From the NCBI GenBank assembly GCA_012518975.1, contig JAAYRC010000245.1:1-37570 (forward strand): a stretch of DNA of 37,570 bases, in the 5' to 3' direction. The translations under genes were made by a program, and so were the position numbers. Below, piece by piece: positions 1 through 37,570 of the stretch. Source of the stretch: Clostridiales bacterium. GTDB taxonomy: Bacteria > Bacillota > Clostridia > Lachnospirales > Lachnospiraceae. The first letter of the stretch is position 1, and each line of letters begins with the position of its first letter. The notes beneath the pieces are model-generated. The model was not told the origin of the DNA and made no database searches. It was given only the letters and a program-made list of their open reading frames with translations.

Positions 1-156
1 CGGTTCAAACGGGGCTTATTAAGGTGCCTATAATCCAGATACTGCCACTCTTACACTTCGAAATACGGCAGATTGGCACTTTAGTTAGATTTATTTGTTT
101 TCAAAGTGCAATTTACGAAAACTCAAGTAGAACTAGCATAAAGACAGGAGAATTAT
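1..156. other. Left-edge region without a callable gene
   Basis: Two plus-strand frames are partly readable and run off the left edge. One is open to a TAA at 156-158, giving about 51 codons with unconvincing composition. Another reads GSNGAY, a TAA, then GAYNPDTATLTLRNTADWHFS to a TAG at 86-88, which looks more protein-like but is interrupted. Either could be the 3' end or a decayed remnant of a gene convergent with nifJ. Neither can be named. Confidence 0.2.
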
Positions 157-200
157 AAGAGAGTATTGATACTCCTCATATGGAATACCAATACCCTCTT
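157..200 (-). terminator. Rho-independent terminator of nifJ
   Basis: On the minus strand an 18-bp stem (arms 182-199 and 158-175) pairs completely if G-U wobbles are allowed, with a 6-nt loop, and is followed by the weakly U-rich UAUAAUU. Read on the plus strand the same stem has A-C mismatches, so the hairpin is oriented for nifJ, whose stop codon lies about 20 nt upstream. Confidence 0.75.
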
Positions 201-221
201 TATTCATTAGATGCTTAACTC

Positions 222-3200
222 TTATTCATTATCTTCATTTACAGAATATAAGGTTTCTAATCTCTTTAAGTGCTCATACTTAGCAGCAGACTGTTTCTCT
301 GCTTGTTCAAAGAGTTTCTTAGCTCTTTCAGGATTCTTGCGCATGAGTGAATTGTAACGTACCTCATTCTGTAAGAAGTCCTGGAAGTTCTCTGAAGGAG
401 CCTTACTATCAAGTGAGAAAGGATTCTTTCCTTCATCAAGTAAGCGTGGGTCATAACGGAAGTTATGCCAGTAACCAGAAAGAACTGCATTCTTCTCAAC
501 TGTCTGAGCCTTGCCCATTCCACCCTTGATACCATGATTGATACAAGGAGCATAAGCTATAATAAGTGAAGGTCCGTTATAGCTCTCCGCCTCAACAAGA
601 GCCTTTATTGTCTGGTTATAATCTGCACCCTGTGAAATCTGAGCCACATATACATAACCGTAACTCATAGCAATCTGTGCAAGATCCTTCTTCTTCACTT
701 CCTTACCTGCTGCAGCAAACTGTGCTACTGCACCAGTAGGTGTAGATTTGGAGGATTGTCCACCTGTATTTGAGTAAACTTCTGTATCATATACAAGAAT
801 GTTAACATCCTGTCCGCTAGCAATAACATGATCTAAGCCACCAAATCCAATATCATAAGCCCATCCATCACCACCAAAGATCCACTGTGACTTCTTGGAT
901 AGGAATTCCTTATCCTTTAAGATTTCTCTACATGCCTCACAGTCACATGCCTCTAATTCTCTAACAAGAGCCATAGTTGCACCAGAGTTCTCACGACCAT
1001 TATCATAAGTTGCAAGATATCTTTCTGCTGCTGCCTTTAAGTCCTCATTGGAGCTAGTGGACACTAGGTCTTCCACCTTAGTCTTTAATCTATCTCTTAA
1101 GGTCTGCTGAGCAAGCAACATACCATATCCAAACTCTGCATTATCCTCAAATAAGGAATTAGCCCAAGCTGGTCCTCTGCCACTCTTTGATACTGTATAT
1201 GGTGTAGAAGGCATAGAGCCACCCCAGATTGATGTACATCCTGTTGCATTAGCTATAAGCATTCTCTCACCAAAGAGCTGGGTTACTAGCTTAGCATATG
1301 GAGTCTCACCACAACCTGCACATGCTCCGGAGAACTCTAAGAGAGGTTGCTTAAACTGACTACCCTTAACAGTAGTTTCCTTGAACTTTTCATTTACTTC
1401 TGGCTTTGCTTCAAGTGAGAAACCATAATCAAAGTTTTTCTGCTCTTCTAGATTCTCTTCTAATGGCTTCATAACTAGTGCTTTTTCGCCCTTTCTACCA
1501 GGACATACATTTGCACAAGATCCACATCCAGTACAATCAAGTGCAGATACTGTAATAGCAAACTCTAGGTCTGGCATACCAGTCATCTTTACTTTCTTCA
1601 TGCCTTCAGGAGCCTTATCAGCTTCATCCTTAGTCATAGCAACAGGACGGATTACTGCATGAGGGCAAACATAGGCACAGAAGTTACATTGTATACAATT
1701 TTCAGGAACCCAATTAGGAACATCAACTGCAATACCACGTTTTTCATAAGCTGAAGAACCCTGAGGTAGTGTTCCATCTGCATTATCAACAAATGCTGAA
1801 ACAGGAAGCTCATTACCACGTTGCGCACTTACAGGAGCTAAGATATTATTAACAAAATCTACAACTTCTTTTCTTCCTGAAGTAACTTTCGCATGAAGTT
1901 CTTCATCCTTACAATCTTTCCAGCTTTCAGGAACCTTAACTTCCTTAACATCAGTAATACCACGATCGATTGCATCATGGTTCATCTTAACAATAGTCTC
2001 TCCCTTTGAACCATAGGAAGCTGTTGCTGCATCCTTCATATATTTTACTGCTTCGTCAACTGGTATAATATTAGCCAGCTTAAAGAATGCCGCCTGCAGT
2101 ACGGTATTAATACGTCCACCAAGACCTATCTCTCTACCAATACTTATACCATCAATTGTATAAAGCTTAATATCATTCTCAGCTATATAACGCTTAACCT
2201 GACCTGGAAGATGCTCTTCAAGCTCTTCTAAGTTCCAGCCGCAGTTTAGAAGGAATGTTCCACCTTTATTAATCTCCTGTACCATGTTGTATTTTCTTAC
2301 ATAAGAAGGATTATGGCATGCTACGAAATCAGCCTTTGAAATCAAATAGGTTGATTTAATAGGTTTCTTACCAAATCTTAAGTGAGACATGGTTACACCA
2401 CCAGACTTCTTTGAGTCATAATCAAAGTATGCCTGAGCGTACATATCTGTGTGGTCACCAATAATCTTGATTGAGTTTTTGTTGGCTCCTACTGTACCAT
2501 CTGCACCAAGTCCCCAGAATTTACAACTAATTGTTCCCTCAGGACTTGTAGATGGAAGTTCCTCAACATCAAGAGAAAGATTGGTAACATCATCCTTGAT
2601 TCCAATAGTAAATGTGTTTTTATCTTTATTGTTATAAACAGCAGATATCTGAGCAGGTGTAGTATCCTTTGATCCAAGACCATAACGGCCATTAAATACA
2701 GGAATATTCTCAAACTCAGTACCCTTAAGAGCTGTAACAACATCAAGATATAAAGGCTCGCCTATAGCACCAGGCTCCTTAGTTCTATCAAGTACTGAAA
2801 TCTTCTTAACAGTAGAAGGAATTGCCTCAATTAGGCGGTCAGCACAGAATGGTCTATACAAACGAACCTTTACCAGACCAACCTTCTGTCCATTAGCATT
2901 AAGATAATCTATAGTTTCTTCTATGGTGTCACATACAGAACCCATAGCAATAATAACCTGTTCAGCATCTTCTGCACCATAGTAATTGAATAGCTTGTAG
3001 TTAGAACCAATCTTAGCATTTACCTTGTCCATATATTCTTCTACAATGCCTGGAATTGCATCATAATATGTATTACATGCTTCTCTTGCTTGGAAAAACA
3101 CATCAGGGTTTTGAGCTGAACCACGAAGTACAGGACGCTCAGGATTTAATGACCTACGACGGAAAGCGTCTACTGCGTCCATATCAGCCATATCCTTAAG

Positions 3201-3770
3201 ATCCTCATAATCCCATGTCTCAATCTTCTGAAGCTCATGGGATGTTCTAAATCCATCAAAGAAATGTATAAAGGGTAGTCTTCCCTTGATAGAAGCTAGA
3301 TGAGCGACTGCCCCAAGATCCATAATCTCCTGAGGATTAGTACTACAAAGCATAGCTGCTCCAGTCTGACGACATGCATAAACATCAGAGTGATCTCCAA
3401 ATATTGATAATGCATGGCTAGCCAATGCACGAGCTGATACATGAAACACACCTGGTAGCAATTCACCAGCGATTTTATAAAGATTTGGTATCATCAATAA
3501 TAAACCTTGTGATGCAGTAAAGGTAGTTGTTAATGCACCAGCAGCTAGCGAGCCATGTACAGTACCTGCTGCACCTGCTTCAGACTGCATCTCAACAACC
3601 CTTACCTCTTGCCCAAAAATATTTTTTTTGCCTGCAGCTGACCATACATCAGTCACTTCGGCCATTACTGAGCTAGGGGTAATCGGATAGATAGCTGCCA
3701 CCTCAGTAAAAGCATATGAGACATGAGCGGCTGCATTATTTCCATCCATTGTTTTCATTTTTCTTGCCAT
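222..3770 (-). CDS. nifJ: Pyruvate:ferredoxin (flavodoxin) oxidoreductase
   Basis: This enzyme oxidises pyruvate and CoA to acetyl-CoA and CO2 and reduces ferredoxin in the cytoplasm. It is the single-chain type, 1182 aa, matching the usual length of about 1170-1200. Reading N to C: the first TPP-enzyme domain (AFTEVAAIYPITPSS), the transketolase-C-like domain, the gamma domain, two 4Fe-4S clusters (CIQCNFCAYVCP and CTGCGSCANVCP), a further cluster region (CAGCGETPYAKL) and the TPP-binding motif GDGWAYDIGFGG with VYSNTGGQSSKSTPTGA. The ORF track begins 19 codons earlier; I place the start at ATG 3770 because AAGGAGGA sits 7 nt upstream of it and MARKMKTMDG is the family's usual N terminus. 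It appears monocistronic, with its own extended -10 promoter and terminator. All key motifs look intact. Confidence 0.97.
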   Translation of the reverse strand: MARKMKTMDGNNAAAHVSYAFTEVAAIYPITPSSVMAEVTDVWSAAGKKNIFGQEVRVVEMQSEAGAAGTVHGSLAAGALTTTFTASQGLLLMIPNLYKIAGELLPGVFHVSARALASHALSIFGDHSDVYACRQTGAAMLCSTNPQEIMDLGAVAHLASIKGRLPFIHFFDGFRTSHELQKIETWDYEDLKDMADMDAVDAFRRRSLNPERPVLRGSAQNPDVFFQAREACNTYYDAIPGIVEEYMDKVNAKIGSNYKLFNYYGAEDAEQVIIAMGSVCDTIEETIDYLNANGQKVGLVKVRLYRPFCADRLIEAIPSTVKKISVLDRTKEPGAIGEPLYLDVVTALKGTEFENIPVFNGRYGLGSKDTTPAQISAVYNNKDKNTFTIGIKDDVTNLSLDVEELPSTSPEGTISCKFWGLGADGTVGANKNSIKIIGDHTDMYAQAYFDYDSKKSGGVTMSHLRFGKKPIKSTYLISKADFVACHNPSYVRKYNMVQEINKGGTFLLNCGWNLEELEEHLPGQVKRYIAENDIKLYTIDGISIGREIGLGGRINTVLQAAFFKLANIIPVDEAVKYMKDAATASYGSKGETIVKMNHDAIDRGITDVKEVKVPESWKDCKDEELHAKVTSGRKEVVDFVNNILAPVSAQRGNELPVSAFVDNADGTLPQGSSAYEKRGIAVDVPNWVPENCIQCNFCAYVCPHAVIRPVAMTKDEADKAPEGMKKVKMTGMPDLEFAITVSALDCTGCGSCANVCPGRKGEKALVMKPLEENLEEQKNFDYGFSLEAKPEVNEKFKETTVKGSQFKQPLLEFSGACAGCGETPYAKLVTQLFGERMLIANATGCTSIWGGSMPSTPYTVSKSGRGPAWANSLFEDNAEFGYGMLLAQQTLRDRLKTKVEDLVSTSSNEDLKAAAERYLATYDNGRENSGATMALVRELEACDCEACREILKDKEFLSKKSQWIFGGDGWAYDIGFGGLDHVIASGQDVNILVYDTEVYSNTGGQSSKSTPTGAVAQFAAAGKEVKKKDLAQIAMSYGYVYVAQISQGADYNQTIKALVEAESYNGPSLIIAYAPCINHGIKGGMGKAQTVEKNAVLSGYWHNFRYDPRLLDEGKNPFSLDSKAPSENFQDFLQNEVRYNSLMRKNPERAKKLFEQAEKQSAAKYEHLKRLETLYSVNEDNE

Positions 3771-3854
3771 TGAAATGTCCTCCTTAAATTTAATACAAAC
3801 AAAACTGAGAGGGTTATTCCTACTCATTTTATTTTTTTATTCGTCCAATTCATG

Positions 3855-3863
3855 ATTATATCA
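3855..3863 (-). promoter_or_regulatory. Extended -10 promoter of nifJ
   Basis: The minus strand reads TGATATAAT, an exact TATAAT with a TGn extension. The -35 region is poor. The predicted start near 3848 leaves a leader of about 78 nt before the nifJ ATG. Confidence 0.55.
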
Positions 3864-3940
3864 CATTATGAAAAATATTGAAATGCTAAATGTTTATTAT
3901 TTAACAAAATATCTAGTAGTTTTTATATTTTAAAGACTTA

Positions 3941-5455
3941 TTATTTCTTTTCTCCACTATTAGACTCAAAAAGCTTATATGTCTTGTCAAATATTTCTTT
4001 CTTAATTATATATATATCCTGAGCATCACTATCCCTGCATGCAATATAGTCATTGGCACAACCCAACATATAATCCTCATAATCCCATTTTGAAAATACC
4101 TTAGTGGTCTTGTCAAGCTGTTTGGCATATATTATAGATTTACTGGTAGGTATACAGGATTTGGCATGAGGTAAAAGATTTTTCGACTCTCCAGTAATAC
4201 GGTTTTTTACCTTGGGCGCATAGTCAAGCTCCGCATAAAAAGGCTCCTCTTTAGCAGTATATCTGTCAATAAACTTATCTTTACTAATGGGGTATGCCTC
4301 TCCACTAATACCTATCATAATATATATATCATCTTGTGCACGTATTGTAACATCTCCCTCTAAGGTACGGATTATCATTTCAGTATCGGAAGGCTCTATA
4401 TCTATAGATTTTACATAGCCTACAGTAACAGGTAGCTTAATATATTTTTTCATATTCGTAACATCTAATTTATCCTTCTTACTATCAATTACACAATAGC
4501 TTAAGAAGTATTCTTTCATCCTTGTAATTAAATAGTTTTCTAGATTTTGATTCTTATAAAGCTCGCTAAATTTAGTTCCTTTTATAAATCCACCAGCTTT
4601 TTTATTATGCCCACCACCATTTCCAATCATCTCAGTAATATATATAGCTATGTCGCTTGCTTTAGCATCTCTAAGACAACTTCGTACTGACAGCTTATAA
4701 TTACCATCCAATTCACAAAAAACAATACAAGATTCAATACAATCCACCTGTAAGACCAAGTCACTTATTAAACCCAAAATATTAGGATCACAGGGATTAG
4801 CTCTAACGATAGCAAAATGGTTCTCTTCATCATATATGTATCTAATAAGGGCAATTCCAGCAGTTTCTAGCTCCTCTAATGAAAAATTACTGTTTTTTAA
4901 TCGTTCAAAAATATATTCATCTACCTTTAAATCCTCCATTAAATCAATGTCATATGGGTGCTTCATTTCACCAAAACCATTACTATCTGAATAAAGGCCA
5001 TAATACAAGGCAGTTGATAAGCTTTTATCCGATCTTATATCAAACCCTTCTTCAAGAAACATTGCATATAAAACAGTGGCACAGCTAGCATAATTAGACC
5101 TTACTTCCTTATAATCAGCTTCTCTTCCACAGTCCCTATGATGATCTATAATTGCAATATTCTCTGCTTCAAACCTGCTAACATTCCCTTCTCCATATTG
5201 GCAGTCAACAGTAACCAGTATTTCTGGCTTATCAAGCTTCTCAACATACTCGATTGGTATATTTAGCTCCTTCACCATAAGAACAAGATTACTTTTAGTA
5301 ATCCTTCTACTACCTGAATATATTATCCTAGCTTTCTTACCATATGCCCTAAGATACTTATAAACCCCATATGCCGTTGCTATCGAGTCAGCATCAGGAT
5401 TATCATGGCATTGAATAACGAAATCCTTATATGCCAATAATTCATTCAGCCTCAT
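3941..5455 (-). CDS. DHH/DHHA1-family phosphoesterase with long C-terminal extension
   Basis: DHH phosphoesterases cleave phosphodiester or phosphomonoester bonds in small nucleotides, for example NrnA on nano-RNA and pAp, or GdpP on c-di-AMP. Visible motifs are HDNPDADS (residues 17-24), VDCQYGEG (83-90), IDHH (103-106) and a DHHA1-type GNGGGHNKKAGG near 278-289. The catalytic aspartates and histidines appear intact, so the enzyme should be active. NrnA-type proteins are about 320 aa; here about 215 further residues (290-504) follow the DHHA1 motif and I recognise no domain in them. There are no N-terminal membrane segments, unlike GdpP. AGGAGG lies 11 nt upstream of the ATG, rather far. A 30-codon TIR-like mini-ORF ends 22 nt before the start, so the two are probably co-transcribed. 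The substrate is not predictable. Confidence 0.85.
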   Translation of the reverse strand: MRLNELLAYKDFVIQCHDNPDADSIATAYGVYKYLRAYGKKARIIYSGSRRITKSNLVLMVKELNIPIEYVEKLDKPEILVTVDCQYGEGNVSRFEAENIAIIDHHRDCGREADYKEVRSNYASCATVLYAMFLEEGFDIRSDKSLSTALYYGLYSDSNGFGEMKHPYDIDLMEDLKVDEYIFERLKNSNFSLEELETAGIALIRYIYDEENHFAIVRANPCDPNILGLISDLVLQVDCIESCIVFCELDGNYKLSVRSCLRDAKASDIAIYITEMIGNGGGHNKKAGGFIKGTKFSELYKNQNLENYLITRMKEYFLSYCVIDSKKDKLDVTNMKKYIKLPVTVGYVKSIDIEPSDTEMIIRTLEGDVTIRAQDDIYIMIGISGEAYPISKDKFIDRYTAKEEPFYAELDYAPKVKNRITGESKNLLPHAKSCIPTSKSIIYAKQLDKTTKVFSKWDYEDYMLGCANDYIACRDSDAQDIYIIKKEIFDKTYKLFESNSGEKK

Positions 5456-5477
5456 AATAAGCTTAACCTCCTATGTG

Positions 5478-5570
5478 TTATGATCTATGCTTGCCGTCTT
5501 TTTCTAGATACTCACATAATTTACTTGCAATATTAAAATTCTCAGAAGCATAAGATATAAATATTTTCAT
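5478..5570 (-). pseudogene. TIR-domain N-terminal fragment (30 codons)
   Basis: This ORF is too short for the ORF track. An ATG at 5570 follows GGGGGGAAAT, and the reading runs MKIFISYASEN...LCEYLEKDG before a TAA. The pattern KIFISYAS plus an amphipathic helix ending in LCEYLEKDG is what the first strand and helix of bacterial TIR domains look like. The family normally continues for about 100 more residues, including the catalytic glutamate, and here only 22 nt remain before the DHH gene. I read it as a truncated remnant. It could instead be a translated leader peptide for the DHH gene. The resemblance is from memory of the family, not from a search. Confidence 0.45.
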
Positions 5571-5584
5571 ATTTCCCCCCTATA

Positions 5585-5675
5585 AAAAACATTTATTATA
5601 ATATATATTTACATTATCCCTCTATCAACATGACAATATAATGCAAAATATACCATTATTATAATAAATGTTTTT
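5585..5675. repeat. Perfect 19-bp inverted repeat, 53-bp spacer
   Basis: AAAAACATTTATTATAATA at 5585-5603 is exactly inverted at 5657-5675. The pair lies just upstream of the TIR-like ORF and the DHH gene. A possible minus-strand promoter, TTGATA-N17-TATATT, falls inside the spacer. It may be a pair of operator sites or the ends of a tiny element. Confidence 0.7.
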
Positions 5676-5733
5676 CCAATAATAATCAATGCTTATTTTA
5701 ACAGAATAATTAGCAAAAAGCGACATATATTTA

Positions 5734-6666
5734 TTACAAGCTTATTGTATCCCTTGATAATGAGTATATATATACATGGTCCGCCAATATCTCTTCTACT
5801 GGTAGTTGAGAACTGTTTATCTCCATAACCATTCTACTAAAACTCTCCTTATCCTTTGTACTCACCATAGGAACAAGTATTAATTCATGTATACTACTGG
5901 GTAGAATATAAAGATCCGATTTAAGAAGCTGGGCAAGCTCCTTGATCACATCTTTATATAATAAACAGGATGCTCCATTAATTCCTTTTACATTAGTTAG
6001 TACATACATTGGAAATTCATCATTGCAATCATTTTCAATAATAATACCTTCCTTCTCTCCAATGTCACCACTAATGATCCCATTAATCATCTCACCTATT
6101 GATTTTATTACAGGAGGAAATAGCCTCCTGGTATTTTCAAATGCCAAGTCTTTAATATCCTGGGAAGTAACACCCCATAGCCTAATATGTTCGTTAGTGA
6201 TTTGAATGGTCGCAATGTTGTCCTCTTCACTTCTTACTAGACAATGAAAAGTTATAGCAAGGTCCAAAAACTCCATGTAAGGTATCTGTGCAAGCATCTT
6301 TTTGTTCCTGTCAAGGCTAATAATACGAAAGAAAATATAAGGTTTCATAAGCTCAAATGAATATTCAAAGTTATCTTGCACAGCAGGTACTGCACAGTGA
6401 CTATAAATCATGCATAGACGATCCATGATTTCTCTTATACATGTACCCTCTAGATATGATTCATAATAGGCATTCAGATAAATATTCGGAGCAAAGCTTC
6501 TATCCTCCTTAAGTACAACCAGGCTGTCTAGCTCAAGTGAATTATTCTTCATTACCTTATACACCTTAACCTTATAGCCATGCCCCATTCTTTCTTTGAT
6601 ATTCTCCTTAACAAAGCTAACAAATGAAGTATAATCCAGTAATTCTTCGTTTACTGCATTTAGCAT
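5734..6666 (-). CDS. DUF5688 family protein
   Basis: This is an uncharacterised cytoplasmic protein family common in Lachnospiraceae and other gut Clostridia, usually about 300-330 aa; this one is 310 aa. Recognisable features are NIYLNAYYESY, the YMEFLDLAITFHCLV segment, the NEHIRLWGV segment and the C-terminal MYVLTN...YILPSSIHELILVP block. There is no signal peptide or membrane segment. The start is supported by AGGAGG 10 nt upstream. It has its own promoter at 6818-6846 and a leader of about 145 nt, so it is probably transcribed alone. Its function is unknown; the family was named by memory of its conserved blocks. Confidence 0.8.
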   Translation of the reverse strand: MLNAVNEELLDYTSFVSFVKENIKERMGHGYKVKVYKVMKNNSLELDSLVVLKEDRSFAPNIYLNAYYESYLEGTCIREIMDRLCMIYSHCAVPAVQDNFEYSFELMKPYIFFRIISLDRNKKMLAQIPYMEFLDLAITFHCLVRSEEDNIATIQITNEHIRLWGVTSQDIKDLAFENTRRLFPPVIKSIGEMINGIISGDIGEKEGIIIENDCNDEFPMYVLTNVKGINGASCLLYKDVIKELAQLLKSDLYILPSSIHELILVPMVSTKDKESFSRMVMEINSSQLPVEEILADHVYIYSLSRDTISL

Positions 6667-6817
6667 GAATGGTAATCCTCCTTATGAAATTTTAATATGA
6701 TCTTGGAATTTTAAAAGATTTTGTGAATTTCAGAATGTAGTGAATTAACCTAAGAAAATAAATCGTTAACATGATAGTCTGCCCGTATATTACTAGGCCA
6801 TAAATAAGTATAGAAGC

Positions 6818-6846
6818 ATTATAGCAAAATGAACTAACAAATGCAA
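6818..6846 (-). promoter_or_regulatory. Sigma-A promoter of the DUF5688 gene
   Basis: The minus strand carries TTGCAT, a 17-bp spacer and an exact TATAAT. It lies just after the stop of the upstream membrane protein and predicts a leader of about 145 nt. Confidence 0.65.
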
Positions 6847-6854
6847 GTATCAAT

Positions 6855-7622
6855 TTACAACTTTTTACATAATATTTTTTTGTTTTTTTGTACTTTTTTC
6901 TCATTTTCTACACTAAGTGCAATCAAAACCTGGGAAGGTGCATAAAATGTCCACATAAGTATTGATGATATTGAATATATAATATTATAAGCAGGGCTTG
7001 GGGTAATAAAATCGGATAAATTAAATAATCCAACATTTATATCACATAGTAAAAACAAGACCATACCTATCGTAAAACACCTTACATCCCTACTGCCCCA
7101 ATAGACCTTGGAAAGCTTAATGGATCTTAATACATTTGTACATATACATACAAAATAAATAATGCTAGCAATTAAGAGGGGATTAATATCAAGACCCAAT
7201 CGCCATAGCATTATTAAGACTGTAATACTTACTAATCCTTGATAAAAAAGCACTAAGAATGCAGTTTTTAATGATATCTTCCTCTTCTTTGCCAGTCCTT
7301 CTCTATTAAAAAGTGCACTTATTCGCATACCATGAAGCTGTTGTACTAGTATAAATGTCATTACGCCATAAAGATAATAACCTAATAGTAAAATTAATAT
7401 ATCTGAAACAAGGGTCAAAACCATGGCATATCGCAGACAAGTAGTCTCTCTGCCATAGCCTTGTCCCTTAATAATAACATAAATAAAGCATAGGACCACT
7501 ACTGTAAATTTCAATTGATTTGATAAGATATAATTCCTACCCAAAAAATCTAATGTAAGAAATATACTATATAGAACCATCTGTAGTAAAATAAAAAAAT
7601 GCTTGAAGTAAGGTCCTTCCAT
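6855..7622 (-). CDS. YhhN/lysoplasmalogenase-like integral membrane protein
   Basis: The 255-aa protein has about seven or eight hydrophobic segments and no signal peptide. The segment RYAMVLTLVSDILILLLG followed by a hydrophobic helix with HGMRI, and later TIGMVLFLLCDINVGLFNL, resembles the repeated D-containing helices of the YhhN family, whose characterised members hydrolyse the vinyl-ether bond of lysoplasmalogens. Plasmalogens occur in many anaerobic Clostridia, so the role is plausible, but the assignment rests on a distant pattern. The ribosome site (AGGATGG) is weak. The gene starts 32 nt after the GGDEF-EAL stop and is probably in the same transcript. An alternative is an unclassified polytopic membrane protein. 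Confidence 0.5.
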   Translation of the reverse strand: MEGPYFKHFFILLQMVLYSIFLTLDFLGRNYILSNQLKFTVVVLCFIYVIIKGQGYGRETTCLRYAMVLTLVSDILILLLGYYLYGVMTFILVQQLHGMRISALFNREGLAKKRKISLKTAFLVLFYQGLVSITVLIMLWRLGLDINPLLIASIIYFVCICTNVLRSIKLSKVYWGSRDVRCFTIGMVLFLLCDINVGLFNLSDFITPSPAYNIIYSISSILMWTFYAPSQVLIALSVENEKKVQKNKKILCKKL

Positions 7623-7653
7623 TATGCACCATCCTAGACTTATGTATAAGCTA

Positions 7654-9204
7654 TTATTGTGACGTCATATTAATTAGTATTTCCTCAGCCCTCTCTTTTG
7701 GAACAGGTTTACTGTATAAATAGCCCTGTGCTACGTCACATTCTGACTCCATTAAGAACTGCTCCTGTTCTGGCTTTTCCACACCTTCAGCAATAACATG
7801 AAGATTAAGGCTCTTTGCAAGTGTGATGATTGCCTGTATGATTTTCTTGTCTCTATTATCCTCCATCACCAGGTCTAAAAAGCTCTTATCTATCTTTAAA
7901 TTACTAATTGGCAAATGTTTTAGATAACTCATGGCAGAATAACCTGTACCAAAATCATCCAAAGAGAAACTTACGCCCACAGTTTTTAGTTCCTTGATAA
8001 TCTCTATTGTATATTCTAGATCCTCTAAGGCCACCGTCTCTGTTATCTCCAACTCAAGCCTACTAGGGTCTATGCCGGTTTCTTCAATAATGCCATATAC
8101 CATTTGAACAAAGCCCCTGTCCTTAAACTGCCTAGATGATAAATTTACAGCCATAGTAAAATTAGTATATCCTATATCAGACCATTCCTTAAGCTGATAA
8201 CAAGCAGTTCTTAGGACCCATTCACCAATAGGAATAATCAAGCCTGATTCCTCTGCCAAACTCATAAAATCTCTTGGAATCAACAATCCCTTATTAGGGT
8301 GCTCCCACCTGATTAAGGCTTCAAAACCTATTAACCCCTTATTAGCAAGATCCATCTGGGCCTGATAAAACAGCTTGAATTCATCATTTTCAATAGCCTT
8401 TCTAAGCTCTGATTGAAGCTCGATTTTGTCGGTAAGCATTTTGTTAAAGTCAGGATCAAAGTATGTATAGGTGTTTTTCCCATTGGCCTTTGCCATATAC
8501 ATAGCAGAATCTACATTCTTAATTAAGGATTGGGCTGTCTTTCCATCCTTGGGTGCAAATGCCACTCCTATACTTACAGTTACGAAATACTCTTTAGTAG
8601 ACAATACAAAGGGAAAGGTAAATACATTTCTTATCTTTTTGATTTTTTCCTCATAGGAGGCCATATCCTCAAGATTTTGTGTAAGAATAATAAATTCGTC
8701 TCCACCAATCCGTGCTAGATAATCATTCTCGTCTGTAACCTGCTTTAGCCTATGAGTAACATCAATTAATAATTCATCACCATAGGAATGTCCTAAAGTA
8801 TCATTAATATTCTTAAAATTATCTATATCTATATCTATTATACCTATAATTTCATCACTACGAATAGTCAGCATAATATGATTGAGCATCTCTGTAAATG
8901 CTACTCGATTTGGTAGTTCAGTAAGAAGGTCAGTATAGGCCAGTTTTTTAAAACCTTCACTACTTTTATGAAGATCCTCATAATGGGTATTTAATGTATT
9001 ATATGAATTAATAGCACTTTTATACATTGACTCCATATCATCATAGCTTGTGATTATTCTGCCATTTTCCTTATCTAATTCACCAAGCTTTTGCCTTAAT
9101 TTCAAAATTCTAAAAAAGGCAATAATCAATAATAGTAATATTGCAATACTTACAATTACTACAATTAATACTATTGAATAATTAACTACAAATTCTTGGT
9201 CCAT
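7654..9204 (-). CDS. Membrane-anchored GGDEF-EAL cyclic-di-GMP protein
   Basis: Domains in order: one N-terminal membrane helix (about residues 9-31), a coiled-coil-like linker to about 85, a GGDEF domain with intact GGDEF at 167-171, and an EAL domain with intact EAL at 295-297 plus NLSSRQF, the DDFGTGYSAMSYL loop and KIDKSFL. GGDEF domains make c-di-GMP from GTP and EAL domains hydrolyse it to pGpG; both active sites look complete. The position of the usual RxxD inhibitory site is occupied by DENDYLAR, so product inhibition through that site is not expected. There is no recognisable sensory domain, so the input must come through the membrane segment or linker. The start is fixed by GGGGAGGA just upstream. 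Confidence 0.93.
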   Translation of the reverse strand: MDQEFVVNYSIVLIVVIVSIAILLLLIIAFFRILKLRQKLGELDKENGRIITSYDDMESMYKSAINSYNTLNTHYEDLHKSSEGFKKLAYTDLLTELPNRVAFTEMLNHIMLTIRSDEIIGIIDIDIDNFKNINDTLGHSYGDELLIDVTHRLKQVTDENDYLARIGGDEFIILTQNLEDMASYEEKIKKIRNVFTFPFVLSTKEYFVTVSIGVAFAPKDGKTAQSLIKNVDSAMYMAKANGKNTYTYFDPDFNKMLTDKIELQSELRKAIENDEFKLFYQAQMDLANKGLIGFEALIRWEHPNKGLLIPRDFMSLAEESGLIIPIGEWVLRTACYQLKEWSDIGYTNFTMAVNLSSRQFKDRGFVQMVYGIIEETGIDPSRLELEITETVALEDLEYTIEIIKELKTVGVSFSLDDFGTGYSAMSYLKHLPISNLKIDKSFLDLVMEDNRDKKIIQAIITLAKSLNLHVIAEGVEKPEQEQFLMESECDVAQGYLYSKPVPKERAEEILINMTSQ

Positions 9205-9230
9205 ATGTCCTCCCCTTTATGTCAATAATC

Positions 9231-9260
9231 TTTATAAGCCTAAAACACAAGCTAATTCAA
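9231..9260 (-). promoter_or_regulatory. Candidate promoter of the GGDEF-EAL gene
   Basis: The minus strand shows TTGAAT, an 18-bp spacer and TATAAA in the short gap after nfnB, about 30 nt before the start codon. Confidence 0.4.
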
Positions 9261-9272
9261 TATTAGTAAAGT

Positions 9273-10664
9273 CTATACATTCTTAGATAACAAATAATCA
9301 TTCATAGCCTTTGCAGCTACTTTACCGGCACCCATGGCTAATATTACAGTAGCAGCACCAGTGACAGCATCACCACCAGCAAATACTCCCTCTCTTGAAC
9401 TTAAACCTGTAGCCTCATCAACTACTATACATCCATATTTATTACTCTCTAATCCTTTTGTTGTAGAAATAATTAAAGGGTTTGGACTAGTTCCTAGAGA
9501 CATAATTACAGTATTTAGGTCTAGTATAAAATCAGACCCCTCAATCTCTATAGGTCTTCTCCTTCCTGATTGGTCTGCTTCTCCTAGCTCCATTCTAACA
9601 CATCTCATACCCTTTACCCATCCTTTTTCGTCAACAAGAATTTCTTTAGGATTGGTTAAAAGTTGAAAATGTATTCCTTCCTCCTTAGCATGATGAACCT
9701 CCTCAATCCTTGCAGGAAGCTCCTCTTCACTTCTTCTATATACTATAGTAACCTCTGCACCAAGTCTTAAGGCAGTCCTAGCCGCATCCATTGCTACATT
9801 TCCTCCACCTACAACCGCAACCTTCTTGCCGGTTATAATGGGAGTATCATAGCTAGAGTCAAAGGCCTTCATCAGATTACTTCTTGTCAAATACTCGTTA
9901 GCAGAGAACACACCATTGGCATTCTCACCAGGTATACCCATAAATTTGGGTAATCCGGCTCCACTTCCAACAAATACAGCCTCAAAGCCCTCATCATTCA
10001 TAAGCTCATCTATGGTTACTGATTTACCCACAATAACATTTGTTTCTATCTTTACACCCAATGCTCTAACATTCTCAATTTCTGGTCTTACCACTGCCTC
10101 TTTAGGAAGTCTAAATTCAGGTATACCATACACCAACACCCCACCAGGTTCATGTAGTGCTTCAAATATTGTCACATCATATCCCATCTCGGCCATTTCC
10201 TTGGCACAGGTAAGTCCTGCTGGTCCTGATCCAATAATTGCAACCTTTCTTCCATTCTTATTCTTGGGTTGTGAGGGCTTAATACCATTCTCTCTTGCCC
10301 AATCGGCTACAAATCTCTCAAGCTTACCTATTGATACAGGATCTCCCTTAATACCACGGATACATACTTGTTCACACTGGACCTCCTGGGGGCATACTCG
10401 TCCGCAAATGGCGGGCAAGGCTGAGTACTTATTAATAATCTGATATGCCTCATTTATGTCTTTATTAACTACTTCATTAATAAATCCCGGTATATCTATA
10501 GAAACTGGACATCCCTTAATACATTTTGCGTTCTTACACTGTATACAGCGACTAGCCTCAGCTACAGCCTCATCTAATGTATAGCCTAAGCATACCTCTT
10601 CAAAATTCTTAGCTCTTACCTTCGGGTCCTGTTCCTTTATGGGAACCTTTTTTAATACGTCCAC
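9273..10664 (-). CDS. nfnB: NfnB: NADPH-binding subunit of NADH-dependent reduced ferredoxin:NADP+ oxidoreductase (GltD-like)
   Basis: With NfnA this flavin-based bifurcating enzyme couples reduced ferredoxin and NADH to the reduction of two NADP+. The N-terminal region has two cysteine clusters (CIQCKNAKCIKGCP and CGRVCPQEVQCEQVC) for 4Fe-4S centres. It is followed by an FAD-binding GSGPAGLTCA, the GGVLVYGIPEFRLPK motif, an NADPH-binding GGGNVAMDAAR and the C-terminal GVFAGGDAVTGAATV. The 463-aa length matches the family. The start is a GTG, 11 nt after AGGAGG. It follows nfnA by 40 nt in the same orientation, the gene order expected of nfnAB. A GltD-type glutamate synthase small subunit is the usual mis-annotation; the adjacent NfnA makes Nfn more likely. 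Confidence 0.9.
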   Translation of the reverse strand: MDVLKKVPIKEQDPKVRAKNFEEVCLGYTLDEAVAEASRCIQCKNAKCIKGCPVSIDIPGFINEVVNKDINEAYQIINKYSALPAICGRVCPQEVQCEQVCIRGIKGDPVSIGKLERFVADWARENGIKPSQPKNKNGRKVAIIGSGPAGLTCAKEMAEMGYDVTIFEALHEPGGVLVYGIPEFRLPKEAVVRPEIENVRALGVKIETNVIVGKSVTIDELMNDEGFEAVFVGSGAGLPKFMGIPGENANGVFSANEYLTRSNLMKAFDSSYDTPIITGKKVAVVGGGNVAMDAARTALRLGAEVTIVYRRSEEELPARIEEVHHAKEEGIHFQLLTNPKEILVDEKGWVKGMRCVRMELGEADQSGRRRPIEIEGSDFILDLNTVIMSLGTSPNPLIISTTKGLESNKYGCIVVDEATGLSSREGVFAGGDAVTGAATVILAMGAGKVAAKAMNDYLLSKNV

Positions 10665-10704
10665 TATAATACTATCCTCCTAGCAATTATTCCATAAAAC
10701 AAAC

Positions 10705-11607
10705 CTAATTATCATGACACTCACATCCAGCATGATGGTGGGTATCTCCCTCTCTCTCACGAAGAACACTTTTACCCTCCTGTGTCTTATACATTGCAAG
10801 CCTGTTCATAGCCTCATCAAAATTAACTAAATGTCCATCAAACTCCGGACCATCTACACAGGCAAATTTTATTTGATCACCTATTGTAAGCCTACATGCA
10901 CCACACATACCAGTACCATCCACCATAATTGGATTCATACTTACTATAGTTTTTATACCAAGCTCCTTTGTGAGTATGCATACATACTTCATCATTATCA
11001 TAGGACCAATGGCAACAATTAAATCGTAGCTCTGGCCTTTTTCATTAACAAGATACTTGATACAGTCATTTACGTTTCCAGCCATTCCATAAGACCCATC
11101 ATCAGTAGTTATGTAAATATTCTTAGCGTATTGCTTTATCTGATCTTCAAGAATAATAAGGTCTTTGCTTCTTGCTCCAATTATACAGTCAGCTTCATAT
11201 CCATTTTCCTTCATCCATTTTACTTGAGGATATACTGGAGCAGCTCCTACGCCTCCTGCAACGAAAAGTACCTTTTTCTTACTTAGCTCCTCCTTGGGCA
11301 TCTTTATTAGCTCGGATCTTTGACCTAGGGGGCCTGTAAAATCACGAAAAGCATCGCCCTCTTTATATTCAGCTAATAGCTTTGTTGAATTTCCCAAAGC
11401 TTGAAAAACAATTGTAACGGTACCTGCTTCCCTATCATAATCACAGATGGTAAGAGGAATACGCTCTCCCTTTTCATCCGCTATAAGTATAATAAACTGC
11501 CCTGGGTAACAATGAGCTGCAACTCTAGGGGCAATAACATCCATAAGATGTATTGAATTGGCAAGCTTTACCTTTTTGCTAATGGTATAAGAATTATTAT
11601 CTGTCAT
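10705..11607 (-). CDS. nfnA: NfnA: NADH-binding FAD/[2Fe-2S] subunit of NfnAB
   Basis: The protein belongs to the dihydroorotate dehydrogenase electron-transfer (PyrK) type family. Visible parts are an N-terminal FAD-binding barrel, an NAD-binding domain starting with LFVAGGVGAAPVYPQ and a C-terminal [2Fe-2S] motif GTGMCGACRLTIGDQIKFACVDGPEFDGH. In NfnAB this subunit takes NADH electrons to the bifurcating system. The 300-aa length is slightly above the usual 280 because of an unusual tail ending HHHAGCECHDN, rich in His and Cys. It is the first gene of the nfnA-nfnB transcript, with a promoter at 11677-11705. A sulfide dehydrogenase or PyrK role is possible but fits less well with nfnB next to it. 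Confidence 0.9.
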   Translation of the reverse strand: MTDNNSYTISKKVKLANSIHLMDVIAPRVAAHCYPGQFIILIADEKGERIPLTICDYDREAGTVTIVFQALGNSTKLLAEYKEGDAFRDFTGPLGQRSELIKMPKEELSKKKVLFVAGGVGAAPVYPQVKWMKENGYEADCIIGARSKDLIILEDQIKQYAKNIYITTDDGSYGMAGNVNDCIKYLVNEKGQSYDLIVAIGPMIMMKYVCILTKELGIKTIVSMNPIMVDGTGMCGACRLTIGDQIKFACVDGPEFDGHLVNFDEAMNRLAMYKTQEGKSVLREREGDTHHHAGCECHDN

Positions 11608-11676
11608 TTATAAACCTCATTTCTTTCAATATTCAAGCTCAATAAAAAATCAAGCCTCTATTAATATTCAACTTTC

Positions 11677-11705
11677 ATTATAAGACAGTTAGACCAAAAA
11701 ATCCA
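11677..11705 (-). promoter_or_regulatory. Promoter of nfnAB
   Basis: The minus strand reads TGGATT, a 17-bp spacer and an exact TATAAT about 70 nt before the nfnA start. Confidence 0.6.
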
Positions 11706-11804
11706 GTATATTTTATATCTCTTTACCATTTAATTCTATTTTATTACATATATGTTGTCATCCACGCCTATTTTGTAAAACAATAATTAAAAAAGCAGAT
11801 TAAT

Positions 11805-12425
11805 CTATAAATAATCTGCCTCTAGCATTTTCAAAAATTCTTTATGATTTTTTATTTCTTCCTCTCTATCTACCCCCATTCTTCCAAGCCTATCACATCT
11901 ACATAGAAGTGCAATATCGTGAACATCTGTATCTTTTACCATTTGTGTAGGATTTCCATGGGGCAATCCCTTTAATACGTATAGCATATGCATATGATAT
12001 TTTACCATCATACTGACCCTATTAATAAAATCTATATCACTAGTGTAAAATTCAAGGAAAGTAATACTAAGTCTAGCCCCCACAAGATCATGGTCATAGG
12101 ATGTGATTCTTCCCTTTCTGATTCTTGTAGTATCTGGCTTTCCTATATCATGTAGAAGAGCCGCCCACATAAAGACCTTACTATCATGACTCTCCTCTCT
12201 TACCTTTGCCGCTTCATCAATAACCATCATGGTGTGATTCCATACATTCCCCTCAGGGTGATACTTCTTTGACTGTTCTACTTTTTTTAGGTCAAGGACC
12301 ATACTAAGAGGGTATGTCTCAAGCTCTTTTTCAATACTATTAAAGTATTTGGAAGGACAATCATCCTGTAACAAGTGTATATTAAGTTCTTCAAAACTAA
12401 TCTTATTTTTAGTTTGTCTATTCAT
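11805..12425 (-). CDS. HD-domain phosphohydrolase-type protein
   Basis: The 206-aa protein contains an HD metal-dependent phosphohydrolase domain: an early histidine in NVWNHTMMVIDEA, the HD pair in LLHDIGKP, then SYDHDLVGARLS and a distal D in CRCDRLGR. This arrangement is close to the HD region of bacterial tRNA CCA-adding enzymes (KVEQSKKYHPEGNVWNH), but the nucleotidyltransferase part is absent, so it is a stand-alone hydrolase of unknown substrate. Its ATG overlaps the stop of the upstream 53-aa ORF (TAATG), implying translational coupling. Together with the 44-aa ORF it forms a three-gene operon. No signal peptide or membrane segment is present. Confidence 0.8.
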   Translation of the reverse strand: MNRQTKNKISFEELNIHLLQDDCPSKYFNSIEKELETYPLSMVLDLKKVEQSKKYHPEGNVWNHTMMVIDEAAKVREESHDSKVFMWAALLHDIGKPDTTRIRKGRITSYDHDLVGARLSITFLEFYTSDIDFINRVSMMVKYHMHMLYVLKGLPHGNPTQMVKDTDVHDIALLCRCDRLGRMGVDREEEIKNHKEFLKMLEADYL

Positions 12426-12586
12426 TATGATTCACGGATGGGGTTAGCTTTCTTTTTACCCGACTTGGCCTTCCCTTGAATTTCAGGAACTGGTTCAACT
12501 ATATTTTTTGGTATATTCATTTTTTGATGCCCCTCTGTTCCATGAGGCTGTCTTGGATCAGGTCTTCTCATACCAGCCTTAGCCAT
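12425..12586 (-). CDS. Small basic protein, 53 aa, uncharacterised
   Basis: The gene is below the ORF-track cut-off. ATG at 12586 follows AGGAGG by 7 nt and reads MAKAGMRRPDPRQPHGTEGH, with a middle motif VEPVPEIQGKAKSGKKKANP, then TAA. The TAA overlaps the ATG of the HD gene by one base. The peptide is hydrophilic, rich in Pro, Lys, Arg and Gly, and likely unstructured; there is no membrane segment. I believe similar short proteins exist in related Lachnospiraceae but cannot name a family. Good ribosome site, coupling and sensible codons make it a real gene. Confidence 0.75.
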   Translation of the reverse strand: MAKAGMRRPDPRQPHGTEGHQKMNIPKNIVEPVPEIQGKAKSGKKKANPIRES

Positions 12587-12600
12587 AGATTTTCCTCCTA

Positions 12601-12735
12601 TCATACATCATTATTAGGTATAGATTGTCTCTTTGCATTATTGTTCTTTTGCTTGTTTTCTCTTGTTATAGGTGTCTGTCCTTTAGCCTTTTTTATTCTT
12701 GCTTGTTTATTATCAGGTTGAGAATCTTTAGGCAT
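12601..12735 (-). CDS. Small basic protein, 44 aa, uncharacterised
   Basis: ATG at 12735 lies behind GGGAGG and reads MPKDSQPDNKQARIKKAKGQ, ending in TGA; the next gene's AGGAGG begins 2 nt after the stop. The peptide is made almost entirely of Lys, Arg, Gln, Asn and Pro, with no hydrophobic core, so it is probably disordered and possibly nucleic-acid binding. It is the first gene of the three-gene operon with the 53-aa protein and the HD protein. No function can be assigned. Confidence 0.65.
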   Translation of the reverse strand: MPKDSQPDNKQARIKKAKGQTPITRENKQKNNNAKRQSIPNNDV

Positions 12736-12872
12736 AAATACCTCCCTACTTTATTCTAACTTTATTGTTTATTATTAAGTATTATTTTCAACTTCTACTA
12801 TACTATCCCTTTAATTTTTTAACAAATAAGGTTAAATATGCTGGCATAGGAAAGCCATGACAAGCAAATACT

Positions 12873-13280
12873 ATGCTTATGAAAAAAAACTTTATTAACA
12901 ATTTTTTTATATGTGGCCTATGTGGATGGTGTATGGAATGCTTCTGGACTGGCCTTGGATCCTTTAAAAAATGGAAGTCAAATGATAGAACTCTTTCTTG
13001 TCATACCTCCATTTGGATGTTCCCTATATATGGCCTAGCTGCCTGTCTCAGTCCTATATGTACTAAACTACAAAAAAGGAATGCTCTTTTGCGAGGAGGT
13101 GTATATGCATTTTTAATTTATACAATTGAATACACTACTGGTGTTATTCTAAAGAAATACAGAGCATGTCCTTGGGACTATAGTAAATCAAAATTTAATA
13201 TTAAGGGCGTCATTCGATTTGATTATGCCCCAGCTTGGTTCTTGACTGGCTTAATATTTGAAAAAATTCTAGATAGATAA
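12873..13280 (+). CDS. CmpB-type small integral membrane protein (putative ABC-transporter type IV family)
   Basis: The 135-aa protein has about four hydrophobic segments and the conserved pattern of the family often labelled 'putative ABC transporter permease': GLCGWCMECFW near the N terminus, MFPIYGLA, EYTTGVILKK and PWDYSKSKFNIKGVIRFDYAPAW. Despite the label there is no transport evidence for the family. Most members carry one such unit of this length or are longer. No convincing ribosome site precedes either ATG at the start, so the start is uncertain (ATG 12873 or ATG 12879). It stands alone, upstream of the LexA-box promoter. Confidence 0.7.
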   Translation: MLMKKNFINNFFICGLCGWCMECFWTGLGSFKKWKSNDRTLSCHTSIWMFPIYGLAACLSPICTKLQKRNALLRGGVYAFLIYTIEYTTGVILKKYRACPWDYSKSKFNIKGVIRFDYAPAWFLTGLIFEKILDR

Positions 13281-13304
13281 AAACAAAAGCAGTACAAAAC
13301 ACAT

Positions 13305-13316
13305 GAACTATTGTTC
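13305..13316. promoter_or_regulatory. LexA (SOS) box 1
   Basis: GAACTATTGTTC fits the Gram-positive LexA/DinR consensus GAAC-N4-GTTC exactly, with the flanking G of GTTCG also matching. It ends 8 bp before the -35 element of the following promoter. Confidence 0.75.
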
Positions 13317-13324
13317 GATTTTTC

Positions 13325-13353
13325 TTGACTAAGACCTTACTCTTTGATACAAT
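13325..13353 (+). promoter_or_regulatory. Sigma-A promoter of the radical SAM/TIGR03915 operon
   Basis: TTGACT, a 17-bp spacer and TACAAT. The predicted start site near 13360 lies against LexA box 2. Confidence 0.8.
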
Positions 13354-13360
13354 TTACTTA

Positions 13361-13372
13361 GAACAAGTGTTT
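13361..13372. promoter_or_regulatory. LexA (SOS) box 2
   Basis: GAACAAGTGTTT fits GAAC-N4-GTTY, one base away from the perfect palindrome. It covers the expected transcription start, a classic repressing position. Confidence 0.65.
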
Positions 13373-13391
13373 GGTTAAGAGGACGAAAGTA

Positions 13392-14912
13392 ATGATTATT
13401 CAAGAAGCTATGACAATTCAAAGGAAATTAGAGATTTTATCTGATGCAGCCAAATATGATGTAGCCTGTACTTCCAGCGGCGTTAACCGTAAGGGTAAAG
13501 ACTCAAGTATAGGCAATAGCTTGGCCAGTGGAATTTGTCATTCCTTTTCTGCTGATGGAAGATGTATTTCCCTGCTAAAAATACTTTTTACAAATGAATG
13601 TATATTTGATTGTAAGTATTGCTTTAACCGGTCATCCAATGATGTGGTCCGCGCCTCCTTTACACCTGAGGAGATATGCGAGCTTACAATAGAATTTTAT
13701 CGAAGAAACTATATTGAAGGATTGTTTCTAAGCTCTGGTATTATGGTGAGTCCAAATCACACTATGGAGCTTATTTTCCAAGCCTTGAGAATGCTTAGAG
13801 AGGATTACAATTTCAATGGATATATTCATTGCAAGACTATTCCCGGAACTGATCAAGCCTTAATAGAAGCTATTGGTTGGTATGCAGATAGGATGAGCAT
13901 TAATCTTGAGCTTCCAACAGCAAGTAGTCTAAAGAAGCTGGCACCTCATAAGAGCAGAAATAATATTCTTAAGCCCATGCGTCAAATCCAGCTTAGGAGA
14001 GATATGAATAAGGATTACTTAGGCATCTATGACAGAAGCCTGGATTCAAAGCATACAAGGGCTAATAAGATTTCCGCTAGTAATACTAAGCTTCTCCTTC
14101 CAAGTAAAGAAGATTCAAAGAATATAGATAATAGTAATCAACTTACTCATAACACTACAAACAGTAATAAGAGCTTTACCAAGGAATTAAGTCAAGCTAT
14201 GGCTTCAACCTCCACTCTTTCACCTTATTGGAAACCTCCATCTGCATCTAGTAGGTATGTGCCTGCTGGCCAAAGCACTCAGATGATTATCGGTGCAACA
14301 GAGGAAAGTGACCTTCATATTATGTCCGTATCAGAGGCCCTATATGATAATTTTGATTTGAAGCGTGTATTCTATTCTGCTTTTATGAATGTGAACCAAG
14401 ATAATTTGCTACCCTCCACAGAAAATGGTCCTCCCCTCCTGAGAGAACATCGCCTATATCAGGCCGATTGGTTACTTAGGTTTTATGGCTTTAAGACTAG
14501 AGAGCTTTTAAGTGAAAGTAAGCCCAACTTCAACATATTTTTAGATCCAAAATGTGATTGGGCTTTGAGACATTTAGAACAATTCCCTATAGAGGTTAAT
14601 AAGGCGGACTATTTTACCCTGCTTCGAGTTCCTGGAATCGGAGTAAATTCTGCTAGAAGAATTATAATGGCGCGAAAAAACTCAGCTCTTGATTTTAAGG
14701 ACTTAAAAAAGATGGGGATAGTCCTAAAAAGAGCCGTATATTTTATTACCTGTAAGGGCAAAATGCTGTATCCAGTCAAACTTAACGAAGACTTTATCAC
14801 AAGAGAACTAATAGCTGATAATAAGAAACTACCCTTTGGAATAGACAAGGATATTACCTATAAGCAACTAAGTTTTTTCGATGATGTAAGCTTTCAGATT
14901 AACAATAAATAA
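13392..14912 (+). CDS. Putative DNA modification/repair radical SAM protein (TIGR03916 type)
   Basis: The family is a radical SAM group distantly related to spore photoproduct lyase and proposed to act in DNA repair. The cluster motif CIFDCKYC is intact, preceded by ILFTNE and followed by NRSSNDVVRASFTPEEI. Later blocks are YIHCKTIPGTD, SINLELPT, PAGQSTQMIIGA and LKRVFYSAF. The C terminus has a helix-hairpin-helix DNA-binding motif, LLRVPGIGVNSARRII. I choose ATG 13392, 8 nt after AGAGGA, over the TTG at 13371 in the track, giving 506 aa. That is longer than the usual roughly 420 because of a Ser/Asn/Thr-rich insertion of about 60 residues before PAGQST. It pairs with the TIGR03915-type gene 14 nt downstream. 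Two LexA boxes around the promoter support a damage-response role. Confidence 0.9.
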   Translation: MIIQEAMTIQRKLEILSDAAKYDVACTSSGVNRKGKDSSIGNSLASGICHSFSADGRCISLLKILFTNECIFDCKYCFNRSSNDVVRASFTPEEICELTIEFYRRNYIEGLFLSSGIMVSPNHTMELIFQALRMLREDYNFNGYIHCKTIPGTDQALIEAIGWYADRMSINLELPTASSLKKLAPHKSRNNILKPMRQIQLRRDMNKDYLGIYDRSLDSKHTRANKISASNTKLLLPSKEDSKNIDNSNQLTHNTTNSNKSFTKELSQAMASTSTLSPYWKPPSASSRYVPAGQSTQMIIGATEESDLHIMSVSEALYDNFDLKRVFYSAFMNVNQDNLLPSTENGPPLLREHRLYQADWLLRFYGFKTRELLSESKPNFNIFLDPKCDWALRHLEQFPIEVNKADYFTLLRVPGIGVNSARRIIMARKNSALDFKDLKKMGIVLKRAVYFITCKGKMLYPVKLNEDFITRELIADNKKLPFGIDKDITYKQLSFFDDVSFQINNK

Positions 14913-14926
14913 AGCGGGGGACAGCT

Positions 14927-15724
14927 ATGAATCTTACTAAAATTTTTGTCTGTGAAAATAGTATAGATGGAATCTTTACAGCTATTTACCAGGCTTGGAG
15001 TTCAGGATATGGACATGCTAATGTCAAGATTGAAGAAGAGTGTGAAAAAAACACTTATTCAAATATTCAATTATTTTCAGATTATATTCATGTAAAGACA
15101 AACATAGAACAAGCCTTAATGGTCTCACGTTCAATCAAAACAAAGATATCTCTCCAGGTCTACGAGATGGTTTGCCGGGTAGCCTTATCTAACTACCAAG
15201 GCAAGGGGGACTTAATTTATAGATTTTTAGTATTAGGCTTTCATATAGGTAAAGATATTATCGGTCACTTAAGTAATGAGATTGTAAACAAGATATTTAA
15301 GATAAATAGATATGTGAACAATGAGGTTCACCATCTTCTAGGCTTTATTCGTTTTACTGAGCAGGATAATGGAGTTCTGGCTTCAATTATTCATCCTAAG
15401 AATAATATCCTATCTCTTGTTACTCCCCATTTTGTTGATAGGCTTCCAAAAGAAAAATTTATTATTTTAGATGGGGATAGAGGTCTATGTAGTATTTACA
15501 TACCTAAAAAACCATGGGTTCTAGCTGAAGTTCCTGTAATGGATTCATATTCTTATGATAAAGATATAGCTAATGGTGATGATGAATATCAGGATTTGTG
15601 GAAGATATTCTTTGACAGCATCGCTATTAAGGAAAGGATTAATCCAAAGCTTCAAAGAAATAACCTCCCTATACGTTTTAGGAGGGATATGACAGAATTT
15701 TTTATAACAGATAAAAACTCTTAA
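14927..15724 (+). CDS. TIGR03915-family putative DNA repair protein
   Basis: This is the usual partner of the preceding radical SAM gene. The 265-aa length, the N terminus with the FVCENSIDGIFTAIYQAW block, and the ending LPIRFRRDMTEFF are typical of the family. The mid-region motif HHLLGFIRF and the Asp/His-rich SLVTPHFVDRLP resemble the DUF4130 domain. The biochemical activity is unknown; the association suggests that it handles or presents the DNA lesion to the radical SAM enzyme. GGGGGA precedes the ATG and the two genes are separated by only 14 nt, so they share the LexA-controlled transcript. A cytoplasmic protein, with no membrane segment. Confidence 0.87.
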   Translation: MNLTKIFVCENSIDGIFTAIYQAWSSGYGHANVKIEEECEKNTYSNIQLFSDYIHVKTNIEQALMVSRSIKTKISLQVYEMVCRVALSNYQGKGDLIYRFLVLGFHIGKDIIGHLSNEIVNKIFKINRYVNNEVHHLLGFIRFTEQDNGVLASIIHPKNNILSLVTPHFVDRLPKEKFIILDGDRGLCSIYIPKKPWVLAEVPVMDSYSYDKDIANGDDEYQDLWKIFFDSIAIKERINPKLQRNNLPIRFRRDMTEFFITDKNS

Positions 15725-15833
15725 GCCTTTTATTTTCTAATCTAAAAGATATATTATGAATATGTATAAATCAATTTGTGGGTGGAATACTAATCGAGTA
15801 AGGTGATATAAATTAAATTTAGGAGGAGTATCC

Positions 15834-16184
15834 ATGAAAAAGAAATTAAGCATATTCATAGCTTTATGCTGTGTAATTATGTTTACCTTCATAGCATGTG
15901 GCAATGAAGGTGACACCAATAATCCTGGTAAGGATAATACAATTGGCACTAATGATAATAATGATGATAACACAGGTGATACTACTAATGGCACCACTAA
16001 TGGCACTACTAATGACACTACTGGTGGTACTGGAGGTAATACAGAAGACATTACTGGTGGTGATATAGGTGATACAGGAAATACGGGTGGAATGACTGGT
16101 GATGATACTGGTACTACTGGCGGAACAACAGGGGGCAATACCGGTGGAACAACGGGTGGTACTACTCCAACAAATACACCCTAG
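15834..16184 (+). CDS. Lipoprotein with low-complexity Gly/Thr/Asn tail
   Basis: A signal peptide with positively charged start (MKKKL), hydrophobic core and lipobox FIAC at about residues 19-22 predicts membrane anchoring at a lipidated cysteine. The remaining 95 residues consist almost only of Gly, Thr, Asn and Asp in short repeats (TTNGTTN, GGTTGGNTGG). No domain is present. Such tails are flexible surface linkers or the shortened remnant of a larger lipoprotein. AGGAGGAG precedes the ATG. A terminator follows 50 nt after the stop. Tandem codon repeats mean its length may vary between strains. Confidence 0.75.
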   Translation: MKKKLSIFIALCCVIMFTFIACGNEGDTNNPGKDNTIGTNDNNDDNTGDTTNGTTNGTTNDTTGGTGGNTEDITGGDIGDTGNTGGMTGDDTGTTGGTTGGNTGGTTGGTTPTNTP

Positions 16185-16233
16185 TCAATAGATTTTTTAA
16201 AATAGGACAATCTTTTTTCTATAATATTAAAAT

Positions 16234-16260
16234 ACCCTTCCTATCTGGAAGGGTTGTTTT
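16234..16260. terminator. Bidirectional terminator between lipoprotein and fur-family gene
   Basis: Perfect 8-bp stem ACCCTTCC/GGAAGGGT with a 5-nt loop. On the plus strand TGTTTT follows; on the minus strand ATTTT follows. It lies between the two convergent genes. Confidence 0.75.
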
Positions 16261-16265
16261 AATTA

Positions 16266-16658
16266 TTATTTGTTTGCACAGTTTTTACATATACCAATAA
16301 TTTGTATCTGATGGTCCTTAATGATAAAACCTTCTGCTTCTATAGCTTCCTCTACTTCAACCATGGGGCAAGTTGGTAAATTATGAAACTTTTTGCATTC
16401 ATCACAAATTATATAGTGGGTATGGTCCTTATGACTTTCTTTATACCGATAAAATATCTCATTATCATTAAAATAATATTTATCTATTAAGTTCTGTTCG
16501 AGTAGCTGATCTATGTTTCTATAAATGGTTGATTTGGCAATTCTGGGAAGCTCCTTAGTGGTTCTATCATATATTTCATTAATTGAAAGGGGATGATGGG
16601 CTTCCTTTAATATTGATATTATTAATTTTCTTTGCCTTGTATTTCTAGTGCTTTGCAT
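16266..16658 (-). CDS. Fur-family metal-dependent transcriptional regulator
   Basis: The 130-aa protein has an N-terminal winged helix (STRNTRQRKLIISILKEA, IYDRTTKELPRIAKSTIYRNID) and a C-terminal metal-binding dimerisation domain. The latter has HKDHTHYIICDEC and the closing CKNC, the two CxxC pairs that bind structural zinc. Whether it is Fur, Zur or PerR cannot be settled; the short His-rich segment before the first CxxC is compatible with zinc sensing. The start follows AGAAGG. A consensus promoter and a small GGTG-N5-CACC palindrome, a possible operator, lie immediately upstream. It is downstream of the ABC genes but has its own promoter. Confidence 0.9.
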   Translation of the reverse strand: MQSTRNTRQRKLIISILKEAHHPLSINEIYDRTTKELPRIAKSTIYRNIDQLLEQNLIDKYYFNDNEIFYRYKESHKDHTHYIICDECKKFHNLPTCPMVEVEEAIEAEGFIIKDHQIQIIGICKNCANK

Positions 16659-16679
16659 TAGTACACCTTCTTATATTTT

Positions 16680-16735
16680 GGTGACAACCACCAATTACTA
16701 GCCTTTAGTATACAACTTTCCTATGATCGTTTCAA
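16680..16735 (-). promoter_or_regulatory. Promoter and possible operator of the fur-family gene
   Basis: The minus strand has TTGAAA (16730-16735), a 17-bp spacer and TATACT (16707-16712), followed by GGTG-N5-CACC (16680-16692) near the expected start site. The palindrome could be an autoregulatory site but does not match a Fur box that I recognise. Confidence 0.65.
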
Positions 16736-16751
16736 GACTTGACATTGTATT

Positions 16752-17927
16752 CTAAGTAGCATTCTGTCTTTTTTTCTTAGCCACTACCAGAATCATAGCA
16801 ATAAACACAGCGGCAAATCCGATTTGAATAGCCATATACTGAAATATGGGTCTTAGATTTTTAATACCATAATTGCTTAGACTTCCTATTGTGTTATTTG
16901 CCCTAACATACCAATATGAAGGTAAGAAGCTTCCTACTTTTATAGTTGCAGAACCTAGAATTTCCTGTGGTACGAACATTCCGCCAAGGAATGCTAGCCC
17001 TAATGAGAGAGCTGTCGATAAAGCTTGTATAGCATTCTTTTCCTTTATAGATATACCAATAAGATAACTAATACATAAGGTAACCAGAGCAAAAACAAAG
17101 GAATTTATAACCATTAGCATAAAACCAAAGTCAAAACTACGAAGGGGATTAGCTAGGTAGCCGATAATAATAAGTATCGATAGATAAGCTACAACGAACA
17201 CCAAATTTGCTAATATAAGCTGAAAATTAAGTCCTCTAGATGATACAGGGGAAACAGACTGTCTTCTACTTATATCCAAGCCATTAAGTGACATCATAAC
17301 AGTACCAACACTTAATATAAAGCACACTATCATAATATAGCCCATATAATTAAAATAATACATATTAAATCCTGCAGAATCTATGCTCTTTTTCTTGCTT
17401 GATTCGATTATTATCTCTGTATCTTCTACAGGATTCATACTTAAAAAATTCGTAAGCTCTCCTATTTCAAATTCAGAATTATAATTTATATAAGTCTTTG
17501 CCATATTTAAATAATTATCAATCGCACTATCAACTGATTGCACTGGCATCATCTTATCCGGTTGAATTTCCTTAGTAAGCACAATCTCCTTTCCACTAAG
17601 AAATTCATCAGTAAAGCCCTTTGGTATAGTTAATATATAGTATACATCATGATAGAATAATGCATCCTTTCTCGCCCCTTCACTATCCTCTACATCAATA
17701 TATTTCACATAGCCTTCTAAGTAGGTTATGAATGCTTCAACAAATTCATTGTCACCATCATTATTAATAAGTAGAATCGGAACCTTACTTACTGCAAATT
17801 CTTTATTATCATCTCTAAATATCTGAAACGTAACAAGAAGGGTAATGGCAATAAACATAATACCGTATAAAAACAGACTAAGCATATGTTTCTTCATTAT
17901 TTTAAAATAAGTCCTAAATACTTGCAT
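16752..17927 (-). CDS. ABC-2 type permease (LnrN/M-like)
   Basis: The 391-aa protein has one N-terminal membrane helix, an extracytoplasmic domain of about 150 residues, then five more helices in the last 200 residues, the ABC2_membrane_3 layout. It includes PQEILGSATIKVGSFLPSYWYVRA, typical of the last loop. Its ATG overlaps the end of the next permease gene upstream by 14 nt, so the two subunits are translationally linked and probably form a heterodimer with the ATPase at 19072. Such systems export antibiotics, lipids or peptides. It ends with a Lys/Arg-rich tail. Confidence 0.87.
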   Translation of the reverse strand: MQVFRTYFKIMKKHMLSLFLYGIMFIAITLLVTFQIFRDDNKEFAVSKVPILLINNDGDNEFVEAFITYLEGYVKYIDVEDSEGARKDALFYHDVYYILTIPKGFTDEFLSGKEIVLTKEIQPDKMMPVQSVDSAIDNYLNMAKTYINYNSEFEIGELTNFLSMNPVEDTEIIIESSKKKSIDSAGFNMYYFNYMGYIMIVCFILSVGTVMMSLNGLDISRRQSVSPVSSRGLNFQLILANLVFVVAYLSILIIIGYLANPLRSFDFGFMLMVINSFVFALVTLCISYLIGISIKEKNAIQALSTALSLGLAFLGGMFVPQEILGSATIKVGSFLPSYWYVRANNTIGSLSNYGIKNLRPIFQYMAIQIGFAAVFIAMILVVAKKKRQNAT

Positions 17928-19056
17928 AAGTTTTCCTCCTTAATCCAAGATAGGATATGACTCCCAAGGCGACCGACATAAAAAGTAGTATACTTGTGTT
18001 AACATAAAAGCGATCTAGGTCGTCATAATAGTAGAGACTATAAAAGGAATCCGATATAAGACTTACAGGGTTGATATATGGCACAATCGGAACTTTTTTT
18101 ACTATTAAACCCTTTATCTCTACAATCATCATACCTGATAAAAAGGCGCTAATTAGAGTAAATGAAGTAGTTATAGCATCTTGTACACCAGTGCTTTTAT
18201 TTACCCATACCCCAACTGCTGCACCAAAAAAGAGTCCAAACATTTCACCTATTAAGCAGGCTAGAACCATCTGGGGTAATTGCCCTCCAAAACTGATTTT
18301 TAAGACCTTCAACATATAAATAATTAAAAGACAAATGCCAGCTGCATGGGCAGTGAAGGCTGCCAGCATATTAATAATAAGTAGCTTCATTTTATGAATT
18401 GGTGACACATTTATTCTGGCTCCACGACTAGACCTATTCCCCTGAATATTAATAACCTCATCCAGTCCCCAATTAACTGCCATCATACAAGTCATGGCCA
18501 ATAATGCATAAAAGTAGGTTAATGTTATATCTGGTTTTGCACCCTTATCTAACTCACTAGTAAAACTTTTATATTCCATAATATCATCCAGTAACCCTTG
18601 ACTTAATGCATCTGGATTCTTCATAAGAATTGCCTGAATCGTATAAGCAGACCTCTTATAGCTATCCAAAAATGACTTAACTATAGTCTCACTTATTCCA
18701 TTTTTCTTTACATATACCCTAACACCTTCGCCATTGACTATATAGGCAGTAATCTCATCTTCTCCAAGAGCTTTACTAGCTTCTTCAACATTCAAATATC
18801 TCACATTAAAAAGTGGAAGCCCTTGGGATATTTCCGCCTCCTCTAATACATCCTTCAGATAATCCATATCATTTTTGTAGCCTACATCCTCCACATATGC
18901 AATACTTATAGTCTCAAGATTATTTGATGAAAACATATCGGTAAAAGCAAAATAGAATAAGCTAGCAAGAAGGATGGGAAATGCATAACTCCAAAATATA
19001 TTTACTCTATTTCGAAAAAGGCACTTTAGCCTCGACTTATATAATTGAAAAACCAT
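17914..19056 (-). CDS. ABC-2 type permease (LnrM/N-like)
   Basis: This 380-aa permease has the same plan as its neighbour: one N-terminal helix (FWSYAFPILLASLFYFAF), an external domain, then five helices. The gene starts 15 nt after the ATPase stop and overlaps the next gene by 14 nt. The external domain carries several charged segments (MDYLKDVLEEAEI). With the ATPase and the divergent two-component system it matches the composition of the LnrLMN exporter of Bacillus; the substrate here is unknown. Confidence 0.87.
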   Translation of the reverse strand: MVFQLYKSRLKCLFRNRVNIFWSYAFPILLASLFYFAFTDMFSSNNLETISIAYVEDVGYKNDMDYLKDVLEEAEISQGLPLFNVRYLNVEEASKALGEDEITAYIVNGEGVRVYVKKNGISETIVKSFLDSYKRSAYTIQAILMKNPDALSQGLLDDIMEYKSFTSELDKGAKPDITLTYFYALLAMTCMMAVNWGLDEVINIQGNRSSRGARINVSPIHKMKLLIINMLAAFTAHAAGICLLIIYMLKVLKISFGGQLPQMVLACLIGEMFGLFFGAAVGVWVNKSTGVQDAITTSFTLISAFLSGMMIVEIKGLIVKKVPIVPYINPVSLISDSFYSLYYYDDLDRFYVNTSILLFMSVALGVISYLGLRRKTYASI

Positions 19057-19071
19057 ATTATTACCACCTTT

Positions 19072-20004
19072 CTAGTCCCTTAGTTCCTTACCAGTGATTT
19101 CAAGAAACACATCATTTAATGTTGGTAGCTGTGTAAATACTTTACCAAAACTTATATTATTACTCTCCATATAGTGGAGGACCTGTAATAGGTTGTTCTT
19201 GCCTTTTCCTGATTTTATCTCCAGTTGATTATTTTCATATGTAATAGAAAGGACATTTTGCATTTGTCTTAACATCATAATCTGGTCTTCAGTAATCTGG
19301 AATGTTTCTATGGTAATCTTTTCTCCAATCGAAATCATCCCCTTTAGTTCTTCCTTAGTACCCGAAGCTACAACCCTCCCTTTATCAATAATAGCTATCT
19401 TACTACATATCTGCTCTATCTCCTCCATATAATGAGAGGTATATATAATTGTAGCTCCCTGTTCATTAAGCTGCTTAATTCCTTCAAGGATCTTGTTTCT
19501 ACTCTGAGGATCAACTGCTACTGTAGGCTCATCCAATATAATTAGCTTCGGCTTATGAACTACACCACAGGCAATATTTAATCTTCGAAGCAATCCTCCA
19601 CTAAGTTTTTTAGGATAGAACTTTGCATAATCCTCTAAAGCAACAAACTTTATAGCTTCCTCGGTAAGTTCATTTACCTTCTTCTTATCATTAATGTACA
19701 AGCTGCAAAAATACTGGATATTTTCATACACAGTCAGCTCATCAAATACGGCCACATTTTGCATGATAAGACCAATATTTCGTTTAATATCGAACTCATC
19801 AGGACCCATGGGCTTGCCAAAAACCTCTATGCTTCCCTTATCATATTTTAAGAGAGCTAATATGCAATTAATAGCTGTAGTCTTTCCTGAACCGTTAGGT
19901 CCTAATAGGCCAAATATCTCGCCTTCTTCAACCTCAAAATTCAAATAATCCAGTGCAACAAGCTTTCCATACCTCTTTACAAGTCCATCTACCTTTACTA
20001 TCAT
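19072..20004 (-). CDS. ABC transporter ATP-binding protein (drug/lantibiotic-exporter type)
   Basis: Walker A GPNGSGKTT, Q-loop LIMQNVAVFDELT, signature LSGGLLRRLNIA, Walker B LIILDEPT and the H-loop TSHYMEE are all present. The 310-aa length includes a C-terminal extension of about 90 residues, as in the DrrA/CcmA-like group. It energises the two ABC-2 permeases encoded directly downstream. The start follows AGGAGG by 9 nt. The gene is divergent from the histidine kinase across a 290-bp region with operator-like repeats, so the response regulator is likely to control this operon. Confidence 0.95.
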   Translation of the reverse strand: MIVKVDGLVKRYGKLVALDYLNFEVEEGEIFGLLGPNGSGKTTAINCILALLKYDKGSIEVFGKPMGPDEFDIKRNIGLIMQNVAVFDELTVYENIQYFCSLYINDKKKVNELTEEAIKFVALEDYAKFYPKKLSGGLLRRLNIACGVVHKPKLIILDEPTVAVDPQSRNKILEGIKQLNEQGATIIYTSHYMEEIEQICSKIAIIDKGRVVASGTKEELKGMISIGEKITIETFQITEDQIMMLRQMQNVLSITYENNQLEIKSGKGKNNLLQVLHYMESNNISFGKVFTQLPTLNDVFLEITGKELRD

Positions 20005-20149
20005 ACTCCTAACCTCCTATATAAAATATACATCTCATTTAAAAATCGGAAATTTACCTTCATTAAGGGTTTCTATCTTTTCTTATATACATCGATAAAA
20101 AAATATATATCTTTTGATAATTCAACTATATACTAATAATCAATCCCAG

Positions 20150-20212
20150 TGTAGTGAACCCCGTCACTACATCCCATGACAAATGTCATTATTGTCATTA
20201 GATAACATGTCA
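20150..20212. promoter_or_regulatory. Operator-like cluster between ABC operon and histidine kinase
   Basis: TGTAGTGA-N6-TCACTACA (20150-20171) is an 8-bp inverted repeat. Next to it ATGACA-N2-TGTCAT (20176-20189) is another palindrome, with further TGTCA copies at 20193 and 20208. The 290-bp divergent gap is otherwise AT-rich. Binding by the LuxR-type response regulator is the obvious inference. Confidence 0.55.
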
Positions 20213-20221
20213 CATCTCTAA

Positions 20222-20249
20222 TTGACAATCATTCCTTCTCATGTAATAC
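20222..20249 (+). promoter_or_regulatory. Promoter of the histidine kinase gene
   Basis: Exact TTGACA, 16-bp spacer and TAATAC, just downstream of the operator cluster and about 45 nt before the start codon. Confidence 0.65.
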
Positions 20250-20294
20250 TGAAAATAAACTTACCAAATAAAGACTTATTAAGGATTAGATGAA

Positions 20295-21407
20295 ATGAAT
20301 GAATTATTTGATAAAACACTATTATTTATATCTTGTATGGTAATATACGTAATGAATGACAATAATCTCTATGCAGTGATACCTGCTATACTTACCATAC
20401 TTATAAGCTGTCTTTCCTATTATTTTGAGAATGATAGGATGTCCTTATTTGGCTGCCTTATATTCGCACTTGTATGCATTATTAAACCTAGCTATATAAT
20501 CTTTTTACCAATTCTTCTATATGATATAATTCATAGTAAATATCAGGCCTATGCTATGATAATAATTTTTCTATTTATAATAAATAATAGGTATTATAGC
20601 TTGTCAATTTTTACACTTACCATACTTATATTACTTTTTACTATTCACTTAAAATTAAAGACATATAAGTTTGAGACATTACAAAGTGAATATAACGAAC
20701 TTCGTGATTCATCCTCATCCTATTCTCAGTTATTAGAAGAAAAAAATCGAAGTATATTAAAAAATCAAGATTACGAAATTAACTTGGCCACCCTGAATGA
20801 GCGTAACCGTATCTCTAAGGATATTCATGATAGTATTGGTCATCTTTTATCCAGAGCCATCTTACAGGTTGGAGCCCTACTGACCATCACCAGGGATAAA
20901 ACTACTCATGAAGAACTATCAAAGCTTAAAAATTCCCTGTCCCTAGGAATGGATGATATTCGTAACAGTATACATAACATGTACGATGAATCCGTTGATT
21001 TATATAGTCAGATTAAACAAATCATTAAGGAATTTACTTTTTGTAAGGTGAACTTTGAATACGATATCACTAATACACCTCCCATAGCCCTAAGATATTG
21101 CTTTATCTCTATAACCAAAGAAGCTCTAGCTAATATAATCAAACACTCTAATGCAAGCCAGGCAAATATTACTATCAGAGAACATCCCGCTCTTTACCAA
21201 CTGATAATAAGAGATAATGGAACTATAAGTAAACAAAATAATGATCAGATATCCAATATTCAAAAGTCTCTTGAATATAGGGATGGTTTAGGGATTAGGA
21301 ATATCTCCGACAGGGTTAAGGGCTTTAATGGTAATCTAAATATATCCACAGAAGATGGCTTTAAAATATTCATTACAATACCAAAATCAAAGCCCATCAA
21401 TGAATAA
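20295..21407 (+). CDS. Sensor histidine kinase, HisKA_3/NarL-class
   Basis: The first 120 residues form about five or six membrane helices with hardly any external loops, so the input is probably sensed within the membrane. A coiled coil (about 125-165) leads to the HisKA_3 motif NERNRISKDIHDSIGH with phospho-acceptor His178, and then an ATPase domain with KEALANIIKHSNAS (N box) and DGLGIRNISDRV (G box). The gene has its own promoter, and the response regulator follows after 94 nt. Intramembrane-sensing kinases next to ABC-2 exporters, such as LnrJ, usually respond to membrane-active compounds. Confidence 0.92.
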   Translation: MNELFDKTLLFISCMVIYVMNDNNLYAVIPAILTILISCLSYYFENDRMSLFGCLIFALVCIIKPSYIIFLPILLYDIIHSKYQAYAMIIIFLFIINNRYYSLSIFTLTILILLFTIHLKLKTYKFETLQSEYNELRDSSSSYSQLLEEKNRSILKNQDYEINLATLNERNRISKDIHDSIGHLLSRAILQVGALLTITRDKTTHEELSKLKNSLSLGMDDIRNSIHNMYDESVDLYSQIKQIIKEFTFCKVNFEYDITNTPPIALRYCFISITKEALANIIKHSNASQANITIREHPALYQLIIRDNGTISKQNNDQISNIQKSLEYRDGLGIRNISDRVKGFNGNLNISTEDGFKIFITIPKSKPINE

Positions 21408-21501
21408 GCACTATGTATTGAAAAATAACCACGAAATGCTAGCATAGGCTTACAATTATATAAGCTGATATTATTTTGAATTATCAAAAGGGGGAAGCAC
21501 T

Positions 21502-22128
21502 ATGAAGGTTTTACTAATAGATGATGATAAACTAGTCTGCTCTTCATTAAAAATTATATTGTCTGCAGACTCTGATATAAAAGTAGTAGGAACTGGCAAC
21601 TCTGGGCTTGAAGCTATAGACCTATACGAAAGTCTTAGACCAGACCTACTCTTAATGGATATTAGAATGGAGCAAATGTCCGGACTAGAGGCGGGGGAAA
21701 TTATCCTTAATAAACATAAAGATGCAAAGATTTTATATCTTACCACCTTTCTAGATGATGACTATATAATAAAAGCCCTCCGCATTGGTGCAAAGGGTTA
21801 TATGCTAAAGCAAGATTATGAAAGCATTATACCAGCCATAAAGGCTGTAAATACTGGACAGAATGTATACGGAAACGAGATAATAACCAAACTACCAGGC
21901 CTTATAGGAAGACCAGAAATCAAAAATAATTTAGACCATATTGGTATTTCTGAGAGAGAATTTGACATCATTAAAAAAATAGCAGACGGTTTTTCTAATA
22001 AGGAAATTGCTGAAAGTCTTTTCCTTAGTGAAGGTACCGTCCGCAACAATATCAGTAATATATTAGATAAGCTAGACTTAAGGGATCGTACTCAGATTGC
22101 TGTATATTACTATAAAAACATATCATAA
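21502..22128 (+). CDS. Response regulator, NarL/LuxR family
   Basis: An N-terminal receiver domain has the acidic pocket IDDD, phospho-acceptor Asp53 (LLLMDIRM) and the conserved Lys in GYMLKQD. A LuxR-type helix-turn-helix follows (ISEREFDIIKKIADGFSNKEIAESLFLSEGTVRNNISNILDKL). The 208-aa length is standard. AAGGGGG precedes the ATG. It is the partner of the kinase just upstream and probably binds the repeats at 20150-20212. Its last codons overlap the 3' end of the convergent lpdA gene by 6 bp, leaving no room for an intergenic terminator. Confidence 0.94.
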   Translation: MKVLLIDDDKLVCSSLKIILSADSDIKVVGTGNSGLEAIDLYESLRPDLLLMDIRMEQMSGLEAGEIILNKHKDAKILYLTTFLDDDYIIKALRIGAKGYMLKQDYESIIPAIKAVNTGQNVYGNEIITKLPGLIGRPEIKNNLDHIGISEREFDIIKKIADGFSNKEIAESLFLSEGTVRNNISNILDKLDLRDRTQIAVYYYKNIS

Positions 22129-23529
22129 TACCCTTCTTGGCATTATGTGAATCGCCATTCCCTCAATATCATCTGCTGCCTCAGTAATTGCCTCCTCATA
22201 AGTGGGATGAGGCCTAATAATTGATGCTAAATCCTTACTAGTAAGTTTCTTAGAAATTGCTAGGCCTAGCTCACCAATCATATCTGTTGCCCTATCACAT
22301 AAAAGCTGTGCTCCCAAAATCCTTCCTGTATCAGCTTGGCATACCAGCTTAATAAAGCCCCTCTCACCCATAGATAATAGGGTTTTACTATTGCCAAGCA
22401 TTGGATACTTACCAACCTTAACCTGGTATCCTGCTTCCTTAGCCTCTGCCTCATCCATTCCTACAGTGGCCACCTCAGGAGCTGTATAGATACAAGAGGG
22501 TATTATCTCTAAGTCTATGGAGGGGGTAAGTCCGCAGATTCTTTCCACAGCAACAATTCCCTGGGCAGATGCTGCATGAGCAAGCTGTTTTCCACGAATT
22601 ACGTCTCCAATTGCGTATACTCCAGGAATACTAGTCTCAAAATCAGCATTTACCTTTATACAAGAACCATCCATTTCAGGAGACAGTCCTTGTCCAAACA
22701 AGCCTTCTGTATTTGCCTGTCGCCCTACTGATAATAAAATTCCATCAGCTTGACTTGTCTTAGGCTTATCCTTCTCAATATATTCACAAACCAATCCATC
22801 AGATTCTTTAATATTAGTAACCTTGGCCCTAGTATGGATGGTGACTCCTTTTCTTTTAAGTCCCATGGAAATGCTTTGGGATATCTCCTTATCCATGCCA
22901 CTAAGAATCCTGTCCATAGCCTCAATAATCTCCACATCACAGCCAAGCTCATTATAAATACTTGCCATCTCAACACCTATAACGCCACCGCCAATAATTA
23001 TAAGCTTATTATAAAGCCTAGCTTGGCCCGATAAAAGATGGTCACTTGTAAAGACATTTTCAAGATCCTTACCTGGGATATTAGGTATTAGGGGTACTGA
23101 ACCTGTTGCAATTAGGATATTATCTGCCTGAATATCAGTCCTATCCCCATTAGCTTCAATTTTTACAAGACCAGGATCAATAATACATGCTGCCCCTTGT
23201 AATACTGTAACACCGTTTCCCTTAAGCAGCCCCTCTATTCCCTTTTGAATCCTTGCTACGACCTCATCCTTTCTTTCCATGAGTTTGTCATAGTCTAGGC
23301 TTATTCCTGTAAATGAAATACCCGCCTCTTCCATACTCCTTGCCTCAGAAAGAAAACGAGTACTATGCATTAAGGTTTTTGTAGGAATGCATCCACGGTT
23401 AAGGCAGGTTCCACCTATATCTCTTTTTTCTATTAGTGCAGTCCTTTTTCCCAGCTTGGCTGCCTTTATAGCCGCCACATATCCACCAGGACCAGATCCT
23501 ATAACTATTAAATCATACTTATCCATCAT
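22123..23529 (-). CDS. lpdA: Dihydrolipoyl dehydrogenase (glycine cleavage L protein)
   Basis: The enzyme reoxidises dihydrolipoyl-GcvH with NAD+. An FAD-binding GSGPGGYVAAI, the redox disulfide GGTCLNRGCIP, an NAD-binding GGGVIGVEMASIYNELG, the second FAD motif VYAIGDVI and the C-terminal catalytic HPTYEE are intact. There is no N-terminal lipoyl domain. The ORF track starts at a GTG upstream of the AAGGAGGA site; I use the ATG at 23529, which gives MMDKYDLIV. It is the last gene of the gcv operon, 54 nt after lplA, which marks it as dedicated to glycine cleavage rather than to pyruvate dehydrogenase. Confidence 0.94.
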   Translation of the reverse strand: MMDKYDLIVIGSGPGGYVAAIKAAKLGKRTALIEKRDIGGTCLNRGCIPTKTLMHSTRFLSEARSMEEAGISFTGISLDYDKLMERKDEVVARIQKGIEGLLKGNGVTVLQGAACIIDPGLVKIEANGDRTDIQADNILIATGSVPLIPNIPGKDLENVFTSDHLLSGQARLYNKLIIIGGGVIGVEMASIYNELGCDVEIIEAMDRILSGMDKEISQSISMGLKRKGVTIHTRAKVTNIKESDGLVCEYIEKDKPKTSQADGILLSVGRQANTEGLFGQGLSPEMDGSCIKVNADFETSIPGVYAIGDVIRGKQLAHAASAQGIVAVERICGLTPSIDLEIIPSCIYTAPEVATVGMDEAEAKEAGYQVKVGKYPMLGNSKTLLSMGERGFIKLVCQADTGRILGAQLLCDRATDMIGELGLAISKKLTSKDLASIIRPHPTYEEAITEAADDIEGMAIHIMPRRVL

Positions 23530-23583
23530 TAGATGTTTCCTCCTTAACACTTATCCTATAACCTGCCTCATCATTAATAATAC

Positions 23584-24579
23584 TTAAACTTCTTCACGTA
23601 TAAGCTGTATTAAATCCTTTAGAATCTTCCCCTTATCCATATCAGGCTGGGCATAGCTTAGGGCATCTTCCATAGCATCTGCTGTAAAGGCCTTACCAAG
23701 TAAAAATCCTGGTATCTGTTCAAATAGGTCTGTATCAAGACAATCAGAATAAGCCTGGCAGTCGGTAATTATTCCACCATTTACAACAAATTGAAGTTCT
23801 ATATCTCCCCAGCCAAACCTTCTTTCAAGGCTATCGCTAAACTCTATTTTCTTTCCAAAATTCCATTCCCAAGAGGAGAACTTCTCTGTTCTCTTATCTA
23901 AATCCTCTTTATCTAAGGATGATGAATCCATCCTTATTGGTTCCAATCCATAGGCCTTTCCAAATCCAACTATAAGCTCAGTCTTCAATCTATCGATGGT
24001 AAGATCATGCCTGTATTCTATAAGGTTAGCAACCCTAGATTTGACAGAGTCTACCCCCTTTGACTTAAGCTTGGCTTTTGATACATTCAAATATTTTGAA
24101 AGGCTTGGCATATCCACATCCACCAAAATTGTTCCATGATGGTAGCACTTATCACCTGTTGAATAAAATGCATTGCCAGAGAACTTCTTCTCCTCTACGA
24201 TTATATCATTTCGTCCTGATTTTATAGCTGGTATACCCAAATTATTAACAGCCTTAATTATTACATCTAGCTGCTTAGCAACATTATAATTATCCTTTGT
24301 CACTAGAAAGGTGAAATTTAGATTTCCTAAGTCGTGATAAACTGCCCCGCCACCTGATAGCCTTCTAACTAGTCGCCCTTGGTCCTGGCCCAAATCTTTA
24401 ATAAGGCATTCCTTCCAAGGATTTTGGTTTCTTCCAACAACAACTGTTTTCTCGTTCTGCCATAGATAAAGGATGCACTCATCCTCTGTCACATTGTCTA
24501 GCAGATATTCCTCCAAAGCCAAATTCTTATAAGGGTCTGTCTCATTTGTAATTAAATATCTAATTTGTTTAATAGCCAT
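23584..24579 (-). CDS. lplA: Lipoate-protein ligase A
   Basis: The enzyme activates free lipoate with ATP and transfers it to the lipoyl-lysine of GcvH. Motifs include the N-terminal NLALEEYLLDN, RRLSGGGAVYHDLGNLNFTF (lipoate pocket), GRNDIIVEEKKFSGNAFY with the catalytic Lys in KFSGNA, and HHGTILVD. The 331-aa protein includes the C-terminal accessory domain. A GTG directly precedes the chosen ATG and is an alternative start. Lying between gcvPB and lpdA, it shows that this organism can load its glycine cleavage H protein with scavenged lipoate. Confidence 0.93.
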   Translation of the reverse strand: MAIKQIRYLITNETDPYKNLALEEYLLDNVTEDECILYLWQNEKTVVVGRNQNPWKECLIKDLGQDQGRLVRRLSGGGAVYHDLGNLNFTFLVTKDNYNVAKQLDVIIKAVNNLGIPAIKSGRNDIIVEEKKFSGNAFYSTGDKCYHHGTILVDVDMPSLSKYLNVSKAKLKSKGVDSVKSRVANLIEYRHDLTIDRLKTELIVGFGKAYGLEPIRMDSSSLDKEDLDKRTEKFSSWEWNFGKKIEFSDSLERRFGWGDIELQFVVNGGIITDCQAYSDCLDTDLFEQIPGFLLGKAFTADAMEDALSYAQPDMDKGKILKDLIQLIREEV

Positions 24580-24658
24580 CACTTTTCCCGCCTGTCAATG
24601 TAGTTTTATTAATACTCCCTAGAATAGCTTGCTCTACTTAATATTAACTCATAGCTAT

Positions 24659-26101
24659 TCAACTATTAAACTTGTAGCGTAGAACCGGATTTCTTGCCGC
24701 CATCACCTCGTCAGGTCGTCCTATATGGGTTGTTGTAGGACTCTTATGGACCGCTTCCGGGTCCTTGCATGCCCTATTATATACCTCTTTATATATGGCT
24801 ATAGCTTCATCCAAGCTTTCCTTAGTTTCCGTCTCTGTAGGCTCAACCATTAAAGCCTCTGCTACAATTAAAGGAAAATACATTGTTGGAGGATGCATAT
24901 TATAATCTAAAAGTGTTTTAGCAAAATCTAAGGCTGACACACCCTTGTCCTTCTTAAGGTCAGATAGAGAAATGACAAACTCATGCATACAACGTCCATG
25001 GCCAAAGGGTATATTAAGTGTATCCTTTAGCATATGCATCATATAATTAGCATTTAAGACAGCATTTTCAGAAGCTAGTTTTAATCCTTCACTTCCCAAT
25101 GTCATCATATAGGTAAGGGCACGGACTATAACTAAAAAATTACCATAAAAATCCTTAACCCTACCTATGCTCTTTTCATTCTTATCTTCAAAGCAAAGCA
25201 TACCATCCTTATCAACTATTCTTGGAGATGGTAGATATTTTGCCAATATATCCTTGCAGCCTACAGGTCCAGCTCCAGGTCCTCCCCCTCCATGAGGAGT
25301 AGAAAAGGTCTTATGTAGGTTTAAATGAACTACATCAAACCCCATATCACCAGGCCTTGCCACTCCCATAATAGCATTAAGGTTGGCACCATCATAATAA
25401 TTCAAGCCTCCTGCTTCATGGACTATACTTGTAATCTCAAGTATATCCTCCTCAAACAGACCAATTGTGTTTGGATTGGTAAGCATGAAGCCTGCAGTAT
25501 CCTCACCTACTACTTTTTTTAGGGCTTCAACATCTACAAAACCCTCATCAGTAGAGGGAATATTTATAACCTTAAAGCCTGCCATAGCAGCACTGGCAGG
25601 ATTAGTACCGTGGGCAGAATCAGGAACAATTATCTTATCTCGTTTAGTATCTTTCCTGTCCTGGTGGTATGCCCAGATAAGTTTTAAACCAGTATATTCA
25701 CCATGGGCTCCTGCTGCAGGCTGAAAATCCATCTTATCCATACCAGTTATTTTACTAAGGTACTTATCAGCCAACTGATATATCTCAAGACAACCCTGGA
25801 CCGTATGAATAGGCTGTAGGGGATGAATATCAGAAAATCCAGAAAGTCTTGCCATCTCATCATTTATCTTAGGATTATATTTCATAGTACAAGAACCAAG
25901 GGGATAGAATCCATTATTTACGCCAAAGGTTCTATTCGCAAGCTTGGTATAATGTCTGCTAATTTCAGTTTCAGAGACTTGAGGAAGGTTAAGCTCCTTC
26001 TTTCTTTTAAACCTCTCACTAAGCTTAAAATCAGCTACATCACTTTCTGGTATTAAATCTAATCCTCGATCCACATTTCCCTTCTCAAAGATAAGCTTCA
26101 T
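24659..26101 (-). CDS. gcvPB: Glycine dehydrogenase (decarboxylating) subunit 2
   Basis: This is the PLP-carrying half of split P protein, which decarboxylates glycine and passes the aminomethyl group to lipoyl-GcvH. The PLP lysine lies in NLHKTFSTPHGGGGPGAGP. Other motifs are GSCTMKYNP near the N terminus, PAAGAHGEYTGL and DSAHGTNPASA. The 480-aa length is standard. GAGAGG lies just before the ATG. A GC-rich hairpin occupies the gap after gcvPA. The subunit functions as a heterotetramer with GcvPA. Confidence 0.96.
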   Translation of the reverse strand: MKLIFEKGNVDRGLDLIPESDVADFKLSERFKRKKELNLPQVSETEISRHYTKLANRTFGVNNGFYPLGSCTMKYNPKINDEMARLSGFSDIHPLQPIHTVQGCLEIYQLADKYLSKITGMDKMDFQPAAGAHGEYTGLKLIWAYHQDRKDTKRDKIIVPDSAHGTNPASAAMAGFKVINIPSTDEGFVDVEALKKVVGEDTAGFMLTNPNTIGLFEEDILEITSIVHEAGGLNYYDGANLNAIMGVARPGDMGFDVVHLNLHKTFSTPHGGGGPGAGPVGCKDILAKYLPSPRIVDKDGMLCFEDKNEKSIGRVKDFYGNFLVIVRALTYMMTLGSEGLKLASENAVLNANYMMHMLKDTLNIPFGHGRCMHEFVISLSDLKKDKGVSALDFAKTLLDYNMHPPTMYFPLIVAEALMVEPTETETKESLDEAIAIYKEVYNRACKDPEAVHKSPTTTHIGRPDEVMAARNPVLRYKFNS

Positions 26102-26117
26102 ATATACCTCTCAATCC

Positions 26118-26131
26118 GCCGCATCCGCGGC
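26118..26131 (-). promoter_or_regulatory. GC-rich intercistronic hairpin between gcvPA and gcvPB
   Basis: Minus strand GCCGC-GGAT-GCGGC forms a five-pair all-GC stem about 5 nt before the gcvPB ribosome site. There is no U-tract, so it is not a terminator. It may protect the 3' fragment of the transcript or modulate translation. Confidence 0.4.
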
Positions 26132-26179
26132 ATATATAATCAATGAAGATTCCACATCTTATAAATCAAGTATGGTCAT

Positions 26180-27520
26180 TTACACTAATTCCTTTAGAAT
26201 CTCAATCATGGCATCAATCTCTTCTTTAGTATTCATCTCAGTTGCACACCAAAGAACCTGTCCCTTATGCTTTTCTGGACTGCCATCTTGCTCCAAAGGA
26301 TATCCTCCTAATATTCCACGTTCCTCAAGAGCCTTAAGTATCTTATCCACATCAGTATTAACTGTGGTAACAAATTCGTTGAAAAACTCTCCTGAATATA
26401 CCATCTTATATCCATCTATTTCACATAATTTATCTGCTAGATAATGTGCCTTAGACATAGATAGACTTGCCAACTGAGATAGTCCCTTCTTACCCATAGC
26501 GGAAAGATAGACTGCTGCTGTCATAGCACAAAGAGCTTGATTCGAGCAAATATTACTGGAAGCCTTCTCCCTACGAATATGTTGTTCTCTAGCCTGCAAG
26601 GTCAAAACAAATGCCCGTCTTCCCTCTGAATCCTTAGTCTCTCCTACTATTCTTCCAGGAAGTCTACGCATGAGCTTATCAGTAGTTGCCATAAATCCAA
26701 GGTATGGTCCACCAAAAGACAAACCTAAACCAAGGGGTTGACCTTCTCCAACTGCTATATCAGCCCCATATTCACCTGGGGACTTTAATAAACCTAAGGA
26801 AATGGGGTTACAGCTCATTATATATTTAATATCAGAATCAGCAAGAATTTCACCGATTTTATCTCCATCCTCCAAGAGCCCATAATAATTAGGCTGCTGA
26901 ATCATAACACATGATACATTATCATCTAGCATTTCCCTTAAGGCGGCTACATCTGTTATTCCATCACTTGTGGGAACTACTTCTAACTCCATATCGGTTC
27001 CAGCTATATAAGTAGTTATGGTTTCTATAATTCTAGGATTTACAGAAGCCGAGATAAGAGCTTTCTTTCTTCTTCTCTCACTGCTCATAATAACTGCCTC
27101 AGCTGCAGCAGTGGCTCCATCATAAACCGATGCATTTGACACCTGCATACCAGTCAGCTCACATATCATTGTCTGGTATTCGAAAATTGACTGTAAAATA
27201 CCCTGACTAATCTCTGCCTGATAAGGGGTGTAGGCTGTGATAAATTCCTCCTTGGAGGTAACCTGCTTTACTATGGCAGGAATATAATGCCTATAAGCTC
27301 CACATCCCCTAAATATAGAGTTAAAAACTTTATTCTTGCCTGCAATACTTGTTACTTTTCTTGACACTTCCATCTCAGACATACCCTTAGGGATATCTAA
27401 TGGATTGTTAAGCTTGACTTTCTTAGGGATGGCATCAAATAATTCATCCATGGATTTTAAACCGATGGCCTCAAGCATCTGATGCTGCTCTTTCTTTGTA
27501 TTTGGAACATAAGTACCCAT
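26180..27520 (-). CDS. gcvPA: Glycine dehydrogenase (decarboxylating) subunit 1
   Basis: The N-terminal half of split P protein. The motifs MGTYVPNTKKEQHQML, FRGCGAYRHYIPAIVKQVTSKEEFITAYTPYQAEISQG and the SNASVYDGATAAAEA block are characteristic, as is GEGQPLGLGLSFGGPYLGFMA. The PLP lysine resides in the partner subunit. The 446-aa length is usual. AGGAGG precedes the ATG and gcvH lies 25 nt upstream, so the gene is in the middle of the operon. Confidence 0.96.
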   Translation of the reverse strand: MGTYVPNTKKEQHQMLEAIGLKSMDELFDAIPKKVKLNNPLDIPKGMSEMEVSRKVTSIAGKNKVFNSIFRGCGAYRHYIPAIVKQVTSKEEFITAYTPYQAEISQGILQSIFEYQTMICELTGMQVSNASVYDGATAAAEAVIMSSERRRKKALISASVNPRIIETITTYIAGTDMELEVVPTSDGITDVAALREMLDDNVSCVMIQQPNYYGLLEDGDKIGEILADSDIKYIMSCNPISLGLLKSPGEYGADIAVGEGQPLGLGLSFGGPYLGFMATTDKLMRRLPGRIVGETKDSEGRRAFVLTLQAREQHIRREKASSNICSNQALCAMTAAVYLSAMGKKGLSQLASLSMSKAHYLADKLCEIDGYKMVYSGEFFNEFVTTVNTDVDKILKALEERGILGGYPLEQDGSPEKHKGQVLWCATEMNTKEEIDAMIEILKELV

Positions 27521-27545
27521 AACGGCCTCCTAATCTAAGATAAAT

Positions 27546-27914
27546 CTACTCTGCTATATACTTATTATATTCCTCCTCTGTCATGAGCTGGCCTCTATTA
27601 GTAATGTTCTCGACCTCTATAAACCAAGACTCCATTGCACTAGAATTAACTAGCTCTGGTTGGTCTAGTAATTCCTCATTAACAGCTTTTATAGTTCCTG
27701 TTACAGGACTGTAGACATTAGAAACTGCCTTAACAGATTCTACATCAGCAAATGACTCTCCTACTTCTACCTCATCACCATCCTCTGGTAGACCTATGAA
27801 GACCAAATCCCCCATCTCATTCTGTGCATAATCAGATATTCCAATCCTTGCTGTATTATCATCTAAAAACTCTACCCATTCATGGGACTTTGCATAAAAT
27901 ATTTCCTTACTCAT
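27546..27914 (-). CDS. gcvH: Glycine cleavage system H protein
   Basis: A lipoyl carrier protein that shuttles the aminomethyl group between the P, T and L proteins. The lipoylation site is Lys62 in ADVESVKAVSNVYSP. The N-terminal YAKSHEWV and ISDYAQNEMGDLVF blocks are typical. The length is 122 aa against a usual 125-130. AGGAGG lies upstream of the ATG. It sits between gcvT and gcvPA. Confidence 0.97.
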   Translation of the reverse strand: MSKEIFYAKSHEWVEFLDDNTARIGISDYAQNEMGDLVFIGLPEDGDEVEVGESFADVESVKAVSNVYSPVTGTIKAVNEELLDQPELVNSSAMESWFIEVENITNRGQLMTEEEYNKYIAE

Positions 27915-27947
27915 AATATAAACCTCCTATTATCATATAATTTCAAA

Positions 27948-29048
27948 TTATCTTTTATAAAATGGTAGGGCTACAATCTCTGCATTAATCCTTCTTCCCC
28001 TAACATCTACCTCAAGTTTTGTAGCTATATTATTAATATTATCATCTAATCCATCCATATCAATTAGGGCCATAGCGATGGGATAACCCAAATAGGGAGA
28101 ATGGGTCCCCGAAGTGGTCCTACCAATCTCCTTATCACCATAATACACAGGACAAGCTTCTCTAGCTATTCCTCTGCCAGTTATCTTTATACCTATACGG
28201 GTCTTAGTAGGTGTTCCCCTATCTATAATACCCTTTTTACCAATGAAATCCTCTTCCTTTTTAAGCTTTACTGCAAATCCCAAACCAGCCTCTATGGGGG
28301 AAATAGTCTCATCCATCTCATGTCCATAAAGAGGCATTCCAGCTTCTAGCCTTAGAGTATCTCTAGCTCCAAGCCCACAGGGAATTAAGCCATAGTCACT
28401 GCCCTCACTTAGTAGTAGTTCCCATAGCCTTACAGCATCACTATTCTTGCAACAAAGCTCATAACCTTCCTCACCTGTATACCCTGTTTTTGATATCATA
28501 CAGCTAATACCCGATACATCTACATTTTCTTTAAATGTATAGTATTTTACAGGTAACTTTTCAACATTAGTAAGCCTTTCAAGTATAGCTGTAGAATTTG
28601 GCCCCTGTAGCGCAAGAAGTGCCATATCATCTGATATATCCACAAGCTCTATATCTCCGGATATATGCCTTTTAATCCAGTCCAAATCCTTCTGGCGGTT
28701 AGATGCATTGACAATAATTAAATACTCCTCTTCATTAATGCGATAGATAAGTAAATCATCAATAACTCCGCCCTCGTCATTACACATTGGGCTATATCTG
28801 ACCTGTCCATCCTTCATTTGACTACAATCATTAGTAACTAGCATCTGTATATAATTAAGGGCATCCTTACCCTTAAGAATAACCTCTCCCATGTGGGATA
28901 CATCAAAAAGTCCCGCCTTATTCCTAACTGCCATATGCTCTGCTATAACCCCAGACTTATATTGTACTGGTAGTAGATAGCCTGCATATGGAACCATTTT
29001 CCCTTCTGCCCTCACATGACAATCATAAAGAGGAGTTTTCAAGTCCAT
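27948..29048 (-). CDS. gcvT: Glycine cleavage system T protein (aminomethyltransferase)
   Basis: The enzyme transfers the aminomethyl carbon to tetrahydrofolate, giving methylene-THF and ammonia. Motifs include KTPLYDCHV, the [11 protein letters not shown] block with catalytic Asp, [13 protein letters not shown], and [23 protein letters not shown]. Starting at ATG 29048 gives 366 aa; the track's extra five codons begin at a TTG that is part of the GGAGGG ribosome site. It is the first gene of the gcv operon, about 50 nt after a consensus promoter, too close for a glycine riboswitch. Confidence 0.97.
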
Positions 29049-29102
29049 ATTGTTACCCTCCAATCACTTAAGCTATTAGAATTACCATTTTTGCATAAAT
29101 TT

Positions 29103-29131
29103 ATTATATTATGGGCAAATTGCAAAGTCAA
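29103..29131 (-). promoter_or_regulatory. Promoter of the gcv operon
   Basis: The minus strand has TTGACT, a 17-bp spacer and an exact TATAAT. The leader is about 50 nt and contains no glycine riboswitch. Confidence 0.8.
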
Positions 29132-29148
29132 TAACCCAAAGAGTAGAG

Positions 29149-29196
29149 ATAATTTACCCAGGGCATGAAACCCGGCAGGTGATGACGTCACAAATG
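29149..29196. promoter_or_regulatory. Palindromes in the gcvT/ABC divergent region
   Basis: CC(A)GGG-N7-CCCGG (29158-29175) can form a bulged hairpin, and the exact palindrome TGACGTCA lies at 29183-29190. Both lie upstream of both divergent genes and are GC-rich for this genome. They are candidate regulator-binding sites. Confidence 0.35.
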
Positions 29197-29257
29197 CTAT
29201 GTAACCTATCATTTACGACATCATATAATACAGTATAAGCAAAAAGGGAGGCACAAT

Positions 29258-30034
29258 ATGAGCGAACTACTTCGAATTGATCATATTAGTTATACCTACC
29301 ATAACCTAGAAGGGGAAACTCCTGCTCTTCTCGATGTTTCATTTGGAGTTAATGATGGCGAATTTATAGGTATCGTCGGACCTAGTGGCTGCGGTAAATC
29401 CACTCTGCTTTCTCTAATTGCAGGCTTGCTCACACCAAGCTGTGGTTCTATATATATAGATGGTAAGGATATTAAATCTTCAGGTAAGAATATAGGATAT
29501 ATGCTACAAAAGGATCATCTACTGGATTGGCGAAACACCCTGAAGAATGTAACCCTAGGTTTGGAAATCCAGCACAAGCTTTCCGATAACAGCTATGCTC
29601 AAATAAATGACTTATTAAATACCTATGGACTAATAACATTTAAGAACTCATATCCTTCAGAATTATCCGGTGGAATGCGGCAAAGGGCGGCACTTATACG
29701 TACCCTTTTGTTAGAACCGGATATATTGCTTCTTGACGAACCATTTTCCGCTTTAGATTACCAGACAAGACTTGAAGTGTCTGATGATATATGGACAATA
29801 ATTCGCAAAGAACAAAAAACAGCTATTTTGATTACCCATGATATCTCTGAAGCAATCAGTATGTCTGATAAAATAATAATATTGTCCAGCCGACCTGGTA
29901 GAGTAAAAAACATTATTGATATTAACTTATCTGTATCAGATAGAAGTCCCTTTGCAGCAAGAAGTGCTCTTGAGTTTAAGGATTACTTTAATTTAATATG
30001 GAAGGAGCTAAATCATAATGAGCAGGCGACATAG
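29258..30034 (+). CDS. ABC transporter ATP-binding protein, nitrate/sulfonate/taurine (SsuB/TauB/ThiZ) class
   Basis: Walker A GPSGCGKSTLLS, Q-loop YMLQKDHLLDWR, signature LSGGMRQRAALIR, Walker B ILLLDEPFSALD and the H-loop THDISEA place this 258-aa ATPase in the NitT/TauT importer class. Substrates of the class include nitrate, taurine, alkanesulfonates and thiamin precursors. The permease starts inside its 3' end (17-bp overlap). No substrate-binding protein is encoded next to the pair, so the substrate cannot be inferred. GGGAGG precedes the ATG, and an exact TATAAT lies at about 29224-29229. Confidence 0.92.
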   Translation: MSELLRIDHISYTYHNLEGETPALLDVSFGVNDGEFIGIVGPSGCGKSTLLSLIAGLLTPSCGSIYIDGKDIKSSGKNIGYMLQKDHLLDWRNTLKNVTLGLEIQHKLSDNSYAQINDLLNTYGLITFKNSYPSELSGGMRQRAALIRTLLLEPDILLLDEPFSALDYQTRLEVSDDIWTIIRKEQKTAILITHDISEAISMSDKIIILSSRPGRVKNIIDINLSVSDRSPFAARSALEFKDYFNLIWKELNHNEQAT

Positions 30035-30842
30035 AAAGGTTTCAAGCGAAGGCTTAGACATTTCAGCTGCTCAGAAAGCCTATGTCAGAAGGCACGAGTT
30101 AAGGAAACGAAAGATCCGCTTCTATCAAATAATAATATTAATCGGATTTATTTCTTTCTGGGAAATCAGTACCCATTTTAATATTGTAGATGCATTCATT
30201 TTTTCTAGCCCCACTAGGCTAGTAAGAACCATTAAGGAAATGGCAATGGATGGCAGCCTTTTTTACCATATTGGCATTACCTTATTTGAAACCCTAGCAA
30301 GCTTTGCCTTAGTTAATATTATTGGTATAATATTTGCCATAATAATATGGTGGAATGACAGTATAGCCAAGGTACTAGAGCCCTATCTGATTGTCCTAAA
30401 CAGCCTACCAAAATCAGCTCTAGCTCCAGTATTTATAGTGTGGTTAGGAAATAATATGAAGACAATTATTGTAGCTGCAATTTCAGTCGCTTTATTTGGA
30501 ACTATCATAACTCTATATTCTGACTTCAAAGCAGTTGAAGAGGATAAAATTAAGTTAATTTACACCTTGGGAGGAAAAAAGAAGGATGTATTATATAAAG
30601 TTATTATACCCTCTAATATTCCCTCCATGATTAGTCTAATGAAGGTAAATATAGGCCTGTCTCTTGTAGGGGTAATAATTGGTGAGTTTTTAGCCGCTAA
30701 GGCTGGCCTAGGATACCTAATTGTTTATGGAAGCCAGATTTTTCGTCTGGACTGGGTTATAATGAGCATAGTAATCCTATGTGTTATAGCAACAGGTTTA
30801 TATAAATTATTATCATTCTTTGAGAATAAGTATTCTAAGTAA
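30018..30842 (+). CDS. ABC transporter permease, SsuC/TauC/ThiX class
   Basis: The 274-aa permease has a basic cytoplasmic N terminus and six membrane helices. The EAA-type loop that contacts the ATPase is readable around YTLGGKKKDVLYKVIIPSNIPSM, and FSSPTRLV is the class's conserved early motif. The 17-bp overlap with the ATPase gene implies coupled translation. A terminator follows 6 nt after the stop, so the transcript contains only these two genes and the binding protein must be elsewhere or absent. Confidence 0.9.
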   Translation: MSRRHRKVSSEGLDISAAQKAYVRRHELRKRKIRFYQIIILIGFISFWEISTHFNIVDAFIFSSPTRLVRTIKEMAMDGSLFYHIGITLFETLASFALVNIIGIIFAIIIWWNDSIAKVLEPYLIVLNSLPKSALAPVFIVWLGNNMKTIIVAAISVALFGTIITLYSDFKAVEEDKIKLIYTLGGKKKDVLYKVIIPSNIPSMISLMKVNIGLSLVGVIIGEFLAAKAGLGYLIVYGSQIFRLDWVIMSIVILCVIATGLYKLLSFFENKYSK

Positions 30843-30847
30843 GAAGC

Positions 30848-30885
30848 ATGGCGATACGCTGACATAATGCGAATCGCCATTTTTA
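30848..30885 (+). terminator. Terminator of the ABC importer pair
   Basis: An 8-bp perfect stem ATGGCGAT/ATCGCCAT, with an inner CGC/GCG pair across one A-A mismatch, is followed by TTTTTAT. Confidence 0.85.
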
Positions 30886-30923
30886 TATGTATAAAACCAA
30901 AAGCTTATTTACAATTATTTGAT

Positions 30924-30956
30924 GTTTTATAAACTAATTATAAAGTTTTATAAACT
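30924..30956. repeat. Tandem 12-bp repeat upstream of degV gene 1
   Basis: GTTTTATAAACT occurs at 30924-30935 and 30945-30956. The spacing is 21 bp, two helical turns, and each copy is nearly palindromic. It lies 28 bp upstream of the -35 element of the DegV promoter, which suggests a paired operator. Confidence 0.55.
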
Positions 30957-30983
30957 TGTTCTAAAAATATTCTAAAAACAAGA

Positions 30984-31012
30984 TTGCTAATTTAGGCTTT
31001 CTTTAGTAGAAT
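30984..31012 (+). promoter_or_regulatory. Promoter of degV gene 1
   Basis: TTGCTA, a 17-bp spacer and TAGAAT, giving a leader of about 65 nt. Confidence 0.55.
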
Positions 31013-31084
31013 ATGTGTATGTATTGCTTGTAATATTTTAAATCAATATCAATTATATGATGTATCATTTTATGAAGGGGGTTA

Positions 31085-31957
31085 ATGATGAGAGATTTTG
31101 TTATTACTGCTGATTCAAACTCAGATTTACTAGAGAAATATATAAAAGAGAAAAATATTGGAATCATTCCACACTACTATGACATAGATGGGGTAACTTA
31201 TGGTGACGAAATAAACCTAACACCAAAGGAGTTTTATGACAAGATGAGAGGAGGCAAAATGCCTACTACCATGGCCAGCAATCCCGAGGTGATTAGAGAA
31301 ACCTTTCAAAATTACATAGATAAAGGCCTTGATATCCTACATATAAGCTTTTCCTCAGCCCTAAGTGGCGGTTGCAGTAACGTAATGGCAGGTGCAAGAG
31401 ATCTCTGTGAGGAAAACCCTGATGCTAAAATAATTGTAGTAGATACCCTCAACGCCTCTCTTGGCGAAGGAATGTTTGTGATGAAGGCAGTTATGATGAA
31501 GGAAGAAGGTAAAACCATAGACGAAATCGCCTCATGGCTAGAAGACCATAAGATGGAGTTTTGTGTTCGTTTTACAGTTGACGACCTTAACCATCTTCAA
31601 AGAGGTGGAAGAATATCGAAAACCACTGCTTTAATTGGATCTATTATGAACGTAAAGCCACTACTATATATTAATGAAGAAGGTCAATTAGTACCCTTGG
31701 CTAGCTCAAGGGGTAGAAAGAAATCCCTTGTCACTATTTGCAACAACATGATAGAAAGCATGGGAAAATATAAGGATGAAGAGGATTATGTCTGTATTGC
31801 CCATGGCGATGCAATAGATGATGCAAATTATCTTGCTAAACTAGTAAAAGACGCACTTCCCCATAAGCAAATAATTATTAATACAATAAGCCCTAGTATT
31901 GGGTCTCATTCAGGACCTGGGGCTATTGGTCTTTGCTTTATGGGAGAAAAACGCTAG
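31085..31957 (+). CDS. DegV-family fatty-acid-binding protein (FakB-like) 1
   Basis: DegV/FakB proteins bind a fatty acid and present its carboxylate to the kinase FakA for phosphorylation before phospholipid synthesis. Diagnostic motifs are ITADSNSDL at the N terminus, PTTMASNPEV, the fatty-acid carboxylate-contacting SFSSALSGG, VDTLNASLGEG, VDDLNHLQRGGRIS and NVKPLL. The length is 290 aa. GGGGG lies 3 nt before the first ATG and 6 nt before the second, so either ATG may be used. No fakA is in the window. A second, more distant DegV is encoded 390 bp downstream on the other strand. Confidence 0.93.
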   Translation: MMRDFVITADSNSDLLEKYIKEKNIGIIPHYYDIDGVTYGDEINLTPKEFYDKMRGGKMPTTMASNPEVIRETFQNYIDKGLDILHISFSSALSGGCSNVMAGARDLCEENPDAKIIVVDTLNASLGEGMFVMKAVMMKEEGKTIDEIASWLEDHKMEFCVRFTVDDLNHLQRGGRISKTTALIGSIMNVKPLLYINEEGQLVPLASSRGRKKSLVTICNNMIESMGKYKDEEDYVCIAHGDAIDDANYLAKLVKDALPHKQIIINTISPSIGSHSGPGAIGLCFMGEKR

Positions 31958-32016
31958 TAACCTATAAGCTACAATGTAAAGAATTATGAAGAAACATTAC
32001 TAAAAATTAGGATTTT

Positions 32017-32044
32017 AAAAGGACTTTCCATATTGGAAGGTCCT
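32017..32044. terminator. Terminator of tRNA-Thr, possibly also of degV gene 1
   Basis: A 10-bp stem AGGACTTTCC/GGAAGGTCCT with one pair mismatched or wobbled depending on strand and a 5-nt loop. TTT follows on the minus strand. It lies between the two convergent transcripts. Confidence 0.65.
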
Positions 32045-32069
32045 TCTGAGTTATAAGGCTTTTCTTAAC

Positions 32070-32142
32070 AGCTCCCCATGGGACTCGAACCCACGACCTA
32101 CGCATTACGAGTGCGTTGCTCTACCAACTGGGCTAGGGAAGC
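32070..32142 (-). tRNA. tRNA-Thr (anticodon CGU)
   Basis: The 73-nt minus-strand sequence folds as a cloverleaf. The acceptor stem is GCTTCCC/GGGGAGC with one G-U. The D arm contains AGTTGGTAGAGC. The anticodon stem ACGCA/TGCGT carries the loop CTCGTAA with anticodon CGT, reading ACG threonine codons. The T arm contains GGTTCGAGTCCC. The discriminator base is U and CCA is not encoded. Confidence 0.96.
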
Positions 32143-32151
32143 ATTATAAAA

Positions 32152-32180
32152 ATTTTAATACAATAATTCTACAATTTCAA
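32152..32180 (-). promoter_or_regulatory. Promoter of tRNA-Thr
   Basis: The minus strand has TTGAAA, a 17-bp spacer and TAAAAT ending 9 nt before the tRNA. Confidence 0.6.
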
Positions 32181-32224
32181 GTAAATATTCTAACAAATAA
32201 ACATATGCTCTCTCTTCTTATAAT

Positions 32225-32267
32225 AAAAAAACATGGCTATTGGGTTTTTCTTAACCCTATTAACCAT
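32225..32267 (-). terminator. Terminator of degV gene 2
   Basis: On the minus strand an imperfect stem of about 13 bp (ATGG...GGGTT with AACCC...CCAT) is followed by seven consecutive Ts (32225-32231). A shorter T run on the other side may allow some function on the plus strand. Confidence 0.75.
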
Positions 32268-32349
32268 AGTTTTTCTGTGTTTTACTAGAACTTTATTTTG
32301 TTAAAATTTGATATATTAAAAAGTTGATTTTGAAAAGATAATTCATGTC

Positions 32350-33183
32350 TTAATAAGCCACTATTATTCCGCCTTCATTAGCATACATGGTGCTTACCCC
32401 TGCCGTATCTACAATAAAGCAATCCTTAAAGGGAACTAATTTTAGAATCTCTTCCTTAAAAAACTGTGCCCTTTCTAAGCAATTACAATGGGCGATACCT
32501 AATATCCTTTCCTTAGGTCTTATTACATCTCGTTCAATAGTTTTAGCCATAGCAATTAATGCCTTTTTAATCCCTCTAGCCTGATCTATTTTAGTTATTG
32601 TTCCTTCTGGAGTAGCTCCCATGATAGGCTTGATATTCAAGACATTGGCAACTAAAGCCTTGATGTTACTTAACCTACCACTCTTTTTCAAATTATCTAG
32701 GCTCTCTAGAACGAACTTAGTCTTCATATCAGACCTAAATGCATTAACCTTCTCAACAATACTTCTAAATGAATATCCTTCACTAATAAGTTCCTTTATC
32801 TTCATAACTATCAAGGTCTGTCCTACAGAAGCACTGCGGGAATTAATTACTTCTATGTCTTTCTTGTTTTCCTCAAGATATAATCTCTTTGCTAATTCAG
32901 CACTATTATAGGAACCACTTAATTCTGCAGATATTGTAACTGCAAAAACATTGTCTCCACCATTAAACTCCTTCAAATAATCATCAGGCGAAGGACATGC
33001 TGATTTTGGGCTACTAGGGCTAGCCTTCATAGTCTGTAAGAATTTTTTTTGGTCAAATTCTTGATTATCCATATAAACAAGATCACCTACCATTAGTGTC
33101 AATGGAACAACCTTAATGGCTGGATCTTCTTTAAGTATTTTAGGAAGATCTGTGCAACTATCTACTACAATTTTATATTCCAT
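32350..33183 (-). CDS. DegV-family fatty-acid-binding protein (FakB-like) 2
   Basis: A 277-aa member with the N-terminal VVDSCTDLP, SPKSACPSPDDYL, the ligand-contact segment VTISAELSGSYNSAE, INSRSASVGQ, LDNLKKSGRLS and NIKPIM. Compared with gene 1 it has SAELSG instead of SSALSG, and the two proteins are diverged, so they probably prefer different fatty acids. AGGAGG lies before the ATG. It is transcribed alone and ends in a strong terminator. Two GTTACAT repeats lie 80-100 bp upstream. Confidence 0.93.
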   Translation of the reverse strand: MEYKIVVDSCTDLPKILKEDPAIKVVPLTLMVGDLVYMDNQEFDQKKFLQTMKASPSSPKSACPSPDDYLKEFNGGDNVFAVTISAELSGSYNSAELAKRLYLEENKKDIEVINSRSASVGQTLIVMKIKELISEGYSFRSIVEKVNAFRSDMKTKFVLESLDNLKKSGRLSNIKALVANVLNIKPIMGATPEGTITKIDQARGIKKALIAMAKTIERDVIRPKERILGIAHCNCLERAQFFKEEILKLVPFKDCFIVDTAGVSTMYANEGGIIVAY

Positions 33184-33490
33184 CTTTTACCTCCTATATT
33201 AATTAAATCACCTTAGTATTACAAATATATGACCTTGGATATTATTTACATACCTACATCATGTTACATCAAAGTCCCGTTACATGGTTTTCATTACTAT
33301 ATAATAAAGCATTTGGGTTGACTTTACAAGAGAAACTATTCCATAATTGATTTTTTTATAATTATTTTATATTTATTCTACTATTATTTTTTACATTTAA
33401 TATTTTTTTATTTATAGGCTTGACATTCATTTCTTACTCTATCATAATCATGTTATTATTTGACATTATGTGCAAACGAAAGGATAGATT
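33184..33490. other. AT-rich divergent region between degV gene 2 and the EF-Tu/L12-like lipoprotein
   Basis: Contains a direct repeat GTTACAT at 33263-33269 and 33279-33285 (16-bp period), a second plus-strand promoter-like TTGACT-N18-CATAAT starting near 33318, long A/T runs, and the promoter described at 33420. No small gene is visible. Confidence 0.5.
33420..33448 (+). promoter_or_regulatory. Promoter of the EF-Tu/L12-like lipoprotein
   Basis: Exact TTGACA, a 17-bp spacer and CATAAT, about 40 nt before the start codon. Confidence 0.7.
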
Positions 33491-34630
33491 ATGATTAAAA
33501 AAACATTACAAATAATACTTCTAAGCTTGACTATTATTTCTTTAGTAGCTTGTAAACATAAGGATGACGAAAACACTTATGAAATAGAGTCTAAAATCAA
33601 GGATTCTAAAACAAACTATGAATGGGAAGAAAATGATAACGATAAGAGTGAGATTCAAGATAAGAACATCCCAGAAAATGCTGCAGAAGAAATCCAGTCA
33701 GAAGCAATTGAATTATCTGACTCACAAGTCAAGGATAATAATATAATCGAGGATGATAATATGACCGAGGATAATCTTCCCAAAGTGCTGATAACTGATG
33801 ACTTTGTAATGAAGGTTAGCAAAATCTATGAAACTCCTGGAGAAGGCATTGCCGCTGAAGGAGAAGTTTTATCAGGGTCTGCCTCTATCGGTGCCGAGAT
33901 TGAGATTTTAAGCCGTAATAATGGGTTGATTCCAGCACAGATAACTTCAATAAGAGTAAAGGGCGATCTGGTTGACAATATTTCAGTCGGTGATTATGGT
34001 TTTGTAGCCTTACCAAATCTGGAGGGTAAGGATTTGGACGTAGGTGAGTGCCTTGTAACCAAGGGGCTTTATATGACATATAATTCTTTTCTTGCTAAGA
34101 TGAAATTTATAGAAGAAAAAGAAGATTCCTTCTACAATGAAATCCTAAAATCTCGTTCTTATATTCTTGTTACAGATACATACTGTAATATTACTTTTGA
34201 TAAAAGCAGCTTAGATGACAATGGTTACATAATGGCAACTTTCGAATTAATAACACCTCTATATATGAGTATTGGGACAGAATTTGAACTTCGAGAAGGT
34301 TTTGATCCTATTGCTTATGGGGAGGTTATCTCTTTCGATCTATCGTCATTCTCTGTAGAAACCAGCATAGAAGAAAATGATTCGGAAACCATGGATTCAA
34401 GCGATAACGATGAAGGCACCGGCATAAGGATAAAATTAATTGATAGCGGATCACTTAAGATACAGGTTATAAAGGAGATACGAGATATATTTGGTTTAGG
34501 CTTAAAGGAAGCTAAAGATATAACAGATAATGTACCTTATGAATTCACTGAAATACTTACAATGGAAGAAGCAATTGAAATAAAAACAAGGTTAGAGGAA
34601 TATAATGCTATTGTTGAAATTATTGACTAG
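33491..34630 (+). CDS. Lipoprotein with EF-Tu domain-2-like, domain-3-like and ribosomal L7/L12 C-terminal domains
   Basis: Seen: a signal peptide with lipobox LVAC (Cys21) predicts lipid anchoring outside the membrane. An acidic Asp/Glu/Asn-rich linker runs to about 100. Residues 103-190 (FVMKVSKIYETPGEGIAAEG ... SVGDYGFVALPNLEGKDLDVGECLV) follow the EF-Tu domain-2 barrel pattern. Residues 222-283 (NGYIMATFELITPLYMSIGT, FELREG) resemble EF-Tu domain 3. A second acidic linker precedes residues 311-379, which carry the L7/L12 C-terminal signature VIKEIRDIFGLGLKEAKDITD ending EAIEIKTRLEEYNAIVEI. There is no GTPase domain. Known: domain 2 binds aminoacyl-tRNA and the L12 domain binds translation GTPases. 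Inferred: these folds are reused for adhesion, envelope binding or a regulatory role. Monocistronic; AAAGGA precedes the ATG. Domain calls are by pattern only, strongest for L12 and domain 2. Confidence 0.8.
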   Translation: MIKKTLQIILLSLTIISLVACKHKDDENTYEIESKIKDSKTNYEWEENDNDKSEIQDKNIPENAAEEIQSEAIELSDSQVKDNNIIEDDNMTEDNLPKVLITDDFVMKVSKIYETPGEGIAAEGEVLSGSASIGAEIEILSRNNGLIPAQITSIRVKGDLVDNISVGDYGFVALPNLEGKDLDVGECLVTKGLYMTYNSFLAKMKFIEEKEDSFYNEILKSRSYILVTDTYCNITFDKSSLDDNGYIMATFELITPLYMSIGTEFELREGFDPIAYGEVISFDLSSFSVETSIEENDSETMDSSDNDEGTGIRIKLIDSGSLKIQVIKEIRDIFGLGLKEAKDITDNVPYEFTEILTMEEAIEIKTRLEEYNAIVEIID

Positions 34631-34661
34631 GAAGATATACTAGAGAAATGATAATTATATG

Positions 34662-34708
34662 AATATAAGCTATTCCATATTAACTTCATCTATGGAATAG
34701 CTTATATT
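34662..34708. terminator. Bidirectional terminator between lipoprotein and htpG
   Basis: A perfect 18-bp inverted repeat (arms 34662-34679 and 34691-34708) with an 11-nt loop lies between the two convergent genes. T-rich sequence follows on the plus strand; the T-run is weak on the minus strand. Confidence 0.7.
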
Positions 34709-34737
34709 ATTTATAATATTTATAGCCTATAAAAATC

Positions 34738-36828
34738 CTACTTTGTTAGAAGCATCATGATATCATTACTTCTCTGAATAAACTTTGTCATAGCCTCAGG
34801 CTCTAATGGCTTATGGGCCAGGTATGCTAAATCATACAGCTGTTCGCATATCATCTGTGTATGTTCTGACTCCTCATTAGTAATAATATGCTGTACAAGC
34901 TCATGGTTAGCGTTTAATACAAGGGTTTCTCCGTCACCAAATTGACCAGCACCCATACCTGCCATATTGTACATACGCATCATATCCTGCATTCTACGGC
35001 TTTCCTCTGATAGGGTCATAACAGAGGCTAGCTTATTATTTTTAAGCTTTTCTACCTTAACCTCAAGCTTATCCATTCCTAGAGTCTTTCTAAATAGCTT
35101 AGTCATGGCTTCGGTATTTTTCTTTAGAATCTTTTTATCTTTTTTCTGGGTTTCATCCTTAAATCTATCTGTAATGTCAGCATCTATACGCTGGAATTTT
35201 ACCTTTTGATTCTTATATTCAACATGGCTTATAAAAGGCTGGTCGATATTATGAGTTAGTATAAGAGCATCTAGTCCTTCTTCCTTAAACATGTTAATAT
35301 ACTGGCTCTGTTGCTTCTCATCACTTACATAATAGACAATGACCTCTTCCTCTTCCTCAGACTTATCATCCTCATGGCTTTCAGCACTATCTGCTTCATT
35401 TCCATCTGTAGAAACTTTATCCTCTTTTGTCTCTTTGGAAGCCTCTGCCTTATCAGCTTCTGAGGCCTTGGCTTTAGAGGCCTCTACATATTCATCCAAG
35501 CTTATATATTTTCCTTCAAGGTTCTTATAAATGATAAAATCCTTCATTCTTTCACTGAACTTTTCATCCTTTAGACAGCCAAACTTAATAAAGGGGTTAA
35601 TATCATCCCAGAACTTTTCATAGTCTTCTCTTTCAACCTTGTACATACCAGAAAGCTTATCTCCTACCTTCTTTGTGATGTAGTCAGATATCTTTTTTAC
35701 AAATCCGTCATTTTGAAGTGCACTTCTTGATACATTCAAGGGTAGGTCAGGACAGTCAATCACACCTTTTAGGAGCATCAAAAACTCTGGTATTACTTCC
35801 TTAATATTATCAGCTATAAATACTTGATTATTATATAACTTAATTGTACCCTCTATAGAATCATACTCTGTATTGATTTTCGGAAAATATAGGATGCCCT
35901 TAAGATTAAATGGATAGTCCATATTCAGATGGATCCAGAATAAAGGCTCCTTATAATCATGAAATACCTCACGGTAAAAAGTCTTGTATTCCTCTTCTGT
36001 ACATTCATTTGGATGCTTTGTCCATAGGGGTGTAGTATCATTTATAGGCTTAGGCTTCTTATCCTCTTTCTTGTCATCTTCTTTAGGATCACTACTATCA
36101 TCAGCTGAATCTACTTCCTCTATGGCCTTCCCATCCTCATCAACAGATGTGGTTATAATATCTTCCTTATCTTCGACTTCCTCCTCTTCTGGAGTATTGG
36201 CGTTCTTAAAATATATTTCTACAGGCATAAAGGAACAGTATTTATTAAGGACTTCCTTAACCCGATATTCATTGGAGAATTCATAGCTTTCGTCATTAAG
36301 ATAGAGGGTTATTTCTGTTCCTCTTTCGGTTCTGCTACCTTGTCCCATCTCATACTCTGTACCACCATCGGATTCCCAATAGACAGGGCTAGCTCCCTCC
36401 TGCCAGGACAGTGTATTAATTGTTACCTTGTTTGCTACCATAAATGCTGAATAAAAACCAAGTCCAAAATGGCCAATAATCTGATCATCATTGGTTTTAT
36501 CCTTATATGTCTCTAAGAATTTTTTAGCACCTGAGAAGGCTATCTGATTGATATATTCCTTAACCTCATCTGCAGTCATCCCTATACCATTGTCTGTAAA
36601 GCTTATGGTTTTTTCCTCCGGATTAACTGTAACAAGTATTTTATAATGATTATCCTCGGGAATATCAACCTCACCCATTATCTCTAGCTTCTTTAATTTA
36701 GTAATAGCATCGGATCCATTTGATACAAGCTCTCTAACAAATATATCATGATCCGAATACAACCATTTTTTAATTATAGGAAATATATTTTCCGAATTAA
36801 TCGATAGATTACCTCTTTCTGTACTCAT
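34738..36828 (-). CDS. htpG: Molecular chaperone HtpG (Hsp90 family)
   Basis: ATP-dependent cytoplasmic chaperone. The N-terminal ATPase domain shows IFVRELVSNGSDA, SFTDNGIGM and GHFGLGFYSAFMV; the middle domain has PLWTKHPNE, GILYFP and LNVSRSALQ; the C-terminal dimerisation domain ends the protein. The length of 696 aa exceeds the usual 620-640 because of two charged insertions. One is a linker of about 50 residues (211-262) between the N and middle domains, like the eukaryotic Hsp90 linker. The other is an Ala/Lys/Glu-rich insert of about 47 residues (449-495) between LDEYV and VIVYYVSDEKQ. AAAGGAGA precedes the ATG. The gene is behind a CIRCE element and a long structured leader. Confidence 0.96.
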   Translation of the reverse strand: MSTERGNLSINSENIFPIIKKWLYSDHDIFVRELVSNGSDAITKLKKLEIMGEVDIPEDNHYKILVTVNPEEKTISFTDNGIGMTADEVKEYINQIAFSGAKKFLETYKDKTNDDQIIGHFGLGFYSAFMVANKVTINTLSWQEGASPVYWESDGGTEYEMGQGSRTERGTEITLYLNDESYEFSNEYRVKEVLNKYCSFMPVEIYFKNANTPEEEEVEDKEDIITTSVDEDGKAIEEVDSADDSSDPKEDDKKEDKKPKPINDTTPLWTKHPNECTEEEYKTFYREVFHDYKEPLFWIHLNMDYPFNLKGILYFPKINTEYDSIEGTIKLYNNQVFIADNIKEVIPEFLMLLKGVIDCPDLPLNVSRSALQNDGFVKKISDYITKKVGDKLSGMYKVEREDYEKFWDDINPFIKFGCLKDEKFSERMKDFIIYKNLEGKYISLDEYVEASKAKASEADKAEASKETKEDKVSTDGNEADSAESHEDDKSEEEEEVIVYYVSDEKQQSQYINMFKEEGLDALILTHNIDQPFISHVEYKNQKVKFQRIDADITDRFKDETQKKDKKILKKNTEAMTKLFRKTLGMDKLEVKVEKLKNNKLASVMTLSEESRRMQDMMRMYNMAGMGAGQFGDGETLVLNANHELVQHIITNEESEHTQMICEQLYDLAYLAHKPLEPEAMTKFIQRSNDIMMLLTK

Positions 36829-36848
36829 GCTTTTCTCCTTTCCTACTC

Positions 36849-37074
36849 TTAATAATATTTAAGTAATTACGAAACTCAAGTTATGATCTAGTGCAAGTTT
36901 AACAAACCATGGCAGGCACGCTTTCGCTACCTTCGCCTCGTAACGGTACATAAGCTGCCAAAGTAGGCCAGCTAAATACCGACGGTCTCAGAGTACCTGC
37001 TTGTGGTCCTTGTTTAACTTGCATTAGAAACAAGGATTTCGTGAGTCTCGCAATTGCCTGCTTTAATAATATTT
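36849..37074. repeat. 12-bp direct repeat flanking the leader RNA core
   Basis: TTAATAATATTT (plus strand) at 36849-36860 and 37063-37074 bracket the GC-richer structured domain exactly. It could be a target-site duplication or a chance AT-rich match. Confidence 0.45.
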
Positions 37075-37133
37075 TATAGTTAGTCATATCCCTAAATATC
37101 TGTATGTAACCATAGGGCTTGACTAACCTTTTA
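36888..37133 (-). ncRNA. Structured leader RNA of htpG (or an independent ncRNA in its 5' region)
   Basis: The predicted start is near 37133 and htpG begins at 36828. Seen on the minus strand: a 5' hairpin (GTTAGTCA/TGACTAAC plus CCCTA/TAGGG, 37127-37079); a closing stem GCAGGCA (37061-37055) with TGCCTGC (36918-36912); a hairpin CCTTGTTT/AAACAAGG (37035-37028 with 37015-37008) whose 12-nt loop pairs at 11 of 12 positions with 36899-36888, forming a pseudoknot; a hairpin CGGTA...TACCG with inner AGCTG/CAGCT; and a GC-GAAA-GC tetraloop. The domain is visibly richer in GC than its surroundings. No terminator separates it from htpG. I cannot name the family; the raiA-motif class is one model to test. 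Confidence 0.6.
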
Positions 37134-37139
37134 TCAAAT

Positions 37140-37168
37140 ATAATAATACCTTAGACATAAAATGTCAA
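37140..37168 (-). promoter_or_regulatory. Promoter of the htpG leader
   Basis: The minus strand has exact TTGACA, a 17-bp spacer and TATTAT. It lies directly downstream of the CIRCE element and about 300 nt before the htpG start codon. Confidence 0.75.
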
Positions 37169-37175
37169 GATAAAT

Positions 37176-37202
37176 TTAGCACTCTTCATGCAAGAGTGCT
37201 AA
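37176..37202. promoter_or_regulatory. CIRCE element (HrcA operator)
   Basis: TTAGCACTC-N9-GAGTGCTAA is a perfect match to the CIRCE consensus, the binding site of the heat-shock repressor HrcA. It ends 7 bp upstream of the htpG -35 element, rather than overlapping the transcription start as is more common. Confidence 0.95.
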
Positions 37203-37213
37203 CAATTCCCTAT

Positions 37214-37570
37214 CTATTGTTCTTCATACGTAAGTTCTTGACTTTTCAAAAAGTTCTTTACCCACATATCCCATTCCTGTTCCAGAGTCTTATCTAAGGT
37301 AAATGTTTTTATAGCTGTTCCAGTAATTATATGAAGCTCGTTTTTTTCAAATCTTATATTGATAAATAATCCACCCAAGTCTTCTAATCGAAGCTTTCCT
37401 CCTAGGTCTTCAACCAATTTGTTTGCCTGGGCTTGTGGTAGTTGAAACACAATTTTCATTGAAACAGGAGACTTATTACCACGTATTATGGCAAATGCTA
37501 TCCCCTTTATTTCTCCCCACAATACCGCCTGCTCTCCCCCTCTTTCCTCCAATTCCTCTTTTGAAAAAAA
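37214..37570 (-). CDS. DUF5721-family protein, C-terminal part (runs off the window)
   Basis: The reading frame stays open to the right edge; the track's TTG start at 37552 is only internal. The visible part contains LWGEIKGIAFAIIRGNKSPVSMKIVFQL, a region LGGLFINIRFEKNELHIITGTA and the ending IKTFTLDKTLEQEWDMWVKNFL. This matches my recollection of DUF5721, a family of about 160-170 aa found in Lachnospiraceae with unknown function. Its stop lies 12 bp from the CIRCE element, so the htpG promoter is independent of it. The family name is less certain than the gene. Confidence 0.7.
   Translation of the reverse strand, partial: FFSKEELEERGGEQAVLWGEIKGIAFAIIRGNKSPVSMKIVFQLPQAQANKLVEDLGGKLRLEDLGGLFINIRFEKNELHIITGTAIKTFTLDKTLEQEWDMWVKNFLKSQELTYEEQ

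Follow-up and report, generated by a model that had tools for sequence, protein, structure and literature searches.

A MITE-like repeat with a covarying three-way-junction core in the htpG leader of a Lachnospiraceae bacterium

The htpG locus and its leader

The window, the whole stretch of 37,570 nucleotides analysed here, carries htpG on its minus strand together with a sigma-A type promoter and a perfect CIRCE operator, TTAGCACTC-N9-GAGTGCTAA, as in the HrcA regulon (Table 1). With these two elements upstream, htpG is expected to be controlled by HrcA. The leader is composed of two parts: an insertion (36860–37060) and a native 5' portion, which forms a separate hairpin at about 37080–37130. 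The hairpin of the native part, GGTTAGTCA..TGACTAACT on the minus strand, is spelled otherwise (AGCCA..TGGCT) at the matching place in the leaders of several relatives, and is possibly a conserved 5' stem. Elsewhere in the window, an ORF at 33491–34630 on the plus strand encodes a lipoprotein-like product of 379 aa with a signal containing LVAC. At its end Pfam places the C-terminal domain of ribosomal L7/L12 (2.2e-15), and its middle resembles the EF-Tu domain-2 fold by eye, an unusual combination.

Table 1. Coordinates of the features at the htpG locus
Feature	Position	Strand	Basis
htpG (Hsp90), 696 aa, downstream of the insertion	34738..36828	-	ORF; Pfam HSP90 8e-63
htpG ribosome-binding site AAAGGAG, undamaged by the insertion	36835..36841	-	Sequence; motif also in relatives' leaders
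Target-site duplication, copy 1, ttaataatatt	36849..36859	.	Identical 11 bp on both sides; 10–12 bp duplications in the TIR-A family
Whole inserted element, 201 bp, TIR-A type, ends CAGGCAATTGCGAGACTC ... AATTACTTA	36860..37060	-	Aligned copies; missing from relatives' htpG leaders
Right inner arm segment TTGTTAAACTTGCA, pairs with 37010–37023	36892..36905	-	Sequence; MFE fold; copy comparison
Conserved three-way-junction RNA core	36906..37006	-	Model R1 match, 71.8 bits, E 8e-18
P3 mini-hairpin AGC-GAAA-GCG (GNRA)	36919..36928	-	145 GNRA loops, no GNYA; mutual information
Apical hairpin of P2, UCGGUAUUUAGCUGG..CAGCUUAUGUACCG, internal loop UUA/UUAU	36944..36982	-	Alignment and mutual information
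Left inner arm, including local hairpin CCTTGTT..AACAAGG	37008..37035	-	Sequence; 22-copy comparison
Target-site duplication, copy 2, ttaataatatt	37063..37073	.	Sequence
Sigma-A type htpG promoter TTGACA-17-TATTAT	37140..37168	-	Sequence; aligns in relatives
Perfect CIRCE operator (HrcA)	37176..37202	.	Motif match, 0 expected; conserved in relatives

The sequence-only reading had described the leader as a large pseudoknotted RNA, and the following of its building blocks were recovered: the pairing of TGCAAGTTAAACAA with TTGTTAAACTTGCA (one mismatch), the local hairpin in the left arm, the GNRA hairpin and, on inspection by eye, no clear terminator between the RNA and htpG. The 319-nt leader has an MFE of −91.6 kcal/mol (z = −4.2), and none of 100 dinucleotide shuffles folded as well. 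The proposed pseudoknot was not upheld, the long pairing being nested in the MFE fold as the middle of an arm of a near-palindromic inserted element. Two mutually exclusive folds had also been suggested. Among the 22 copies compared, the local hairpin showed no compensatory change and the long arm showed several. As other subfamilies have different arms that lack the local hairpin, an exclusive two-fold switch is without comparative support.

A regulatory leader specific to htpG, whether a thermosensor, a riboswitch or a two-fold switch, would suit the location, with a heat-shock gene's promoter on one side and its start codon on the other, as well as the two overlapping pairings. However, the structure is missing from the htpG leaders of all the relatives examined, including the closest, with an 89% identical protein, so that neither the thermosensor nor the ligand sensor suggested earlier is supported. 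The same structure is found near unrelated housekeeping genes in both orientations, the local hairpin is uncompensated, and heat regulation is already explained by HrcA/CIRCE. Such a leader is hardly credible and can be regarded as largely refuted. What stands of the large RNA structure in a heat-shock transcript is a genuinely selected fold, but not an htpG element; the covariation proposed as a check is seen among homologous repeats, not among htpG leaders.

Insertion of the repeat and its probable mobiliser

The inserted element has imperfect terminal inverted repeats and lies with the CIRCE/HrcA promoter on one side and the htpG ribosome-binding site on the other. The distance from CIRCE to the ATG is 347 nt here, compared with 63–179 nt in 16 same-genus htpG leaders with a recognised CIRCE. 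All 16 lack the element and present the empty site; CIRCE and the promoter are conserved in the relatives. With the leader as query against relatives, 14 matches were obtained in its own genome (G000) and 12 in genome G001, most of them 84–91% identical and covering only leader positions about 82–283, and model R1 hit G000 15 times. Besides the copy at htpG, that genome contains around a dozen others.

The aligned copies have the common ends TAGGYAATTGCGAAACTC...GAGTTTCGCAATTRCCTA and differ in the sequence outside them. As in a MITE, TAGGYAATTGCGAAACTC occurs at both ends as a terminal inverted repeat, and the copies are small, mostly 201–212 bp, and devoid of coding capacity. Codon-level conservation of the 62-codon ORF had been named as the alternative to a structured RNA; this frame is open only in the window copy and is interrupted by 2–4 stops in 21 of the 21 others. 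Across 47 candidate copies, the 11-bp flanks had a mean identity of 0.50 versus 0.334 when shuffled (maximum 0.385). Perfect 11-bp duplications flanked six of the 47, and the window copy matched at 11 of 11 positions; in the TIR-A family the duplication is 10–12 bp long, mostly 11. An inserted repeat as the source of the structure in the htpG leader is nearly certain. No position was common to the G000 copies and the G001 copies compared with them; within this genus the copies move. At 1315–1520 of locus L051 (G000, contig C125) the core runs opposite to its arms and ends, as though it had been turned over between the inverted arms.

A candidate mobiliser was found in another genus (locus L234, genome G145). 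This 1745-bp element has the TIR-A ends TAGGTAATTGCGAAACTC and TAGGCGTTTGCGAAACGC, a 12-bp target duplication (AATTCTATATTG) and one ORF of 501 aa, which matches Pfam DUF772 (5.6e-14) and, below threshold, a DDE domain. An autonomous element with matching ends, as a MITE would have, is thus present outside the repeat's own genome. Its DUF772/DDE transposase is closest to the IS1182 family, the best match in NCBIfam. The element differs from that family in that its score of 77.9 is far under the curated cut-off of 270, and the core RNA was not seen inside the element. An IS1182-like insertion sequence is the likely mobiliser of the TIR-A backbone. Counting against this proposal, a transposase of the L234 type was not found in G000 (78% complete), G001 or G032, which is why mobilisation in trans can only be inferred; several of the G-series genomes are incomplete.

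The core itself is found in at least four unrelated inverted-repeat backbones (TAGGYAATTGCGAAACTC; GTTACTGTTCACACC; TAARCTGTAGYTTAAAGGAA; GTGTCAAAAGCCC) and also in tandem arrays. Two such arrays were seen in genome G167, one of four copies (L202, period about 164 bp) and one of three (L204, about 187 bp), the cores being co-oriented. Small repeats with TIR-A ends and unrelated interiors were observed as well (L180–L187 in genomes G156, G151 and G073), for example a 151-bp type with GGAGCGGAAGCTAAGCGGAAGGAGCGTTGGAGCGG.

Fold and strand of the conserved core

In distant relatives only the interior of the repeat is common, and the arms are different. This core is a three-way junction formed by a long closing stem (P1), a P2 hairpin that contains a UUA/UUAU internal loop and is capped by 7 nt, and a GNRA mini-hairpin of 2 bp (P3). 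A pattern scan of genome contigs returned at least 119 stretches, nearly all from Lachnospiraceae among those listed. In an alignment of 59 sequences, 83% of cells were paired, versus 67% in shuffled alignments and at most about 40% when the structure was slid; double changes numbered 375 versus 148 (0 of 500 shuffles as good). The invariance of P2b is partly by construction, because its letters were fixed by the scan pattern, and copies found with the covariance model do carry compensatory P2b changes (TGGTAC/GTACCA, CAGTAC/GTACTG and CTGTAC/GTACAG).

Mutual information among 91 non-redundant copies recovered P1, P2 and P3 and revealed the extra pairs 12–77, 13–76, 15–74 and 16–73, which indicate that P2 begins directly at P1 in a compact junction. 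In this set the GNRA mini-hairpin is flanked by a nearly invariant A..G. Among the mini-hairpin loops tallied across copies, GAAA occurred 64 times, GAGA 40, GCAA 24, GGGA 8, GGAA 5, GCGA 4 and AAAA 8; there were 145 GNRA tetraloops and no GNYA. Covariation of the core fold is overwhelming, and there is good support for selection of the core as a single-stranded fold. A lone P2 hairpin without the junction was seen at 1623–1662 of locus L007 (genome G006), about 60 bp from a complete element.

The inner closing stem, read on the core strand, contained 42 G.U and 10 A.C oppositions in singleton arm clusters (p = 9e-6); with cluster weighting the figures were 47.8 and 11.1 at 16–39 nt from the core. 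G.U was about ten times as frequent as A.C at 24–31 nt, and the bias vanished at 40–47 nt. This excess points to selection on the single-stranded core strand, with a stem of about 25–28 bp. Beyond 48 nt, in the outer arms, the core strand showed the reverse, with A.C ahead of G.U (about 62 to 36 when weighted by cluster), which counts against the proposal.

The core could alternatively be a single-stranded DNA hairpin for a mobilising enzyme, comparable to REP hairpins with Y1 transposases or to attC sites, rather than an RNA. The occurrence of dispersed intergenic copies in both orientations and without a promoter would suit such a role. G.T is also the mildest DNA mismatch, so a DNA hairpin would likewise prefer it to A.C, and the G.U excess is strong but not decisive for RNA. 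Against a DNA hairpin stand the roughly tenfold size of the bias at 24–31 nt from the core and the purine at the third tetraloop position in nearly every G-first loop. Moreover, the TIR-A terminal repeats and 11-bp duplications are DDE-like, not Y1-like, and the Y1 transposase family PF01797 occurs in 38 of 70 carrier genera versus 47 of 80 non-carriers and is absent from the own genome. A REP element with RAYT was rejected on the same lack of co-occurrence. The DNA reading is fairly unlikely; action of the core as RNA is likely but unproven.

Palindrome-correcting template switching is known in bacteria, and the long near-perfect arms with their copy-specific sequence could be its by-product, with no selection on structure. 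Under such a process, however, the conserved mismatch loop UUA/UUAU would be lost, there would be no one-strand preference for G.U over A.C, and the core would not stay conserved beside faster-changing flanks. As the whole explanation of the pairing it is very unlikely, although it may help to keep the outer arms matched.

Age, distribution and likeness to known systems

Most of the loci examined in genome G349 of genus g175 are syntenic in genome G405. In nine orthologous pairs, divergence per column was 0.059 in the core versus 0.274 and 0.158 in the flanks, the right flank of which can include coding sequence. One pair (L331/L318) showed several compensated changes and a GAAA-to-GAGA swap. 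Different loci of the g175 genome have arms with little or no relation to one another (mean identity 0.44), and these arms nonetheless pair. Since orthologous cores are conserved and locus-specific arms stay paired, the structure has been maintained over long times and not merely copied. The g175 copies are old loci shared by descent, in which the core is conserved and the flanks change fast.

Conserved synteny, strong conservation of the core and locus-specific arms would also be expected if every copy were an independent gene for a small RNA, driven by a promoter of its own and serving the host, the transposon ends being secondary. Nevertheless, no conserved upstream promoter was seen, the left flanks have diverged in the pairs L336/L323 and L338/L320, and the G000 and G001 copies are without common positions. 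A collection of small RNA genes is thus an unlikely account of the repeat.

Model R1 had hits in 70 of the 150 Lachnospiraceae genera sampled, with at least 27 copies in several genomes. In a 200-genome sample of the phylum, both hits fell inside Lachnospiraceae and no genome of another family had one; the viral contigs, phage and plasmid records searched gave no match to the repeat. Orientation relative to flanking genes was symmetrical (34 versus 29 for co-directional contexts). The 140 neighbours were ordinary housekeeping genes with no enriched family, and no raiA, IscB or TnpB-type gene was among the commonest neighbour families. Internal or upstream promoter hits were sparse, mildly commoner on the sense strand and without a convincing peak. 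Random orientation without an evident promoter is awkward for an RNA that has to be transcribed on one strand.

The explanation preferred here, which is held with high confidence, is a non-autonomous MITE-like repeat inserted between the HrcA-controlled promoter and the htpG ribosome-binding site, with a core under strand selection. The sequences themselves show the insertion, the terminal repeats and duplication, the multicopy nature, the conserved core fold and the selection on the core strand. The htpG leader would contain the folded RNA only because the repeat happened to land there, and any effect on htpG, such as a change in leader decay or cleavage by RNase III, would be incidental. The TIR-A backbone would be mobilised in trans by an IS1182-like DDE transposase. 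The core RNA, a closing stem of about 25–28 bp capped by the GNRA-stabilised three-way junction, may be recognised by some host protein, allowing the repeat to persist, spread and be taken up by different transposon backbones, while purifying selection would keep the core at old loci. This last step, from RNA action through recognition of the junction to persistence across backbones, is put forward tentatively. Equally tentative is the wider proposal of a Lachnospiraceae-wide structured RNA family outside Rfam that works as RNA, is bound by a host protein, has been captured repeatedly by unrelated backbones and also forms stable loci. If true, the core would be a portable RNA domain to which mobile repeats owe their success.

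Recognising the striking htpG leader as an insertion brings to light an abundant RNA family, present in nearly half of the sampled genera of Lachnospiraceae, a major family of gut bacteria. Strand-specific pairing and the sharing of one core by unrelated backbones raise the question of whether a folded RNA, besides the ends, can be what selection keeps in a bacterial MITE.

The raiA motif, HEARO/OMEGA and other Rfam leader or mobile-element RNAs are likewise large, structured and noncoding, and come from Firmicutes or from mobile elements. Membership of such a known class had been considered for the leader. The core differs from them in matching no Rfam family and in the absence of raiA, IscB and TnpB-type genes from its commonest neighbour families. 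Against the Rfam 15 families, raiA motif included, only generic hairpin or miRNA chance hits were obtained at gathering and permissive thresholds (up to E = 10). No earlier description of the repeat or motif was found in the open-licence literature, most subscription papers being outside this scope. The core family is absent from Rfam 15.

The Bacillus cereus group repeats bcr1–bcr18 are interspersed intergenic repeats of one bacterial group, some MITE-like, some with conserved RNA structure and a location in UTRs (PMC3446304). The Lachnospiraceae repeat is like them in its group-specific interspersed intergenic distribution, MITE-like character, conserved RNA structure and UTR location, a likeness judged from their description; it differs in host group and in having one core across several unrelated inverted-repeat backbones. 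It also resembles the Correia/NEMIS-type MITEs, which are short and non-autonomous, with terminal repeats, target duplications and long-hairpin transcripts, those of Correia elements being cut by RNase III (PMC10969869). Unlike these, the Lachnospiraceae repeat is conserved in its interior and not at its ends alone, with covariation and a GNRA hairpin.
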